A stretch of DNA of 64,000 nt from positions 62,001-126,000 of the forward strand of contig NZ_JARHUJ010000014.1 in NCBI RefSeq assembly GCF_029223285.1, given 5' to 3'. Of the stretch, positions 1 to 64,000 are shown piece after piece. Numbering within the stretch: position 1 is the stretch's first letter; the number at the start of each line of letters is the position of its first letter. The notes beneath the pieces were generated by a model, which made no database searches, was not told where the DNA came from, and worked only from the letters and a program-made list of their open reading frames with translations. The stretch is from Paraflavitalea sp. CAU 1676. GTDB lineage: Bacteria; Bacteroidota; Bacteroidia; Chitinophagales; Chitinophagaceae. The translations under genes were made by a program, and so were the position numbers.

Positions 1-300
1 TCATTGGGTTGCCTGTTGATTGTTACCATCTGCATCTACTATTTCTATGAGCTTTTTCACCTGCCAAGTTCGGTGAACCTGTTGCGTGAACCGGCTTTCT
101 GGATCTGCACGGGGCTGTTGTTCTTTTATATTTGCAGCTTACCGCTGTTTGGCATGTACAGTTTGATTTACCGGGCAACGACCATCATCATGGAAAATAT
201 ATCGGTTATATTGACCGTCATGAACGTGTTGTTGTATACTTTATTTACAGTCGCTTTTCTGTGTGTTGTTCGTTTTCGTAAACCGATACTGAAGTCCTGA
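1..300 (+). CDS. C-terminal part of a multi-pass membrane protein (cut by window edge)
   Basis: The reading frame is open from the first base, so this is the 3' end of a longer gene that begins outside the window. The visible 99 residues contain about three hydrophobic stretches (near residues 4-18, 32-52 and 66-90) separated by short polar loops, and the protein ends in a basic tail. No catalytic motif is visible. The next gene, 87 bases downstream, is a histidine kinase that has almost no sensor region of its own, so this membrane protein may be the sensing partner; that is inference from position only. Confidence 0.6.
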   Translation, partial: SLGCLLIVTICIYYFYELFHLPSSVNLLREPAFWICTGLLFFYICSLPLFGMYSLIYRATTIIMENISVILTVMNVLLYTLFTVAFLCVVRFRKPILKS

Positions 301-387
301 AAGGGCGATGGGGAGCCGGCTGCACTTAATTTTTTGTAAATTGCCGTTTGCCATCCTTACACTTGTACAGTTAACAGTAATATCAGC

Positions 388-1200
388 ATGAATAATCAGG
401 GCCAGGAGTTATATGTAATGCTACTTATCAGCAGTGTGTTGGCCATTGCTGTGGTGACGTTTATCGTCATTGTCGTTTTGCAATATCAGCGCAGGCAGCA
501 TCGGCATGAAAAAGAATTGACGCGTATGAAAGACCAGTACGAGCAGGAAGTGTTACGTTCTCAGTTGGAGATGCAGGAAGAGACGTTCAAAATGATCGGT
601 GAAGAGCTTCATGATAATATTGGGCAGGTATTGTCGGTCGTGAAATTGTCGCTGGCCATTTTGCCGATCGAAAAGGACCATCCGGCGTTTGAGTCCATCC
701 TGAATTCAAGGCAGATCCTGAACCAGGCGGCCATCGATCTGTCGAACCTCACCAAGAGCATGCATACCGACCGGATCGCTAAAGTGGGGCTGGTAGAGGC
801 GATCGGGTTTGAGATGGAGAGTATTCGCAAAAGCGGACTGATGAATGTACGTTTCGAGGCTGAAGGGGTTGAAGATCACTTTTTTGCCGGAGAGAAGGCC
901 ATCTTTCTGTTCCGCATGTTCCAGGAGATGCTTAACAATATTTTAAAACATTCACAGGGCACCCAAGTCAACCTTAACTTGTCATTTTCACAAGACAATA
1001 AGTTCACACTTGTTTTGGCCGATAATGGTGTTGGTTTCGATGTAGAGGCGAAGAGAAATTCCGTGTCTTCCTCTTCCGGTGTTGGATTAAAGAGTATCTT
1101 CAACAGGGCAAAATTGATAGGGGCCAACCTGGATATGAAAAGTATGCCTGGGAAGGGGACCACAGTAACCATTCAATTATCTTTGCCACAAGAAAGTTAA
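388..1200 (+). CDS. Sensor histidine kinase, short NarX/LytS-like (HisKA_3 + HATPase)
   Basis: The 270-residue protein has one N-terminal membrane helix (about residues 9-31) and a charged coiled-coil linker (33-70). A HisKA_3 dimerisation helix follows with the phospho-acceptor His75 in the motif EELHDNIGQ. The ATPase domain shows an N-box (EMLNNILKHS), a G1 box (DNGVGFD) and a G2 box (GVGLKSI). There is no periplasmic or PAS sensor domain, so it must sense through the helix or through a partner such as the membrane protein upstream. The response-regulator gene starts 7 bases after the stop, so the two almost certainly form one two-component system. The signal is unknown. Confidence 0.93.
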   Translation: MNNQGQELYVMLLISSVLAIAVVTFIVIVVLQYQRRQHRHEKELTRMKDQYEQEVLRSQLEMQEETFKMIGEELHDNIGQVLSVVKLSLAILPIEKDHPAFESILNSRQILNQAAIDLSNLTKSMHTDRIAKVGLVEAIGFEMESIRKSGLMNVRFEAEGVEDHFFAGEKAIFLFRMFQEMLNNILKHSQGTQVNLNLSFSQDNKFTLVLADNGVGFDVEAKRNSVSSSSGVGLKSIFNRAKLIGANLDMKSMPGKGTTVTIQLSLPQES

Positions 1201-1207
1201 GCTCCGA

Positions 1208-1864
1208 ATGACAGTTGGAAAAAAAATACAAGTAGCGGTTGCTGATGACCATACGCTGATGCGTAAGGCGCTGGCCAGGTTGATCAGTACCTTTGATAAT
1301 TATACCATCCTCTTTGAGGCAGACAATGGCTCGGATGTAAAAGAGAAGATCGGACGGCACGTTATTCCCGACATCCTGTTGCTTGATGTGAATATGCCCG
1401 GTATGGACGGCTATGAAACGGTAAAGTGGTTGTTCAAGAACCACCCGCATATTAAAGTGCTGGCCCTGTCTATGTCGAGCGATGAAAGCACGATCATCCG
1501 CATGCTGCGTTTGGGCGCCAAGGGGTATATCATGAAGAACACGGAGCCCGAGGAGCTGAAGATGGCCCTCGATTCTGTCATGGAAAAGAACTTCTATCTT
1601 TCAGAGTATATTTCAGGTAAGATCATCAGCGGGCTGCATAAAGACATCGACCAGCCCGAAGAACCGGTGTCTTTGACAGAAAAGGAAAAAGAGTTTCTGC
1701 AATGGGTGTGTTCCGAACTCACCTACAAAGACATAGCGGCCAAAATGTTTGTAAGTCCGCGCACCGTAGATGACTACCGCAATTCCCTCTTCGATAAATT
1801 AAAGGTCAAGACCAGGGTAGGCCTGGTGCTGTATGCCATCCGGAACGGCATGGTGGAGGCTTAG
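1208..1864 (+). CDS. Response regulator, NarL/LuxR family
   Basis: This 218-residue protein has an N-terminal receiver domain and a C-terminal LuxR-type helix-turn-helix. The acidic pair is Asp13-Asp14, the phosphorylation site is Asp60 (LLLDVNMPG), and a conserved Lys lies in GYIMKN. The DNA-binding part (about residues 150-215) has the usual LTEKEKEFLQWVC and VSPRTVDDYRNSLFDKL patterns. It is the cognate regulator of the kinase 7 bases upstream. It should be a DNA-binding transcription factor activated by phosphorylation; its targets cannot be deduced here. Confidence 0.95.
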   Translation: MTVGKKIQVAVADDHTLMRKALARLISTFDNYTILFEADNGSDVKEKIGRHVIPDILLLDVNMPGMDGYETVKWLFKNHPHIKVLALSMSSDESTIIRMLRLGAKGYIMKNTEPEELKMALDSVMEKNFYLSEYISGKIISGLHKDIDQPEEPVSLTEKEKEFLQWVCSELTYKDIAAKMFVSPRTVDDYRNSLFDKLKVKTRVGLVLYAIRNGMVEA

Positions 1865-1870
1865 GGGAAA

Positions 1871-2341
1871 TTAATCCAATAACTTCTTTACGTAAAACAT
1901 CTGCCCGAGGTGGTAGATGTTGTGCTGTATGTATCCATCCAGCATGTAACCCACATTATAGGCACGATGGGGGACCGGGTCTTCCAGCACAGAGTCTTCG
2001 CAATTGTTGAGCAGGTCGAGGATGTGCTGGTTGGTGGCCTTAAGCTCCTTTACACCGTTCTTCCAGGTGTGGATGGTGGGGTCTATCACGCGCCAGTCGT
2101 ACTGTTCGTAGTACCTCACGTCTTTGGTGTCGTCGTTTTCGAGCCGGCTTTGCACGAACTGTGCCCAGTTGATGATGTGGTAAAGCAGCTCTATCAGGGC
2201 ATGACCTTTTTCATCGGGATTTACAAAGACCGTGGAGGGGTCTACCTGGTCCAGCAGGCTGTACAGGGACCGCCCATACCAGGGATCGCCGGTGAGCGTT
2301 TCCTGCAGGCTTTGGGTGATCTTTAGTATTTGGGTGTTCAT
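1871..2341 (-). CDS. DinB-family four-helix-bundle protein
   Basis: The 156-residue protein fits the DinB/DUF1572-like fold. Likely metal-ligand histidines are His47 or His55 (LLYHIINW) and His140/His144 (QHNIYHLGQM). Members of this family are metal-binding bundles, some acting as thiol S-transferases and many with no known substrate. The stop codon lies 7 bases from the stop of the convergent response regulator. A terminator at 2387-2409 separates it from carB upstream, so it is probably transcribed alone. Confidence 0.88.
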   Translation of the reverse strand: MNTQILKITQSLQETLTGDPWYGRSLYSLLDQVDPSTVFVNPDEKGHALIELLYHIINWAQFVQSRLENDDTKDVRYYEQYDWRVIDPTIHTWKNGVKELKATNQHILDLLNNCEDSVLEDPVPHRAYNVGYMLDGYIQHNIYHLGQMFYVKKLLD

Positions 2342-2386
2342 GGCAAAAGTTTGAATCGTACAGGAAAGGTAAACACATTTGCCAAT

Positions 2387-2409
2387 AAAAAACCCGGCCA
2401 GGGGCCGGG
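2387..2409 (-). terminator. Rho-independent terminator between carB and the dinB-like gene
   Basis: Read on the minus strand, a perfect 7-bp GC stem (CCCGGCC / GGCCGGG, 3-nt loop) is followed by six T. It lies upstream of the DinB-like gene and is the second terminator after carB. Confidence 0.8.
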
Positions 2410-2528
2410 ATACATTCAGGTACCGGTTACGAAAGGATTTATGGTGGCGATGATACCCTGGGTGTCTCGTGCCAGGTTGTGTAGTTGATGACGCTTTTGA
2501 TTGGATCCCGGAATTGATGAGATTTCAT

Positions 2529-2558
2529 AAAAAAGGGGACATCTTCTCAGATATCCCC
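2529..2558 (-). terminator. Rho-independent terminator of carB
   Basis: On the minus strand an 8-bp stem (GGGGATAT / ATGTCCCC, one G-T pair, 8-nt loop) is followed by six T. It starts 25 bases after the carB stop codon. Confidence 0.85.
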
Positions 2559-2583
2559 TTACGTAATGCTATAACTGCCTGGC

Positions 2584-5406
2584 TTATTTGCTCAGGTACA
2601 TACTTCTGTCTTTGTAGAGCTGGCGGAAGTAAGGATCGCGCAGGTCCTTGATGAAGCGGATGGCTTCGCCGGTCGACTTCATTTCGGGTCCGAGTTCCTT
2701 GTTTACGCCGGGGAACTTCTCAAAGCTGAACACAGGCTCCTTGATCGCGTATCCCTTGAGGCGTTTTACCACCTTCAGGTCGCGGAGCTTTTGGGTACCG
2801 AGCATTACTTTGGTGGCAATGTTGAGGTACGGTATCTGGTAAGCTTTGGCGATGAACGGCGTGGTACGGGATGCCCTTGGGTTGGCCTCGATCACATACA
2901 CTTTACCATCCTTGATGGCAAACTGGATGTTGATAAGACCCTTGATCTTCAGGGCGAAGGCGATCTTTTTAGCATATTCTTCCATAGTCTCCACGATGAG
3001 CGGAGAGAGGTTGAACTGGGGCAGTACCGCGTTGCTGTCGCCAGAGTGGATACCAGCAGGCTCGATATGCTCCATGAGACCCATGATGTGAACGGTTTCT
3101 CCGTCGCAGATGGCGTCGATCTCAGCTTCCTGACAGCGGTCGAGGAAGTGGTCAATGAGGATCTTGTTGCCGGGGATATGCTTGAGCAGGCTGATCACTG
3201 CCTTTTCTACTTCTTCGTCGTTGATCACGATACGCATCCTTTGCCCGCCCAACACGTAGCTGGGGCGAACAAGTACGGGATAACCTACTTTGTTGGCCAC
3301 CTCGACGGCTTCATCCACATCGAAGGCTGTTCCGTAATCGGGGTAAGGGATCTTGAGTTCTTTCAGCAGGTCACTGAAACGGCCGCGGTCTTCGGCGATG
3401 TCCATGCTATCGTAAGAGGTACCGATGATCTTGATGCCTTTATTGTGAAGACGTTCTGCGAGCTTGAGGGCTGTTTGGCCACCGAGCTGCACGATCACTC
3501 CTTCGGGCTTCTCGAGTTCGATGATCTCCCAGAGGTGCTCCCAGAATACCGGTTCGAAGTAGAGCTTATCGGCCATGTCGAAATCGGTAGAAACTGTTTC
3601 GGGGTTACAGTTGATCATGATGGCTTCGTAACCGCTCTCCTTGAGGGCGAGCAGGCCGTGTACGCAGCAGTAGTCGAATTCGATACCCTGGCCGATGCGG
3701 TTGGGGCCCGAACCCAATACGATCACTTTCTTTTTATTGCTGGGCTTGCTTTCGTTTGCGTTGCCACCTTCGAAAGTAGAGTAGAAGTAGGGTGTTTTGG
3801 CTTCGAACTCGGCGCTGCAGGTATCTACCATTTTATATACACGGGTGATGCCGGCTGCCTTGCGTTTTTCGTAAACGGCCTCGTCGTTGCCATCCTGCAT
3901 GATGATAGAGATCTGCTGATCGCTGAAGCCGAGGAATTTGGCCTGTTTCAGCAGGTCTTCGGGCAGGGTGTTGAGTTTGTATTTCGCGATCTCCTTTTCC
4001 AGGTTCACGATCTTCTGGATCTCGTTCACGAACCAGCGGTCGATACCGGTGGCTTTGGAAATAGTGCCTACGGATACGCCGAGGGTGAGTGCGTCCTTAA
4101 TACGGAATATGCGATCCCATTTCGGGATCTTGATGTATTCGATCAGTTCTTCGGCGTGCATACGGCTGTGACCGTAGTAGCCGAGGCCTACTGCGTTGTT
4201 CTCGAGGCTCTGACAGGCTTTCTGGATGGCTTCGGTGAAGCTGCGGCCGATGGCCATTACTTCTCCTACGCTCTTCATTTGCAGGCCGAGGGTATCGTTG
4301 GCGCCCTTGAACTTATCGAAGTTCCAGCGGGGCATCTTTACGATCACATAGTCGAGGGCTGGCTCGAAGTAGGCCGATGTGGTCATGGTGATCTGGTTCT
4401 TCAGCTCATCGAGGTTATAGCCGATGGCCAGCTTAGCGGCGATCTTGGCGATAGGGTAACCGGTGGCTTTGGAGGCCAGGGCTGAAGAACGGCTTACGCG
4501 GGGGTTGATCTCTACAGCGATCAACTCTTCCGTATCGGGGTTGAGGGCGAACTGTACGTTACAACCGCCGGCGAAATTGCCAAGGCTGCGCATCATCAGG
4601 ATGGCCTGGTCGCGCATGTCCTGGAAGGCGGTATCGCTAAGGGTCATGGCGGGCGCTACCGTGATGGAGTCGCCGGTGTGTACACCCATGGGGTCTACGT
4701 TCTCAACGGTACAAATGATCGATACGTTATCGTTCTTATCGCGGAGCAGTTCGAGCTCGTATTCCTTCCAGCCCAGTACGGCTTTTTCTACCAGTACTTC
4801 GTGGATGGGGGAGGCTTTAAGGCCTTTGTCGAGTGCTGCTTCCAGTTCTGTTTTGTCGTGTACGAAACCGCCTCCGGTACCACCGAGGGTAAAGGAAGGA
4901 CGAATAACGAGGGGGAACCCGATCTGCTGGGCAAATTCCTTTCCTTCGAGCAGGGAGTTGGCTACTCTTGAGGGTGCCACGGCTACGCCGATCTTCACCA
5001 TCAGCTGGCGGAATTTCTCACGATCTTCTGCCGTGTCGATGGCGGCGACGTCTACGCCGATCATCCGTACATGATATTTTTCCCAAACACCCAGCTCCTC
5101 TGCTTCTTTGGCCAGGTTGAGGGCTGTTTGTCCACCCATGGTGGGCAATACGGCATCGATCTGGTTTTCTTCCAGGATCTGCTCAATACTTTCTACTGTT
5201 AAGGGCAGCAGGTACACTTTGTCGGCCATCATGGGATCGGTCATGATGGTAGCCGGATTACTGTTGATGAGGATCACTTTGATCCCTTCTTCACGGAGAC
5301 TACGGGCGGCCTGTGAGCCGGAGTAGTCGAATTCGCATGCTTGTCCGATGATAATTGGGCCTGAACCGATGATAAGTACTGACTTGATCGAGGTGTCTTT
5401 GGGCAT
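2584..5406 (-). CDS. carB: Carbamoyl-phosphate synthase large subunit, lacking the C-terminal allosteric domain
   Basis: The enzyme makes carbamoyl phosphate from bicarbonate, ATP and ammonia supplied by the small subunit, feeding arginine and pyrimidine synthesis. The 940 residues comprise two homologous ATP-grasp halves: the first begins with the [17 protein letters not shown] motif near residue 14, the second with [16 protein letters not shown] near residue 565. Both nucleotide- and metal-binding regions look intact ([23 protein letters not shown]). The protein stops shortly after the second half ([19 protein letters not shown]). E. coli CarB is 1073 residues and ends with an MGS-like domain that binds UMP, IMP and ornithine; this domain is absent. 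carA is not in the window. A -7 promoter match lies at 5474-5481. Confidence 0.98.
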
Positions 5407-5473
5407 CTTCTTTTACGCTGTTTTTTTCCTTTTTTAATAAAATTCCCACGGCTTACTGGCGGGATAAATTGCG

Positions 5474-5481
5474 CAAAAGTA
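5474..5481 (-). promoter_or_regulatory. Probable -7 promoter element of carB
   Basis: On the minus strand the octamer TACTTTTG matches the Bacteroidota -7 consensus TAnnTTTG exactly. It lies 67 bases upstream of the carB start. I do not see a good TTTG at the -33 position. Confidence 0.5.
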
Positions 5482-5901
5482 AGGTGATGGGGGGAATTCT
5501 GCGGATTATTTTTTAGTTCATGGCAAAGTTGACGGGAAGGTGGTCGTTATGAGCGATTTAGGAGGAGGCCATAATGAGAGGCGAAGGATAGGCGGCCTGG
5601 AGGCGGTGACGTGACTGCGTTTCTGCCTTCAAAGGGTTCCCGGGCTTCGGTGGGATGAGAGATACGGGGATGATTGGTGTACGGTGTGGCTGGTGAGGCC
5701 TGGGGAGCGTGAGGGTGACCGATAAAGAAATTGACCGTGGAGGACGGGAGGTGCTCACACGTGGTCGAAGATAGAAGTGGTGGTGAGGATAGAAAATGCT
5801 TAGACGTGATCGATGAGGGGGAGATGAGGAGGAATATCGTGGGAACCCTAATGGCTGGTATGGCGGAGATACCTGTCTGGTACAGGGCTGATACGGAGCC
5901 G

Positions 5902-5956
5902 GGTCTCGGTAAGGTCTCGATAAGGTCTCGAAAAGGTCTCTACAAGGTCTCGATAA
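5902..5956. repeat. Tandem repeat, five copies of an 11-bp unit
   Basis: Five adjacent units with the pattern GGTCTCGNTAA start at 5902, 5913, 5924, 5935 and 5946. Units 2 and 5 are identical, and the first six bases GGTCTC are invariant in all five. The 11-bp period is close to one DNA helical turn. Confidence 0.9.
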
Positions 5957-6085
5957 GGGTGATGTTGTACGTAAGGAGTGAGGCTGATTGGCCAGCTTTT
6001 GCGAGACTGGACCGTGGTGTGTTGGTGACGGCAAACCCAGTTTGGGAAGTTGGGCCCCGAATTGGGAACGAATTAAGGGCTGCAT

Positions 6086-6113
6086 AAAAAAGCCCCTGCA
6101 ACCGGCAGGGGCT
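6086..6113 (-). terminator. Rho-independent terminator of the 71-aa secreted-protein gene
   Basis: On the minus strand a perfect 9-bp stem (AGCCCCTGC / GCAGGGGCT, 5-nt loop) is followed by six T. It lies 31 bases beyond the stop codon of the small gene at 6144-6359 and supports that gene being real. Confidence 0.85.
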
Positions 6114-6143
6114 ATATTTTGCTGGTCGGAAATTAAAAGTTGA

Positions 6144-6359
6144 TTACGAATTGTGAAAAGCAGCGATCTCGATATCGTCGAGAGGGACGCCACCCTGGCG
6201 GACGAACTTCTTTTCTGCTGCCACCTGACGCTTTTCCTCAAAACGACTCTTGATACGGAATACCCATTTCTGCTTCGCTTCTGTTCCCTTAAACATCCCT
6301 ACTATGGACCCTACCGATAATGCCAGTAGTAACACCGTCCTATTACGTATCATACTCAT
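6144..6359 (-). CDS. Small exported or membrane-anchored protein of unknown function
   Basis: The 71-residue product has a basic start (MSMIRNR) and a hydrophobic segment (about residues 8-22) that could be a signal peptide or an anchor. A short charged region (KQKWVFRIKSRFEEKRQ) and a C-terminal tail follow. No known domain is recognised. A strong terminator directly downstream, with no other gene it could serve, is the best evidence for expression. Confidence 0.6.
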   Translation of the reverse strand: MSMIRNRTVLLLALSVGSIVGMFKGTEAKQKWVFRIKSRFEEKRQVAAEKKFVRQGGVPLDDIEIAAFHNS

Positions 6360-6969
6360 AAAACAAAGGTTGTAGATTTATACTTTCATTTCATATTCTC
6401 TTAGACAATTTATATACGCCAAAAGCTGTTCCAAGGTTCACTTTTTTTCATACAACTAAGTGGGTATTTTCAAAAACTTAACAGTCTACCGGCGAATTAA
6501 AAAATCCTATACTCTTTATACAAATTGTCGTGCCGGGTAACCCGCTTTTTGAACTTTTAATATTAGTTTAATATTAGCTATTCAATCGGGTTTTTGGTTG
6601 CCCGGATTTGTTCTGCAATTAGTCGATTTTTTAAATGTCTACGTAAACAATTCGAGTGAATGGTGGTCAATTTATAGTGAATAGCGGGATGCAGCCATTA
6701 AGTGGATCCTGGCCTGTAAACACCCTGACTTATTCTGCTTAAGAAGTATTGATAATTCTCATTAAAAACCTCCACAGTGCTTCTGGTATCTGTGTTATTC
6801 GACAGGATTGGTATTACTACATCTTACCGCAGGCCGTGGAACAAACAGTAGTTAATTGCGCTTATGCCCGTAAACATCCAAGATGATAGAGAAGTCCGAA
6901 AATACCGTATCCGAAATTGGTTTCGCCTTAGTTTTGCAATTCTACTAACCCAAAAAATGATTTGATTTG
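6360..6969. other. AT-rich divergent intergenic region
   Basis: These 610 bases separate the small minus-strand gene from the plus-strand M23 peptidase gene. The segment is AT-rich and contains no convincing ORF. A short hairpin CGGG-TAA-CCCG followed by CTTTTT lies at 6534-6550. I see no exact TAnnTTTG element close to either start; a TTTGATTTG run just before 6970 is the nearest thing. Confidence 0.4.
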
Positions 6970-8673
6970 ATGCGTTCACTGGTCTTTGTTCTCCTATGCT
7001 GTACCCAATGTATTCAGGCCCAGCAATTCCCACCTGTCAATTACCCCAAAGGGTATTTCCGTAATCCGCTGGATCTTCCGATGGACCTCAGCGGCAACTT
7101 CGGCGAGCTGCGGCCCAACCATTACCATATGGGGCTCGACCTGAAGACCCTCCGGGTAGAGAACAAACCGGTGTATGCTGCTGCCGACGGGTATATCTCG
7201 CGTATAAAGATTGAGGCCGGTGGTTTTGGCCGCGCCATTTACATCAATCATCCCAATGGGTACACTACCCTCTACGCGCACCTGAACGATTTCAACCCCC
7301 GGCTGGAGAAGTGGGTAAAAGAGCAACAGTATGCGCGCGAATCGTGGAATATCTTTCTCGAATTATCGCCTCAGCAATTCCCGATCAAAAAAGGAGACTT
7401 TATCGCCTATAGCGGTAACACCGGCGGTTCGCAGGCCCCGCATGTACATTTCGAGATCAGGCGTACGGCCGACGATGTGAACCTGAACCCGATGCTGTTT
7501 GGTTTTCCGCTGGCCGATAACACCAGTCCGCGCATTCTGCGCCTCGCGGTATATGACCGTACGAAAAGTATCTACGAGCAAGCGCCAAAAATGATTGCGG
7601 TGAAGGCAGCCGGTAATAACTATGCTACTTCGCCAGGCCTTATCACGGTTTCTTCGCCCAAAGTGAGCTTTGCCGTGACGGCCTTCGATACACATACCGG
7701 GTCGACCAACCTCAACGGGATCTATGAGGGGCTGCTGTATGTCGACAATGAGGCGGTAACAGGTTTCAGGATGGATAATATCAGTTATAGCGATACCAGG
7801 TACCTCAATGCCCATATTGATTACCGCACCAAGGCCAATGGTGGTGCCTGGCTGCAGCATCTGTCCGAACCGCCGGGTTATATCAATTCCATTTACAAGC
7901 GTTTCAAGGGTAATGGGGCGATTGATGTGAGCGATGGCCTGGTTCATCCGGTTCGCATTGTAGTGCGCGATGCGTATGGTAATGCCTCCTCGCTTGAATA
8001 CTCCATACAATACAACGGGCATGTTGAAGTACCAGTAGTCAATGATGCCAAAATGTTCTACCCTTTTATGCTGGATGGCTTCGAAGCAGAGCAATGTGAA
8101 TTTTATATCGGAGAGCGTAGTTTGTACGATTCCGTGCACATTAAGCATAGCCGGTCGGCCAATACGCATCCGCAGGCTGCTTCGGATGTACATACTATCG
8201 GGGCTCCAACGATCCCCCTGCAGGAAGCTTTCCTGGTGAGGATACAGCCTACCCGGCAGCTGACAGCTGCGGAATGGCAAAAGACCGTGATGCAGTGGTA
8301 TAGCGGCAGTAAGAGCGACGTGCAGCGGGTTGAATGGAAGAATGGCTGGGCTTCGGCGCGATTCCGGGATTTTGGTTCGTTCCGGTTGCTGACGGATGAT
8401 ACACCGCCGGAGATCGTTCCTTCGGGTTTTGCCGATGGGGCCAATCTGAGCAAGGCCACCCGCCTGGTCTTTTCGGTGACCGACAATCTTGGCCGGGGTA
8501 AAAACGTACGTACCCTGCTCGATGGCAAATGGTTACGGTTTACGAACGACAAAGGCCGTTTTTTTATTTATAAGTTTGACGAACTTTGCCCGCCCGGATC
8601 GCATGAACTTACCATTTCGGCCGAAGATGAGGCCGGCAACCGGGTGGAGAAGAGCTTCCGGTTTACGCGGTAG
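6970..8673 (+). CDS. Secreted M23-family (LytM-type) metallopeptidase
   Basis: The product is about 567 residues and starts with a signal peptide (MRSLVFVLLCCTQCIQAQ). The M23 domain follows at once: His51/His53 and Asp57 in NHYHMGLDL, and His158/His160 in PHVHFE, form the zinc-binding set. M23 enzymes cleave peptidoglycan cross-links or stems, or act as non-catalytic activators; the full ligand set suggests an active enzyme. The C-terminal 370 residues are probably beta-sandwich domains, with the last part resembling an Ig-like repeat (DDTPPEIVP ... SAEDEAGNRVEKSF). A TTG codon at 6967 is in frame, but the ATG at 6970 gives the same signal peptide and is preferred. Confidence 0.92.
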   Translation: MRSLVFVLLCCTQCIQAQQFPPVNYPKGYFRNPLDLPMDLSGNFGELRPNHYHMGLDLKTLRVENKPVYAAADGYISRIKIEAGGFGRAIYINHPNGYTTLYAHLNDFNPRLEKWVKEQQYARESWNIFLELSPQQFPIKKGDFIAYSGNTGGSQAPHVHFEIRRTADDVNLNPMLFGFPLADNTSPRILRLAVYDRTKSIYEQAPKMIAVKAAGNNYATSPGLITVSSPKVSFAVTAFDTHTGSTNLNGIYEGLLYVDNEAVTGFRMDNISYSDTRYLNAHIDYRTKANGGAWLQHLSEPPGYINSIYKRFKGNGAIDVSDGLVHPVRIVVRDAYGNASSLEYSIQYNGHVEVPVVNDAKMFYPFMLDGFEAEQCEFYIGERSLYDSVHIKHSRSANTHPQAASDVHTIGAPTIPLQEAFLVRIQPTRQLTAAEWQKTVMQWYSGSKSDVQRVEWKNGWASARFRDFGSFRLLTDDTPPEIVPSGFADGANLSKATRLVFSVTDNLGRGKNVRTLLDGKWLRFTNDKGRFFIYKFDELCPPGSHELTISAEDEAGNRVEKSFRFTR

Positions 8674-8793
8674 GTAAAGGCGCAGCCGTGGTGCAGCTCC
8701 CTAGAGGCGGCCCGGGAGGAGCCTACGTGGTAGGGTGCTCATGGCAGCTGTTATATTAATTAAGAATCGATTTATACAATTTCAGAACGCATA

Positions 8794-9273
8794 ATGGTTA
8801 CACTACAAGCAGGCGATAAAGCGCCTGCCTTCAAAGGCAAAGATCAGGATGGCAAGGTGGTATCGCTGAGTGAATTCAAAGGCAAAAAAGTGGTTTTGTA
8901 CTTCTACCCGCAGGATGGCACGCCTACCTGCACGGTGCAGGCCTGCAACCTGCGCGATAATTACAGCCTGCTCAAGGCGGAAGGTTTTGAGATCCTGGGC
9001 GTGAGCCCGGATGAAGCAGTAAAGCATAAAAAGTTCGAGGCGAAACATCAATTACCTTTTACGTTGCTCGCCGACCCCGAACATAAGATCATAGATAAAT
9101 ATGGCGTATGGGATGAAAAGCAGCTCTACGGACGCAAATACATGGGGCTGTTGCGCACTACGTTCGTGATCGATGAAAAAGGGTTCATCCGAAAAGTGAT
9201 CCTGCGCCCCAAAAGCAAACAGCATGCTGAAGAGATCGTTGCGGCGTGGAAGGAACAGGAAGTACTGATCTAA
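8794..9273 (+). CDS. bcp: Thioredoxin-dependent thiol peroxidase (Bcp/PrxQ peroxiredoxin)
   Basis: The 159-residue protein reduces hydroperoxides with electrons from thioredoxin. The peroxidatic Cys46 lies in TPTCTVQAC and the resolving cysteine is Cys51, the spacing typical of the atypical 2-Cys Bcp/PrxQ group. The usual Gly before the peroxidatic cysteine is Thr here. The length matches the family, and the protein has no signal peptide, so it is cytoplasmic. It stands alone, 120 bases after the peptidase gene. Confidence 0.96.
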   Translation: MVTLQAGDKAPAFKGKDQDGKVVSLSEFKGKKVVLYFYPQDGTPTCTVQACNLRDNYSLLKAEGFEILGVSPDEAVKHKKFEAKHQLPFTLLADPEHKIIDKYGVWDEKQLYGRKYMGLLRTTFVIDEKGFIRKVILRPKSKQHAEEIVAAWKEQEVLI

Positions 9274-9451
9274 CAGACCTCCAACCAGGCTGTTTTCAAC
9301 TGATCGTACTGAGCCAGTGCTACCACTGCGTTTAGTCTGCGCTGATATTTACCCCTGCCCGAAATAGGTGACACCATTGCCCCTCTCCGGGGATTGATTG
9401 CGCTATGCAATCTGCAGATATTTGTGAGGTGCAATCATTATTCATGTAGTC

Positions 9452-9643
9452 ATGGAAAATAAGATATTATCCAGGCCGCTCAAGACCTGGCTGACCGTAG
9501 TGTTGATCATGGCCTGCCTGCTGGCAGCCTGCAAAAAAGATCGAGGTGAGGGGCATCGCACCCCTCTATTGGAAGCCGGCTATATGCCGGGTGTACTGGA
9601 TGAGTTCCGCATTTTACTGGGCGAAGGCGTCGCTGGTGTATAG
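9452..9643 (+). CDS. Small putative lipoprotein
   Basis: The 63-residue ORF has a basic start, a hydrophobic core and a lipobox-like LLAAC with Cys near residue 27, followed by the charged sequence KKDRGEGHR. The remaining 30 residues match nothing I know. A good terminator begins 35 bases after the stop. It may be a genuine small lipoprotein or the remnant of a longer one. Confidence 0.45.
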   Translation: MENKILSRPLKTWLTVVLIMACLLAACKKDRGEGHRTPLLEAGYMPGVLDEFRILLGEGVAGV

Positions 9644-9677
9644 GCCAACTTTCTTTTCAGGTAGGGGTTTTATCGAG

Positions 9678-9714
9678 CCGCCGGCATGTGAACAGCATCC
9701 GGCGGTATTTTTTT
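9678..9714 (+). terminator. Rho-independent terminator
   Basis: A perfect 7-bp stem (CCGCCGG / CCGGCGG) with a 14-nt loop is followed by TATTTTTTT. It closes the transcript of the small lipoprotein gene or of bcp. Confidence 0.7.
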
Positions 9715-9822
9715 AATAGTCATTCAATCAATCGGAAAGGGTTTTTACTCAAGTAGCGTTCTGCCTGTAGTATCGGGACAGTACTTTTAGTGTCTTGTCC
9801 CTGCTGTACCAATTAACAGTCT

Positions 9823-12800
9823 ATGTGTAGAACGTTGTTATTGTGGTGCTTTTTTCTAACGTGTTGGTTTCGTTTGCCTGCACAGCCACCCTTTCTTTTT
9901 TTCGATAAGCTGACCGCCCAGGATGGACTTTCGCATAACAAGGTCAATTGTATCCTGCGCGATCAACGGGGCTTTATGTGGTTTGGTACCAACGACGGAC
10001 TGAACCGCTACGACGGCCACAACTTCCTTGTTTTTCAACATCGCCCCGGCGACAGCACCTCCATCTCGGGCAACATTATCAATGACATACTGGAAGACGA
10101 ACAGGGCGTGCTCTGGATCGCTACGGCCGATGGTGGCCTCACCAGGTATGATCACCGGCAGGCGCCCAGCCGGCAGTTCAGACAATACCGGCATTTGCCA
10201 GGCAACCCAGGCTCTCTCCCCATCAACATACTGAATAAACTGCTGCTCGACGATCGTGGTTTTTTGTGGATTGGTACCGGCGGGGCTGGTTTGCTGCGCT
10301 TCGACCGGTTGAAGGAAAAGTTCATAGAGCCTGTTCCGCGCAGCACACGCACAATCCTGGATATGAAGCTGGATAGTTCCGGTGTATTGTGGGTTGGGCG
10401 TGTGGGCGGCGGCATGCTGAAGGTGAATACGCATACCCTTCAGCACGAGACAGATGCAGCCTATGACGACCTGTATGCGAAACTGCCTCACGTAGCTATA
10501 ACTGCCATTCACACGGACGACCGGCAACAGGTTTGGTTTGGATCGTGGGATAAGTTCCTCTACCGCCGTGCCGCCAATGGACGGGAAACGGTTTTCCAGC
10601 AGTCGGGAAATGCTTTCACTTTCACCAACGATGAGCTTAGCTGTTTTGCCACCGATGCGAAAGGACGATTGTGGATGGGCGGTAGAATGGCCGGTCTCCA
10701 CATTTATGACCATCGCAGCGGGCGTTTTTATAATTACCGGTACGACCCTGCGCGGGAGGGCACGATTGCCGACAACCGCATCAATTGTTTGTACAATGAC
10801 GGGCATGGGATCATTTGGGTGGGTACCAACCGGGGTATCAGCATCCACCGGCCGGCACAGCAGCAGTTTGCCCAATGTTTTCTGCCACGCCTGGAAGGGA
10901 AGGAGATCACTATCTACGATTTTTATGACCGGAAGGGTGATCTGTGGGTGGGCACCAGCGAGGGTATTTTTATCCGGCCTACCGGCTCGGATGCGTTTAT
11001 CCATAAACCATTACGCTACCGCAATTATCCTTTGCGCGTAACTAAAATATATGAGGATGTAGATGGTGCGTTGTACCTGGGTACTGACTATTCCCTGTTC
11101 CTGCTGGACATTGACTCCTGGCAGGTTACCCTGTTGCCCAATACCGATAAGGACCGCGTGATGAACCGGGTCATCGAATCGCGGATAGTTTCGATCGTCC
11201 GGGATACCATTGGCGGGCATCCGGTGTTACTAACCGCGCCTTATGGACATTTTATTACCTATTATGATCTCACCGATAAACGATGGGTTTCGCGGCATGA
11301 TACTGTCCGCAATATCATCGACAGCTTCAGGCTGGGCGACAATAACCTCATCCGTAAAATATACAAAGGGCGCAATGGCCGTTTGTGGCTCACCTCCGTT
11401 TCGGATGGGTTGGGTATGAACGAACGTAACAATATTCCGGCTTTCCGCTTTTTTTCGAACGACTCAGGTAGTCCGGAGGGCATCAGTAGCAATCATGTAT
11501 TCGACCTGCAGGAAGACGGCGCGGGCCGTTTGTGGGTAAGCACCTATGGAGGCGGATTGCATTGGTTCAACCCGCAAAGCCTGACTTTTACGCATGTGCC
11601 CGTTTCCAATAACCTGCTCGAGGGTATCCAGGTGGATGCGCGTGGGCAGGTGTGGATGATCAGCAATGGCAACATTCATAAATATGATCCGCAACGGAGG
11701 GCTTATGTTTCTTTCGAGCTTCCCGATATCGATAAATCGGGCGGGGTGCGGGGTGATATTTTTAAGGATCAGAAAGGACGGTTTTATGTGGCGGGCGCTA
11801 ATTACTTTATCGCTTTTGACCCCATTGGTGTGCGGGAAACCAGGCAAACACCGCAGGTGTTCTTTACCGATTTCAAGGTTTTCAATGAATCGAACAGTGA
11901 ACTGCTGCAGGAGCAGCACATTCGTTTACGTTATGGCCAGAATTACTTTACGGTCGAGTTTGCTGCGCCCGACTACTCAGCCAGCCGATCACTCCATTAC
12001 TCGTATATGCTGGAAGGAAGAGACCGTGACTGGATCGATATTGGTTCGCGCAACACCCTCGAGTTCTCGAACCTGGAAGCCAAGGATTATGTGCTGAAGG
12101 TGAGGGCCACGGCTGCGGGCCTTCGCAATGAAGAGGTGGCTACTTTGCTCATCACGATCATTCCCCCGGTTTGGCAGCGTTGGTGGTTCTATGCGCTTTG
12201 TGGTTTTTCGATCGGGGTGATCTTCTATTTCATTTACAAGTACCGGTTTGACCAGCTTTTGAAGCAGCAGGCCATTCGCAATAAGATCGCCCAGGACCTG
12301 CATGACAATGTAGGCTCCACCCTCAGTAGTATTTCGGTGTATAGCCAGGTAGCCAAGATCTACCATGAGCAGAACCGCGGTAAAGACTTGAAGCAGGCGT
12401 TGGAGAAGATCAGTGAAACGTCGGTGGAGATGATCTCGGAAATGAATGATATCGTGTGGACGATCAACCCCCGGCACGACAGCATGGATACCATTTTGCA
12501 AAGAATGGAGTCTTTTGCCCGGCCCTTGCTGGCCTCGCAGGGTATCCACTTTCATTTCGAGGTGGATCCCGGCGTCAACATGCTGAACCTGGAGATGACG
12601 CGCCGCAAGAACTTCTACCTTATATATAAGGAGGCAATAAACAACGCCTTGAAATATGCGCAATGTAAGAATCTGTGGGTAAAGATCGGTGTGCGGCAGC
12701 ATCACCTGTTTTTGGTGGCTACCGACGACGGCATCGGGTTCGACCCCGCTACGGTGCAACTGGAAACGGCGCAGTCACTCTCCGGCAATGGCTTGCGCAA

Positions 12801-12897
12801 TATGGAGATGAGGGCCGAGGAGATGCGGGGGCGCTGGAAGATCGACAGTTTGGCCGGCAAGGGGACCACGGTGCACCTGCGGTTCCCGATCGTGTAG
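9823..12897 (+). CDS. Reg_prop (two-component regulator propeller) sensor histidine kinase
   Basis: The 1024-residue inner-membrane kinase starts with a signal peptide (MCRTLLLWCFFLTCW). About 700 residues of propeller repeats follow, shown by recurring motifs such as GFMWFGTNDGLNRYDG, GVLWIATADGGLTRYD and GIIWVGTNRGISI. A Y_Y_Y-type Ig-like domain (about 680-765) and one membrane helix (about 778-800) precede the HisKA_3 helix with His827 (QDLHDNVGSTLSS). The ATPase domain ends the protein (EAINNALKYA, DDGIGFD, GNGLRNM). The propeller would sit in the periplasm and sense a ligand, often a glycan in related systems, but nothing nearby identifies it. The response regulator downstream is the likely partner. 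Confidence 0.96.
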   Translation: MCRTLLLWCFFLTCWFRLPAQPPFLFFDKLTAQDGLSHNKVNCILRDQRGFMWFGTNDGLNRYDGHNFLVFQHRPGDSTSISGNIINDILEDEQGVLWIATADGGLTRYDHRQAPSRQFRQYRHLPGNPGSLPINILNKLLLDDRGFLWIGTGGAGLLRFDRLKEKFIEPVPRSTRTILDMKLDSSGVLWVGRVGGGMLKVNTHTLQHETDAAYDDLYAKLPHVAITAIHTDDRQQVWFGSWDKFLYRRAANGRETVFQQSGNAFTFTNDELSCFATDAKGRLWMGGRMAGLHIYDHRSGRFYNYRYDPAREGTIADNRINCLYNDGHGIIWVGTNRGISIHRPAQQQFAQCFLPRLEGKEITIYDFYDRKGDLWVGTSEGIFIRPTGSDAFIHKPLRYRNYPLRVTKIYEDVDGALYLGTDYSLFLLDIDSWQVTLLPNTDKDRVMNRVIESRIVSIVRDTIGGHPVLLTAPYGHFITYYDLTDKRWVSRHDTVRNIIDSFRLGDNNLIRKIYKGRNGRLWLTSVSDGLGMNERNNIPAFRFFSNDSGSPEGISSNHVFDLQEDGAGRLWVSTYGGGLHWFNPQSLTFTHVPVSNNLLEGIQVDARGQVWMISNGNIHKYDPQRRAYVSFELPDIDKSGGVRGDIFKDQKGRFYVAGANYFIAFDPIGVRETRQTPQVFFTDFKVFNESNSELLQEQHIRLRYGQNYFTVEFAAPDYSASRSLHYSYMLEGRDRDWIDIGSRNTLEFSNLEAKDYVLKVRATAAGLRNEEVATLLITIIPPVWQRWWFYALCGFSIGVIFYFIYKYRFDQLLKQQAIRNKIAQDLHDNVGSTLSSISVYSQVAKIYHEQNRGKDLKQALEKISETSVEMISEMNDIVWTINPRHDSMDTILQRMESFARPLLASQGIHFHFEVDPGVNMLNLEMTRRKNFYLIYKEAINNALKYAQCKNLWVKIGVRQHHLFLVATDDGIGFDPATVQLETAQSLSGNGLRNMEMRAEEMRGRWKIDSLAGKGTTVHLRFPIV

Positions 12898-12989
12898 GGG
12901 AAACGTGATTGATGGCTTCAGGCAGGAGTTAAGAAGCGTTCATGACAGGTTTGTTGGGCATGGGTGTTTGGTAAGCCTGGGTCTTCTCC

Positions 12990-13001
12990 CCGGATATGGG
13001 G
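12990..13001. repeat. Left arm of a 12-bp inverted repeat flanking the response-regulator gene
   Basis: CCGGATATGGGG here is the exact reverse complement of CCCCATATCCGG at 13775-13786. The two arms bracket the gene at 13048-13695. Confidence 0.6.
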
Positions 13002-13047
13002 ATTGTGGCGGCAACCTATTATTCAGACATTTGATAAAATCCATTTT

Positions 13048-13695
13048 ATGAGTTTGCGGATCGCGATTTTTGATGACAACAAGAATATCCGGGAAAGCAT
13101 TACGCTGTTGCTGGACACGGTGCCCACTTTTGAAGTGGTGGGCTCGTTTTCGCATGTACTGGATTGTGTGGATGATGTTCGGTCGTGCAAGCCGGATATT
13201 GTTTTAATGGACATCGAGATGCCCGGCATGACGGGGATCGAGGCGGTGGCCGCCATCCGGAAAGAATATCCGCACATACAGGTGTTGATGCAAACGGTTT
13301 TTGAGGATGACGACCGGGTGTTCGACTCTATCTGCTCGGGTGCTTCGGGCTATATTCTCAAAAACCACCTCAATACCAGGCTGGTGGATGCCATCAATGA
13401 GCTGCAGTATGGCGGCTCGCCGATGTCGCCGTCCATTGCACGTAAGGTACTGGGTAAGCTGCAGCAGATCCCGCAGCATGTGAAACCCGAAGAGGCACCC
13501 GACTACCGCCTCACAGTTCGTGAAAAAGAGGTGCTGGCCTGTATTGTAGAAGGCCTGAGCTATAAGATGATCGCCGACCGGCTCACCATCAGTTATGAAA
13601 CGGTACGCAGCCATGTCAAGAAGATCTATGAGAAGTTGCATGTGGCTTCGTTGACCGAAGCGGTGGCGAAGGCCATCCATCAACGCATCGTTTAG
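13048..13695 (+). CDS. Response regulator, NarL/LuxR family
   Basis: The 215-residue protein has a receiver domain with phospho-acceptor Asp55 (IVLMDIEMPG) and the acidic pair Asp9-Asp10. The C-terminal LuxR-type helix-turn-helix shows LTVREKEVLACIVEGLSYKMIA and SYETVRSHVKKIYEKL. The frame is open further upstream (to 12964), but those residues do not fit a receiver domain, so the ATG at 13048 is the probable start. It lies 150 bases behind the reg_prop kinase and is its likely partner. Confidence 0.94.
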   Translation: MSLRIAIFDDNKNIRESITLLLDTVPTFEVVGSFSHVLDCVDDVRSCKPDIVLMDIEMPGMTGIEAVAAIRKEYPHIQVLMQTVFEDDDRVFDSICSGASGYILKNHLNTRLVDAINELQYGGSPMSPSIARKVLGKLQQIPQHVKPEEAPDYRLTVREKEVLACIVEGLSYKMIADRLTISYETVRSHVKKIYEKLHVASLTEAVAKAIHQRIV

Positions 13696-13774
13696 TATTT
13701 GTATTCTATATCTACCCCCCTTCATTTGTCTTCTTTCTCTTCTTCAAATTTATCTGTTACCCGGTTGAATCTTT

Positions 13775-13786
13775 CCCCATATCCGG
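13775..13786. repeat. Right arm of the 12-bp inverted repeat
   Basis: CCCCATATCCGG is the reverse complement of the left arm at 12990-13001. It is followed at 13791-13805 by CCCGTTACGGG and TTTT, a very tight hairpin that might act as a weak terminator. Confidence 0.6.
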
Positions 13787-13866
13787 TCACCCCGTTACGG
13801 GTTTTGGTGATTGTATACATGAGATAAGCCGGGCAATTTTGTGTACGCTATTGTATCACAAAAAAA

Positions 13867-14760
13867 ATGTTAGCCATGAGTAAAAGACTTTTTACCCTGT
13901 TAGGGATGTTATTGCTATTGAGTACCCTGGGGTTGGGACAGTATTCTTCTTTTAGAGCGCCGTTGCCGCTGGTTAAAAACATTCAGTTGTCGACTGGCGT
14001 GAAGCTCGAGTACGTCGAGCAGGGCGATGCAAAAGGTATTTCAGTTATCCTGTTGCATGGGTTTACCGATTCCTGGCATAGCTGGGAGCCGGTACTGCCG
14101 CTCTTGCCTGGTAATGTGCATGTGCTGGCAGTTACATTGCGCGGCCATGGCAATTCCGATAAGCCTGCAACAGGGTATGCGATGCACGACTTTTCGGCCG
14201 ACATCGCCGCATTTCTCCACCAACAAAAAATCAGCAATGCTATCGTGGTAGGGCATTCTATGGGTTCTATGATCGCCCAGCAGTTTGCCCTCGACCATCC
14301 CGAAATGACGAAGGGCCTGGTATTGGTAGGCAGTTTCGCTGATTTTTCTAACAATGCCGCTGTGCAGGAGTTTGCGCAGTCGCTGGAGGGATTGAAAGAT
14401 CCTATCGACCGCGAGTTTGCTGCTTCCTTTCAACAGGGTACACTGGCCAATCCAATTCAACCGGCATTCCTGAAAACGATGATTGGTGAAAGCTGCAAGG
14501 TGCCGGCGCATGTATGGAAGAAAGTGGGGCAATCGCTGTTTCACGTTAATTACCTCGCGCCGTTGAGATCATACACAAAGCCGGTCAAAATCATTTGGGG
14601 CGACAGGGATGTTTTTTCTCCGCGGCACGACCAGGAGTTGTTGACCGTGGCGCTCTCTGGTTCCACAGTATTGGTCTACGAGGGCATCGGGCATGCTGTG
14701 CATTGGGAATCGCCCAGCCGGTTTGCCGACGACCTGATCACTTTTATCAATGGGTTTTAA
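13867..14760 (+). CDS. Exported alpha/beta hydrolase
   Basis: The 297-residue protein has a signal peptide (ending near LGLGQ) and the alpha/beta-hydrolase pattern. The oxyanion-hole motif is HGF, the nucleophile Ser is in VGHSMGS, the acid is probably the Asp in WGDRDVF, and the final His is in GIGHAVHWE. It is closest to the epoxide-hydrolase/haloperoxidase-like group; the substrate is unknown. The start could also be the ATG at 13876. A near-match to the -7 promoter (CAATTTTG) lies about 30 bases upstream. Confidence 0.92.
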   Translation: MLAMSKRLFTLLGMLLLLSTLGLGQYSSFRAPLPLVKNIQLSTGVKLEYVEQGDAKGISVILLHGFTDSWHSWEPVLPLLPGNVHVLAVTLRGHGNSDKPATGYAMHDFSADIAAFLHQQKISNAIVVGHSMGSMIAQQFALDHPEMTKGLVLVGSFADFSNNAAVQEFAQSLEGLKDPIDREFAASFQQGTLANPIQPAFLKTMIGESCKVPAHVWKKVGQSLFHVNYLAPLRSYTKPVKIIWGDRDVFSPRHDQELLTVALSGSTVLVYEGIGHAVHWESPSRFADDLITFINGF

Positions 14761-14811
14761 TGATGACGAACGCTTTTTGGCGGTCTATAAACACTAATCA
14801 ATTGTTGCTGT

Positions 14812-14928
14812 ATGAAAACCTGGCAATTAATTAAAAGACTATGGAAGCGGATCAATGTTTATGACAGGGTGCTCGACGATCTGCCGGCTCCCGACTTTAA
14901 TGTGAAAATCATTTTTTATGAGAAGTAG
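14812..14928 (+). CDS. 38-aa ORF overlapping the start of the TPR gene
   Basis: An ATG at 14812 opens a 38-codon frame ending at TAG 14926-14928. The product is strongly basic at its start (MKTWQLIKRLWKRIN) and contains VYDRVLDDLPAPDFNVK. Its last 11 bases overlap the first codons of the TPR gene, which starts at 14918 in another frame, so it could be a leader peptide or a translationally coupled small protein. Evidence is limited to the clean frame, its composition and the overlap. Confidence 0.4.
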   Translation: MKTWQLIKRLWKRINVYDRVLDDLPAPDFNVKIIFYEK

Positions 14929-16636
14929 TTATGTGATGGGCTTCGCGCTTTGCATCGTTTCGGTAGTGATCATGCTGGAAGCGTATGACAGTCCGGCCCT
15001 GGGCGAAGAGACCGCCGGGCGTGCGATCACTATATTTTGTTCGCCTTCGCTCGACCTGTCGAAACTCAAAGCGGGGAATGCTCCTTTGATCAAAGGATTG
15101 GGCAATCTTCATTTCGAAATATCTACCCGGTCGAAGCAGGCGCAGCGGTATTTTGACCAAGGATTGATGCTGATGTATGCATTCAATCATGGCGAGGCGG
15201 CGCGGTCGTTCCTGGAAGTGACCCGGTTGGATTCTTCTGCTGCGATGGGATGGTGGGGTATGGCCATGGTGTTGGGGCCCAATTACAATGCGGCGCTCAA
15301 TCCTTCGAGCCTGGAAGAGATCAATAAGTCTATGACGAATGCGAAGCAGCATGAATGGAAAGCTAGTGCCAAAGAAAAGTGGCTGATCAACGCGCTGCTG
15401 AAACGCTATCCTGCGGAGCCGGTGAGTGAAATGGCTCCCTTCCATGCGGCTTATGCTGCGGCGATGAAGCAGGCTTATGAGCAGTTTTCCCAGGATGCGG
15501 ATGTGGCAACGTTGTATGCCGATGCGATGATGAACGAGCATCCCTGGAATCTCTACAGCAAAGATGGGAAGGCGCAGCCCTGGACGCCGGGCATCGAGCA
15601 GTTGCTGGAAGCAACGATGAAAAGGCATCCCAACCATCCGGGTGCGCTTCATTTATATATACATGCGGTGGAGGCATCGTCCACTGCATCGCGGGGCCTG
15701 CCGGCGGCGCGGAAATTATTGAACCTGGTGCCGGCTGCGGGGCACCTGGTGCATATGCCGGCGCATATCTATATCCGCACGGGGCATTATCACGACGGGG
15801 TGCAGGCTACTGAACTGGCGCAGGTTTCGGACAGCAGTTATATTGCCCAGTGCAAATCGCAGGGTACTTATCCACTATTGTATTTTCCGCACAATATCCA
15901 TTTCCTGGCTGCCTGTGCTTTTCTGGAAGGCAATAGTAAGAAAGCGATGGAAGCTGCGTGGTCTGTATCGCGGCATGCGGACAGGCGTTACCTGGCCACC
16001 AATGGTACGGTACAGCATTATTATAGTATTCCTTTTTATGTGCTGGTGCATCTGGGCAAATGGGAAGATATTCTTTCTATTCCGGCTCCGGGCGGATCAT
16101 TACAGTATCCCACCGCCATCTGGCATTATGCGCGGGGCATGGCTTTTACGGCCCGAGGTAAATGGCAGGAGGCTACTGCCGAGCTGAAGAAATTGAAAGC
16201 ATATGCCGGCGAGTCCTCGCTGCGTTCATTACTCATATGGGAAACCAATAGTGCGCTGGACCTGATCTCTATTGCTGCGCTGACGCTGGAGGCTGAGATG
16301 CTGGCTTTCGGCCATCAATACGATCAGGCCATTGCGCTACTTCAACAGGCTGTGGTGATAGAAGATAAGCTTAACTACCAGGAGCCGCCCGATTGGTTTT
16401 TCTCGGTGCGTCATTCGTTGGGTCATGTGTTGTTGCAGGCGAAACGTTTTACAGAAGCCGAAGCTATTTACCGGGATGATCTGAAGATACTCCCCGAAAA
16501 TGGCTGGGCCCTGATGGGTTTGTTAAAGAGCCTTGAAGGCCAGGAGCGAAATGCCGATGCGGAGCTGGTGCGCCAGCGTTTTGAGAAAGCCTGGCAGTGG
16601 GCCGATATTTCTCTAACCTCGTCGAGGAAGTACTGA
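14918..16636 (+). CDS. TPR-type helical repeat protein, exported
   Basis: The 572-residue protein has a short hydrophobic N-terminus (MGFALCIVSVVIMLEAY) that is a signal peptide or anchor. TPR-like helix pairs follow: FDQGLMLMYAFNHGEAARSF, several repeats in the middle, and YDQAIALLQQAVVIED and FTEAEAIYRDDLKIL near the end. Distinctive histidine-rich motifs lie in the centre (HPNHPGALHLYIHAVEAS, GHLVHMPAHIYIRTGHYHDG), a pattern seen in a family of bacterial TPR proteins without known function. A role as a scaffold or a metal-dependent enzyme cannot be decided. Confidence 0.85.
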   Translation: MRSSYVMGFALCIVSVVIMLEAYDSPALGEETAGRAITIFCSPSLDLSKLKAGNAPLIKGLGNLHFEISTRSKQAQRYFDQGLMLMYAFNHGEAARSFLEVTRLDSSAAMGWWGMAMVLGPNYNAALNPSSLEEINKSMTNAKQHEWKASAKEKWLINALLKRYPAEPVSEMAPFHAAYAAAMKQAYEQFSQDADVATLYADAMMNEHPWNLYSKDGKAQPWTPGIEQLLEATMKRHPNHPGALHLYIHAVEASSTASRGLPAARKLLNLVPAAGHLVHMPAHIYIRTGHYHDGVQATELAQVSDSSYIAQCKSQGTYPLLYFPHNIHFLAACAFLEGNSKKAMEAAWSVSRHADRRYLATNGTVQHYYSIPFYVLVHLGKWEDILSIPAPGGSLQYPTAIWHYARGMAFTARGKWQEATAELKKLKAYAGESSLRSLLIWETNSALDLISIAALTLEAEMLAFGHQYDQAIALLQQAVVIEDKLNYQEPPDWFFSVRHSLGHVLLQAKRFTEAEAIYRDDLKILPENGWALMGLLKSLEGQERNADAELVRQRFEKAWQWADISLTSSRKY

Positions 16637-16806
16637 ACGGCTGCCGCACTTTTAAAGGGCGTTTCGACACTTTAACTGATTGAAGGAAACCCTGCAATCG
16701 GAATTAACGTATCAAAAATTATAAACCCGGAAGAAGCCACTGCCAGCACTGTCTATGCAGATAGGAGCTCCTTCTATGGGTTATCATAAGTTCTAAGGGT
16801 TTGGTT

Positions 16807-16837
16807 CCCTGTCCTTTCCAGGACAGGGATTTTTTTT
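16807..16837 (+). terminator. Rho-independent terminator after the TPR gene
   Basis: A 9-bp perfect stem (CCCTGTCCT / AGGACAGGG) with a 4-nt loop is followed by a run of eight T after one A. It lies 170 bases after the TPR stop and 60 bases before the next start. Confidence 0.85.
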
Positions 16838-16895
16838 ACAGGCAACCCTCGTTAATAAAACGCCGTAAGGTTAGACACAGGAAACGATTTTTAAT

Positions 16896-17246
16896 ATGAT
16901 GAAAAAAGTGTTTATCACCCTGGTTGTTTGTCTGGCGGTGTTTGTGGCTTGTACGAATGACAAAGAGGAGTTGCTCAATCCGTCTGGTAATGATTGCACG
17001 GGCGTCAATGCCAGCTTTGCGAATGATGTGTTGCCGATCATTCAGGCTAAGTGCCAGGGGTGCCATGGTGCGGGATCTACCAACGGTCCCGGGCAACTGA
17101 CCAATTATAACGAGATTAAAAATGCTGCTGCAAAGATAAGAACGGCAGTAGTAACCGGGTATATGCCGAAAGTGGGCGGACCGCTTCCGTCGAGCGAGAT
17201 CAAGATGATCAAGTGCTGGGTTGATTCAGGAACTCCCAATAATTAA
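16896..17246 (+). CDS. Monohaem c-type cytochrome-like lipoprotein
   Basis: The 116-residue protein has a lipoprotein signal (VFVAC, lipid Cys19). A single haem c attachment motif, CQGCH (Cys53, Cys56, His57), is present, and Met90 in GYMPKVGG is a plausible sixth ligand. The end, EIKMIKCWVDSG, is typical of small cytochrome c domains. It should be anchored in a membrane facing the periplasm and carry electrons or sense redox state. It is the first gene of a compact set whose next member starts 4 bases after its stop. Confidence 0.88.
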   Translation: MMKKVFITLVVCLAVFVACTNDKEELLNPSGNDCTGVNASFANDVLPIIQAKCQGCHGAGSTNGPGQLTNYNEIKNAAAKIRTAVVTGYMPKVGGPLPSSEIKMIKCWVDSGTPNN

Positions 17247-17250
17247 TTGC

Positions 17251-17703
17251 ATGCGTAAGAGAACATGGGTGATACTCGGTTGTGGAGTGGTGGCGGCCAT
17301 CATCGCGATGTACGCTTACCGGGAATATCACCGTGCCAATAAAAGTTTAGCGGCAGTGGAGGCCGATGCAACAGTAGAGGCTGTGGGGTTGGTGAATGAA
17401 TTCCTTACCAATGATAGTGTGGCTTATAACAAATACCGGAATAAGATACTCGCAGTACATGGAATGGTTACATCGATCGATACGGCGGCGGGCGATTGTA
17501 CGGTGGTGCTGGGCGATACCATAGCATTGTCTTCGGCGGTACGTTGCCTGGTCGACAGCGGTTTTGCTGCCACCGCCATCGCGTTAAAAAGGGGCGATCA
17601 CATTACATTAAAAGGTGCTATCACTGGTTTCAAGAAAGACGAAACAGGGTTGCTGGGGTCGGATGTTGAACTGAACCGGTGTGTAGTTGCCGGTAAACCT
17701 TAA
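17251..17703 (+). CDS. Membrane-anchored OB-fold (tRNA_anti-like) protein
   Basis: The 150-residue protein starts with a membrane segment (TWVILGCGVVAAIIAMYAY). The rest fits the tRNA_anti-like OB fold: NKILAVHGMVTSID, TVVLGDTIALSSAVRCLVD and GDHITLKGAITGF. The ATG at 17251 is preferred over an ATT upstream because it gives a clean anchor. It lies 4 bases after the cytochrome gene and 26 bases before the YceI gene. Related genes in Bacteroidota occur beside YceI and cytochrome genes; the function is unknown. Confidence 0.85.
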   Translation: MRKRTWVILGCGVVAAIIAMYAYREYHRANKSLAAVEADATVEAVGLVNEFLTNDSVAYNKYRNKILAVHGMVTSIDTAAGDCTVVLGDTIALSSAVRCLVDSGFAATAIALKRGDHITLKGAITGFKKDETGLLGSDVELNRCVVAGKP

Positions 17704-17729
17704 GTTTTACTTTAAAACTCTATTGAACA

Positions 17730-18287
17730 ATGAATTTGCGTGTTATTGGCATAGCCAAGGTGCTTTTATTGCTATCCGTACTGGCTACTGCACAAGACAG
17801 ATACTTTACCAAGAGTGGTAAGATCTCGTTCGTATCCAAAGGCAATATCGAGACCATTGCGGCTAAACATAAAGGTGTTACCTGTGTGCTGGATGCAAAG
17901 TCGGGCGCTCTGCAGTTTGCCGTGCTGATGAAGGGCTTTGAATTCGCCAAGGCTTTGATGCAGGAGCATTTCAATGAGAATTATGTAGAAAGTGACAAGT
18001 ATCCAAAAGGCGATTTCAAGGGGCAGGTGAGCAACAATGGTGATGTGAAATATGGTCAGGATGGTGTGTATGCTGCGCGGGTAAAGGGTACCCTCACCAT
18101 ACATGGCATTAGTAAAGAGATCGAGGTGCCGGGCAATATTACGATCGGAAGCGGCAAACCTCAGTTGAATGCCAGCTTCAACATCCTGTTGTCGGACTAT
18201 CAGATCAAGATCCCGGCCATCGTGAAGGAGAATATTTCCAATACAGTAACGATCACGATCGATTGCCCGCTGGACCCCCTTAAGTAA
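17730..18287 (+). CDS. YceI-family periplasmic protein
   Basis: The 185-residue protein has a signal peptide (ending near LATAQ) and a YceI-like lipocalin beta barrel. Typical elements are SFVSKGNIETIAAKHKG, a central F-E-F-A-K-A helix region, and GTLTIHGISKEIEVPG, followed by SDYQIKIP. YceI proteins bind polyisoprenoid or quinone-like lipids in the periplasm. With a haem lipoprotein and an OB-fold protein on one side and a barrel on the other, a role around quinones or electron transfer at the envelope is plausible but inferred. Confidence 0.92.
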   Translation: MNLRVIGIAKVLLLLSVLATAQDRYFTKSGKISFVSKGNIETIAAKHKGVTCVLDAKSGALQFAVLMKGFEFAKALMQEHFNENYVESDKYPKGDFKGQVSNNGDVKYGQDGVYAARVKGTLTIHGISKEIEVPGNITIGSGKPQLNASFNILLSDYQIKIPAIVKENISNTVTITIDCPLDPLK

Positions 18288-18314
18288 TACTCAAACCTTT
18301 ATAACTACTGAATT

Positions 18315-19205
18315 ATGAATAAAAGAATAGGCGGCCGCCTGGCCGCATTGCTGTTGCTGGTCGTGGCCCATACAGCCTATGCGCAAGACGAAGACCTGCT
18401 GAAACAGCTTGGGCCCGATACGGCGAAGAAGGAGTATGTGAAGAATGCTTTTAAATCGTCGCGGGTAATCAACAACCACTCGATGGAGTTCATTGGCAAA
18501 GGGGTGATGGATGTGCGTATCCTGCACCGGTTTGGCACTATTCAAAACGGCTTCGAAGATCTTTTCGGCTTGGATGAGGCCAATACGCGTTTTGGGTTTG
18601 ACTATGGGGTGGGGAAAAGCCTTACAATCGGTATAGGTCGAAGCAATGTGAACAAAGAACTGGATGGATTTATTAAATATCGTCCTATATGGCAATCGAA
18701 GGGGCCGGGTGGGTTTCCCTTCTCGGTGGTATTGATAACGGGCATGACAGTTAGAACACAGGATTTTCCCGAGCCCAAAGATGCGTATGAGTTCAAGCAC
18801 CGGCTGGCTTTTTTTCAGGAAGTGATCATTGGCCGAAAGTTCAGTGAGGGGCTGAGCTTGCAGCTGAATCCTATCTTTTTGCACCGCAACCTGGTGCCGG
18901 GTGCAGAGGACGATAACAATACCTGGGCACTCGGCATGGGAGGGCGTGTCAAACTCTCTAAACGCACGGCTTTTGTGTTAGACTATACACCGATATTGGC
19001 TGGCCGGCAGGAGGGCACCAAGGACCCGATTGCAATGGGCTTCGATTTCGAGACCGGAGGGCACGTTTTTCAGCTGCATTTTACCAATGCCATCGGTATG
19101 AACGAACGGGCTTTCTTAACCACTACCACCGATGACTTCTGGAAAGGAGAGATCCGCTTTGGGTTCAACCTGTCGCGTGTATTCACCCTCAGTAAGAAAA
19201 AATAG
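18315..19205 (+). CDS. Predicted outer-membrane beta-barrel (DUF5777-like)
   Basis: The 296-residue protein has a signal peptide ending at AYAQ. The rest alternates amphipathic strands: SMEFIGKGVMDVRILHRFG, TRFGFDYGVGKSLTIGIGRS, and a terminal EIRFGFNLSRVF. This agrees with the DUF5777 family of Bacteroidota barrels. It is the last gene of the four-gene set that begins with the cytochrome lipoprotein, and a strong terminator follows. Its transport or binding role is not known. Confidence 0.86.
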   Translation: MNKRIGGRLAALLLLVVAHTAYAQDEDLLKQLGPDTAKKEYVKNAFKSSRVINNHSMEFIGKGVMDVRILHRFGTIQNGFEDLFGLDEANTRFGFDYGVGKSLTIGIGRSNVNKELDGFIKYRPIWQSKGPGGFPFSVVLITGMTVRTQDFPEPKDAYEFKHRLAFFQEVIIGRKFSEGLSLQLNPIFLHRNLVPGAEDDNNTWALGMGGRVKLSKRTAFVLDYTPILAGRQEGTKDPIAMGFDFETGGHVFQLHFTNAIGMNERAFLTTTTDDFWKGEIRFGFNLSRVFTLSKKK

Positions 19206-19231
19206 GAATCCGGGTTTATTTTAACACGGCT

Positions 19232-19260
19232 GGATCATCCCGTAAGGGGTGGTCCTTTTT
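19232..19260 (+). terminator. Rho-independent terminator of the cytochrome-YceI-barrel set
   Basis: A 10-bp stem (GGATCATCCC / GGGGTGGTCC, with G-T pairs) and a GTAA loop are followed by five T. It begins 26 bases after the barrel stop codon. Confidence 0.85.
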
Positions 19261-19322
19261 CATGGGCCGTATTTGCTGTCATGGCTTTATTGGCACCCGA
19301 GGGGGAGCGGCGCCTGGTGCGC

Positions 19323-19988
19323 TCAATTAATCTTATACATGAGCCTGAAGCCGCCAACAAAGGCCGGTACGGTGGATCTTTCTTCGTTGAGGTTGGTGGC
19401 AAACATCGATCGCATGAACTGGTAGGTGGCGTCGGAGGGCAGGTCGTTGGTGAGCCAGCGGTGGCGTACGCCAATGCCGGCATATACTTCCAGCCATAGC
19501 CGATGTGACCTGTTGAGGCTTTCCTGCACGCCCAGTTTCAGGTGCAGTCCACCTACATTTTTCCGGGCATGGAAACGCTTGTATTCCTGGTAAGCTGCCA
19601 CGCCGTTTACGGTCTTCCTTCCCACCCAATCTTCCACTGTGCTGGACACCATCTTGTAATGTAATTCGGCTTCCACGTAGGTGTTAAGGCCGCGGTCGAA
19701 GTATTTCCTGATGGCGGGGCGGACGATGAACCCTTTGGCGTGTTTGGCATTGCGCACGTTGTAGGATTGAAATACATAAGCTACATCGGCCGAGGTAGCC
19801 CAGCTTTCGTGAAACCGGTATTCGGTGCCCAGGGAAAGATTGGTTTCGATGGGATCGATGAGGCCCATAGGGTTTATCCGGAGCAACCAGGTGTCTGGCG
19901 GTATGGTATATCCTTTTTTCGGTTGGGCAGTAAGGGTGCCTATCCAACAGCTGAGGCTGAATAAGAGTACAAATCGTATAGCAGGCAT
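19323..19988 (-). CDS. Outer-membrane beta-barrel protein, DUF3575-like
   Basis: The 221-residue protein has a signal peptide (MPAIRFVLLFSLSCWIGTLTAQ) and a sequence of beta strands: WLLRINPMGLIDPIETNLSL, GTEYRFHESWATSADVAYVF, and LWLEVYAGIGVRHR. The pattern resembles DUF3575-type barrels. Although the frame is open to 20183, the start at 19988 is chosen because it gives the signal peptide and overlaps the stop of the upstream gene as TAATG, implying translational coupling. It is the last gene of a three-gene minus-strand set with two LVIVD lipoproteins. Confidence 0.85.
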   Translation of the reverse strand: MPAIRFVLLFSLSCWIGTLTAQPKKGYTIPPDTWLLRINPMGLIDPIETNLSLGTEYRFHESWATSADVAYVFQSYNVRNAKHAKGFIVRPAIRKYFDRGLNTYVEAELHYKMVSSTVEDWVGRKTVNGVAAYQEYKRFHARKNVGGLHLKLGVQESLNRSHRLWLEVYAGIGVRHRWLTNDLPSDATYQFMRSMFATNLNEERSTVPAFVGGFRLMYKIN

Positions 19989-20737
19989 TAATTGATTTTT
20001 GTGATCAGTTGAGGGGTCAATGGGGTTGAGATATCGTAGAGCAGCAGGCCATCCCGCACCCAGCAGATGAGGGTATTGGATGTAGGTATTACATCCACAT
20101 AAGATCCGTCCTTGAGGGCTGTTGTCTTTCTGGGTTGCCAGGCGTCTGTGATATCGAATACCAGCAGGCTGTCGCGGCTGCATACGTACAGGGCGTTCTG
20201 TTGATAACCCAGACCGTAAGGCTCCGGAACGTTGATGGCTGTTTTCTGAATGGGGTTGGTGACATTGGTAATGTCATACACGGCGAGGATGCTTTGGTTG
20301 CCTCCGCAAGCACCATTGGTGCGCAGGGTGGCGTAGGCTACATTATCGCGGGCTACCACGGGATCGCATCTCCTCAGCACTTGTGGACTGATGGCGGTGC
20401 TTAGCTTCTGCGGTTGTTCGGGGTTTTCGATGGAGAATATGTGTACTACACTGGTTGAGCCAATGAAGAGCTTGTCTTTGAAAGGATAGATCGTTTCTAT
20501 TTCAAAGCCTACTTCTACCGTTGACTTCAGTAGGGGATCGGCGGGATCGCTGATGTTGTACACGCGCAACTTCGACGCATCTACGGTATACAGGTAATTG
20601 CCCGTAATGGCAAACCGGGCCAGCGAACCGCCCTGGCCGGTGGTTGATACAAAGGCTGCGGCAGAATCCTTGGAGCATCGCAGATTGGTGATGCCGATGC
20701 TGACCAGGAGGAGCGTATATATGATGGGGTTTCTCAC
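19988..20737 (-). CDS. LVIVD-repeat lipoprotein
   Basis: The 249-residue protein has a lipoprotein-like signal (MRNPIIYTLLLVSIGITNLRC). It contains repeated propeller blades with the LVIVD-type pattern: LYTVDASKLRVYNISDPADP, VVHIFSIENPEQP, LAVYDITNVTNP, LLVFDITDAWQP and LLLYDISTPLTP. These form a surface- or periplasm-exposed beta propeller of unknown ligand. It shares its family with the gene just upstream. Confidence 0.9.
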   Translation of the reverse strand: MRNPIIYTLLLVSIGITNLRCSKDSAAAFVSTTGQGGSLARFAITGNYLYTVDASKLRVYNISDPADPLLKSTVEVGFEIETIYPFKDKLFIGSTSVVHIFSIENPEQPQKLSTAISPQVLRRCDPVVARDNVAYATLRTNGACGGNQSILAVYDITNVTNPIQKTAINVPEPYGLGYQQNALYVCSRDSLLVFDITDAWQPRKTTALKDGSYVDVIPTSNTLICWVRDGLLLYDISTPLTPQLITKIN

Positions 20738-20752
20738 TGTAATAGTTTAATG

Positions 20753-21283
20753 TTAACGACGGCAGGTTACTTTCTTAACGGTTTTCAGTTCCCAGTCAAC
20801 AACAATGCCTTTGGAGTGGTCTACACATTCGAAATAAACATTATTGTAGGGCGGGTAATCCTGCGATACCGGTGGGAAGGCGTCTTTGAGCCGTTTAACG
20901 ATGGTGGGTTGCTGTGGGTTGGCAATGTCGATGACGACCATATCGCTCACGCTGTTGGCGTAGAGGTAATGACCTTTTACCGCGATCTCGGTGCTGAAGG
21001 GGATCTTCAGAAAGGCGATCTTTTTAGGCTGTGCGCCGGAACGGTCGATGATATGAACGCCTTCCTGGATTTCATTCTGGAATACATAGCTGCCATAGCT
21101 GTAGATCTTTCCCGGTTTGAGGGTAGGCCTGGCGGCGGTTATGTCGATCGCCTGCATCGCGGCGGGCGTGGCGTATACGGGTACCCAGGCTTGTTGTTCT
21201 CCGTCGGGCGCCGGCGGGTCGACGATGCCGACACAGGCGCTTAAGAGAAAGGCTAAAGGGGTTATGATAGGGATTGCTTTCAT
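20753..21283 (-). CDS. LVIVD-repeat lipoprotein, short
   Basis: The 176-residue protein has a clear lipoprotein signal (LAFLLSAC, Cys17). LVIVD-type blades follow: GVHIIDRSGAQP and MVVIDIANPQQPTIVK. It is shorter than the 249-residue neighbour and has only two or three recognisable blades. It precedes that gene by 15 bases and is probably cotranscribed. Confidence 0.88.
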   Translation of the reverse strand: MKAIPIITPLAFLLSACVGIVDPPAPDGEQQAWVPVYATPAAMQAIDITAARPTLKPGKIYSYGSYVFQNEIQEGVHIIDRSGAQPKKIAFLKIPFSTEIAVKGHYLYANSVSDMVVIDIANPQQPTIVKRLKDAFPPVSQDYPPYNNVYFECVDHSKGIVVDWELKTVKKVTCRR

Positions 21284-21342
21284 ACCCTATCTGATACGGT
21301 TATGGAAGTAAACGCTGCACCCTTCCGTTTAATTGATATATA

Positions 21343-22134
21343 TCAGGGATGAATCACCCATTCTACTTCCCCAACCCCGAACCACCGGTCGATGGTGTCC
21401 TGCGTATGCAGCCTGCCATCGGCGGTAACCCCCCGGATGGTGGTTTCGAAAACGATATTATCCTTTTTGAGTTTTACGGTCTCGTTGTATTTATAAAGGG
21501 CCTGGTGATAATCAGCCAATAGCTGTTGCGGGTGCTGTAATGCCTGGTAGCGGTTTTCTAGCGCCTGGCAAAGCTCCTTTGCCAAGGGGATGATATCGTA
21601 GGTTTTACCAGTGATCTGCTTTAGCGAGACCGGGCGCAGGGTTTGCGGCGTGAAACCGGTTTGGTTGATATTGATACCCATACCTGCAATGGCGAGCAAC
21701 CAGGCGGGTGTTCCGCCTTCCTGATCGGCCCTTCCGATTCTGGATTCAATAAGGATACCCCCTGCCTTTCTGTCACGCCAATACAGGTCGTTGGGCCATT
21801 TGATGCGTGTTTCCTCACCGGCGTAGATTTTAAAGAAATCATAACAACCAAGGGCGATGGCGGCGGAGAGTAAAAATTGTTGACTGGTTATCAGGCTTTC
21901 CGGGTAGATTACCACGCTCATCATGATATTTTCGCCGGGGGTGGCATGCCATGTTTTACCGCGCTGGCCCTTGCCGGCGGTTTGCTCGAGTGTAAAATAG
22001 ACGTTGCCGTGCGGGGCTTTGCCAGCCGCTGCCTGGGCCATGGCATAGTTGTTGGTGCTATCTATAACCGGCAATATAATAAGCTGTTGGCCAATAGCGG
22101 GATGTGGCAAAAGATTACTATTTTTGGATTGCAC
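21343..22134 (-). CDS. birA: Biotin--[acetyl-CoA-carboxylase] ligase
   Basis: The enzyme activates biotin to biotinyl-AMP and attaches it to the carrier protein of biotin-dependent carboxylases. Visible motifs are DSTNNYAM, the biotin-binding GKGQRGKTW, KWPNDLYWRDRKAGGILIE, and GMGININQ. It has no N-terminal helix-turn-helix, so it is the monofunctional type without repressor activity. The frame is open to an ATG at 22200, but that would put 46 residues before DSTN, where about 20-25 are usual. The GTG at 22134 gives 24 and is chosen; the longer form cannot be excluded. It is divergent from rsfS. Confidence 0.94.
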   Translation of the reverse strand: MQSKNSNLLPHPAIGQQLIILPVIDSTNNYAMAQAAAGKAPHGNVYFTLEQTAGKGQRGKTWHATPGENIMMSVVIYPESLITSQQFLLSAAIALGCYDFFKIYAGEETRIKWPNDLYWRDRKAGGILIESRIGRADQEGGTPAWLLAIAGMGININQTGFTPQTLRPVSLKQITGKTYDIIPLAKELCQALENRYQALQHPQQLLADYHQALYKYNETVKLKKDNIVFETTIRGVTADGRLHTQDTIDRWFGVGEVEWVIHP

Positions 22135-22301
22135 GAAAATAGATATTACTGTTGAACGTTTAAGCTGTTGTGCTGTTATATTGGGATAATGGAATAGCAA
22201 GGCTGATAAACGGGATACAGCGGATCCTGACAGCGATCAATAAGCTATTCAGGATTACAATTTGACCATCTAAAACGTAATGATTATTGGAACAACTGTC
22301 A

Positions 22302-22691
22302 ATGTTAGCTACCCGTCGTAAGCGGACCAGTGTAACGAGGTTAACTAAGAACTCGAAGATTTTTAAAGCCATCATCCACGCTATTCAGGAGAAAAAGGGC
22401 AGTCATATCATATCGATCGATCTCCGGAAAATTCCCGAAGCTATTGCTGATTTTTTCATCATTTGTGAGGCTGGTAGTACAACCCAGGTAAAAGCCATTG
22501 CCGATTTTGTGGAAGCGCATGTGCAGGAGGCAGCCAAAGACACGCCTTATCATCACGAAGGTCACCAGGGTGCACAATGGGTGATCGTAGACTACGTTAA
22601 TATCGTGGTGCATGTCATGTTGCCAGAGACTCGTAAGTTCTACAAATTGGAAGAAATGTGGAGCGACGCCGACGCCGAAGAGCATAAATAA
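22302..22691 (+). CDS. rsfS: Ribosome silencing factor RsfS
   Basis: The 129-residue protein belongs to the RsfS/Iojap family, which binds ribosomal protein uL14 and blocks subunit joining under starvation. Motifs are IISIDLRKIPEAIADFFIICEAGS, HHEGHQGAQWVIVDYVNIVVHVM and TRKFYKLEEMW. The start is set at the ATG 22302, 15 bases inside a frame open from a TTG at 22287. The ftsH gene follows after 132 bases. Confidence 0.95.
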   Translation: MLATRRKRTSVTRLTKNSKIFKAIIHAIQEKKGSHIISIDLRKIPEAIADFFIICEAGSTTQVKAIADFVEAHVQEAAKDTPYHHEGHQGAQWVIVDYVNIVVHVMLPETRKFYKLEEMWSDADAEEHK

Positions 22692-22823
22692 TTTGATTCT
22701 TAAGGCCGGATGTTTGATATTGTGTACCGGGAGCTGTTCAGAATCTGCCATTTCAACAGGTTTTTTCGAACAATTTCATCACTATAATCCTTAATTAGAA
22801 AAACAAGCTGAAGCAAGTACAAT

Positions 22824-24896
22824 ATGTCACAGGACGATTCAAGACAGAATGAACGCGGTTTTCCGCGCCTACGCCCAAGAGGTGATGATAATGGCCAGCG
22901 TAAAGGTCCGAAATTCAATATCTATTGGGTTTGGGCGATCATCTTTGCTGTACTGGTAGCTTTTCAGTTATTCGGTTCCTTTGCCCCCGACGCCAAAGAA
23001 ATTGATGAATTGGAGTTTTACCAGATGCTGGAGAAAGGGGATATCGATAAGTTAACGACGATCACCAATAAGAACCTTATCAGGATCACGCTTACCTCTG
23101 CGGGTTATCAGAAATACAAAGACCAGCTTTCCAAGAAATGGCCTGGTGTATCAGAAAAAGGCCCTCACTTCGAATTCAAGGTTATCAAGGCCGATGAGTT
23201 TGATAAAGAGCTGAAAAGCTGGTACAAAGACCATACTGGTGTAAAGGTAGTACCCAACAAACCTGCCCAGGAAGGCGAATGGTTCACCTCTATTATTCAA
23301 TTCCTGCTTCCGCTGGTAGTGATCATCCTCATCTGGGTGATGCTGATGCGTAAGATGGGTGGCGGTGCAGGCGGCGGCAGTGGCCCCGGCGGCATCTTCA
23401 ATATTGGTAAATCAAGGGCTACTCTTTTCGATAAAGGCACTAAGGTCAATATTACTTTCTCTGATGTAGCTGGTCTCGACGAAGCGAAAGTGGAAGTAAT
23501 GGAGATCGTTGACTTCTTAAAGAATCCCAAGAAATATACAGCGCTTGGCGGTAAGATCCCTAAGGGAGCTTTGCTGGTAGGCCCTCCCGGTACCGGTAAA
23601 ACCCTGCTGGCGAAAGCCATGGCGGGTGAAGCACAGGTTCCTTTCTTCTCTATGAGTGGTTCCGATTTCGTGGAGCTGTTCGTAGGGGTGGGTGCCAGCC
23701 GTGTAAGGGATCTGTTCAAGCAGGCCCGTGAAAAAGCGCCCTGTATCATCTTCATCGATGAGATCGACGCTATCGGCCGTGCCCGTGGCAAGAACGCCAT
23801 CATGAGCAACGACGAAAGAGAAAGCACCCTCAACCAGTTGCTGGTGGAAATGGATGGTTTCAGCGGCGAAAGCGGTATCATCGTACTGGCGGCTACCAAC
23901 CGTCCCGATGTACTCGACTCTGCCCTGCTGCGACCCGGCCGTTTCGACCGCCAGATCTCTATCGACAAACCCGATCTGAAAGGCCGTGAGCACATCTTCA
24001 AAGTGCACCTGAAGCCCATTAAAATATCTGAAAGAGTAGACATCCATAAACTCGCTGAGCAGACCCCTGGTTTTGCCGGCGCGGACATCGCCAACATCTG
24101 TAACGAAGCGGCCCTGATCGCTGCCCGTAAAGGCAAGCAATCAGTAGAAATGGAAGATTTCCAGGATGCCGTTGACCGTGTTATCGGTGGTTTGGAAAAA
24201 AAGAACAAGATCATATCGCCCGATGAAAAGCGGATCATCGCTTACCACGAGGCCGGTCACGCGATCTGCGGCTGGTACCTGGAGCACGCTTATCCGCTGC
24301 TGAAGGTGACTATCGTTCCGAGAGGGGTGGCTGCACTGGGTTATGCCCAATACACACCGAAGGAGCAATACCTGTACAATACCGATCAACTCACCGATCA
24401 GATCTGCATGACCCTCGGTGGTCGTGCCAGCGAAGAGATCTTCTTTGGTAAGATCTCGACCGGTGCCCAGAATGACCTGCAACAGATCACCCGCATTGCC
24501 TACTCCATGATCACGGTGTATGGTATGAATGATAAGGTAGGTAATGTAAGTTTCTACGATCCGGCTGCAGAAAATTCTTTCACCAAGCCATATTCCGAAG
24601 AAACTTCCAAGTTGATCGACGAAGAAGTGAGGAAGCTGATCGATAATGCCTACGAAAAGACCAAAGAACTTCTTACTGAAAAGAAAGGACAGGTTGAAAA
24701 ACTGGCAGAAGCTTTGCTGAGCAAGGAAGTATTATTCCAAAGCGATGTGGAAGCATTGATCGGCAAACGTCCTTACGGTGAAAAGAAATTACTGGATGTG
24801 GATGGTGATCCTACGCACGGTGCTGAAGAAGGTTCTATCAGTGAAGGTGTGCCGCCGTACGACAGCAATGTAACCAACCATCCTGCTACTTCTTAA
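22824..24896 (+). CDS. ftsH: ATP-dependent membrane zinc metalloprotease FtsH
   Basis: This 690-residue hexameric inner-membrane protease degrades misassembled membrane proteins and selected regulators. The N-terminus has two membrane segments (about residues 31-50 and 155-175) around a periplasmic domain. The AAA domain has Walker A GPPGTGKT at 253-260, Walker [10 protein letters not shown], and the second region of homology [19 protein letters not shown]. The zinc site HEAGH is at 475-479. A Gly-rich segment after the second membrane helix ([12 protein letters not shown]) is typical of Bacteroidota FtsH. Confidence 0.99.
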
Positions 24897-24904
24897 TTGA
24901 TATT

Positions 24905-25540
24905 ATGAAGATTTCTCCTGCAAGGGAAAGTATTCTCAAGAAAATACGGAAGGCGTTGACTCAGTCAACGCCTCTTCCTTTTCCGCAAAGTGAAGGAAAC
25001 AGTTCGGTATTCCAGCCCTCTCAACAGGAACTGGAAGTGCAGTTCGCGGAACAATTCTCCAAGCTCCAGGGTAAGTTTGTCTTCTGCCTTAACGAACAGG
25101 AACTGGCTGCCCAATTGGATCATGTGATTGGCCATAATAAATGGGAAAAGATCTATTGCCGCGAAGATGATTTGAGGCGTAACCTTGCTACCCACGGTTT
25201 TAAGTCGTTCAACCATGGCGATGTAGCCAGTTGCGATGCGGCCATTACTACCTGCGAGTGGCTGGTAGCGCGTACGGGCACTATCGTCTTGAGTGCCGGC
25301 CAGCCCAGCGGCCGAACAGTAAGCGTATATGCCCCCATCCATATTTGTATTGCCTATACCAGCCAGCTGGTGTACGATATCCGCGACGGGCTGTTGCAAG
25401 CCAGGGAGAAATATGGCAATAACCTGCCTTCCCTGATCACCTTTGCAACCGGCCCCAGCCGTACGGCGGACATCGAAAAAACGCTGGTGGTAGGGGTGCA
25501 TGGGCCGAAAGAGGTATATGTATTCCTCGTCGACAAATAG
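24905..25540 (+). CDS. LUD-domain protein (LutC/YkgG-like)
   Basis: The 211-residue protein contains a LUD domain in its second half: TGTIVLSAGQPSGRTVSVYAP and FATGPSRTADIEKTLVVGVHGP. LutC is a subunit of the L-lactate oxidation complex in other bacteria, but lutA and lutB are not here. The gene follows ftsH after only 8 bases, so its role may be different. No iron-sulfur motif is present. Confidence 0.9.
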   Translation: MKISPARESILKKIRKALTQSTPLPFPQSEGNSSVFQPSQQELEVQFAEQFSKLQGKFVFCLNEQELAAQLDHVIGHNKWEKIYCREDDLRRNLATHGFKSFNHGDVASCDAAITTCEWLVARTGTIVLSAGQPSGRTVSVYAPIHICIAYTSQLVYDIRDGLLQAREKYGNNLPSLITFATGPSRTADIEKTLVVGVHGPKEVYVFLVDK

Positions 25541-25644
25541 CCTGCGTCGGTATTATTCTTCAATTGCCATTATCTTTACAGGGAATGTGAAACGTGGGCA
25601 TGCTTTGTGCATTTACGTGTATTCACCTATTCATTACACCTCTT

Positions 25645-26091
25645 ATGGCTCCTGAAATCTATCAACTATTTGTGTACGGATCGCTGCTGAGCGGCTTTCA
25701 CCATCCTGCCTATGGCTACATCAGCCGGTATTTTACGCTGATCGGTCCGGCAAAGGTGCAGGGTAAGTTGTTCGATATGGGCGAATACCCTGCTGCGGTA
25801 CCTGTTAATCAGGATGCGTGGATCGTGGGCGAACTATACCTGCTCAACAATAAAGATGAATTCGATTGGGCGATGAGCCAGCTCGATGATTATGAGGGGG
25901 TGTTTCCCGATGCTGGCGAGCAGCCTTTATATCGCCGCGAACCTGTGAATGTAGTGATCAATGAAAAGGATACACTGGCGTGGATCTACTGGTACAACCA
26001 GGATGTGGTGGGTAAACCACCAATTGTATCGGGTAGTGTATTGCAGTATCGTGATGAACAACAGAAGAAGAGTCAGTCAGGATTTTTTTAA
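25645..26091 (+). CDS. Gamma-glutamylcyclotransferase-like protein (AIG2/GGCT fold)
   Basis: The 148-residue protein has the N-terminal LFVYGSLLSG motif of the GGCT-like fold and a likely catalytic acid in DDYEGVF. Such proteins cyclise gamma-glutamyl amines or peptides. The ORF is open from 25594, but the ATG at 25645 places the YGSL motif at the usual position. It lies 9 bases before lpxH. Confidence 0.88.
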   Translation: MAPEIYQLFVYGSLLSGFHHPAYGYISRYFTLIGPAKVQGKLFDMGEYPAAVPVNQDAWIVGELYLLNNKDEFDWAMSQLDDYEGVFPDAGEQPLYRREPVNVVINEKDTLAWIYWYNQDVVGKPPIVSGSVLQYRDEQQKKSQSGFF

Positions 26092-26100
26092 GGCTTTGCT

Positions 26101-26898
26101 ATGAACATACCCGCTGGTAAAAAAGTATATTTTCTTTCCGACTTTCATCTAGGTGCTCCGGATGCGGCTGCGAGCCTGAAGCGGGAAAAGCTCATTGTGG
26201 AATTTCTTGAAGAGATCAGGAAAGATGCAGCCGTGATCTTTATCGTGGGCGATATGTTCGATTTCTGGTACGAGTATCGCATGGTAGTGCCCAAGGGATA
26301 TGTGCGGCTGTTGGGCAAACTGGCAGAGATCACCGATAGCGGCATTCCCATTCATTTCTTTGTCGGCAACCACGATATGTGGATGAAGGATTATCTGCAG
26401 CAGGAGTTGAATATTCCCGTGTATTTCGAACCGAGAGAGTTTGAGTTCAATGGCCAGCAGTTCCTCGTGGGGCATGGTGATGGCCTGGGGCCCGGCGATC
26501 ATGGCTACAAATTCATCAAAAAGATATTCAGGAACCCGGTGTGTCAATGGCTGTTTGGTGTGCTGCCGCCTTATATGGGCATGGGCATCGCCAATTACAT
26601 GAGCCGGCGCAGCCGCCGCATGACCGGACAAACGGACGAAAAGTTCTTTGGCGAAGCGGGCGAGTGGCTGATCATCTACAGCAAGGAGGTGTTACAGAAG
26701 AAGGCTTATAAATACCTGATATTTGGTCACCGGCATTTACCCATCGATTTTGTGATGAATAAGGACAGCCGGTATATCAACCTGGGCGACTGGATCCGTT
26801 ACTATACCTACGCGGTGTTTGACGGTGCAGAGCTTACCTTGCAATCGAGGTATCCTGAATTGGAACACAAGATCATCCGCGGGCAAGCAGCCCAATAA
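26101..26898 (+). CDS. lpxH: UDP-2,3-diacylglucosamine pyrophosphatase family (LpxH-like)
   Basis: The 265-residue metallophosphoesterase carries the full set of metal motifs: SDFHLG (Asp14, His16), GDMFDFW, GNHDMW, GHGDGLG and GHRHLP. LpxH hydrolyses UDP-2,3-diacylglucosamine to lipid X in lipid A synthesis at the inner face of the cytoplasmic membrane. The hydrophobic patch FGVLPPYMGMGIANYM would bind acyl chains. The stop overlaps the start of the next gene by one base (TAATG), so the two are coupled. Confidence 0.93.
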   Translation: MNIPAGKKVYFLSDFHLGAPDAAASLKREKLIVEFLEEIRKDAAVIFIVGDMFDFWYEYRMVVPKGYVRLLGKLAEITDSGIPIHFFVGNHDMWMKDYLQQELNIPVYFEPREFEFNGQQFLVGHGDGLGPGDHGYKFIKKIFRNPVCQWLFGVLPPYMGMGIANYMSRRSRRMTGQTDEKFFGEAGEWLIIYSKEVLQKKAYKYLIFGHRHLPIDFVMNKDSRYINLGDWIRYYTYAVFDGAELTLQSRYPELEHKIIRGQAAQ

Positions 26899-27743
26899 TG
26901 CAATTAAGATCAACGATATTATTCCTCCTATTGATCCTTTGTCTGCCGGGCGCCGGCGGAACCTTGTTTGCGCAGCAGGGACAGCCCGCGCAGCGTGACA
27001 GCTTTTTTATTTTGTCGCGCACCATCGCCGGAGACTTTACCGACTTCACGGTCGATAACCTGGGTAATATCTACGTGCTCAATCAATCGGGTCAGTTGAA
27101 GAAGATGGGGCCGGCTGGTGATTCTGTTGCCGTTTTCAATAATGTGCGACAGTATGGCAAGATCCAGTTCATCGATGTTTCGAACCCGCTTAAGGTGCTG
27201 TTGTATTTTAAGGATTTTGGTACGGTCGTTACGCTTGACCGTTTCCTGAATACCCGTTCTACACTCGATCTGCGGCGCCGGCAATTGTTCCAGGTAAAGG
27301 CGATCGGCCAGGCGTATGACAACAATATCTGGGTGTTTGACGAACTGGAAAGCAAGCTGAAGCGGATAGGAGAGGATGGACGCATTATTGACCAGACGGC
27401 CGATTTCAGACTGCTGTTCGATTCAATGCCCTCGCCCAATTTCATTGTAGACCAGAACAAGCAGGTGTACCTGTACGATGCCACCAAGGGTGTCTATTTA
27501 TTTGACTATTACGGCGCTTTCAAGAACCGCATCCGGTTTATCGGGTGGACCGATTTTTCGGTGATCAACAATACGATCTTCGGACGTGATGCCGGTCTAT
27601 TGTATCGTTATGAGCCAGGTACCCTCAACCTGCAGCAATATCCTATTCCACCTTCCATGCAAAAGGCCCGGAAGATCAAAATTGTTCCTGGCTATCTCTA
27701 TCTTTTGCGCGACGGGCAGTTGGAAATTTATACTTATCGTTAA
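26898..27743 (+). CDS. Exported beta-propeller-like protein, function unknown
   Basis: The 281-residue protein has a signal peptide (ending near GTLFAQ). It contains repeated blade-like units such as FTVDNLGNIYVLNQSGQLKK, NNIWVFDELESKLKRI and KQVYLYDATKGVYLFDYYG, suggesting a soluble beta propeller. Its ATG overlaps the lpxH stop by one base, so a link to lipid A or the outer membrane is possible but only inferred from position. Confidence 0.82.
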   Translation: MQLRSTILFLLLILCLPGAGGTLFAQQGQPAQRDSFFILSRTIAGDFTDFTVDNLGNIYVLNQSGQLKKMGPAGDSVAVFNNVRQYGKIQFIDVSNPLKVLLYFKDFGTVVTLDRFLNTRSTLDLRRRQLFQVKAIGQAYDNNIWVFDELESKLKRIGEDGRIIDQTADFRLLFDSMPSPNFIVDQNKQVYLYDATKGVYLFDYYGAFKNRIRFIGWTDFSVINNTIFGRDAGLLYRYEPGTLNLQQYPIPPSMQKARKIKIVPGYLYLLRDGQLEIYTYR

Positions 27744-27767
27744 TTACAGGCCACTTATAACTTTCTC

Positions 27768-27801
27768 TTTGGGATTCCGGAGGCTGTTTTAATTAAATTT
27801 G
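27768..27801 (+). promoter_or_regulatory. Promoter of the mscS-like gene (TTTG-N22-TAAATTTG)
   Basis: TTTG at 27768-27771 and an exact -7 element TAAATTTG at 27794-27801 are separated by 22 bases, within the known 17-23 range. Only four bases separate the -7 element from the ATG at 27806, so the transcript would be leaderless or nearly so. Confidence 0.7.
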
Positions 27802-27805
27802 CAGC

Positions 27806-28915
27806 ATGGACAGATTCCTGGATGGTGTTTTTTTGGATAATACGATCAGAAGTTATTTGCTGGTAGGTGGTTCTATACTGTTAGCCGTACTGTTCAAGCG
27901 TTATTTGTCGCGGTACATTGCCGGTTTGTTGTACCGGGTCATTCACCGGGTGGCCAGTGGGGTCGACAAAAAATCGTTTGTAAACCTCGTAGTATCACCG
28001 CTGGAGACTTTTCTGCTGATGCTGGTGATCATCATCTCTCTCGACAAACTTACCTTTCCCCGGTTATTCGATATCAGTTTATACAAACTGAAGCTGCATG
28101 GTTTTATCGATGGCGTTGCCATTATCGTCATGATCATTACTTTCAACTGGCTGCTGCTGCGCATCATCGATTTTGTAGCGATGATACTACAGCACAAAGC
28201 CGATCTTACGCCCGACCAGACAGATAATCAGCTGGTGGTGTTCTTCAAGGATTTCTTCAAGGCCATTGTTGTGATCATGGGTGTGCTGATGGTGTTGAAG
28301 CTGGCTTTCCACTATCCTATCACAAATTTGATCACGGCCCTGAGTATCGGCGGTGCGGCCATCGCGCTGGCCACCCGGGAAAGCCTGGAGAACCTGATCG
28401 CGTCTTTCATCATCTTTTTTGATAAGCCATTCATGGTGGGCGACCTGGTGAAGGTGCAATCGATCACCGGTACGGTGGAGAAGATAGGTTTGCGGAGTAC
28501 GCGTATCCGTACGGACCAGAAGACTTTTGTTACGATGCCCAACAAGCAGATGGTGGACAGTATCATGGATAACCTCACGCTGCGTACGCAGAGAAGGGCT
28601 TTTGTGCAGTTGGAGCTGGCCATCGATACGCCGCATGAGGCCATCGGGCAACTGATATTGCGCATTCAGCAGCAATTCCAGGTGCGGAACAATGTGGTAG
28701 AAAATTATACTGTATTCCTCTCTGATATTGTTAAAGATACCTACCTCGTGAACGTGGAGTTCTTTACTGCTACTATTCCGGTGGCCGATTTCAACGCGCT
28801 GCGGCAGGACGTAAACCTCTTTATCATCGCGCTGATGAAGGACATGAAGATCAAGCTGGCTACGAAAGAGCCGGGAGTGATCGTTATGAAGGAGTCTGCC
28901 AGCGGATCCAATTAA
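27806..28915 (+). CDS. MscS-family small-conductance mechanosensitive channel
   Basis: The 369-residue protein has about four membrane helices in the first 190 residues. The pore-lining region and the MscS beta domain follow (ALSIGGAAIALATRESLENLIASFIIFFDKPFMVGDLVKV). A C-terminal alpha/beta vestibule domain comes next (TVEKIGLRSTRIRTDQKTFVTMPN). It should release solutes from the cell under hypo-osmotic shock. It has its own promoter immediately upstream of the start codon. Confidence 0.94.
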   Translation: MDRFLDGVFLDNTIRSYLLVGGSILLAVLFKRYLSRYIAGLLYRVIHRVASGVDKKSFVNLVVSPLETFLLMLVIIISLDKLTFPRLFDISLYKLKLHGFIDGVAIIVMIITFNWLLLRIIDFVAMILQHKADLTPDQTDNQLVVFFKDFFKAIVVIMGVLMVLKLAFHYPITNLITALSIGGAAIALATRESLENLIASFIIFFDKPFMVGDLVKVQSITGTVEKIGLRSTRIRTDQKTFVTMPNKQMVDSIMDNLTLRTQRRAFVQLELAIDTPHEAIGQLILRIQQQFQVRNNVVENYTVFLSDIVKDTYLVNVEFFTATIPVADFNALRQDVNLFIIALMKDMKIKLATKEPGVIVMKESASGSN

Positions 28916-28972
28916 CCAGGGCGGCTGCGGAACCTGCGGCGGCTACGATCTTTACGAAGGAGGGCTAACTAT

Positions 28973-29614
28973 TTACAGGGCTGCTTTGATCTCGAGCAGG
29001 AACTCCTTTACCTTTTGGAGTGATTGGATCATTTCGAAGTTTTCCTTGCTTTGTTTATTCTTCTTGAGGAAGTCTTTGGCGCCTTCTATAGTGAGTTTAC
29101 GGCGGCGCAGGAGGTCGTAGATCAATTCCAGGTTCTTGATATCGACGGGCCTGAAATGCCGGTCGCCTTTGCGGTTCTTGCGGGGCTGGATGATATCGAA
29201 TTCATTTTCCCAGAAACGCAACAGGGACTGGTTTACGCCAAACATTTCGGCTACTTCCCCGATCGCATAATACTGCCGCTGGAACAGTATTTCGTCTGCT
29301 GGTATGTGAACAAGGTCTGCCTCCGCGTCGAGTGCTTTCAGCGATTTACGCCCCCTTGTAGACTTTTTAACGGCCTGTTTGGCGGCCGGAGCTTCGGTTA
29401 CGGCCGTTAAGGCTTCTGCCATCACCTCCTGGAGGGGGGATGGGGTTGCCTGTGGCTCCTCATCGATCTGGTCAAGCTCAGGTTCGGCCTCGGGCTCTTC
29501 CCTGGGCAGTTCTATGGGCTTGATGGATTTTATCCTTACCCCCACAGAAGCATTTTCCTGAGTTTGAGCTTCAGAAAAATCGAAAGTAATCTGAGATTGG
29601 TTCTTAGATTCCAT
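28973..29614 (-). CDS. MerR-family transcriptional regulator
   Basis: The 213-residue protein has a long acidic, Pro/Ala-rich N-terminal extension (about 105 residues). A MerR helix-turn-helix follows (YYAIGEVAEMFGVNQSLLRFWENEFD) with the wing (RKGDRHFRPVDIKNLELIYDLL). A short C-terminal helix lies behind it, with no cysteine-rich metal site or effector domain. It is divergent from gyrB across a 249-base region that contains a direct repeat. Confidence 0.93.
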   Translation of the reverse strand: MESKNQSQITFDFSEAQTQENASVGVRIKSIKPIELPREEPEAEPELDQIDEEPQATPSPLQEVMAEALTAVTEAPAAKQAVKKSTRGRKSLKALDAEADLVHIPADEILFQRQYYAIGEVAEMFGVNQSLLRFWENEFDIIQPRKNRKGDRHFRPVDIKNLELIYDLLRRRKLTIEGAKDFLKKNKQSKENFEMIQSLQKVKEFLLEIKAAL

Positions 29615-29673
29615 AGTCGTAAGTGGGATAATGGTGTATTCTGTAACAAATATCGTGCAGTAAAACTACGAAC

Positions 29674-29731
29674 TTTAAAAGTGGCTTTTTAAGGGTATCT
29701 GAAAGGAGTGTTAAAAGTGGGCTTTGAAGGG
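29674..29731. repeat. Imperfect direct repeat between merR and gyrB
   Basis: TTTAAAAGTGGCTTTTTAAG (29674-29693) and GTTAAAAGTGGGCTTTGAAG (29710-29729) are spaced 36 bases start to start and share most positions; both continue with GG. The pair lies between the divergent starts and could be a binding site for a regulator. Confidence 0.55.
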
Positions 29732-29809
29732 CTCAGAAACAATGCGTTAAACGGTGAAAAAAGGTGTATAAAATGGCCTTCCGAAAGCGGCTGAAAGCCT
29801 TAATTTTCG

Positions 29810-29817
29810 TACATTTG
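29810..29817 (+). promoter_or_regulatory. Probable -7 promoter element of gyrB
   Basis: TACATTTG matches TAnnTTTG exactly, 46 bases upstream of the gyrB ATG. No good TTTG is visible at the -33 position. Confidence 0.55.
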
Positions 29818-29836
29818 CGGGATACAACATTCTTAA

Positions 29837-31843
<2,007 letters not shown>

Positions 31844-31890
31844 TCAACCAGTCAATGTAGTGCAGCGCCCCGGCGCTGCCTTAAAATAAG

Positions 31891-31926
31891 AATCCCTCTC
31901 TGCGACCAGAGAGGGATTTTGCTTTT
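31891..31926. terminator. Bidirectional terminator between gyrB and argH
   Basis: A perfect 10-bp stem (AATCCCTCTC / GAGAGGGATT) with an 8-nt loop lies between the two convergent stop codons. T-rich tracts follow in the plus direction (ATTTTGCTTTT), and on the minus strand the stem is followed by CTTATTTT. Confidence 0.8.
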
Positions 31927-31942
31927 GTAGAAATGATAACTA

Positions 31943-33241
31943 TTAGAACTTATCGATCACTTTGTTCATAGCTGTAACAATGTAATCATTGTACAGGTTG
32001 CCAAGGCTACCCTCGTGGGTATGGTGCAATTGTTTCTTATAATCAAATGAGAAACTTCCTTTCTCGATATCGTTGCCCACTTGTTTATATGCGTCCCGGA
32101 AGGGGATTCCTTTGTTCACCAATTCATTCACCGCTTCAACGCTGAACAGGTACCTGTATTTTTCGTCGTCGAGGATGTTTTCAGTTACGCTCAAGTTCTC
32201 CAGCATCAGGCGGGTCATTTGCAGGCAATCCTTCAGCGTTTCAATAGCCGGGAACAGGATCTCCTTGGTGAGCTGCAGATCGCGGTGATAGCCGGAGGGC
32301 AGATTATTGACCAGGAGGATGAGTTCGTTGGGGGTAGCCTGAATGCGGTTGCATTTAGCACGAATGAGCTCAAAGACATCCGGGTTCTTCTTGTGTGGCA
32401 TGATGCTGCTGCCAGTCGTCAATTCGGCCGGGAATGATATAAACCCGAAATTCTGGTTGATATAGAGGCAGCAATCCATCGCCAGGCGGCTGAGGGTAGC
32501 AGCTACAGCGCCGATGCCGGTGGCTACTACGCGTTCGGTTTTACCACGGCTCATTTGCGCGTACACCGAATTGGCGTTGAGGGCACCGAATTGCAGCAAT
32601 TCGGTGGTGCGGGTACGGTTGAGCGGGAAAGAAGAACCATAGCCGGCGCCGCTTCCCAGCGGATTCTTATTGGCTACTGCATAAGCGGCAGCCAGCAGTT
32701 CCAGGTCATCTACCAAACCTTCAGCGTAGGCGCCTAACCACAGGCCAAACGATGAGGGCATGGCAATCTGGAGATGGGTATATCCCGGTAGTAAGTGTTG
32801 TTTGAATTTTTCGCTTTGGGCGATGAGCAGGTCGAAGAGTGCTTTTACTTCTTCCTTTACAGAGAGTACTTCAGCACGTAGATAGAGCTTGATATCCACC
32901 GCTACCTGATCGTTACGGCTGCGACCGCTGTGGATCATTTTACCGGCCTCTCCGATGCGTTTGGTGAGCAGCATTTCCACCTGCGAGTGTACGTCTTCCA
33001 CACCGTCTTCTATGCTGAATTTGCCGGCTTCTATTTCGGCAGCGATGGCTTTGAGTCCGTTCACCGCCAGGGTGGCGTCTTCTTTGCTCATGAGGCCTAC
33101 TTCGCCCAGCATGGTTACGTGAGCGATAGAGCCCTGCACATCATATTTTGCCAGGAGGATATCAAATTCCTTGTCGCGACCTACGGTGAATTTCTCAATG
33201 CGGTCTGATACGGAAGTGTTTTCTTTTTGCCACAGTTTCAT
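31943..33241 (-). CDS. argH: Argininosuccinate lyase
   Basis: This enzyme splits argininosuccinate into arginine and fumarate, the last step of the pathway. The 432-residue protein has the aspartase/fumarase-superfamily signature GSSIMPHKKNPD at 277-288, with a catalytic Ser in that loop. HSGRSRNDQVA near 104-114 and the GYTHLQ motif at 153-158 are also present. Its start overlaps the argE stop by four bases. It is the last gene of the arginine operon and ends at a shared terminator. Confidence 0.98.
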   Translation of the reverse strand: MKLWQKENTSVSDRIEKFTVGRDKEFDILLAKYDVQGSIAHVTMLGEVGLMSKEDATLAVNGLKAIAAEIEAGKFSIEDGVEDVHSQVEMLLTKRIGEAGKMIHSGRSRNDQVAVDIKLYLRAEVLSVKEEVKALFDLLIAQSEKFKQHLLPGYTHLQIAMPSSFGLWLGAYAEGLVDDLELLAAAYAVANKNPLGSGAGYGSSFPLNRTRTTELLQFGALNANSVYAQMSRGKTERVVATGIGAVAATLSRLAMDCCLYINQNFGFISFPAELTTGSSIMPHKKNPDVFELIRAKCNRIQATPNELILLVNNLPSGYHRDLQLTKEILFPAIETLKDCLQMTRLMLENLSVTENILDDEKYRYLFSVEAVNELVNKGIPFRDAYKQVGNDIEKGSFSFDYKKQLHHTHEGSLGNLYNDYIVTAMNKVIDKF

Positions 33242-34311
33242 AATACCTGGTTTAATAGTTGGATGTACAATTCGATGCCTTCTTTGATCTCGTCGATGTA
33301 AATGAACTCATCGGCGGTATGGCTGCGAGCCGAATCGCCGGGGCCCATTTTGAGGGTTTGGAAAGGCATGAGGGCTTTATCGGATGTAGTGGGGGAACCG
33401 TAATAATTGCGCTTCAGGTTGATGCCTGCTTTCGTAAGCGGATGATCGAGGGCTATGGAGGTGGAGCGTAAACGGGTGCTGCGGGGTTGTACCTCGCATT
33501 GTACGTTGGCGCGGATCACTTCCAGCACTTCTTCGAAGGTATACAGTTCATTCACCCGCACATCTACCACAAACTTGCACTGGGCAGGTACAACGTTGTG
33601 TGCCTTGTTATCGGTTTCAATCACGGTTACGCTGGTCTTTACGGGGCCCAGCAGGTCGGATACTTTCGGGAACTTGTGCGTGCGGAACCATTCTATATCG
33701 GTCAATGCTTTATAGATCGCATTCTCACCCTCTTCACGGGCGGCATGTCCTGCTTTGCCATGGGAGATCGCGTCGAGCACCATCAAGCCTCTTTCCGCTA
33801 CTGCCATATGCATTTGCGTAGGTTCTCCTACGATGCCGCAATCAATAGTTCCGAGTTCGGGCAGCAGGGCTTCGATGCCGTTGCGGCCGGATATTTCTTC
33901 TTCGGCCGTGGCTGCCAGCAGGAGGTTAAACTTCAGATCGGCACGATAATAATAATACAGGAAAGTGCTGATGAGGGATACCAGGGGGCCGCCTGCATCA
34001 TTGCTGCCGAGGCCGAATAATTTCCCGTCTTTTTCAACGGGGATAAACGGATCGAGTGTATAACCCTTATTGGGCTTTACGGTATCGTGGTGCGAGTTGA
34101 GCAGCAGGGTGGGTTTGGCCGCATCGAAATGCTTGTTCACCGCCCATACATTGTGCAGGAAGCGGTTGGCCTTGACGCCCTGTTGGGCAAAGAACTGTTC
34201 AAGTATCTGTGCAGTATGTTCTTCTTCCTTACTGAAGGAAGGAGTTGCGATTAGCTGTTTCAGCAACGCTACCGCCTGTTCGTACAATAGGTTGATGCGA
34301 TCACTGCTCAT
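33238..34311 (-). CDS. argE: M20-family deacylase of the arginine pathway (ArgE-like)
   Basis: The 357-residue metallopeptidase-like enzyme has the M20 dizinc motifs: NSHHDTV, GSNDAGG, AEEEISG, GEPT and a final SHTADEF. In a pathway with an N-acylornithine carbamoyltransferase it should remove the acyl group from N-acyl-citrulline rather than from N-acylornithine. The acyl group is probably succinyl (see argF'). The gene overlaps argB by 11 bases and argH by four. Confidence 0.93.
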   Translation of the reverse strand: MSSDRINLLYEQAVALLKQLIATPSFSKEEEHTAQILEQFFAQQGVKANRFLHNVWAVNKHFDAAKPTLLLNSHHDTVKPNKGYTLDPFIPVEKDGKLFGLGSNDAGGPLVSLISTFLYYYYRADLKFNLLLAATAEEEISGRNGIEALLPELGTIDCGIVGEPTQMHMAVAERGLMVLDAISHGKAGHAAREEGENAIYKALTDIEWFRTHKFPKVSDLLGPVKTSVTVIETDNKAHNVVPAQCKFVVDVRVNELYTFEEVLEVIRANVQCEVQPRSTRLRSTSIALDHPLTKAGINLKRNYYGSPTTSDKALMPFQTLKMGPGDSARSHTADEFIYIDEIKEGIELYIQLLNQVL

Positions 34312-35089
34312 TGATAATGGTTGTGCCGGCGGTTCCGGTAATTAATTGTTGTAACTGCTCTGCTTTTCCGATGATCACTTTCTTAACACCACTGTTCAGG
34401 GCAGCGAAGGCATTGTCCAGTTTGGGGATCATGCCGGCAAATATCTTTTGTTCGGCTTTCAGTTGCTGGTAGTAAGCGGGTGTAATGGCATTGATGACGG
34501 TGCTGTCGTCGCTGGCATCGAGCAGCACGCCACTTTTCTCGAAGGAGTAGATCAGCTGCACATCGAAATGACCGCTGAGGCCTTTGGCGGTTTCCTGCGC
34601 GATGGTATCGGCATTGGTATTCAGCAGCAGACCTTGCTTATCGTGCGTGATGGGCGCCAGGACGATTGCGAGGTTTTGATCGAGCAACACTTTCAGCAGG
34701 GGGGCATTCACGCTGTCTACATCCCCTACAAATCCATAATCGAGCGTGGGGTGCACGCGCTTGTGCGCCTGAATAACATTGCCATCGGCGCCGGATAGAC
34801 CCATCGCGTTGCAGCCATGCGATTGCAGTTTGGCAACGATGTTCTTATTGATATAGCCAGCATACACCATCGTCACGATCTTGAGTGTTTCGGCATCGGT
34901 GATCCTTCTGCCGTCGACCAGCTGCTGGGGAACTTTCATTTCTTCGGCCAGGCGGGTGGCCAGTTTGCCGCCGCCGTGTATCAGGACCTTCTTACCAGGC
35001 AGGGCAGCAAAGGAGGCGAGGAATGATGCCAGCTTGGCCTCATCGTCGATGATATTGCCGCCTATTTTGACTACGAATAACTTTTCCAA
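34301..35089 (-). CDS. argB: N-acylglutamate kinase (ArgB)
   Basis: The 262-residue amino-acid kinase phosphorylates N-acetyl- or N-succinylglutamate. Characteristic parts are VVKIGGNIIDD at the N-terminus, HGGGKLATRLAEEM, and NTNADTIAQETAKGL. The usual N-terminal helix of arginine-inhibited hexameric kinases is absent, since the Lys of the first strand is at residue 8, so it is probably the arginine-insensitive dimer type. The start lies 9 bases after argF'. Confidence 0.95.
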   Translation of the reverse strand: MEKLFVVKIGGNIIDDEAKLASFLASFAALPGKKVLIHGGGKLATRLAEEMKVPQQLVDGRRITDAETLKIVTMVYAGYINKNIVAKLQSHGCNAMGLSGADGNVIQAHKRVHPTLDYGFVGDVDSVNAPLLKVLLDQNLAIVLAPITHDKQGLLLNTNADTIAQETAKGLSGHFDVQLIYSFEKSGVLLDASDDSTVINAITPAYYQQLKAEQKIFAGMIPKLDNAFAALNSGVKKVIIGKAEQLQQLITGTAGTTIINEQ

Positions 35090-35098
35090 ACGGGCAGT

Positions 35099-36094
35099 TT
35101 AAAAGTTTGCTTTAAGGATCTCCGACAGTACAGCCTGTGCAGCCCATACGCGGTTGGAGGCTTCCTGGGTAACGATACTGTTGGGCCCGTCGAGTATTTC
35201 ATCGCTCAGTTCCACATTCCTTCTTACGGGCAAACAGTGCATTACTTTGGCGTTGTTGGTAAGCGCGAGCTTTACGTTGGTGAGCATCCAGGCAGGATCG
35301 TTGGTGTAGATGCGGCCATACTCATTGTTGAAGGTGCTCCAGTTCTTTACATACACATAATCGGCGTCTTTGAGGGCTGCATCCTGATCGTGGGTGATGG
35401 TGGCACCGTTGGTGAACTGGGTATCGAGTTCGTAATCTTCCGGATGGGTGATCACGAAATCGGCCTGGCCCCAGGCATTGATCCATTGGGAGAAGCTGTT
35501 GGCCACACATTGGGGCAATGGCTTTACATGCGGCGCCCAGGTGAGCACGATCTTCGGCTTTTTCTTGCTGCCCCACATGGGGCCGCCGGCTGTACCAAAA
35601 GGAACGGTAGCCGTTTCGTTGATGGTGATCACATCGGTGAGGCTCTGCAGCGGGTGCAGCGTTGCACTCTCGAGGCTTACCACAGGAATGCCGGCGTATT
35701 TGATGAACTGTTTAATGAACAGTTCGCTGTAATCATCGTCGCGGTTCTTCAGGGAGGGGAAGGTACGGATGGCGAGCACATCGAAGTACTTACCCATGAT
35801 CGGCGCTGCGTCTTTCACGTGCTCTACGGTGCTGCCGCTCATGATGGCTTCTTCTTCAAATTCCAGTGCCCAGCCTTCCTGGCCAACGTTGAATACGATG
35901 GCTTCCATGCCGAGGTTCTGTGCAGCGATCTGTGTGCTGAGACGGGTACGCATACTTGGATTGAGGAATAACAATCCTATCCGTTTATTGGATCCAAGCG
36001 TTTTATCTTTCAGCGGATTGGCCTTATAGCTCAGGGCTTTGGCCACCAGGTCGTTGATGTTGGTAACATCGTGTACAGAAATAAAGTTTCTCAT
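35099..36094 (-). CDS. argF': N-acylornithine carbamoyltransferase, probably N-succinylornithine type
   Basis: The 331-residue enzyme transfers a carbamoyl group to an N-acylornithine. The carbamoyl-phosphate loop is PSMRTRLSTQ (46-55), with TWAPH, HPLQSLTD and HCLPVRRN completing the site. It resembles the acetylornithine and succinylornithine carbamoyltransferases of Xanthomonas and Bacteroides rather than ordinary ornithine carbamoyltransferase, which has an SMG loop for free ornithine. At the specificity position (Glu92 in the X. campestris enzyme, Pro90 in the B. fragilis enzyme) this protein has Val90, in GSTVEH. Published mutants with Val there use the succinyl substrate. Confidence 0.95.
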   Translation of the reverse strand: MRNFISVHDVTNINDLVAKALSYKANPLKDKTLGSNKRIGLLFLNPSMRTRLSTQIAAQNLGMEAIVFNVGQEGWALEFEEEAIMSGSTVEHVKDAAPIMGKYFDVLAIRTFPSLKNRDDDYSELFIKQFIKYAGIPVVSLESATLHPLQSLTDVITINETATVPFGTAGGPMWGSKKKPKIVLTWAPHVKPLPQCVANSFSQWINAWGQADFVITHPEDYELDTQFTNGATITHDQDAALKDADYVYVKNWSTFNNEYGRIYTNDPAWMLTNVKLALTNNAKVMHCLPVRRNVELSDEILDGPNSIVTQEASNRVWAAQAVLSEILKANF

Positions 36095-36137
36095 TTCCCC
36101 GAAGAGCGGTTTTAGTGTAAGTGTAAAATCGAGTTGT

Positions 36138-37286
36138 TTAAAGAACGGGCGCCAGTGCCTTGATCTCCTCTTTCACTGCCGCTACGAACTGGTCGGCATC
36201 TTTCTTCGACAATGCCAGTGAAGGCAACAGGCGGATCACATTAGGCTTTGCTTCGCCGGTAAATATCTTATGCTTCCAGAGCAGGTTCTTCTTCAGGTCT
36301 TTCAGTTCTTCCGGCACATCGAACCCGATCATGAGGCCACGGCCTCTCACGTTCTGCAATTCAGGTATTGCCTTCAGTTGCTCCATGATGTAAGCTCCCA
36401 GTTCTTCCGCATTCTGCAACAGGTTCTCTTTTTCGATCACCTCCAGTACGGCCAGGGCTGCTGCACAAGCGAGGTGATTACCACCGAAGGTGGTGCCCAG
36501 CATGGAATGCTTTGCCTGGAACTTAGGCGCGATGATGATGCCTGCCACCGGAAATCCATTTCCCATGCCTTTGGCCATGGAATAGATATCGGCGTTAACA
36601 CCGGCCCAGTCGTGCGAGAAAAACTTGCCGGTACGGCCATATCCACACTGTACGCTGTCGGCAATGAATACGGCACCGTACTCATCGCAGAGTGAACGGA
36701 TCTTTTGCAGGAAGGGGATGGAAGCTACATTAATGCCGCCAACGCCCTGTATGCCTTCGATGATCACGGAAGAGATATCACTGCCCTGTGCTTTGAAGCA
36801 GGCTTCGAGCGATGCTTCATCGTTGAAGGGAAGGAAGATGATATTGGAAGTCTGGTTCACGGGTGCTACGATCGACGGATTGTCGGTAGCCGCCACTGCG
36901 AGTGAGGTTCTTCCATGAAAGCCTTTTTTGAAGGCGATGATCTTTTTACGGTTGTTATAGAAAGAAGCAAGTTTCAAGGCATTCTCGTTGGCTTCGGCGC
37001 CGGAGTTGCAGAGGAACAGTTGGTAATCTTCCTTTCCGGATACCTTGCCCAGCTTTGTCGCTAATTCTTCCTGCAAGGGTATTCGGATGGAGTTGGAATA
37101 GAAACCTACTTTATTGAGTTGATCGGTTAATCGTTGTACGTAGTGCGGGTGGGTATGGCCAATAGAGATCACGGCATGACCGCCATAGAGGTCGAGGTAC
37201 TTTTCACCGTTAGCATCCCATACGTTGGAGCCCTGGGCTTTCGTGATGGTGATGTCGTTGATGGGGTAAACGTCAAATAACTTCAT
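36138..37286 (-). CDS. argD: N-acylornithine aminotransferase (ArgD)
   Basis: The 382-residue class III PLP aminotransferase converts N-acylglutamate semialdehyde to N-acylornithine. The PLP Lys is Lys239 (SMAKGMGNGFP), the pyridine-binding Asp is Asp210, and the phosphate-binding loop is CNSGAEAN (93-100). The common DEVQ motif after the Asp strand reads DSVQ here, a small deviation from typical ArgD sequences. It lies 43 bases upstream of argF' and 79 bases downstream of argC. Confidence 0.96.
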   Translation of the reverse strand: MKLFDVYPINDITITKAQGSNVWDANGEKYLDLYGGHAVISIGHTHPHYVQRLTDQLNKVGFYSNSIRIPLQEELATKLGKVSGKEDYQLFLCNSGAEANENALKLASFYNNRKKIIAFKKGFHGRTSLAVAATDNPSIVAPVNQTSNIIFLPFNDEASLEACFKAQGSDISSVIIEGIQGVGGINVASIPFLQKIRSLCDEYGAVFIADSVQCGYGRTGKFFSHDWAGVNADIYSMAKGMGNGFPVAGIIIAPKFQAKHSMLGTTFGGNHLACAAALAVLEVIEKENLLQNAEELGAYIMEQLKAIPELQNVRGRGLMIGFDVPEELKDLKKNLLWKHKIFTGEAKPNVIRLLPSLALSKKDADQFVAAVKEEIKALAPVL

Positions 37287-37299
37287 GGTCTACTTTTTT

Positions 37300-37361
37300 A
37301 GCTGCGACCTGCCGGCGACGTGCGGGGCATTGATAGCTCCCACTGTTACTTCGGCGCAGCT
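37300..37361 (-). promoter_or_regulatory. Long-range stem in the argC-argD gap
   Basis: AGCTGCG (37300-37306) is the perfect reverse complement of CGCAGCT (37355-37361). The stem would enclose most of the 79-base gap. No T run follows on the minus strand, so it is not a standard terminator and may be an mRNA processing or stability element. Confidence 0.4.
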
Positions 37362-37365
37362 GTAT

Positions 37366-38349
37366 TTAAAAATAATTAGCCTTGAGTTTCAGCCCGGCGC
37401 ACTCATCCAGGCCAAATAACAAGTTCATGTTCTGTACGGCTTGTCCGGAAGCGCCTTTGAGCAGGTTGTCGATGATGGAATGCACCACGAGTTTGCTGCC
37501 TACTTTTTCCAGCTGGATAACACACTTATTGGTGTTTACTGCCTGCTTGAGGAAAATGGGCTGCTTGCTTACGGTTGTAAACGGATGACCGTCGTAGAAC
37601 TCAGTATATAGATCGTTCAATTCTTGTTCGGTAAGGTCGCAATCGAGTTGCGAGCTGATGAAGATACCGCGGGTGAAATCGCCTCTCCAGGGTACGAAGC
37701 TCACATCGATCTGTCCGTGGGGCTGCAGTTGCAGCAAGGACTGACCGATCTCATTAAGATGCTGGTGGTTCAGGGTTTTATAGGCCTGAATGTTGTTGGC
37801 CCTCCAGCTGAAATGCGAGGTGGTGCTGAGGCTTTGGCCGGCACCGGTAGATCCGGTGATGCCGGTAGTGTACACATGTTTGAGTAATCCAGCCTTCGCC
37901 AGCGGCAACAGTCCGAGTTGAAGTGCGGTGGCGAAACAACCGGGGTTGGCTACATTCTGTGCGGTGCGGATGGCTTCGCGGTTCAGTTCGGGCAATCCGT
38001 AAACGAATTCGCGGTTGCCGAGTTTGGCAGTGGCCGTCAGGCGGAAGTCCTGCGAAAGATCGATGACCTTCACCTTGTCGTTGAAAGGATTCTCTGCGAG
38101 GAACTTTTTGGCTTCGCCATGACCAACGCAGAGGAATACGACGTCCACATCCTGGTTGAGATCGCCGGTGAATTGCCAGTCGGTTTCACCCACGAGGTCC
38201 TCGTGTACGGCGTAAACGGGTTTGCCGGCATTGCTGCGGCTATGAATGAAAGAAACAGCTACATACGGATGGTGTACCAACAAACGGATCAGTTCACCAC
38301 CGGTATAACCTGCTCCTCCTACGATACCAACTTTGATGTTCTTACTCAT
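37366..38349 (-). CDS. argC: N-acyl-gamma-glutamyl-phosphate reductase (ArgC)
   Basis: The 327-residue NADPH-dependent enzyme has an N-terminal Rossmann motif (GIVGGAGYTGGELIRLL) and the catalytic Cys138 in NPGCFAT. PWRGDFTRGIF near the substrate site is also present. It reduces N-acylglutamyl phosphate to the semialdehyde. It is preceded by a 105-base gap with competing hairpins. Confidence 0.97.
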   Translation of the reverse strand: MSKNIKVGIVGGAGYTGGELIRLLVHHPYVAVSFIHSRSNAGKPVYAVHEDLVGETDWQFTGDLNQDVDVVFLCVGHGEAKKFLAENPFNDKVKVIDLSQDFRLTATAKLGNREFVYGLPELNREAIRTAQNVANPGCFATALQLGLLPLAKAGLLKHVYTTGITGSTGAGQSLSTTSHFSWRANNIQAYKTLNHQHLNEIGQSLLQLQPHGQIDVSFVPWRGDFTRGIFISSQLDCDLTEQELNDLYTEFYDGHPFTTVSKQPIFLKQAVNTNKCVIQLEKVGSKLVVHSIIDNLLKGASGQAVQNMNLLFGLDECAGLKLKANYF

Positions 38350-38372
38350 AATAAACCTGTTTGGTGGGCCTG

Positions 38373-38444
38373 CCGGCCCTGTATGCTTGCGAATGCGGCC
38401 CTGATCAACTACTTCAATACCTGGAGATCTTCCTCCAGGGCCGC
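38373..38444 (-). promoter_or_regulatory. Competing hairpins in the argG-argC gap
   Basis: On the minus-strand transcript the 5' element GCGGCCCTG (from 38436-38444) can pair perfectly over 9 bp with CAGGGCCGC (38395-38403). It can also pair over 8 bp with CAGGGCCGG (38373-38381). Its 3' bases are also part of a local 7-bp hairpin, CCTGGAG / CTCCAGG (38420-38426 with 38433-38439). The three structures exclude one another, as in an attenuator or processing switch. Confidence 0.5.
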
Positions 38445-38454
38445 GGCTAATATT

Positions 38455-39651
38455 TTACTTCTTGTTATCGGCCTGCACGGCATTCCAGATAGAGGTCTGG
38501 TTACCGAAGATCTTGCTGAAGCCACGAACGTCATCACCGGTAAAGCCGGTGTTCATTTCACCATACTTACCAAACTTGCTGCTCATCAGATCGTAGGGCG
38601 ATTCGATGCCGATCACCTGGAAGCGATAAGGCTGCAGGTTTACGAATACATCGCCGGTTACGTTTTGCTGCGAGTTTTCGAGGTAGGCTTCGATGTCGCG
38701 CATCACGGGATCGAGGATCTGTCCTTCATGCAACCAGTTGCCGTAGAATTGCGCCAGCTGGTCTTTCCAGTTCAATTGCCATTTGGTGAGTACGTGTTTC
38801 TCCAAGGCGTGGTGCGCTTTGAGGATCACCATCGGAGCGGCTGCTTCGAATCCTACGCGGCCTTTGATACCGATGATGGTGTCGCCTACGTGGATGTCGC
38901 GGCCTACGCCATAAGGGCCCGCAATGGTTTGCAGGTACTGGATGGCCTGGGAAGGATGATCAAACGATTTGCCATCCACCGCTTTCAGCTCGCCCTTTAC
39001 AAAGCTCAGCTTCACTTCCTGGCTACCGGTAGCGGTAACCTGTGTAGGCCAGGCTTCTTCGGGCAGCATGCCTTTGGAAGAAAGGGTTTCCTTTCCGCCA
39101 ACGCTGGTACCCCAGAGTCCTTTATTAATAGAATACAGTGCTTTTGTAAAGTTCAAGTCAACACCTTTTCCTTTCAGGTATTCGATCTCCGCTTCACGGC
39201 TCAGCTTGAGGTCGCGGATGGGGGTGATGATCTCTACACCGGGTATCATGATGTGGAAGATCATATCGAAGCGCACCTGGTCGTTACCGGCGCCGGTGCT
39301 TCCGTGTGCTACTGCATCAGCTTTCAGTTTCTGCACGTGCTCGGCGATATGAACGGCCTGGCTCAACCTTTCGGCACTTACGCTGAGCGGGTAGGTGTTG
39401 TTCTTTAATACGTTGCCATAGATCAGGTACTTGATGATGCGGTCGTAGTAGGTAGTAACGGCATTGACAGTGGTGTGTGTTTTAACACCCAGTTTGTAAG
39501 CATGTGCTTCGATCTGTTTCAACTCTTCTTCGCTGAAGCCACCGGTGTTAACGATGACGCTGTGTACTTCATAACCCTTGTCTTCACTGAGGTACTTAAC
39601 GCAGAAGGTGGTGTCGAGACCGCCGCTGAATCCTAAAACGATTTTTTTCAT
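38455..39651 (-). CDS. argG: Argininosuccinate synthase
   Basis: The 398-residue enzyme condenses citrulline and aspartate with ATP. The PP-loop ATP site is GFSGGLDTT (8-16). HGSTGAGNDQVRFD and the citrulline/aspartate-binding region SVGGKETLSSKGMLPEEAW are present. The length is normal for the family. It follows the GNAT gene by 86 bases and is the second gene of the operon. Confidence 0.98.
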   Translation of the reverse strand: MKKIVLGFSGGLDTTFCVKYLSEDKGYEVHSVIVNTGGFSEEELKQIEAHAYKLGVKTHTTVNAVTTYYDRIIKYLIYGNVLKNNTYPLSVSAERLSQAVHIAEHVQKLKADAVAHGSTGAGNDQVRFDMIFHIMIPGVEIITPIRDLKLSREAEIEYLKGKGVDLNFTKALYSINKGLWGTSVGGKETLSSKGMLPEEAWPTQVTATGSQEVKLSFVKGELKAVDGKSFDHPSQAIQYLQTIAGPYGVGRDIHVGDTIIGIKGRVGFEAAAPMVILKAHHALEKHVLTKWQLNWKDQLAQFYGNWLHEGQILDPVMRDIEAYLENSQQNVTGDVFVNLQPYRFQVIGIESPYDLMSSKFGKYGEMNTGFTGDDVRGFSKIFGNQTSIWNAVQADNKK

Positions 39652-39737
39652 TGCTGATGTATGGTAATTAAGTGTTGAATATTTTTGTTGAGCCTGGCCG
39701 CAGCCTGCCTTCGAAAGGCCTGGCCGCCATGCGCCTG

Positions 39738-40469
39738 CTACAGATTGAAAAAGTATTGCAGGATCGACTTGCGCCGGCCACCTGCTGTTACCATTTTCCG
39801 GCTATTGTCTTCCTTGTCTTTCTTCAGGAAGGGTTGCAGGAACTTCCACTGCTTGATGCGGAGCAAACGCTCGAGTATTCCTTTTTTCTCTTCGAAGAAC
39901 TGCTTGGTCTCTTCGGGCTCGTAGTGGTCTTTGGGATCGTAGAGCATAGCGGTACACATACAGTTCTTGCGCTCCTTGCTCATCAGGATCTCGTAGTTCA
40001 CGCAGCTTTTGCAGCCAGCCCAAAAGGCATCGTCCTGGGTGAGCTCGGAATAGGTAACAGGTTCATAACCCAGTTCACTGTTGATCTTCATAACGGCCAG
40101 GCCGGTGGTGAGACCAAATATCTTGGCTTCGGGGTACAGCTTGCGGCTGAGCTCGAAGATCTTTTTCTTGATGGCTTTGGCCAATCCGCCCTTGCGGAAG
40201 CTGGGCGATACGATGAGGCCCGAGTTGGCAACGTACTCGCCATGGCTCCAGGTTTCGATATAACAAAAACCGGCCCAGATGCCATCCTGGTTAAAGGCGA
40301 TCACGGATTTACCCTCACGCATCTTTTCCTTGATGTATTCGGGCGAGCGCTTGGCAATGCCGGTACCCCGTGCTTTGGCGGAAGAGGCCATTTCGTCGCA
40401 GATGATCTGTGCGAAATCGAAATGGGTTTCATTGGCTATTATTATCTGGAACGTATGTTGAGTTTCCAT
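39738..40469 (-). CDS. GNAT acyltransferase heading the arginine operon (candidate N-acylglutamate synthase)
   Basis: The 243-residue protein has a GNAT core: IWAGFCYIETWSHGEYVANSGLIVSPSFRKGGLAKAIKKKIFELS contains the acyl-CoA motif RKGGLAK. A C-terminal extension of about 100 residues has a Cys pair (CKSC, CMC) and a basic tail. No argA- or argJ-type gene is present, so this enzyme probably makes N-succinyl- or N-acetylglutamate, the first step. The frame starts at a TTG at 40478, but the ATG at 40469 is the likely start. TAGTCTTG, one mismatch from the -7 consensus, lies six bases upstream. Confidence 0.85.
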   Translation of the reverse strand: METQHTFQIIIANETHFDFAQIICDEMASSAKARGTGIAKRSPEYIKEKMREGKSVIAFNQDGIWAGFCYIETWSHGEYVANSGLIVSPSFRKGGLAKAIKKKIFELSRKLYPEAKIFGLTTGLAVMKINSELGYEPVTYSELTQDDAFWAGCKSCVNYEILMSKERKNCMCTAMLYDPKDHYEPEETKQFFEEKKGILERLLRIKQWKFLQPFLKKDKEDNSRKMVTAGGRRKSILQYFFNL

Positions 40470-41016
40470 GTTAGACAAGACTATAAATGTGAACGAATGC
40501 AGTGGAAGTGATCACTGCTAAAGACACGAATCCCGCGGGGCGGGCGCATAGTTCCATTACAAAAGGAGTGCTATGGTAATTGAGTATCAACGTCGCACCC
40601 TAACGGGGACGGGGCGACTAACAAAAACTGTACGGAGTTGTACAGCAAAAACCCCACGCACTATAGTAATAACGCTTTGCGCTACTACATCAGCGAGTTT
40701 TATGGTGAGATTTTTTTGCATTTCTTTTCTGCTGGGATGAAAATTTTAGTCAATCTTTTTTGACACCGCAAAGAAAACATTTTTTCAGCATGCAGGGGGA
40801 TTTTTAATGTAAAATTTTAGCTAATTCCGTAAAAACCAGCAAACAAGCGTTTGTGTAAAAAGTTCTGAGCCTGGTTTGGGAGGCCTTCAGGGAAGGTTAA
40901 AGGGGTGGCCGAAATGGGGTTTTCAGTCGTCCGAATGAAGCCGCCAATGGCTGATAATATTAAGAGAATCAATAAATTGTTGGGGCGAAGGTTCCCCGCT
41001 GGTCGCCCCCCGGCAC
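40470..41016. other. Upstream region of the arginine operon
   Basis: No gene is supported in these 547 bases. The segment holds a near -7 promoter (minus strand, 40476-40483) and a perfect inverted repeat CTGTAC-N6-GTACAG at 40628-40645. AT-rich stretches with several T or A runs fill 40700-40850. The inverted repeat is a candidate operator or hairpin. A 67-codon frame starting with GTG at 41020 is not convincing. Confidence 0.45.
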
Positions 41017-41898
41017 TCACCGCGTCATCGTACTTCCTGTACTCCCCGGAAGCGGATTGAGCAAGATCGACCGCACCACATCGGGGCGCTGGAGGCGGAT
41101 CAGGTGCCCGGCATCGGGCAGGTAAATGAAGTTGGCCGGCTTGCCGGCCAGCACTTTACGGGCATAGTCGAGGTTGGCGGGTTCAATGATATCGTCGTTG
41201 CCGCCCTGTACGACTGTTACCGGGATCGAGAGGTTTTGCCATTCAGGCGCCAGTTTCTGCAGCTCACCAGCATGGGCAAATTTTTCATCGGTGGCACTTT
41301 TCAGGAAACGGGGAAAGAACACATAAGGAAAGCCGCCGCTCTGTATCCAGGGGTGGAACCACCAGAACTTTTCTTTATCAGGATCTATGGCTGCGGCCAG
41401 CATCACGAGGTGATTGAAATCCTGCGGGTAAAGCAGGGCGATCTTCCCCGCGATCGGTGCACCATAAGAACTGCCCATGACTACGCCCGGTTTGTGCGAA
41501 CGGTTGAGGCGCAGAGCCTCATGGATGATTTGCGCTTGCGTGGTGATGGAGGTAACGGCCTTTTTTTTGCCTTTAAAACGCGACTTGTGATATCCCGGCC
41601 GGTCAACGGCAATGAGGTGAAAATGCTTTTGCAGTATTGAGTCATCGAGTAAGATGCGGCTGCCATACCAGGCGCCCGGCGCGCCATGTATCATCAACAA
41701 CGGCGGCAGGGTATCGGAACCGGTAGTGGCGCAGTACAGGGTCGCAGAGTCGTTTTGTATGGTGAACCAGGTAGGCTTTACGGGTTTGTTGGCATAATAC
41801 TTCCTGACCTCCTTATCGGTCATCACCCAGCGGCGAAAGCAACCGGTGCATCCAATGCCGATCAACATACAAAGGATAGTGTATCGAAGTAGCGCCAT
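41017..41898 (-). CDS. Alpha/beta hydrolase lipoprotein
   Basis: The 293-residue protein has a lipoprotein-like signal (MALLRYTILCMLIGIGCTGC). The hydrolase motifs are MIHGAPGAWYG (oxyanion hole), MGSSYGAP (nucleophile Ser), GGNDDIIEP (acid) and DAGHLIRL (His). The substrate is unknown. The frame is open to 41946, but a perfect -7 promoter at 41905-41912 lies inside that extension, which supports the ATG at 41898 as the start. Confidence 0.9.
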   Translation of the reverse strand: MALLRYTILCMLIGIGCTGCFRRWVMTDKEVRKYYANKPVKPTWFTIQNDSATLYCATTGSDTLPPLLMIHGAPGAWYGSRILLDDSILQKHFHLIAVDRPGYHKSRFKGKKKAVTSITTQAQIIHEALRLNRSHKPGVVMGSSYGAPIAGKIALLYPQDFNHLVMLAAAIDPDKEKFWWFHPWIQSGGFPYVFFPRFLKSATDEKFAHAGELQKLAPEWQNLSIPVTVVQGGNDDIIEPANLDYARKVLAGKPANFIYLPDAGHLIRLQRPDVVRSILLNPLPGSTGSTMTR

Positions 41899-41904
41899 AT
41901 TGCT

Positions 41905-41912
41905 CAAATCTA
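41905..41912 (-). promoter_or_regulatory. -7 promoter element of the hydrolase lipoprotein gene
   Basis: TAGATTTG on the minus strand matches TAnnTTTG exactly and ends six bases before the ATG, so the mRNA would have almost no leader. Confidence 0.55.
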
Positions 41913-42106
41913 GTAAATGCAGCCTGTATCTGTTAACAACCACCATTAAGGATTTCTAAAAATGAGGATGGCCCGTAAAACGGGCTTCCCTGGCGGGCAT
42001 GCGCAGCGGTTCATCGCCTGCATTCATGCGCCATCGTTGCCCGAAGGACTGCCGGTCTCCGGTCAATGGAACCATTGGCCGGGTGATCAGCAAGCTCCTC
42101 TCCTCA

Positions 42107-42547
42107 TTACGCCCTGCATGGCTGCAACTTTAATACCTGGTGCAGCATTTCGGCCAGGTAGTTGCCCAGCAGTTCATACTTGAACGCGTAGTTGTTGTTG
42201 ACCTCCTCCAGCATCTGCTCGAATAGCCGGCGGAATCGATCTACCTGTACAGGATTTAAAAGATACACGGGACTGCCACTTTTTCTGAACATCGGTAATG
42301 CACGCAATATGTTTTGCATTTTCTCCGACAGGCAGGCCGCATTGAACAGGCAGGAAAAACCCTGGAGGGTACCCGCCAGCGGCGGCGCTGAACGATCGGC
42401 TTGCGGATGAACAAACCGCATCGTAGCGCCGCTGTCCGGGGTGTCATTTGCTACCAGGCAAATCGCATAAAAAGGGATCTCCTGGCGGCAGGTATGGTAC
42501 AGCTCTTTATCTTCCAGTCTGAATACATAGATGGGATTGGCATACAT
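42107..42547 (-). pseudogene. AraC-type regulator reduced to its N-terminal sensor domain
   Basis: The 146-residue ORF resembles the first half of the AraC regulator at 50982-51890. FRRLFEQMLEEVNNNYAFKY and LLGNYLAEMLHQVLKLQP align with YQKMQEEINSDYVYKYDLLR and NYVTELIHFALKIQP there, and the N-terminal cupin-like part is also comparable. It stops exactly where the helix-turn-helix half should begin; the following bases encode no such domain in any frame I checked. It lies 27 bases after the SDR gene. It may be a decayed regulator or a stand-alone ligand-binding domain. Confidence 0.65.
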
Positions 42548-42574
42548 CTTAATCTTTTTAAGTGCAGCGCGGCC

Positions 42575-43435
42575 CTATGCTTGTTCAAGCTGGTGGTCGA
42601 ATGCTGTAGATACGGTAACAGATTTCCAGGCTTCGATCTCTTCTTTGATAGAGTTGATCTTGTTATAGGCCAGTTCATAAGCATCGCTGCCGAGGAACAG
42701 GTGCAGGGGAGGATTTTTGCTGGCGGCTACTTCTATGATGGCCTGTGCTGCCTTCACCGGATCGCCGAGCTGGTTACCGTTCATGATCTGTTGGTGAAAC
42801 TGTTGTGTTTCTCTTACTGACTTATAGGCCTCGATGGGCCTGGCAGGTACGCCCAGTGAGCTATCGGCCAGGAACTGCGTTCTGAAATAACCGGGAGATA
42901 CGATCGTGGCATGGATGCCAAACGATTTGACCTCTGCCGACAGCGCTTCTGTAAATCCTTCTACGGCAAATTTGGTAGCGCAGTAGATACCGAAACCGGG
43001 GAAGGCGCCAATGAAGCCGGCGATGGAAGAGATGTTGATGATATGACCCGATTGTTGCGCCCTTAAATAAGGCATTACTTTACGAACCATATTGAGCGTG
43101 CCAAATACATTGATGTCGAAATTCTTTCTTGCTTCCGCATCCGACAATTCTTCCAGGCTGCCTACCAGTCCGTAGCCGGCGTTGTTGACGAGTACATCGA
43201 TCTGACCGAAAAGGTTAACCGTTTCATCAAGGGCTTTTTGAATGCTGCCTTCATCGTTAAGGTCTACCTGCAGGGGCAGAAAGTGATGATCGGTGGTATC
43301 GACAGCTTTGATCAGTTCCTGCTTGTTGCGCGATGTAGCAGCTACGCAATATCCCTGTTCCAGTAATCGTTGTACGAGTGTGAGACCTAAGCCTTTCGAA
43401 GCTCCTGTTACGAGCCATACTTTAGGATGTGCCAT
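42575..43435 (-). CDS. SDR-family NAD(P)-dependent oxidoreductase
   Basis: The 286-residue classical short-chain dehydrogenase has the cofactor motif TGASKGLG (10-17), NNAG at 84-87, and catalytic Ser137, Tyr151 and Lys155 (YCATK). The substrate is unknown. Such genes often pair with an AraC regulator. Here an AraC-like fragment lies directly downstream, and the full AraC gene at 50982-51890 shares its promoter and operator sequences, pointing to joint control. Confidence 0.94.
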   Translation of the reverse strand: MAHPKVWLVTGASKGLGLTLVQRLLEQGYCVAATSRNKQELIKAVDTTDHHFLPLQVDLNDEGSIQKALDETVNLFGQIDVLVNNAGYGLVGSLEELSDAEARKNFDINVFGTLNMVRKVMPYLRAQQSGHIINISSIAGFIGAFPGFGIYCATKFAVEGFTEALSAEVKSFGIHATIVSPGYFRTQFLADSSLGVPARPIEAYKSVRETQQFHQQIMNGNQLGDPVKAAQAIIEVAASKNPPLHLFLGSDAYELAYNKINSIKEEIEAWKSVTVSTAFDHQLEQA

Positions 43436-43457
43436 ATGTTTATTTGTTTTATGAATA

Positions 43458-43465
43458 CAAAGCTA
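43458..43465 (-). promoter_or_regulatory. -7 promoter element of the SDR gene
   Basis: TAGCTTTG on the minus strand matches TAnnTTTG. The surrounding 13 bases (43455-43467) are identical to those around the araC promoter (51938-51950). The start codon lies 22 bases downstream. Confidence 0.65.
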
Positions 43466-43507
43466 CAGCGCATCCAGGCCTCTTTTGTTGCGGCTTTCAA
43501 TGCAATT

Positions 43508-43525
43508 ATTACGAAAATCAAACCG
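43508..43525 (-). promoter_or_regulatory. Candidate AraC operator upstream of the SDR gene
   Basis: ATTACGAAAATCAAACCG (plus-strand reading) matches 14 of 18 positions of the site at 51970-51987; ATTACG and TCAAACCG are identical. It lies 42 bases upstream of the -7 element, twice the distance found at the araC gene, so it would be on the same face of the helix. It also lies in the leader region of the divergent barrel gene. Confidence 0.5.
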
Positions 43526-43619
43526 CCCGGGAATATTTTCTCAAGCGCCTTGTGTAATGCCGCCATTTCGGGCATCCATAATTAGCAATAACACTTATTG
43601 TATTACCAAAATGATTTGC

Positions 43620-46160
43620 ATGAAGCGATTGTTACCTGCTTTACTGCTCTTGCCTTTTATTGCCCATAGCCAGGAGGTACAGCCTGTTATATCGTCTGAA
43701 TACCTTGACCTGATCCGGAATGATAGTCTGCGATCAAAAAGCAGCCAGGGTGTCCAAACGGTATTCCGAAAAATAAGATCCAATAGTTCAGGATATTATT
43801 ATGACTATTCTCCGGTGAGAAAGATCCGTATCCGGAATGGTGTTGCCAACATCGTCTCTTATTCCAGGCAGGAAATACGGTTGGGAGGTTCTTTTACCAG
43901 TACAGCTGGTGTGAAGTGGGCTAATAACACGCCCGATCTTCAATCTGCCTACGCTCAGGGCAGAACGGTGGGAGGCAAATTACAATGGCGGGGGGCCGAG
44001 ACGGGAGAGTTATACAGTTACGGACCTCCACTGACAGCTCTTGAATATGACAATAGCATATATCCCTACGACGATTATGGCCGGCTGGTGCCTGCCGGTA
44101 CCGGTAGTGGTGTTAAGGCGCATGACTATGACAACAGTGTTTTACGAACCGGCTCTTTTTTCGAACAGGCGCTTACGCTGAGAGCCAGGTTTGTAGAGAA
44201 AGGATCCAATAAGATATGGACCAATGTGCGGCTGAAGAAAGTGATAGACAACCTGGTACTCAGCAGCAACCAGAACAAGACCGATGAGCTGATGGTCAAC
44301 CTGCATTCCTACGTTAAACAAACTTCGTTATTTGCGCAATATTACTCTATAAGGGATGATTTCTCCAATAGCAACCGGATCGGTTTTCTAAATAGAGCCT
44401 ACCAGCAATCGCTGCTCACACCCACTACCTTCGACAATGCACAAGGATATATCCTGGCCGGTGGCCAGAGAAGTTATAGCCCGCAGGGCGATAACCCCTG
44501 GTTTTTGTTGAAAGATAATGGCAATACTTACGGGCGCAACACGAACGGCGCCAGTTTCTCGGCCGATAAGAGAAATGGAAAATTCCGGTGGAAGATAGCG
44601 CCTTCCACAGAGCACACTAACCTGGGCACGCTGGAACAATACAAACCTGGTACTGCCTGGTATCCCTCAGGCACTACCGCCGCAAGGCAAAAGAAAGACA
44701 CCAGGTACAACGTCGCCGGCGAATTGGGATACTTTTGGAATATTAACCGGGGTGAAATGGCGGGCACTATTAATTACCTGTTCAGCGACAATAGGTCGAC
44801 GATAGTGTACACACCGGGTAAGGCCTACCGGTACCAACGCAGCGTCAACGACCTGTCCTTCGCCTATCGGTTCCGTAAATATTTAGGAGATGTGGAGTTA
44901 AGCGCGCAGGTAAATAACAAGATGTACTTTTCCAACACCGCCGCCCGCGATGCTTTTTTTCTTCCAGGTATAAATGCCAGTATAGACCTAAATGATAATG
45001 TCGTTGACAACCTGCGTATCAAATTCTCAGGATCTTTTAACCGGTTCAATAGCGAGCTGCCCATCGACCGCTCCATGGGGCACCTGGCGTTGTTGCAGTA
45101 CCCGGTAGCTGACTTCCTGCGTTATTTCCCGGTGATGGAGGTGGAAAGCTTCGATAAGCTGAAAGCGATCCGCCACCAGGAGTGGACCGGTAAACTTGAG
45201 CTCCGCCTCGATTATCAGCTGCAATTCTCTGCAGAAGTTTTCAGCAGGAATACGTATGACGATGTTTTCCCAATACTGAATAATGGAATGCTGCAATTGC
45301 ACAACATGGCCTCTCATAAGAATCAGGGATATGAATTTACCCTCAATTACCTGCAGGGGCGGCATGGCTACGGATCGAATGCCTTGCGCATCGATCACAA
45401 CCTGAGTTTCTTTACATACAACAATAAAGTGTTGAAGGTGCAGGATGGCCGGCAAATGGTGCCACTGGCCGGCTTCAGTAATGTGCACAAAGTGCTGGCA
45501 GCAGGAGAAGTACTGGGGGCCATCGCCGGCAATGCCTACCTACGCGATGCGCATAATAATATCCTCATCGGAAATGATGGCTATCCCCTGGCAGGCAATC
45601 AGTCCGTTGTTATCGGAAATCCCATTCCTGATTTTGTGATTAAATACAACCCGGTAGTTTATTGGAAACACTTCAGTCTTTCCGCAAACCTCGAGTGGAA
45701 GAAAGGCGGCGATATCTGGAATGGCACACAGGCCGTGCTGGATTACTACGGCCGTTCCGGAACATCGGGTGATGCCCGAAACACGGAGAATTATATATTC
45801 CCTGGCGTATTGGCCAATGGTCATGTGAATGACATTCCGGTAAAGTTTTACGACCCAACGCAACCGCTTGAAGCCAACCGCTGGGTTCGTTATGGATACA
45901 GTGGTGTTGCAGAAACGTATATTCAAAAAGGTGATTACCTGCGCCTCGGCAACCTCAGCCTGGTGTATAAGTTCCCAAATAATTATGGAAAGCCGCAGTT
46001 AACCCTGGGCCTTCATGGCGGCAATTTCATCATCTGGACTCCCTACAAAGGAGCCGATCCAGCCCAATTGCTGCTAGATCAGCCCAACACGGCGGGACTT
46101 GACTTCTTCAACCTCCCTTCTGCCCGTTCACTGGCATTCAATCTTTCCCTTCAATTCTAA
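43620..46160 (+). CDS. SusC/RagA-like outer-membrane beta-barrel lacking a TonB plug domain
   Basis: The 846-residue protein has a signal peptide (MKRLLPALLLLPFIAHSQ). It then goes almost directly into sequence that in SusC-type receptors follows the plug: PDLQSAYAQGR, YDNSIYPYDDYGRLVPAG and SFFEQALTLRARF. About 20 strand-like segments follow, and the chain ends in Phe (LAFNLSLQF) like an outer-membrane barrel. No carboxypeptidase-regulatory domain, no DGVP and no GANGVI plug motif is present. The missing plug occurs in the next gene, four bases downstream. The frame is open from 43485, but the ATG at 43620 is the one that gives a signal peptide. Confidence 0.9.
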   Translation: MKRLLPALLLLPFIAHSQEVQPVISSEYLDLIRNDSLRSKSSQGVQTVFRKIRSNSSGYYYDYSPVRKIRIRNGVANIVSYSRQEIRLGGSFTSTAGVKWANNTPDLQSAYAQGRTVGGKLQWRGAETGELYSYGPPLTALEYDNSIYPYDDYGRLVPAGTGSGVKAHDYDNSVLRTGSFFEQALTLRARFVEKGSNKIWTNVRLKKVIDNLVLSSNQNKTDELMVNLHSYVKQTSLFAQYYSIRDDFSNSNRIGFLNRAYQQSLLTPTTFDNAQGYILAGGQRSYSPQGDNPWFLLKDNGNTYGRNTNGASFSADKRNGKFRWKIAPSTEHTNLGTLEQYKPGTAWYPSGTTAARQKKDTRYNVAGELGYFWNINRGEMAGTINYLFSDNRSTIVYTPGKAYRYQRSVNDLSFAYRFRKYLGDVELSAQVNNKMYFSNTAARDAFFLPGINASIDLNDNVVDNLRIKFSGSFNRFNSELPIDRSMGHLALLQYPVADFLRYFPVMEVESFDKLKAIRHQEWTGKLELRLDYQLQFSAEVFSRNTYDDVFPILNNGMLQLHNMASHKNQGYEFTLNYLQGRHGYGSNALRIDHNLSFFTYNNKVLKVQDGRQMVPLAGFSNVHKVLAAGEVLGAIAGNAYLRDAHNNILIGNDGYPLAGNQSVVIGNPIPDFVIKYNPVVYWKHFSLSANLEWKKGGDIWNGTQAVLDYYGRSGTSGDARNTENYIFPGVLANGHVNDIPVKFYDPTQPLEANRWVRYGYSGVAETYIQKGDYLRLGNLSLVYKFPNNYGKPQLTLGLHGGNFIIWTPYKGADPAQLLLDQPNTAGLDFFNLPSARSLAFNLSLQF

Positions 46161-46164
46161 TCGT

Positions 46165-49100
46165 ATGCTGAGAACTATAACCCGATATGTTGCTGCCTCT
46201 TTCATCATAGCGTATTGTCTGTTGCCACTTACCGGCTATACCCAGCTATGGGATTATGCTTCCATGAAGGAAAAAGTTTACCTGCACGCCAACCATGTGT
46301 ACTTCAAGCCCGGTGAAACTGTTTTTTTCAAATGTTATCTCGTGGATGCCAGGACGCAAAAGCCATCGTTCCTGAGTAAGACGATTTATGTGGAGGTCAT
46401 TAACCCCGCGGGCAGTATCGCCCAGAAGATGACACTGCCGGTAACCGATGGCTATGCCGAAGGAGCCTGGAATTTTGATTCCACGGCCAAGGGGGGTATC
46501 TATAAGTTGCGGGCGTATACTACCTGGATGCGTAATGAAGAAGAGCGAACAATATTTACGAAAGAGATCTACCTGCAGAAACTGATCGCGCCAAGGATTT
46601 TGATGAAGCTCGATTTTGCGGCCAAAGGTTATGGGGCGGGCGATGAAGCGGTTGCTGATTTTTCCATGCGAAATTTAAAAGACCAGCCGATAGGTGCACA
46701 CGATATTGCCTACACTGTAGCTATCGGAGGTCAGACGGTCAGCACGTCGCATTTGAAAACGGATGCTCAGGGCCAGGCAAAGATCAGGTTTAGGCTTCCG
46801 CAGGACCTGGCCGTTAACGATGGTTTGCTAAACGTAACTGTTCAATACAACGCTTACACCGAATCGGTATCCCGCAGTATCCCGATCGTGTTGAATAAGA
46901 TCGACCTGCAGTTTTTGCCCGAAAGCGGCAATATGGTGGTGGGACTGCCAGCCATTATTGCCTTTAAAGCAGTCGATGAATATGGAAAGGGCGCCGATGT
47001 GAAGGGAAACATCGTGGATCAATCGGGAAATATAGTTACGGCATTCGAAAGCTACCACAGGGGCATGGGCAAATGTTTCTTTATGCCACAGCCCGGCGCT
47101 TCTTATAGAGCCGTGATCACGACACCTGCAGGCATCAGGGAGTCATATACTTTACCGGAGGCATTACCATCAGGGCTGGTTATGAACATCCTGAAAACGA
47201 AGTATACGGTTCAGGTGAACCTTCAGTCGTCAAAAGTGCAAATGGTCTCTCTATCAGCGTATTCACGCGATAGTTTGTATTACTCACAGGATCTGTATGT
47301 AAAAGGCAGGTCGACGGTGGAGATCGATCAGGCTGTTTTTCCCGCTGGCATTACAAGGTTTGAGGTAAAAGACCGCCGGGATCAATCTTTGCAGGAAAGG
47401 CTCGTGTTCATGCATGAGAACAAGGGTCTGCAGATTTCTCTGCATCCCAACAAGCAACTGTATGGACCACGCGAGAAGGTGCTATTGAAGATAAAAACAA
47501 CTGATGTCAACGATCGGCCCATTGCTTCCAATATATCGCTGGCTGTTGTTGATGACAAGTTGTGGACGCTGGCCAACGACAAGCAGCACAATATCCTTTC
47601 CTGGTTGCTCATGAGCTCCGAGCTTGCGGGCACCATTGAGGAGCCCTTGTTTTATTTCGACATCAACGAACCCAAAGCAAGCATGGCGCTCGACCTGGTA
47701 ATGATGACCCACGGTTACCGGTATTTCGACTATGTTAAGGAAGTGCAGGAAACCAAGAAAGTGAAATACCTGTTCGACCAGGGGCACGTGATCAGTGGCG
47801 TGGTGCTCGATAAGGGAGGCAAGCCATTACAAACGGCCGTCTATCTTGTGCGGCAAGGAGGACCACAGGAACTGATCCAATCATCTACCCGCCCCGACGG
47901 TTCGTTCCAGTTTACCAACCTGCTGCCCCGCACCGAATACAGCCTGTTGGCAAAGCCGGTGGAGAAGATGGGTAAACCGTTTATAATCGTGCATCGAAAC
48001 GGGATCGGACATACTCCGATACAGCAGCAAAATACTTTTCTTCGGCGCGAAGACAGGAACCTGCTGCCTGGCGCTGCGGTAACCGATGAACCGCTTGTCG
48101 GGGAAGTGAAACAATTATTATCCGCGACGGAAAACGTTCAGGTAATGGAGCTGGACCAAAAGCTGATGACCTCTTCCAACCTCAACGATGTAGTGGTCGT
48201 GGGATATGGGGCTATATCACAACGCATGCTTTCGACTTCCCTGCTGCGGATAAACAGCATGGAACTCTATGGCCCCATCTACAACGCATTGCAGGGCAGG
48301 GTGCCTGGCCTGATCGTTACGCCGCAATTCAATGAGGCGGATAAGTTGCGGATTTCCGTCCGTGGCATGGGATCGCTTACAGGTAGCCAGCCCCCCCTGA
48401 TGATCATGGATGGTGTGCCGGTGGAAGACTTCAGGTTGCAATCGATCAATCCCTCCGAAATATCTTCAGTAACTGTATTCAAAGACGCAGCTGCGATCGC
48501 TCTTTACGGAGCGCAGGGGGCCAATGGGGTTATAGTCATCGAAACCCGTAAATCGGGCATTGAATCGATCGTTGTCGATGTCACCAACTGGTACGCTTTT
48601 GGTATGGTCAGTATTAAACCACTCGAAGCAACGAGACCGGTTGTTCGGAAATTCTATGCACCTCAATATGTCACCACGCATACCGATGTTCGCGATGATT
48701 TCCGGGAAACCATTTACTGGAATGGTGTTGTTCAGACAAATGGGAAAGGAGAGGCTGAAGTGACTTTCTATAATTCCGATGCAACTACTACGTTCCGGAC
48801 TATTGCTGAAGGTATTGGATACAATGGATTGGCAGGTAGAAAAGAACATACCTATGCAGTGAGCGAGCCGCTGAGTGTGGACATTAAAATACCTCCGTAT
48901 TTCACCGTGGGTGATAAAGCGTTACTACCACTTGTCATCACCAATAACAGTGGAGCGGATATGCAGGTAACCATCGATCTCGGGATGCCTAAGGGCTTGC
49001 TGTTGCAGCCATTCGACTGTATTGCCAGCATAGGTAAGGATAGTGCCCGGCAGATCCTGGTGCCCGTAATCGCCAGCGACAAGGCGCAGGGATTGATCAG

Positions 49101-50703
49101 GGTGGTAGTAGAAGGCAATGGCCATAAACAGATCCTGTCCTGGCCGGTGCAGGTGAATCCGCAGGGCTTTCCTGTATCATTGGTTTTCTCGGGCGATAAA
49201 ACAACAGAGCATACTTTTCCCATAGCTTCTCCGGTACCATTTAGCTATCGAACAAACCTGAAACTGTTCAGAGAGATCGATGAGCAATTGATGGATGGTA
49301 TTGAGTCGATGATCAGGGAACCGTATGGTTGTTTTGAACAAACGTCTTCTACAGTATATCCTAATATGCTGGTAATAAAATACCTGCGGAGTAAAGGAAT
49401 GGCATCTGCCGAATTGGAAGCGCGGGCTATGAAATACCTGAGATCAGGATACAAACGACTGCTTTCATTTGAGACGCCGAAGGGTGGCTTTGAGTGGTTT
49501 GGTCACGCACCCGGGCACCTCGGGTTAACGGCTTATGGATTGCTGGAGTTTACCGATATGAAAGCATTTATCGAAGTAGATGAAAAGATGCTGGAGCGCA
49601 CCAAAGTATTTTTGCTGCAACACCGCGATACGCTGGCTGGGTTCAAACATTCCAGTCAAGGCTATGACAGCTTTGCGGGAATGTATAAAGATGTCGGTAA
49701 TTGTTATGTCGTATATGCCATGGCGAAGGCTGGTTATGGCCAGGAGGTCTTTCCCCAATATCAGGCAGCGGTACAGCGTGCATTAACCCTAAGGGACGGG
49801 TACATGGTAGCCATGATGGCGAATGCGGCGATCGCGATGAAACAACAACATGATTATCGCCAGTTGATATCGCTGGCCAACAAGCTTTACGAGGAAAACA
49901 GGTTGAAGGCAAATACCAGCATGGTTGGCTCCTACGGCGAATCGCTGAAGGTGGAAACTTATTCATTGTACGCATTGGCGCTGATGCACGATAAATTCAG
50001 TGAATTGCCAACCTTGTATGGCGTGCTGTCGGAAATACTAAAAAGAAAAAGTTACTATGGATTTGGCTCCACCCAGGGCACCGTGTTGGCCCTGCAGGCC
50101 CTGGTGAGCTACCATGAATTCAGAAAAAGGGCTGACAACGAAACGAAAGTACATATTACGCTTAATAAGCAAACCGTTGTGCCGGGTACCATGTCGCCGC
50201 TGTTGCTTCGTGCGGGTAAGAATGAGTTCTCTGTAAAGTATAGCGACGACAGCAGTTATATTCCTTACCAGTTTGAAGTGAATTACCATACACATATTCC
50301 TCCATCCAATGAAAAGACAGCCGTGAAGCTCTCTACTCAACTGGCAGATACTATTGTGCGCGTAGGCCAAACAGTACGCATGGAGATCGCCGTGACGAAT
50401 AAAGAGCAGTACGCTTTGCCCATGACGATCGCCAAGATCGGCATACCGGCTGGCCTCACCGTACAGCCCTGGCAATTGAAAGAGATCCTGGAAAAGAACC
50501 AGGTAGCCTATTACGAGTTGTTCGACAACTGGCTGGTGTTTTACTGGACATCTTTCGACGGGAACGAAACCAAAACGATCAACCTGGATCTTAAAGCAGA
50601 AATAGGTGGTAGCTATAAAGCGAAGGCCAGCAATGCTTATCAGTATTATACACCCGAGGAGAAGCATTGGGTGGAAGGATCGGCGGTTACGGTAGAGCCA
50701 TGA
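46165..50703 (+). CDS. Alpha-2-macroglobulin-like protein with an embedded TonB-plug module
   Basis: The 1512-residue protein has a signal peptide (ending near LTGYTQ) without a lipobox. An MG2-type domain comes first (about 35-130, VYLHANHVYFKPGETVFFKCY), then further macroglobulin domains. A carboxypeptidase-regulatory domain follows (about 541-600, ISGVVLDKGGKPLQTAVYLV), then a SusC-type plug (about 673-800: LNDVVVVGYG, ALQGRVPGLIV, MIMDGVPVED, YGAQGANGVIVIETRKSG). The A2M domain begins near 843. The thioester motif GCFEQ has Cys1056 and Gln1059, and alpha-helical thioester-domain repeats and a receptor-binding-like domain end the protein. It starts four bases after the plugless barrel gene. 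The two are probably one operon and may form one complex. Confidence 0.93.
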   Translation: MLRTITRYVAASFIIAYCLLPLTGYTQLWDYASMKEKVYLHANHVYFKPGETVFFKCYLVDARTQKPSFLSKTIYVEVINPAGSIAQKMTLPVTDGYAEGAWNFDSTAKGGIYKLRAYTTWMRNEEERTIFTKEIYLQKLIAPRILMKLDFAAKGYGAGDEAVADFSMRNLKDQPIGAHDIAYTVAIGGQTVSTSHLKTDAQGQAKIRFRLPQDLAVNDGLLNVTVQYNAYTESVSRSIPIVLNKIDLQFLPESGNMVVGLPAIIAFKAVDEYGKGADVKGNIVDQSGNIVTAFESYHRGMGKCFFMPQPGASYRAVITTPAGIRESYTLPEALPSGLVMNILKTKYTVQVNLQSSKVQMVSLSAYSRDSLYYSQDLYVKGRSTVEIDQAVFPAGITRFEVKDRRDQSLQERLVFMHENKGLQISLHPNKQLYGPREKVLLKIKTTDVNDRPIASNISLAVVDDKLWTLANDKQHNILSWLLMSSELAGTIEEPLFYFDINEPKASMALDLVMMTHGYRYFDYVKEVQETKKVKYLFDQGHVISGVVLDKGGKPLQTAVYLVRQGGPQELIQSSTRPDGSFQFTNLLPRTEYSLLAKPVEKMGKPFIIVHRNGIGHTPIQQQNTFLRREDRNLLPGAAVTDEPLVGEVKQLLSATENVQVMELDQKLMTSSNLNDVVVVGYGAISQRMLSTSLLRINSMELYGPIYNALQGRVPGLIVTPQFNEADKLRISVRGMGSLTGSQPPLMIMDGVPVEDFRLQSINPSEISSVTVFKDAAAIALYGAQGANGVIVIETRKSGIESIVVDVTNWYAFGMVSIKPLEATRPVVRKFYAPQYVTTHTDVRDDFRETIYWNGVVQTNGKGEAEVTFYNSDATTTFRTIAEGIGYNGLAGRKEHTYAVSEPLSVDIKIPPYFTVGDKALLPLVITNNSGADMQVTIDLGMPKGLLLQPFDCIASIGKDSARQILVPVIASDKAQGLIRVVVEGNGHKQILSWPVQVNPQGFPVSLVFSGDKTTEHTFPIASPVPFSYRTNLKLFREIDEQLMDGIESMIREPYGCFEQTSSTVYPNMLVIKYLRSKGMASAELEARAMKYLRSGYKRLLSFETPKGGFEWFGHAPGHLGLTAYGLLEFTDMKAFIEVDEKMLERTKVFLLQHRDTLAGFKHSSQGYDSFAGMYKDVGNCYVVYAMAKAGYGQEVFPQYQAAVQRALTLRDGYMVAMMANAAIAMKQQHDYRQLISLANKLYEENRLKANTSMVGSYGESLKVETYSLYALALMHDKFSELPTLYGVLSEILKRKSYYGFGSTQGTVLALQALVSYHEFRKRADNETKVHITLNKQTVVPGTMSPLLLRAGKNEFSVKYSDDSSYIPYQFEVNYHTHIPPSNEKTAVKLSTQLADTIVRVGQTVRMEIAVTNKEQYALPMTIAKIGIPAGLTVQPWQLKEILEKNQVAYYELFDNWLVFYWTSFDGNETKTINLDLKAEIGGSYKAKASNAYQYYTPEEKHWVEGSAVTVEP

Positions 50704-50785
50704 TGGTCATGTGACGAAGTCACAAGTACCGTGGTGTAGAGTGGAGAGGAGCGAGTGGTTTGTCAAATAGGTTTTCCCGTAAATG

Positions 50786-50828
50786 AAAATGCACCGGTTC
50801 GTTCGTAAGAACGGGCCGGTGCATTTTT
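50786..50828. terminator. Very strong terminator after the macroglobulin gene
   Basis: A 12-bp perfect stem (AAAATGCACCGG / CCGGTGCATTTT) continues through two T-G pairs into a 5-bp stem CGTTC / GAACG with a GTAA loop. T runs follow in the plus direction, and A/T symmetry would also allow it to stop minus-strand transcription from araC. Confidence 0.85.
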
Positions 50829-50894
50829 GTTGTGTGCCGGTGCAGGTACTCGCTGGCATCGCATTTATGTTGTCCGCCACTGAGTGCCGGTGCA
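50815..50894 (+). repeat. Three copies of GCCGGTGCA
   Basis: GCCGGTGCA occurs at 50815-50823 (3' arm of the terminator), 50836-50844 and 50886-50894. The last two are preceded by T, giving TGCCGGTGCA. They may be partial duplications of the terminator arm. Confidence 0.6.
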
Positions 50895-50981
50895 TTTGCT
50901 ATCTGCCGCTGCCATCTGATGCCCGCCATCAACTTCTGCTATCCGTCACCCGAAAGAGCAGGAAGCGCTGTTCAAAGCATC

Positions 50982-51890
50982 TCAGGCATTGCGGTAAGCG
51001 GTGGGTGTTATGGCTACCTGCTTCTTAAAAAAGTTATTGAAATGCGCCGGCTCTTCAAAGCCGAGGCTATAACTGATCTCCGATACGTTCCAGTTGGTAT
51101 GCTTGAGCAACGCCTTGGCTTCGGCGATCACGCGATCGAATATATGTTCGGAAGTTGTTTTGCCGGTTGTTTCCTTGATTGCCCTGTTAAGATGGTTCAC
51201 ATGCACCGCCAGCTGCTGGGCAAAATCATTGGCCGAGCGCAGGGTAAACCGTTGCGAAGGCGATTCGATGGGAAACTGCCTTTCGAGCAATTCCGTAAAT
51301 ACAGCCGTGATCCTTGCTTTGGCATTGGGATGCTGGTACAGGGCTTCGGCGGGCTGAATCTTCAGTGCAAAATGGATCAGCTCGGTGACATAGTTACGTA
51401 GCAGATCGTATTTGTATACATAATCTGAATTGATCTCTTCCTGCATCTTCTGGTAAATGGCGGACACCTGTTTGTCCTGCTCGGGGGTTAATGGGTAGGC
51501 GGGTTTACCACCGGGCGCAAACATGGGAAAGTCCTGTATGCTGCCACGCATCTTACCATTAAAGAAACCGTCGGTAAATATGCTGAAGTAGCCAGTTACG
51601 CCATCCACGCCGCAATCCCAGGCATAGGGTACATTGGGATTGAAGAACATGAGGGTAGTGCCCGACACTTCGATACTTTTATCGGCATAGTGGCAGATAT
51701 TGTTGCCGCGCATCATGGTTATCTTGTAAAATTCACGGCGGCTGTATTTAGCGGGTGTTCCATGGGGGCCGGTAGTGTCTTCAATCTTGAAAACATTGAA
51801 GTGTCCGATATCCTGCTTGAGGTTCTGCGGCAGGTAGTTGAATTTCTTTTTGTAAAACTCCTCTAGTGTTTCTGATTTCTCCAAAGTCAT
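50982..51890 (-). CDS. AraC-family transcriptional regulator
   Basis: The 302-residue protein has an N-terminal cupin-like ligand-binding half, a helical linker (YQKMQEEINSDYVYKYDLLRNYVTELI), and a C-terminal double helix-turn-helix (about 200-300). The latter contains FAQQLAVHVNHLNRAIKETTGKT, followed by IAEAKALLKHTNWNVSEISYSLGFEEPAHFNNFFKKQ. Its promoter region shares an operator-like 18-mer with the SDR gene 7 kb away, suggesting autoregulation and SDR control. The barrel/macroglobulin operon lies between. Confidence 0.95.
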   Translation of the reverse strand: MTLEKSETLEEFYKKKFNYLPQNLKQDIGHFNVFKIEDTTGPHGTPAKYSRREFYKITMMRGNNICHYADKSIEVSGTTLMFFNPNVPYAWDCGVDGVTGYFSIFTDGFFNGKMRGSIQDFPMFAPGGKPAYPLTPEQDKQVSAIYQKMQEEINSDYVYKYDLLRNYVTELIHFALKIQPAEALYQHPNAKARITAVFTELLERQFPIESPSQRFTLRSANDFAQQLAVHVNHLNRAIKETTGKTTSEHIFDRVIAEAKALLKHTNWNVSEISYSLGFEEPAHFNNFFKKQVAITPTAYRNA

Positions 51891-51940
51891 AAGGCTATAA
51901 TTATGCGGGTGAAGAATATGGAGCGGTGCTGATGTCTATA

Positions 51941-51970
51941 CAAAGCTACACTCCCCGGCAACCCAACAAA
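51941..51970 (-). promoter_or_regulatory. Promoter of the araC-type gene (TTTG-N18-TAGCTTTG)
   Basis: On the minus strand TTTG (51967-51970) and TAGCTTTG (51941-51948) are 18 bases apart. The -7 element and flanks are identical over 13 bp to the SDR promoter. The leader would be about 45 bases. Confidence 0.7.
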
Positions 51971-51987
51971 TTACGGTTTTCAAACCG
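51970..51987 (-). promoter_or_regulatory. Candidate AraC operator, 21 bp upstream of the araC -7 element
   Basis: The site overlaps a near-perfect palindrome, ACGGTTT-TC-AAACCGT (51973-51988), directly upstream of the -33 element. It matches the site at 43508-43525 in the two blocks ATTACG and TCAAACCG. Confidence 0.55.
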
Positions 51988-52049
51988 TTGATTGCAAAAT
52001 TCAAACAACTGGGAAAGGGGATTGGTTGAGCAGGGTGGGGGTACGGGGC

Positions 52050-52222
52050 AGATGCGACTTGTGGGGCAGGGGCACAGGAGATAGGTGCGATCGGCGGGTT
52101 TGAATTGAGGGGAAGATGCGACTTACCGGGGCCGGGGCAGAATTGAGAGGCAGATGCGACAGGGTGGTTGGAGCCTGGGGTAGGTGAATTCGGAGCTGGG
52201 AGGCTTAAGGTGGCAGATGCGA
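52050..52222. repeat. Four dispersed copies of AGATGCGA in G-rich DNA
   Basis: AGATGCGACTT occurs at 52050 and 52114, AGATGCGAC at 52152, and AGATGCGA at 52215. Copies 2 and 3 sit in a longer imperfect unit that begins GAATTGAGNGG (near 52102 and 52141) and is about 38 bp long. Confidence 0.75.
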
Positions 52223-52256
52223 ATTACCCGGGGACCGGGGCCGGAACTTCGGGCAC

Positions 52257-52511
52257 CCCAGTCAGGAGGTCAAGGGACCAAAGGGGCTGGGTACCGCGTA
52301 GGCCGGGTTCGCACTTAACACGCGTGCACCCGCCTGAATAACCGGTTCGATAGGCACTGTACTTCACTGCAAACCGCACTGGCCCTCTATGAAAACTGCC
52401 TGTTTTAGTGCACTCCAGTGCCATTCGGGCTAAGTATTCAGGCAATAAGAGTAGACCTATGCGCCTGTTAGTCAGGGCATTAGCGTAGCTGTCGAGTGCT
52501 TGCGACTAGCT
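52257..52511. ncRNA. Candidate structured non-coding RNA (nested stems)
   Basis: The outer stem GCCTGAATA (52332-52340) / TATTCAGGC (52435-52443) encloses GGCACTG (52353-52359) / CAGTGCC (52416-52422), with a smaller AAAAC / GTTTT hairpin inside (52392-52406). To the left, CCCAG / CTGGG (52257-52261 / 52287-52291) encloses GGTC / GACC. To the right, AGCTGTCG / CGAC-T-AGCT (52487-52511) forms an 8-bp stem with one bulge. The strand is not determined, and I do not recognise a known RNA family. Confidence 0.35.
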
Positions 52512-52532
52512 TAAAATGCAATAAAGGATTAA

Positions 52533-53291
52533 TTATGAGGTCTTTACGGGCACCGAATGGATGGCGGCGCTCATTTCCCGGATAAGGGAGGCGTCCTTTT
52601 CAATGGCGTTGCCGATCACGATCACGTCGGCGCCGGCCTTGCAATTGAGGTAAGCCTTCTCGGGATTGGTGATGCCGCCGCCAATAACGAGGGGGGCTTC
52701 GATAACCTGCGATACCTTCTCGATCATACTTTCGGTGATCGGGCGGCGGGCGCCGCTGCCGGCATCCATATAGATCAGCTTCATGCCCAGCATTTCGCCG
52801 GCCATGGCGGTACACATCGCTATTTCGTTCTTATCGGCCGGAATGGGGGCCGTATTGCTGATATAAGAAACTGTTGTGGGCGCCCCGCCATCGATGACCA
52901 TATAACCCGTAGAGATGATCTCCAGGCCACTTTGCTTTACGAAGGGGGCTGATATAACGTGCTGGCCAATGAGCAACTCTGGGTTGCGGCCCGAAATGAC
53001 AGAGAGATATAATAAGGCATCGGCGTACCGGGTAACCTGAGAGGGGCTACCGGGAAACAGGATCACCGGGATGTCACAATTCCGCTTTATTTGCTGTACA
53101 ACCTCATCCAGCTGGTTCGATATAACCAGGCTTCCACCTACAAAGAGATAATCTACTCCCGCTTCCACCGCCAAGGTGGTAAGCTCGTCAATCTTCGCTG
53201 CGTTTACCTTATCTGGATCAATGAGTACGGCAAACGACTTATGTCCTTTCGCTTTCTGTTGTAGTAGAGATTGATAGATACGATTCGTCAT
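52533..53291 (-). CDS. Geranylgeranylglyceryl phosphate synthase-like (PcrB/GGGPS) prenyltransferase
   Basis: The 252-residue TIM-barrel protein fits the GGGPS family: FAVLIDPDK near residue 20, DYLFVGGSLV, ILFPGSPSQVT, YMDAGSGARRPI and the phosphate-binding PLVIGGGITNPEKA. GGGPS joins glycerol-1-phosphate to a polyprenyl diphosphate, the first step of archaeal-type ether lipids. Bacteroidota carry group II members, some with demonstrated activity in vitro. The physiological product in this organism is unknown, and no glycerol-1-phosphate dehydrogenase gene is visible nearby. Confidence 0.92.
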   Translation of the reverse strand: MTNRIYQSLLQQKAKGHKSFAVLIDPDKVNAAKIDELTTLAVEAGVDYLFVGGSLVISNQLDEVVQQIKRNCDIPVILFPGSPSQVTRYADALLYLSVISGRNPELLIGQHVISAPFVKQSGLEIISTGYMVIDGGAPTTVSYISNTAPIPADKNEIAMCTAMAGEMLGMKLIYMDAGSGARRPITESMIEKVSQVIEAPLVIGGGITNPEKAYLNCKAGADVIVIGNAIEKDASLIREMSAAIHSVPVKTS

Positions 53292-53370
53292 GCCTTAGCT
53301 ATTGGATCTATTACAAAAATGCGAAAAGTTTTTGGCTTTCACGCAGTTAATTAAGTATGTGGATAATCAC

Positions 53371-54117
53371 TTATAAACGTACGTAAGTGGCTAGTTGTAC
53401 GATGTGATTGTTCACAAACGCATTTCCACGGCCATTTACATACTGATTCATGTATCCCATTTCTGCATCAAAACTCTTATGAAAACGATATCCGAGAGCA
53501 ATATAAGCCCGGTTTTGATCGAAAAATTCCCCGTTGACCCCCGATTTGTCGCCAAAATTTACAAATACCTCATTTTGCAATGCGAGGAATGGGGCTTTAC
53601 CGGCAGTCGACCAGGGAACCAGCGGCGTTACATTACGGATGAAATAGCGAAGCCGGTTGGCGAATACATTGCCATAGTTGTCAAATTCGTTGTTCAACAC
53701 ACGCGATTTGGCAATGAACCGCTGCTCCACCCTAAAACGATGTGCCAGGGTTCCCTTCCGTGCATGGAGCCCCTTGCCGATCGTCAGCGGATGGGTGAGC
53801 AAGAATTGTTCCCAAATACGGTGCTCGGGCGTATAACCGCTTATCCCGTCAATAACCCGGCGATTTTGAACATAAGCATAGCCACCGGTCAGCACGATCT
53901 TTTTGCTGGCGTGGTAATTCAGGCCGGCCCGCAGCAACAAAGTTTGTACATGTTCAATTTGATCCGTGCTTCTTAATTGAAAGTCAGAGTGAAGACTAAG
54001 TTTGGTACTGATTTTGACAGTATTGAAATCGGCCAGCCAGCCGGTGAGTTGGGTTTGTGCAGTGAGGCGATTGGCGGCAAGCAATAACAGGACGACTAAT
54101 AATCTCTGATAGTTCAT
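53371..54117 (-). CDS. DUF2490-like outer-membrane protein
   Basis: The 248-residue protein has a signal peptide (ending near NRLTAQ) and a porin-like series of strands: TQLTGWLADFNTVKISTKL, LLLRAGLNYHASKKIVLTGG, HRFRVEQRFIAK, RLRYFIRN and QNRAYIALGYRFHKSFDAE. The pattern fits DUF2490, whose members are assumed to be small outer-membrane barrels. It is separated by 79 bases from the GGGPS-like gene. Confidence 0.88.
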   Translation of the reverse strand: MNYQRLLVVLLLLAANRLTAQTQLTGWLADFNTVKISTKLSLHSDFQLRSTDQIEHVQTLLLRAGLNYHASKKIVLTGGYAYVQNRRVIDGISGYTPEHRIWEQFLLTHPLTIGKGLHARKGTLAHRFRVEQRFIAKSRVLNNEFDNYGNVFANRLRYFIRNVTPLVPWSTAGKAPFLALQNEVFVNFGDKSGVNGEFFDQNRAYIALGYRFHKSFDAEMGYMNQYVNGRGNAFVNNHIVQLATYVRL

Positions 54118-54675
54118 ACCTGCAAAAAAAACGATAAATGCTTAAAGCATTGATTAGAAAATTACCGGTTGAATTAAAAAGCTGTTAAGATATCTGGATA
54201 CTTACTGAGTTGCAGACGACCCCGGTGAAGTGATGATGGTATTCATGAAATTTAGTCCCAATATTGCATGCTCTTTTTTACTACTCCATCCTATGTATTT
54301 CCGGTTCATTGAACCTGCTTGCTTTGATAATGAAACAGTAAAGTACTATACTTTAAACAATATGTTTTGAAGACTGTTTTGCGACTCGAAATAGTACGTT
54401 TGGAAGACAGTGATTTTACTATGATCACCGCTTCTTTAACATAGACTTTTTATGGTTCACAACCAAATATATTTTATTGTGAAACCCTTGCCAGATGTGG
54501 GACTGCGAAGAAATGCACTGCCAGTGTGAGCTATGAATTTTTCCACTTCCTTTTTCCACAAGATGTGCATATTTACAAGATTGGAATTTCGGTAGAGGAA
54601 GATATTTTCGTCTCCTCCTACCCAATCTGATAGCAATCAATTTTATTAATTGTAAACTCATTAATTACTAACCTT
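54118..54675. other. Upstream region of the B12-dependent ribonucleotide reductase gene
   Basis: The 558 bases are AT-rich and non-coding. An exact -7 element TACGTTTG lies at 54395-54402 on the plus strand, which would give a leader of roughly 270 bases. A small palindrome AAACA-ATA-TGTTT lies at 54355-54367, just upstream. I looked for a cobalamin riboswitch and do not see the conserved core. Confidence 0.45.
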
Positions 54676-57600
54676 ATGTCCAGCAAAAAGCAATCTCCGA
54701 AGGGCTTGCAGTTTAGCCGTCGGTATACCCGCGACGATGTCAGTGTGTTTGACCAGTTTGAGTATGATTATCGTTCGTCGGTAATCCGCAACCCCAGTGG
54801 AGAGATTGTTTTTGAAATGACTAATGTTGAGGTGCCCAAACAGTGGAGCCAGATCGCTACAGACATTCTTGCACAAAAATATTTCCGTAAAGCAGGCGTA
54901 CCGCAGCCCGACGGATCCAAAGGCCGCGAAACTTCCATCAAGCAGGTGGCGCATCGTATGGCCAATTGCTGGAGGGTATGGGGTGAGCGATACGGCTACT
55001 TTGCTTCGGCCAAAGATGCACAGGTATTTTATGAGGAGCTGGTATATTGTATCATTAACCAGGCCTGTACACCCAATAGTCCACAGTGGTTCAATACCGG
55101 TTTGCACGAAAGCTACGGCATCACCGGCAAACCCCAGGGCCACTATTATGTTGATGAAAAAGATGGACAATTAAAGAGTTCCACGTCGGCCTACGAGCGT
55201 CCGCAACCCCACGCCTGTTTCATCCTGAGCGTTTCCGACGACCTGGTGAACGATGGTGGGCTGATGGACCTCTGGGTACGTGAAGCCCGTATCTTTAAAT
55301 ATGGTAGCGGTGTAGGCACCAATTTCTCCCAGATACGCGGAGAAGGCGAGAAACTCAGCGGCGGCGGCACGTCCAGCGGCCTCATGAGCTTCCTCAAGAT
55401 CGGCGACCGCGCTGCCGGCGCCATTAAGAGCGGAGGCACCACCCGCCGGGCTGCCAAGATGGTTTGTCTCGACCTCGATCACCCCGAGATCCTGGACTTC
55501 ATCAACTGGAAGGTGGAAGAAGAGAAGAAAGTAAGCGCCCTCATCAATGCCGGCTATGCCAGCGATTATGAAGGAGAAGCTTACCGTACTGTGAGCGGAC
55601 AGAATTCCAACAACTCTGTGCGCATCCCCAACGAATTTTTCGAGAAGCTGGAAGCCGGTGAAGACTGGGAGCTGAAAGCCCGTACCGACGGCCGCGTCAT
55701 GAAACGCATCCCTTCCCGCGAGGTATGGAACCAGATATCTTATGCCGCCTGGCGCTGCGCCGATCCCGGCACCCAATACGATACTACTATTAATGAGTGG
55801 CATACCTGCCCGCAGGGTGGACGAATCAACGCCTCCAACCCCTGCAGCGAGTACATGTTCCTCGACAATACGGCCTGTAACCTTGCCTCTGCCAACCTCC
55901 GTAAGTTCTATGATGAAGCCACCAACACGTTCGATGTGGAAGGTTTTGAATATACCTGCCGCCTCTGGACGGTGGTGCTGGAAGTATCCGTACTGATGGC
56001 TCAGTTCCCTTCGAAAGAAGTGGCACAACTGAGCTTCGATTACCGCACGCTGGGCCTGGGTTATGCCAACCTCGGTTCTATGCTGATGGTAATGGGCATC
56101 GCTTACGACAGCGAAGAAGCCCGCGGCATCGCCGGCGCCCTTACGGCCATCATGACGGGGATCGCTTACAAAACTTCGGCCGAACTGGCTTCCATCATGG
56201 GGCCCTTCGCCAAGTACGAAGAAAACAAGAAAGACATGCTGCGCGTCATGCGCAACCACCGCCTGGCGGCCTATGATGCCGATGAGTATGAAGGTCTCAG
56301 CATCAAGCCCGTGGGTATCAAAGCCCGTTATTGCCCCGATTACCTGCTGAAAGCAGCTACCAAGGCATGGGATGATGCCGTGAAGCTGGGCGAACAATAC
56401 GGCTATCGCAATGCGCAAACCACGGTGATCGCGCCTACCGGCACCATCGGACTGGTGATGGATTGCGACACGACCGGTGTAGAGCCCGATTTCGCCCTGG
56501 TGAAATTCAAGAAGCTCAGCGGCGGCGGTTACTTCAAGATCATCAACCAATCGGTACCCAGTGCGTTGAAGAACCTGGGTTACAAGACCAATGAGATCGA
56601 CTCGATCGTGAAATATGCGGTAGGTGCCGGCACCTTCGCCGGAGCGCCCCATATCAACCACCAGTCCTTAAGCGAAAAAGGATTCATCGCCGAAGAGATC
56701 AAAAAGCTGGATGCCGCTGTAGGCTCTGCTTTCGAGATCGGCTTTGTATTCAACGTATACACACTGGGTGAAGAATGCCTGCAACGACTTGGCTTCAAAC
56801 CCGAACAGTATTTCAACTTCGAGTGGAGCCTGCTGGAAGCACTGGGCTTTACCGATGAGCAGATCGAAGCCGCCAACGACTACGTATGCGGTACCATGAC
56901 GATCGAAGGCGCTCCTTATCTCAAGAACGAGCACCTGCCGGTATTCGATTGCGCCAATAAATGTGGTCAAAAGGGGCAACGTTATATCCATGCACATGGT
57001 CATATCCGTATGATGGCGGGTACACAGCCCTTCCTGAGCGGCGCCATCTCCAAAACCATCAACCTGCCCAACGAGGCAAGTGTAGAGGAGATCTCCGACT
57101 CTTATATGATGAGCTGGCAGCTGGGTCTCAAAGCCTGCGCCCTCTACCGCGACGGTTCAAAGCTGAGCCAGCCGCTGAGCAACAAGAGCGACAAGAAGAA
57201 GAAAACCGACGTTACCGAAGAGGCCAAAGCCGAAGAAACGCCTGTTGCGGCTGCTACTCCCGAATCGCATATCGTGGATATGAGTAAGCTCACCATCGCC
57301 GAATTGTTGGAGGAAGTACAAAAACGTGTTCAGGCTTCGCCCGATACCAAACTAAAACGCGAACTGGCCCATATAGTAGAACGCAGAACCTTACCCGCCA
57401 AGCGGAGAGGGTTTACGCAAAAGGCCAAGATCAATGGTCAGGCCATGTTCCTCCGCACCGGCGAATACTCCGATGGAACGGTAGGAGAGATCTTTATCGA
57501 TATGGCGAAAGAGGGGGCTACCATGCGCAGCATGCTGAACTGCTTCGCGATCTCCATCTCGATCGGATTACAATATGGTGTGCCGCTGGAAGAGTTTGTA

Positions 57601-58059
57601 GAGAAATTCGTGTTCACCCGTTTCGAGCCAGCGGGCATGGTAGACCACCCGAATATCAAGAGTACTACGTCGATCGTAGACTTCATATTCCGGGCACTTG
57701 CTTACGAATACCTGGGCCGTACCGACCTGGTGCACGTGCTCGACAAACCCGAGGTGATGAATACCGGCACCGACGACTGGGACGAAATCCCGACTTCGCT
57801 GGAATATGATAAGTCGACACCCGAGCTGAGTGATGTGCGCATCGTAGCTGGCCCCAAGAGCAACAAGCCGGCCGATGCGGAGCCTGCGAAATCATCTTAC
57901 CGCCCTGTGAAGGCAGAAGCTGGTATGGATGCGGTGAATGCAGCGGCCAAGAGCATGCAGAGTGATGCACCGGCTTGTAACACCTGCGGTCATATCACCA
58001 TCCGCAGCGGTACCTGCTACAAATGCCTCAATTGCGGCAATAGCATGGGGTGCAGCTAA
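54676..58059 (+). CDS. nrdJ: Vitamin B12-dependent (class II) ribonucleotide reductase
   Basis: The 1127-residue enzyme reduces ribonucleotides using adenosylcobalamin to make the thiyl radical. Visible parts are the N-terminal alpha-helical domain, a redox Cys in [12 protein letters not shown], the catalytic loop [17 protein letters not shown] (Asn-Cys-Glu set), and the [14 protein letters not shown] region. The phosphate-binding APTGTIG and a C-terminal TSCPD domain (about 915-1010) follow. The chain ends with four paired cysteines (CNTCGH ... CYKCLNCG), a zinc-ribbon-like tail. Its oxygen independence suits growth under variable aeration. A strong terminator follows. Confidence 0.97.
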
Positions 58060-58411
58060 TGAATTAACGACCTGACCTGGCAGGCCGCGGAGGGAGTCGT
58101 TCCGAAAGCTGCTTACCGTGGCCCGTCAGGTCTACTAAAAATATTGGACGGTTTATTAACATAAACTTCATCCGCTCATTTCTATGGGCGGATTTTTTAT
58201 TTTTCCCAGACCTTTCCAATGGCGGGAAATAATTGTGGCAAACCGGCGTTTGACGATTATCAAAGCACTATTGGGAACTTAAAGAACTTCAGTCAATTAC
58301 AAGCCTGGCACGGCCTGCGCGGAAAATTGGCATCGTTTTATCAATCTCCCTACACAATTCTGGTTCACTGATTCGTTAACACCCTTGTTCAACAACATAA
58401 TTCTGGACGTT
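58060..58411. other. Intergenic region behind nrdJ
   Basis: The region contains the terminator at 58171-58204. After that there are about 200 bases of non-coding DNA before the small lipoprotein gene, with no exact -7 promoter motif that I could find. Confidence 0.4.
58171..58204 (+). terminator. Rho-independent terminator of nrdJ
   Basis: A 7-bp stem (CCGCTCA / TGGGCGG, one T-G pair) with a 6-nt loop is followed by ATTTTTTATTTTT. Confidence 0.8.
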
Positions 58412-58534
58412 ATGAAGAAATCAATCCTGGCTATCGCCATCATTACCATGCTCGTTGCTACATCATGTAACCGTTTCATCACTCCCTTCCAGGCTGCCAA
58501 CGGCAAAGCCAAGTGTGGACGCGGTTTACGCTAA
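58412..58534 (+). CDS. 40-aa lipoprotein
   Basis: The short ORF has a textbook lipoprotein signal: MKKSILAIAIITMLVATSC with Cys19 as the lipidation site. It continues NRFITPFQAANGKAKCGRGLR, so the mature peptide would be only 22 residues with one further Cys and a basic end. A strong terminator lies 90 bases downstream. The function is unknown. The quality of the signal sequence makes this a likely real gene although it is very short. Confidence 0.72.
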   Translation: MKKSILAIAIITMLVATSCNRFITPFQAANGKAKCGRGLR

Positions 58535-58624
58535 TGGAGGTTGCTGATCATTCTCAGTCACATAGATCGACTTTAAGGCATTTTTTCGTTGGGGGAAAAA
58601 ACAGCGGAAAGATGTTGAATAAGA

Positions 58625-58650
58625 AAGCCCGGGCTCCATGCCCGGGCTTT
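58625..58650. terminator. Bidirectional terminator
   Basis: A perfect 10-bp stem AAGCCCGGGC / GCCCGGGCTT with a 5-nt loop has T or A tracts on both sides. It lies between the small lipoprotein gene and the convergent 803-residue gene. Confidence 0.85.
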
Positions 58651-58681
58651 TCGATTTATCTGAAACGATGGGTAGTGCTCT

Positions 58682-61093
58682 TTACTTCTTCCTGTTCACA
58701 AAATCTTTCAGGTAACTACAGGTATTGTAGGCTTCCTTATAGAAGGCCGTTGTGCCATATTCCTTCGCCAGTACCGGGAAGATGGCCTGGTTGGCCAGGA
58801 TGCGTTTGGCGTAAGCCTTCTGCTGCTTCTCATAATCATCGTAGTCCTTTGCCTGGTCCCAGGATGGAACAGGTATCTGCTTTTGATCGCACTTGGCCAT
58901 CATGAACAGGCAACGGGCTTTGAAGTTGCGGTCTTTCGTGAGGTCGAACGCCTTCTTATAATACTCTTCTGCTTTGTATACGCCATAGTATTCTTTATCG
59001 CCGGGCTTTGTAGCGTCCGGACCTCTGAGGCCATCATTGCCGCTCCAGTCATATTGAACCAACATCCAGCTGTTGCCCCAATAGCTCATATGGTAGGCGC
59101 CTTTGGCCAGCTCATAATAAGCTTTGGCTTGCTTTTCCGGATCCTGCGTAGTGACAACTTCTTGTTGCAGTCCCCACATTTTACGGCTGAAGGTGAGCTT
59201 GGTGTATTTTATCTTGTCCTGGTCGGTTGGCGCATGGGTATCGAGAATGAGGTCGGCAAAAGGATTGGCTGCCAGGTAGGTGGCAAACGTTTCAGTTTGG
59301 TAATAGGCGGGCGATACCTTGGCAAACCATTTCTCTGCATTCGCAAAATCGAATTGACGCAGCCAGGTAGTGCCGGCAATATCGTTCACGTCGTCTTTGC
59401 TGAATGAATTGTGCTTGAGGAGGTATTGCTCATAATCGCTGAGCTTCTTCGATTCCATCAACTGTATCAACGTTTCCACCTGTTGTGCCGTCAATTGATT
59501 TCTCAATATGTTGATGGCGTACAAGCCGCCATAACCCCATCCGTCCTTCACCAGTTCCCGGTTGATCCAGTTGCCGACGCCAATGCACAGCAACTCTTTG
59601 GAACTGTCGGTTTTCTTGTATTTGGGGCTGAGGATCTCTGTAAACAAACGACGGTAGAAGCGGGCATACTCGGCATCGGTGGCCGCTTTCTTTTCCATCC
59701 ATTGCAGCGAAGGCAATAATTGCTTTTCAAAAGCAGCATCGATCGTTGCCTGGTTGTTGATCGTGAGCAGCAGGTTGCTCATAGCCCATTGATCTTGCTG
59801 GGCTGCTGTGAGCTTTTGTTTTTTCGCGCCATCCAGCAGTTTGCGGGAGGCAGCATAGTCGCCGGCGATGAGCGCCGTATGGGCTGCTGCAATGCTGTAC
59901 AGGCCTTTATCGGTAATGGCTTTATTACCGGCCACCTGTTGGCAGAATGTCGTGAGCTCGCGTGTCTCTGCACGGGCCGCCAGGAAGGAGGAATCGGTAG
60001 GTGTGATCGAGGAGTAATTGAGAGAAGCTTTCGTTTTGCCTTGCCCGAACTCGAGGGCCGGCGTATAAAAGGACTCTTCCACCTTGTGTACTTCACGGAT
60101 GGTGAGTATGCTCAGCAGGGCCGCATTGGGCGAAAGCTGGTAGATCTTTTTAAGGGTTTCCAGTTCATTCTCATTGCTGCCCAGGGCGAACAGACCCAGC
60201 AGGTTGGCTTTGTCCTCATTGGTTTTGCAAAGTTGGAGGCAGGCATTGCGGTTCTTTTGATCAAATCGTTTTACGCTCCAATCGAAGCTCATATAGTTCG
60301 ATACGCGCTTTACTTCGTTTTTACTGAACAGCTGACTGAAGATCACTGCGGCTTCTTCCTGCTTACCGAGTCGCATGAGCGATCCAGCTTTCAGGCCCAG
60401 CGAAAGATCGTGCAGGATACTGGGTGTGGTATTGGGTTTTATGAGCTCATCGTACCAGCGGAGGCAGTCGGCGAAACGCTTGCTGTAGTGTGCGAGACGT
60501 AATACCTGGTAAGCGAACCGTAATTTGATGGTGTTGTTCTTCGCAACGGCATACAATTGCTGACCATTCTTTATAAGCTTACCCATTTTGGCCGTATCGC
60601 GCTCGATGGGTTCCCAGCTGGTCCAGTTGCCGGTAACGTTGGGCTCTACCTGCTTGGCATACATTATGTAACCGAGCGCTTCAAAATCCTTGCTGTTCAT
60701 GAAGAACTTCGTCATGCCATTGTTCTTCACAGAGTCTGGAACCTGCAGTGGCTGGTTCTTCTCGAGGTGGAAATACAGGTTCGAGAGGTCTTTGCGGGCG
60801 TACTCGGTTACAAAGGCTTTGGCATCGTTGGCGGTATAGCTGTTGTTGCCATAGCCTACCCATTCGGCCGATGTGACATCCGAAGTAGTGACCGGCTCCT
60901 GATCGCTGTACAGGAACTGGTAGTTGGTATAGTAGAAAGGCTCGTAGCCTTTCACGTCGCTGTTGTTCTTGTTGAAGAAGGATACAAAATAATCGTAGGG
61001 ATCGGCATCGCCGCCTGCACAGCCGATGATATTGTAGGGCATCGCAAGGCAGCCGAGGTTAATACATACTATCAAACATTTCTTCCAGTTCAT
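58682..61093 (-). CDS. Large exported helical-repeat protein of unknown function
   Basis: The 803-residue protein has a signal sequence (MNWKKCLIVCINLGCLAMPYNIIGC) with a possible lipidated Cys. The sequence continues AGGDADPYDYFVSFFN. The rest is rich in TPR-like helices (LRLAHYSKRFADCLRWYDELIKP, LMRLGKQEEAAVIFSQLFSKN, AEEYYKKAFDLTKDRNFKARCLFMMAKCD). I know no functional assignment. It overlaps the upstream lipoprotein gene by 35 bases, so the two are translated from one mRNA and probably act together. Confidence 0.85.
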   Translation of the reverse strand: MNWKKCLIVCINLGCLAMPYNIIGCAGGDADPYDYFVSFFNKNNSDVKGYEPFYYTNYQFLYSDQEPVTTSDVTSAEWVGYGNNSYTANDAKAFVTEYARKDLSNLYFHLEKNQPLQVPDSVKNNGMTKFFMNSKDFEALGYIMYAKQVEPNVTGNWTSWEPIERDTAKMGKLIKNGQQLYAVAKNNTIKLRFAYQVLRLAHYSKRFADCLRWYDELIKPNTTPSILHDLSLGLKAGSLMRLGKQEEAAVIFSQLFSKNEVKRVSNYMSFDWSVKRFDQKNRNACLQLCKTNEDKANLLGLFALGSNENELETLKKIYQLSPNAALLSILTIREVHKVEESFYTPALEFGQGKTKASLNYSSITPTDSSFLAARAETRELTTFCQQVAGNKAITDKGLYSIAAAHTALIAGDYAASRKLLDGAKKQKLTAAQQDQWAMSNLLLTINNQATIDAAFEKQLLPSLQWMEKKAATDAEYARFYRRLFTEILSPKYKKTDSSKELLCIGVGNWINRELVKDGWGYGGLYAINILRNQLTAQQVETLIQLMESKKLSDYEQYLLKHNSFSKDDVNDIAGTTWLRQFDFANAEKWFAKVSPAYYQTETFATYLAANPFADLILDTHAPTDQDKIKYTKLTFSRKMWGLQQEVVTTQDPEKQAKAYYELAKGAYHMSYWGNSWMLVQYDWSGNDGLRGPDATKPGDKEYYGVYKAEEYYKKAFDLTKDRNFKARCLFMMAKCDQKQIPVPSWDQAKDYDDYEKQQKAYAKRILANQAIFPVLAKEYGTTAFYKEAYNTCSYLKDFVNRKK

Positions 61094-62114
61094 TCGTAGA
61101 ATACTTATGAAGGTTTATTGAATCGAGATGATACAGTGCTACCGTAATCTTTGGAGTAACCAGTTTTGACCTGAGTAACTTCGTGGCTTTAATGATCTCC
61201 CCAAAATTAGCATCTTCCTGTCTTATCACATCTCCTTTTTTAAACGCATAACCATTCAACGTGGTATCCCGTGTAATGGTAAACAGGTTTTTTGATTGTT
61301 GTGCGGCGCCCGATCGCTGAAGTGCCGAATCGGGCAGTCCCTGTATCAATCCGGCATAGGCTTGTTGCTGATACAATACTTTCCAATCGAATAAGGGTAG
61401 GGCCACGTCCAACGGCAAAGGGTAGTCTTGCAGGTTGCCAATATACTTTTCCAATTCGGCCGCTTCCAATATCGAGTTGTTGGTTTGCAGGCTTTTGAGG
61501 TTGCCCATATTGTAACACATGAGCAGTCCGCGGTCAACCGGCGGTATGCCGGTTTTCTGTTTGTATTTGCACTGGTAAAGTCTTATGGTGGCGGATACCT
61601 GTTTTTGCTGGAAAAAAGGGAGGGCCTTCAGTGCCTGCAGCAATGAAAAATAATTGTCTTTACTGGTAGCTGTCCAGTCGCAATCGAGTTGTATTTCAGG
61701 CACCGGGTTGGCAGCAGGCAACGCTTGGGCAGTGGCAGTCATCAGTTCGTGCAGGTTGGCGGCCAGTTCATGTACCTGTTCGCCTTTTACCTGCTGCATG
61801 CATTCATTGGTAATGAAAACCGTGGGTACAATGGCTACGGGATGGTTCGATAGCCAGGAAGTGGCGGAAGGATCAAGCTGCAGTTTGGCAACCGGTAACG
61901 GCTGCTGGCGGGTGGCATCCCAAACGACGTCGAAGAATTTGACATACAGTTTTTTGACCTGCAGTTTTTCCAGTGCGGCGGTTTCGCTGTTGGTGAAATG
62001 CATGGTTGATTTCCAGTAATAAAAACCACGGGTAACGGAGGCGCGGTGAACCGGCTGCCGGCAGGCCGCCAGGAACAGTGGGATCATTAACCACCATTTA
62101 ATCTTGCTTTTCAT
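61059..62114 (-). CDS. Lipoprotein of unknown function, paired with the helical-repeat protein
   Basis: The 351-residue lipoprotein has the lipobox FLAAC with Cys18. The mature part begins RQPVHRASVTRGFYYWKS and contains LQVKKLYVKFFDVVWD, IVPTVFITNECMQQV, PEIQLDCDWTATSKDNYFSLLQAL and LLMCYNMGNL. This pattern is like a TIM-barrel glycoside-hydrolase-type fold with an acidic residue at a strand end (QLDCDW), but the family is not identified. It precedes the 803-residue gene with a 35-base overlap. An exact -7 promoter lies just upstream. Confidence 0.85.
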   Translation of the reverse strand: MKSKIKWWLMIPLFLAACRQPVHRASVTRGFYYWKSTMHFTNSETAALEKLQVKKLYVKFFDVVWDATRQQPLPVAKLQLDPSATSWLSNHPVAIVPTVFITNECMQQVKGEQVHELAANLHELMTATAQALPAANPVPEIQLDCDWTATSKDNYFSLLQALKALPFFQQKQVSATIRLYQCKYKQKTGIPPVDRGLLMCYNMGNLKSLQTNNSILEAAELEKYIGNLQDYPLPLDVALPLFDWKVLYQQQAYAGLIQGLPDSALQRSGAAQQSKNLFTITRDTTLNGYAFKKGDVIRQEDANFGEIIKATKLLRSKLVTPKITVALYHLDSINLHKYSTNELEEMFDSMY

Positions 62115-62121
62115 GCGGCTT

Positions 62122-62129
62122 CAAAATTA
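62122..62129 (-). promoter_or_regulatory. -7 promoter element of the lipoprotein/helical-repeat operon
   Basis: TAATTTTG on the minus strand matches TAnnTTTG. Only seven bases separate it from the start codon at 62114. Confidence 0.5.
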
Positions 62130-62182
62130 TGGCAATGGCGGTTTCCGTCTATTCCTTATTTTTACGCCTTAACCTTGTATGA

Positions 62183-62662
62183 ATGACGATCCAATTTGGT
62201 TATGATAAAAAGGAAGTGATACAGGCGCTCAGGTATCATTTTTTGTCTCGTCCCGAGATCAAGATCTTACTGGTGCTGGTGAATGTATTTGCGATCCTGT
62301 CGGCCGTTATGTTTGGTCTGAAGAAGATTCAGCCCATATCCTTCCTCGCCTTTTCGCTGCTTTGGTTCGTCCTCATGCTTGTTATCTGGCGTTTTTTGCC
62401 CGGGAGCATCTATCGCCGGTCGGCCACTTTCAAGGATCATTTTATGATGCACTTCATGGAGAATGAAGTGGTTCTCGAAACCGAACGTGGCGCGAAGGGC
62501 TGGCCCTGGGCGGCTTTCAGCCACTTTGTGGAAAGCCATTATTTTTTTCACCTCTACTTCGATGCCCGTTCTTTCTTTCTCGTTCCCAAAGACGCTTTCA
62601 GAGACATCATTGAATTGCAGGAAGTGCGGGAGATGTTCCGCAAGAAGCTGGGCAAGAAATAG
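62183..62662 (+). CDS. YcxB-like membrane protein
   Basis: The 159-residue protein has two membrane helices (about 28-46 and 52-72). A C-terminal soluble domain with the YcxB-type pattern follows: HFMENEVVLETERGAKGWPWAAFSHFVESHYFFHLYFDARSFFLVPKDAF. The function is unknown. TAACCTTG, one mismatch from the -7 consensus, ends five bases before the start codon, another case of a near-leaderless arrangement. Confidence 0.86.
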   Translation: MTIQFGYDKKEVIQALRYHFLSRPEIKILLVLVNVFAILSAVMFGLKKIQPISFLAFSLLWFVLMLVIWRFLPGSIYRRSATFKDHFMMHFMENEVVLETERGAKGWPWAAFSHFVESHYFFHLYFDARSFFLVPKDAFRDIIELQEVREMFRKKLGKK

Positions 62663-62805
62663 AAAGTGTTGCGGCCTGAGCGGCGTTTGTTCTGTGCTTT
62701 TGCCCGGCGGCTCGGGCGTCTGCACACAGTTCCCTTTAAGGCAACTATCTGTCTTACTGCTAACCGATGACATGGTAATTGTCCCGACAAGCAGTGCTCC
62801 TTCTT

Positions 62806-63846
62806 TTATTTGGGCTTGTACTTACTTTCCTGGTAGATATTCATAGCCGGCGTTTTCAGCAGGTCGGGCAGTTTTAAATCTCCGTGCTTCTCCATGTATT
62901 TCTTCACGATCTGCCAGCCAACGAACAGGCCGATATAACCGGGTGAGCCCTGGCCCAGCTCCTGCGTATGGGGCGCTTCGCCCATAAAATTCTTGGTATA
63001 ACTGGGGTCATTGTTCAGTAGCAGACTGTTGATCAGGAAAAAGTTCCAGATGCGACCTTCATTGCTGAAACAGCCTTCAAGCTGCTTCTGGGTATATCCG
63101 ATCTTCAGGGTATCGGCGGTATTCGGCATCAGTTTGTCGAGCACATAGAGACGTTTCCCTTTTTCTACCATTTGTTCGATCAGGGTTTTGCCGGCGATCT
63201 TTTCCGGATAGATATCGTCAATGACATTTTTCATGCAATTAACGGAGATATAGTCGGGTGTAAAACGGCGTGAGATATAGGCAGGGTACAGTTGACGACC
63301 CAGGTCGTTGGTATAGAATTCGTGGTTGCTGCCCAGGTGCAGCTGCAGGCCAACGGCCAGTCCGGCGGGAGTGATCGCATCTCCATAACTACCCAAAGAA
63401 GCTTGATAAAGGGCGTCCATCGGGCCAATATAGAAGATCAGTTTTTCGGGGGTTTTGTATTCAGGAAAATAGTATTTGGTATACTGCAGGCCCTTCTTTA
63501 CTTCCGTTTCGTATTGGGTGGTAGAGCGGAAAGTCTTTTCTACGGCGGCCCTGATCGGCAGATAATCGCGGTAAAACTGTTTCAGGAGTTGGGTGGCCTG
63601 ATCGCCCTCGCCGGCAAAGGGCGGAAGACCTAAGATATTCTGAAAATAGTCGGTCATGAAATGCGGATACTGCTTGCTCAGTTTTTGCAGGGAGGGCATC
63701 AACTGGTTGGTATCGATGGCAAAGAAGTCTTTGTCGAATCGTTCTTCGTTGAGGGTAACCTTGATATCGGACACATCGGGCGTTTTGCTGTCGCCGCAAG
63801 CCAGGAGGCCGCATAATACCAGGGCAAGAAATCCGGTTCTTTTCAT
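62806..63846 (-). CDS. GldB-like lipoprotein
   Basis: The 346-residue lipoprotein (signal MKRTGFLALVLCGLLAC) resembles GldB, a gliding-motility lipoprotein of Bacteroidota that belongs to a DUF2268-like peptidase-related group. Matching regions include FDKDFFAIDTNQLMPSLQKL, LIFYIGPMDALYQASLGSYGD, LGSNHEFYTNDLGRQLYPAYI, and GKRLYVLDKLMPNTADTLKIGY. The catalytic HExxH of metallopeptidases is absent. GldB is required for gliding in flavobacteria, but homologues also occur in non-gliders. The frame is open to 63870; the ATG at 63846 gives the lipoprotein signal. Confidence 0.88.
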   Translation of the reverse strand: MKRTGFLALVLCGLLACGDSKTPDVSDIKVTLNEERFDKDFFAIDTNQLMPSLQKLSKQYPHFMTDYFQNILGLPPFAGEGDQATQLLKQFYRDYLPIRAAVEKTFRSTTQYETEVKKGLQYTKYYFPEYKTPEKLIFYIGPMDALYQASLGSYGDAITPAGLAVGLQLHLGSNHEFYTNDLGRQLYPAYISRRFTPDYISVNCMKNVIDDIYPEKIAGKTLIEQMVEKGKRLYVLDKLMPNTADTLKIGYTQKQLEGCFSNEGRIWNFFLINSLLLNNDPSYTKNFMGEAPHTQELGQGSPGYIGLFVGWQIVKKYMEKHGDLKLPDLLKTPAMNIYQESKYKPK

Positions 63847-63954
63847 GTGCTGGAAACGTTTAAGACGCAATTATGTTGTAAACATAAACTTAAAATTCGT
63901 TATACATATCTTGTTTCCAGTCTTTTGTGTTTACAATCCTACCATTCCCCAATG

Positions 63955-63985
63955 CTTGTGCCTACGGCTACATTGTGTAAATTTG
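63955..63985 (+). promoter_or_regulatory. Promoter of the gene entering at the right edge
   Basis: CTTG at 63955-63958 and an exact TAAATTTG at 63978-63985 are separated by 19 bases. The -7 element ends four bases before the ATG at 63990, the same arrangement as at mscS. Confidence 0.6.
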
Positions 63986-63989
63986 TCAA

Positions 63990-64000
63990 ATGAAGATTGC
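63990..64000 (+). CDS. Start of a gene cut by the window edge
   Basis: ATG AAG ATT GC begins a frame directly behind a good promoter. Only Met-Lys-Ile and part of a fourth codon are visible, so nothing can be said about the product. Confidence 0.4.

What the first reader, a model, noticed from the sequence alone, without database searches (positions are those of the whole stretch)
43620..50703. Receptor split in two: plugless SusC barrel plus an alpha-2-macroglobulin protein that carries the plug
The sequence shows a SusC-like barrel with a signal peptide and no plug, followed after four bases by a 1512-residue macroglobulin-like protein. The second protein contains the missing carboxypeptidase-regulatory and TonB-plug module (about residues 541-800) and a CxEQ thioester motif (Cys1056, Gln1059). 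In ordinary SusC proteins these domains are one chain: regulatory domain, plug, barrel. The reciprocal gain and loss suggest the plug of the second protein closes the barrel of the first, tethering a thioester protein to an outer-membrane pore that might be TonB-gated. It could capture proteases or substrates, or export or display the macroglobulin. MG2 plus plug combinations may already exist in domain databases; the pairing with a plugless barrel is, to my knowledge, not described.
Basis: partly seen in the sequence, partly recalled or inferred. Interest (0 to 1): 0.88.

Follow-up and report, generated by a model that had tools for sequence, protein, structure and literature searches.

The report
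Outer-membrane receptor split with macroglobulin
In scattered Bacteroidota an outer-membrane pore has lost its built-in stopper, and the stopper is instead carried by the gene next door, inside a protein related to the blood protein alpha-2-macroglobulin, near the site where such proteins normally carry the trigger that springs them.

Summary
The window encodes a SusC-type barrel without a plug (43620-46160). Four bases later comes a 1512-residue alpha-2-macroglobulin (46165-50703) carrying a SusC plug, a Ton box and a CxEQ motif. I classified 90 related macroglobulin loci in Bacteroidota. In 84 the macroglobulin has the plug and a plugless barrel lies beside it. In 4 both are missing. In 2 the gene sits at a contig edge. 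None is discordant. A reverse search of 395 genomes with the barrel put its four best hits in the four that carry a plug-bearing macroglobulin. The barrel folds as SusC (pLDDT 90.5) and has no SusD gene beside it. The insert ends where human alpha-2-macroglobulin resumes after its bait region. Plugs enter barrels from the periplasm, so the macroglobulin body should hang under the pore. The best reading is a two-chain TonB-dependent receptor whose stopper belongs to a covalent trap. Plug insertion, TonB dependence and cargo are inferred. An evolutionary-distance test gave no plug-specific signal. None of the paper listings I searched described the pairing.

The parts
43620..46160 (+). Plugless SusC-type beta-barrel protein P0001, 846 aa, signal peptide (by eye), no NTE or plug by Pfam
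   Evidence: AF2 pLDDT 90.5, pTM 0.86; Foldseek best hits are SusC proteins
43869..46157 (+). Barrel domain (from about residue 84 to the C-terminal strand)
   Evidence: DSSP of the model; TIGR04056 match at residues 530-846
46165..50703 (+). Alpha-2-macroglobulin with inserted SusC plug, P0002, 1512 aa, signal peptide (by eye)
46243..47784 (+). N-terminal macroglobulin (MG) domains, about residues 27-540
   Evidence: MG2 Pfam hit 46-128; strand-rich model of residues 340 on; boundaries approximate
47785..47964 (+). CarboxypepD_reg-like domain, about residues 541-600
   Evidence: PF13620 at 543-596, below cut-off; same domain above cut-off in plugless relative L173
48013..48237 (+). Low-confidence linker, residues 617-691, on the N side of the plug
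   Evidence: pLDDT under 50 at model positions 278-352
48181..48210 (+). Ton box, LNDVVVVGYG, residues 673-682
   Evidence: sequence; motif of this kind near the plug in 81 of 86 plug-bearing macroglobulins against 30 of 860 other stretches; compare DEVVVTG of Bt1763
48259..48555 (+). TonB plug domain, about residues 699-797 (Pfam Plug 705-789)
48697..49284 (+). Start of the second half of the macroglobulin body (A2M domain onward), residues 845-1040
   Evidence: PF00207 at 849-939; profile aligns from human A2M residue 729 on
49288..50112 (+). Thioester (TED) domain, residues 1042-1316
   Evidence: PF07678, 92 bits
49327..49341 (+). Thioester motif GCFEQ, residues 1055-1059
   Evidence: GCxEQ in 88 of 88 family members aligned
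50341..50664 (+). C-terminal receptor-binding/MG10-type domain, about residues 1393-1500
   Evidence: PF17973 22.0 bits (cut-off 26.2); PF07677 22.0 bits (cut-off 21.7)
50787..50827 (+). Hairpin followed by T run, probable terminator of the two-gene unit
   Evidence: read by eye in the sequence; not scanned or folded

Best explanation
A two-chain TonB-dependent outer-membrane receptor. Chain 1 is a SusC-type barrel that has lost its plug. Chain 2 is an alpha-2-macroglobulin with a SusC plug and Ton box inserted between its two halves, where classical macroglobulins carry the bait region. The plug of chain 2 enters the barrel from the periplasm, holds it shut and tethers the macroglobulin body beneath the pore. 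TonB binding the Ton box in chain 2 pulls the plug and opens the pore. Because plug and linkers lie in the bait position, pulling or cutting them is the likely signal that unlocks the thioester, so that whatever protein enters (a protease, bacteriocin or other protein) is bound covalently. SHOWN: the split, its conservation, the predicted barrel fold, the Ton box motif, the thioester motif and the C-side boundary of the insert. INFERRED: plug insertion, periplasmic topology, TonB action. SPECULATIVE: the trigger and the captured substrate. My confidence is 0.8 for plug-in-trans, 0.6 for TonB gating and 0.35 for a covalent trap of incoming protein as the main role. The figure below is for the two-chain receptor reading as a whole.
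For: Plug and barrel occur together or not at all: 84 both, 4 neither, 2 cut by contig ends, 0 discordant, of 90 loci. In 394 genomes of the family, 23 hold the macroglobulin and 22 the barrel, the same 22; the 23rd, G001, is a remnant. In a second family 11 of 299 genomes have the macroglobulin and all 11 are paired. Across the phylum (395 genomes) the four best barrel hits lie in the four genomes with plug-bearing macroglobulins. The barrel models as SusC. 0 of 55 barrels match Pfam Plug and 50 match TIGR04056. There is a Ton-box-like motif in 81 of 86 macroglobulins and, under a stricter pattern, in 0 of 84 barrel N-termini. Alignment to human A2M resumes at residue 729. A SusC barrel can stand without its plug in vitro (PMC7782687, passages).
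Against: No two-chain model or experiment shows the plug inside the barrel. In a distance-correlation test the plug had no excess correlation with the barrel (partial r 0.07 in 42 pairs mostly of Chitinophagaceae, -0.10 in 31 mostly of Flavobacteriaceae); MG1-3 (0.21, 0.38), MG4-6 (0.44, 0.34), the CarboxypepD_reg part (0.31, 0.18) and MG7-CUB (0.19, 0.27) all scored higher. The plug models only at moderate confidence, pLDDT about 54-73 by ten-residue blocks. Only the C-side boundary of the insert was aligned to human A2M; Pfam's 'bait region domain' (PF07703) in the plugless relatives L173 and L176 ends before the CarboxypepD_reg domain, so the N-side correspondence is open. Short (about 800 aa) MG2 proteins have a degenerate plug-like stretch and no plugless barrel beside them in the 8 regions examined. 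No SusD lid is adjacent. Thioester reactivity, TonB dependence and cargo are untested.
Confidence: 0.72

Rival explanations
1. A nutrient importer of the ordinary kind, in which the macroglobulin body is only a periplasmic receiver or scaffold. The plug gates import of peptides or proteins, and the thioester domain holds or protects the imported cargo or guards against proteases that slip in.
For: The nearest solved folds are SusC proteins: BT2264 first, then Bt1763 and other SusC proteins, then RagA; [quoted passage not shown] Sigma-70 and FecR genes directly upstream in L071, and a sigma gene plus an anti-sigma-like gene in L163 and L158, resemble the regulation of nutrient receptors.
Against: SusD was found in the flanks of 1 of 80 loci, against 21 of 26 loci of ordinary SusC-type hits. 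Neighbouring genes fall into many small clusters, the largest upstream one in 10 of 80 loci. The sigma/anti-sigma arrangement was noticed in 3 loci; it was not searched for systematically.
Confidence: 0.3
2. An export or display route: the macroglobulin leaves the cell through the barrel and remains capped there by its plug, presenting the thioester body outside.
For: A TonB-dependent transporter (Oar) is needed to secrete the protease PopC in Myxococcus (PMC6434023, abstract and outline).
Against: Plug domains enter barrels from the periplasmic side and both their ends are periplasmic (general knowledge of the fold). Large folded parts flank the plug on both sides. A lipobox is not a family feature: pattern scans flagged 3 of 90 N-terminal stretches (for many rows the stretch taken may miss the true start) and 2 of 88, and not the window; L123 could be real.
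Confidence: 0.07
3. The plug is a domain-swapped ornament: it lost its gating role and now serves only as bait sequence or as a docking module, and the adjacent barrel works with another plug or as an open or loop-closed pore.
For: No plug-specific distance correlation with the barrel. Degenerate plug-like stretches in the short MG2 family.
Against: Joint presence and absence of plug and barrel in 90 loci without an exception in full view. The plug keeps the SusC signature (TIGR04057, 48.7 bits over a 46.2 cut-off) and a Ton box motif. An unplugged SusC-sized barrel would be costly to keep (inference).
Confidence: 0.12
4. A chance gene order, mis-assembly or pseudogene pair.
For: A few broken or decayed copies exist (L136, L101, G001 remnant).
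Against: The order recurs in 84 of 90 loci from several families, most with intact frames.
Confidence: 0.01

Closest known systems
SusC/RagA TonB-dependent transporters (TIGR04056; Bt1763, BT2264, RagA)
   Same: Barrel fold (Foldseek TMq 0.71-0.73 to BT2264); plug and Ton box sequences are SusC-type
   Different: Plug and Ton box are on another polypeptide; no SusD beside it; in the window no N-terminal extension either
Alpha-2-macroglobulin superfamily, thioester type (human A2M, A2ML1, CD109; E. coli ECAM/YfhM)
   Same: MG2, A2M and TED domains with GCxEQ; overall fold, with higher TM-scores to native than to activated structures
   Different: A CarboxypepD_reg domain, a Ton box and a SusC plug lie between the two halves of the body; the gene partner is a barrel, not PBP1c as in the common bacterial class (PMC3328433, passages)
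Plugless Bacteroidota macroglobulins (L173, L175, L176, L200; G028, G033)
   Same: Same body and GCxEQ; CarboxypepD_reg domain in L173 and L176
   Different: Low-complexity linker (judged by eye) instead of plug; no barrel beside L173, L175, L176, L200 and no barrel match in the genomes G028 and G033. L175 comes from a MAG labelled Proteobacteria
Short MG2 proteins of about 800 aa in the same genomes
   Same: Plug-like stretch and the first part of the A2M domain in the same order; MG2 by Pfam in the two tested, in one below cut-off
   Different: No thioester domain and no Pfam Plug in the two tested; no plugless barrel partner in the 8 regions examined
FhuA plug and barrel expressed as separate chains in the laboratory
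   Same: Plug supplied in trans
   Different: Engineered; here natural and fused to a thioester protein

Membership tests
SusC/RagA TonB-dependent transporter | SusC-type barrel of 22 strands | tested here: met
   Model pLDDT 90.5; best PDB matches are SusC proteins; the strands were not counted exactly
SusC/RagA TonB-dependent transporter | TIGR04056 score over the curated cut-off | tested here: not met
   84.3 bits and 133.1 bits for the two chains, cut-off 368.25
SusC/RagA TonB-dependent transporter | Plug domain in the same chain | tested here: not met
   No Pfam Plug in the window barrel nor in any of the 55 barrels scanned; it is in the partner chain
SusC/RagA TonB-dependent transporter | N-terminal extension PF13715 | tested here: not met
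   No match in the window barrel; present in 19 of 55 barrels
SusC/RagA TonB-dependent transporter | Neighbouring SusD lipoprotein | tested here: not met
   Found in 1 of 80 loci, at the far end of the locus; control 21 of 26 ordinary SusC-type loci; three seed proteins, so sensitivity is limited
TonB-dependent receptor (function) | Ton box | tested here: met
   By motif only, in the partner chain: LNDVVVV in P0002; 81 of 86 family members
TonB-dependent receptor (function) | Energy from TonB-ExbBD | not testable with these tools
   Needs mutants
Thioester alpha-2-macroglobulin | MG domains, A2M domain and TED | tested here: met
   Pfam over cut-off for MG2, A2M, TED; Foldseek
Thioester alpha-2-macroglobulin | CxEQ thioester motif | tested here: met
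   GCFEQ 1055-1059; 88 of 88 relatives aligned
Thioester alpha-2-macroglobulin | Protease-sensitive bait region between the two halves | tested here: inconclusive
   The place before the A2M domain holds low-confidence linkers and the plug; N-side boundary not aligned; protease sensitivity untested
Thioester alpha-2-macroglobulin | Protease trapping | not testable with these tools
   Needs biochemistry

The most novel reading that the evidence does not exclude
A mechanically sprung covalent trap. The bait region of a macroglobulin has been replaced by the TonB-pulled plug of an outer-membrane receptor, so that force from the inner membrane, or an invader dragging the plug, rather than bait cleavage, exposes the thioester and captures the incoming protein as it emerges from the pore. 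It would be a complement-like sentry built into a gate.
Probability: 0.22. Interest if true: 0.95.

Novelty: new variant of a known kind. Interest (0 to 1): 0.82.

Why it matters
No natural TonB-dependent receptor whose plug is a separate gene product appeared in the search listings seen here. The pair would let plug insertion, ejection and return be studied on two separable chains; for SusC transporters the reset step is described as unclear (PMC7782687, passages). It also links the complement/macroglobulin superfamily to the outer-membrane gate, and gives a testable case in which force rather than proteolysis could trigger a thioester.

Tried and rejected
Chance or assembly artefact: rejected by recurrence. 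Part of the Bacteroidota BAM complex: I suspected BamM or BamG, but PMC12611786 (passages) describes BamM as a two-domain surface lipoprotein with a PPI fold and BamG as a transmembrane outer-membrane protein, and the word macroglobulin does not occur in it; two of 55 barrels match NCBIfam BamP weakly (best E 5.1e-6), which I did not follow. A hit named 'TonB-dependent receptor plug' in a Riemerella screen (PMC7881567, passages) is listed with CirA and SusC domains and is not evidence on this pair. Surface lipoprotein macroglobulin: pattern scans flagged 3 of 90 and 2 of 88, not the window. A first plug tree had only two SusC rows and was redone with 25. Bacteroidota-type promoter motif (recalled consensus): no site upstream of the pair, and 3 matches in the window against 2.31 expected. 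Distance-correlation test for plug-barrel coupling: negative for the plug. A first, narrower Ton-box scan found 47 of 86; I widened window and pattern after seeing its misses, and the wider scan found 81 of 86. The PDB-VIA comparison was not available.
Full report
WHAT IS THERE. On the + strand the window has two genes four bases apart: P0001 (43620-46160, 846 aa) and P0002 (46165-50703, 1512 aa). Their flanking genes point the other way (an SDR-type gene at 42575-43435 and an AraC-type gene at 50982-51890, both minus strand; the names come from reading the sequence). A hairpin with a T run follows at 50787-50827 (by eye). So they look like a free-standing two-gene unit. P0001 has no Pfam match, but its residues 530-846 match TIGR04056 (SusC) positions 670-981. 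P0002 residues 670-843 match positions 75-252 of the same model. P0002 also has MG2, Plug, A2M and TED domains, a CarboxypepD_reg match below cut-off, and GCFEQ at 1055-1059.

IT IS A CONSERVED SPLIT. I used a profile of the C-terminal macroglobulin body, which does not contain the plug (A1: four plug-bearing and two plugless sequences). In 394 genomes of the window's family it found 23 genomes at E 1e-100. A profile of four plugless barrels (A2) found 22 genomes at E 1e-90, the same genomes except G001. G001 has only the last part of the macroglobulin between the same two neighbours, which looks like a deletion scar. In 21 of the 22 the two genes lie on one contig next to each other; in G166 they lie on two contigs. 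A GTDB scan with A1 gave 392 relatives, of which the best 80 were returned. I classified those 80, the window and 9 other loci with my own plug, barrel and macroglobulin profiles. Of 90 loci, 84 have the plug in the macroglobulin and a barrel without plug upstream on the same strand. Four have neither (L173, L175, L176, L200). Two have the plug, but the gene begins at the contig edge (L097, L103). None is discordant. Of the 84, one barrel is cut by a contig end (L110), one is split over two frames (L101), one pair is decayed (L136), and one pair has about 1.2 kb between the genes (L118). The 312 more distant relatives were not seen, and related sequences are not independent.

UNBIASED CHECKS. 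In 299 genomes of a second family, that of G627, 11 hold the macroglobulin at E 1e-60. Nine newly fetched stretches and two seen earlier (L201, L202) are all paired: 11 of 11. In 395 genomes drawn across the phylum, five hold the macroglobulin: four with plug and barrel, and one (G535, L200) with neither. In reverse, a 73-barrel profile (it includes the window's barrel) searched over 395 genomes of the phylum found matches in 145 genomes at E 1e-40. The four best are in exactly the four paired genomes, in frames of 901-958 aa (the one in G611 runs over one stop). Every other listed match lies in a frame of 974 aa or more, apart from two of 453 and 540 aa. Only two candidates per genome were scored, the list was cut, and frame length is only a proxy for holding a plug. 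The next two by score (L233, L234) were checked: each has its own plug, and a SusD-like gene beside it.

THE BARREL. Pfam on 55 barrels: Plug in 0, CarbopepD_reg_2 in 19; NCBIfam SusC in 50 of 55. Of eight barrels scanned singly (L138, L139, L145, L152, L153, L154, L163, L169), seven have this N-terminal SusC domain and none has a Plug match. So in such barrels the domain is kept and only the plug is missing, while in the window both are gone. A search of 84 barrels with HMMER's filters off and my plug profile gave at best 10 bits (L152). AlphaFold2 with 73 rows gives a barrel at mean pLDDT 90.5, pTM 0.86, with the first 62 residues largely of low confidence. Foldseek ranks SusC BT2264, then Bt1763 (including the plugless crystal form 5t3r) and other SusC proteins, then RagA. 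No SusD gene is adjacent: 1 hit in 80 loci, at the far end of L120, against 21 of 26 ordinary SusC-type loci with only about 1.5 kb flanks (three SusD seeds, so sensitivity is limited).

THE MACROGLOBULIN. All 88 aligned family members keep GCxEQ (L097 and L136 were left out as cut). Residues 340-1512 model at pLDDT 77.3, pTM 0.58. The linker 617-691 before the plug is of very low confidence, the one after it (about 796-829) partly so, and the plug itself is moderate (blocks of 54-73). Foldseek finds human A2ML1, A2M, CD109 and complement proteins; native A2M-type structures score TMq 0.42-0.45, and several activated ones 0.21-0.23. A Ton-box-like motif lies near the start of the plug in 81 of 86 plug-bearing members, against 30 of 860 other stretches of the same proteins (pattern and window were widened after a first scan gave 47 of 86). 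The window's is LNDVVVVGYG, and the one tested by mutation in Bt1763 is DEVVVTG (PMC7782687, passages). Barrel N-termini have none under a stricter pattern, 0 of 84.

THE BAIT SITE. In the profile alignment human A2M (6tav, 1474-residue chain) resumes at residue 729. The bait region is annotated at about 690-728 (recalled). Plugless relatives have, at the same place, a low-complexity linker (by eye). The N-side boundary could not be aligned. Pfam's 'bait region domain' PF07703 in plugless L173 and L176 ends at residues 493 and 519, before the CarboxypepD_reg domain, so the insert lies between that domain and the A2M domain. PMC9352918 (abstract and outline) shows that A2M is triggered when the cleaved bait region retracts from a central channel, and that a bait lengthened by opening disulfide loops, without a break, stayed native. 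A segment that TonB can pull, placed there, suggests force as a trigger; this is inference, and the last finding counts somewhat against it.

EVOLUTION. In a plug tree (59 rows) the 34 macroglobulin plugs and 25 SusC plugs fall on two sides of one branch (91/99, bootstrap not settled). In a barrel tree the 34 plugless barrels are one side (SH-aLRT 100, quick method). One origin of the split is therefore not excluded, though only 34 pairs and 25 SusC proteins were used. Presence is patchy (23 of 394, 11 of 299, 5 of 395), and loss is visible (G001, L136).

HOW IT PROBABLY WORKS. Plug insertion from the periplasm is the rule for this fold, and both plug ends are then periplasmic, so the macroglobulin body should hang under the pore (general knowledge). 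A lipobox is not a family feature. SusC barrels without plug have been seen in crystals and by cryo-EM, an expulsion that its authors think non-physiological (PMC7782687, passages). TonB pulling is mechanically sufficient to open a channel in BtuB (PMC5413942, abstract and outline). I therefore commit to a two-chain TonB-gated receptor. For the function I prefer a trap for proteins that enter through the gate, at low confidence; an importer with a protective receiver is the main rival.

RESULTS AGAINST. The plug's evolutionary distances do not follow the barrel's beyond the rest of the chain (partial r 0.07 and -0.10), whereas MG4-6 (0.44, 0.34), MG1-3 (0.21, 0.38), the CarboxypepD_reg part (0.31, 0.18) and MG7-CUB (0.19, 0.27) do more; TED is negative (-0.21, -0.42). 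The plug is short and fast-changing, so power is low, but the result may also mean that MG domains touch the barrel. Short MG2 proteins carry a degenerate plug-like stretch at the same site without a plugless barrel beside them in the eight regions examined.

LITERATURE. Five full-text searches of the held open-access library returned no listed title or abstract start that describes a macroglobulin with a TonB plug or this pairing; for I saw 20 of 37 and 25 of 36 papers. The search for TonB, 'plug domain' and 'alpha-2-macroglobulin' together returned no paper. Subscription papers and preprints were not searched.

Noticed in passing
L072:7086-8459 (G001:C1): Remnant of the macroglobulin (thioester domain onward) between the same SDR and AraC neighbours: the pair seems to have been deleted in a congener of the window's organism.
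   Followed up: partly
L163:3004-4536 and L158:2801-4336: A sigma-70-type gene (Pfam-confirmed in L163) and a 333-334 aa anti-sigma-like gene (named by eye) lie directly upstream of the pair; the second ends in a short stretch resembling the tail of a SusC plug (30-31 bits in my profile, no relevant Pfam match in L163).
   Followed up: partly
L071:5759-7503: Sigma-70 and FecR genes (Pfam) directly upstream of the pair, as in iron or nutrient receptor regulation.
   Followed up: partly
L075-L082: Five MG2-type proteins of about 760-850 aa in the window's own genome (L075-L079), and three in relatives, end just inside the A2M domain, with a degenerate plug-like stretch before it: a truncated relative of unknown role. 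Pfam was run on two of the eight.
   Followed up: partly
G000 whole genome: 150 Plug-domain matches in one 8.8 Mb genome (150 of 191 candidates were scored).
   Followed up: no
L099, L101, L104, L134, upstream of the barrel: In Niastella-type loci a protein resembling PorP/SprF (named from the sequence, not tested) precedes the pair.
   Followed up: no
Plug tree: L099 with L102, L133, L135: The plug of a Niastella locus groups with Chitinophaga plugs (97/94); plugs may have been exchanged between loci.
   Followed up: no
Alignment A5 scan: Two of 55 barrels match the NCBIfam BamP model weakly (best E 5.1e-6); which two is not shown.
   Followed up: no
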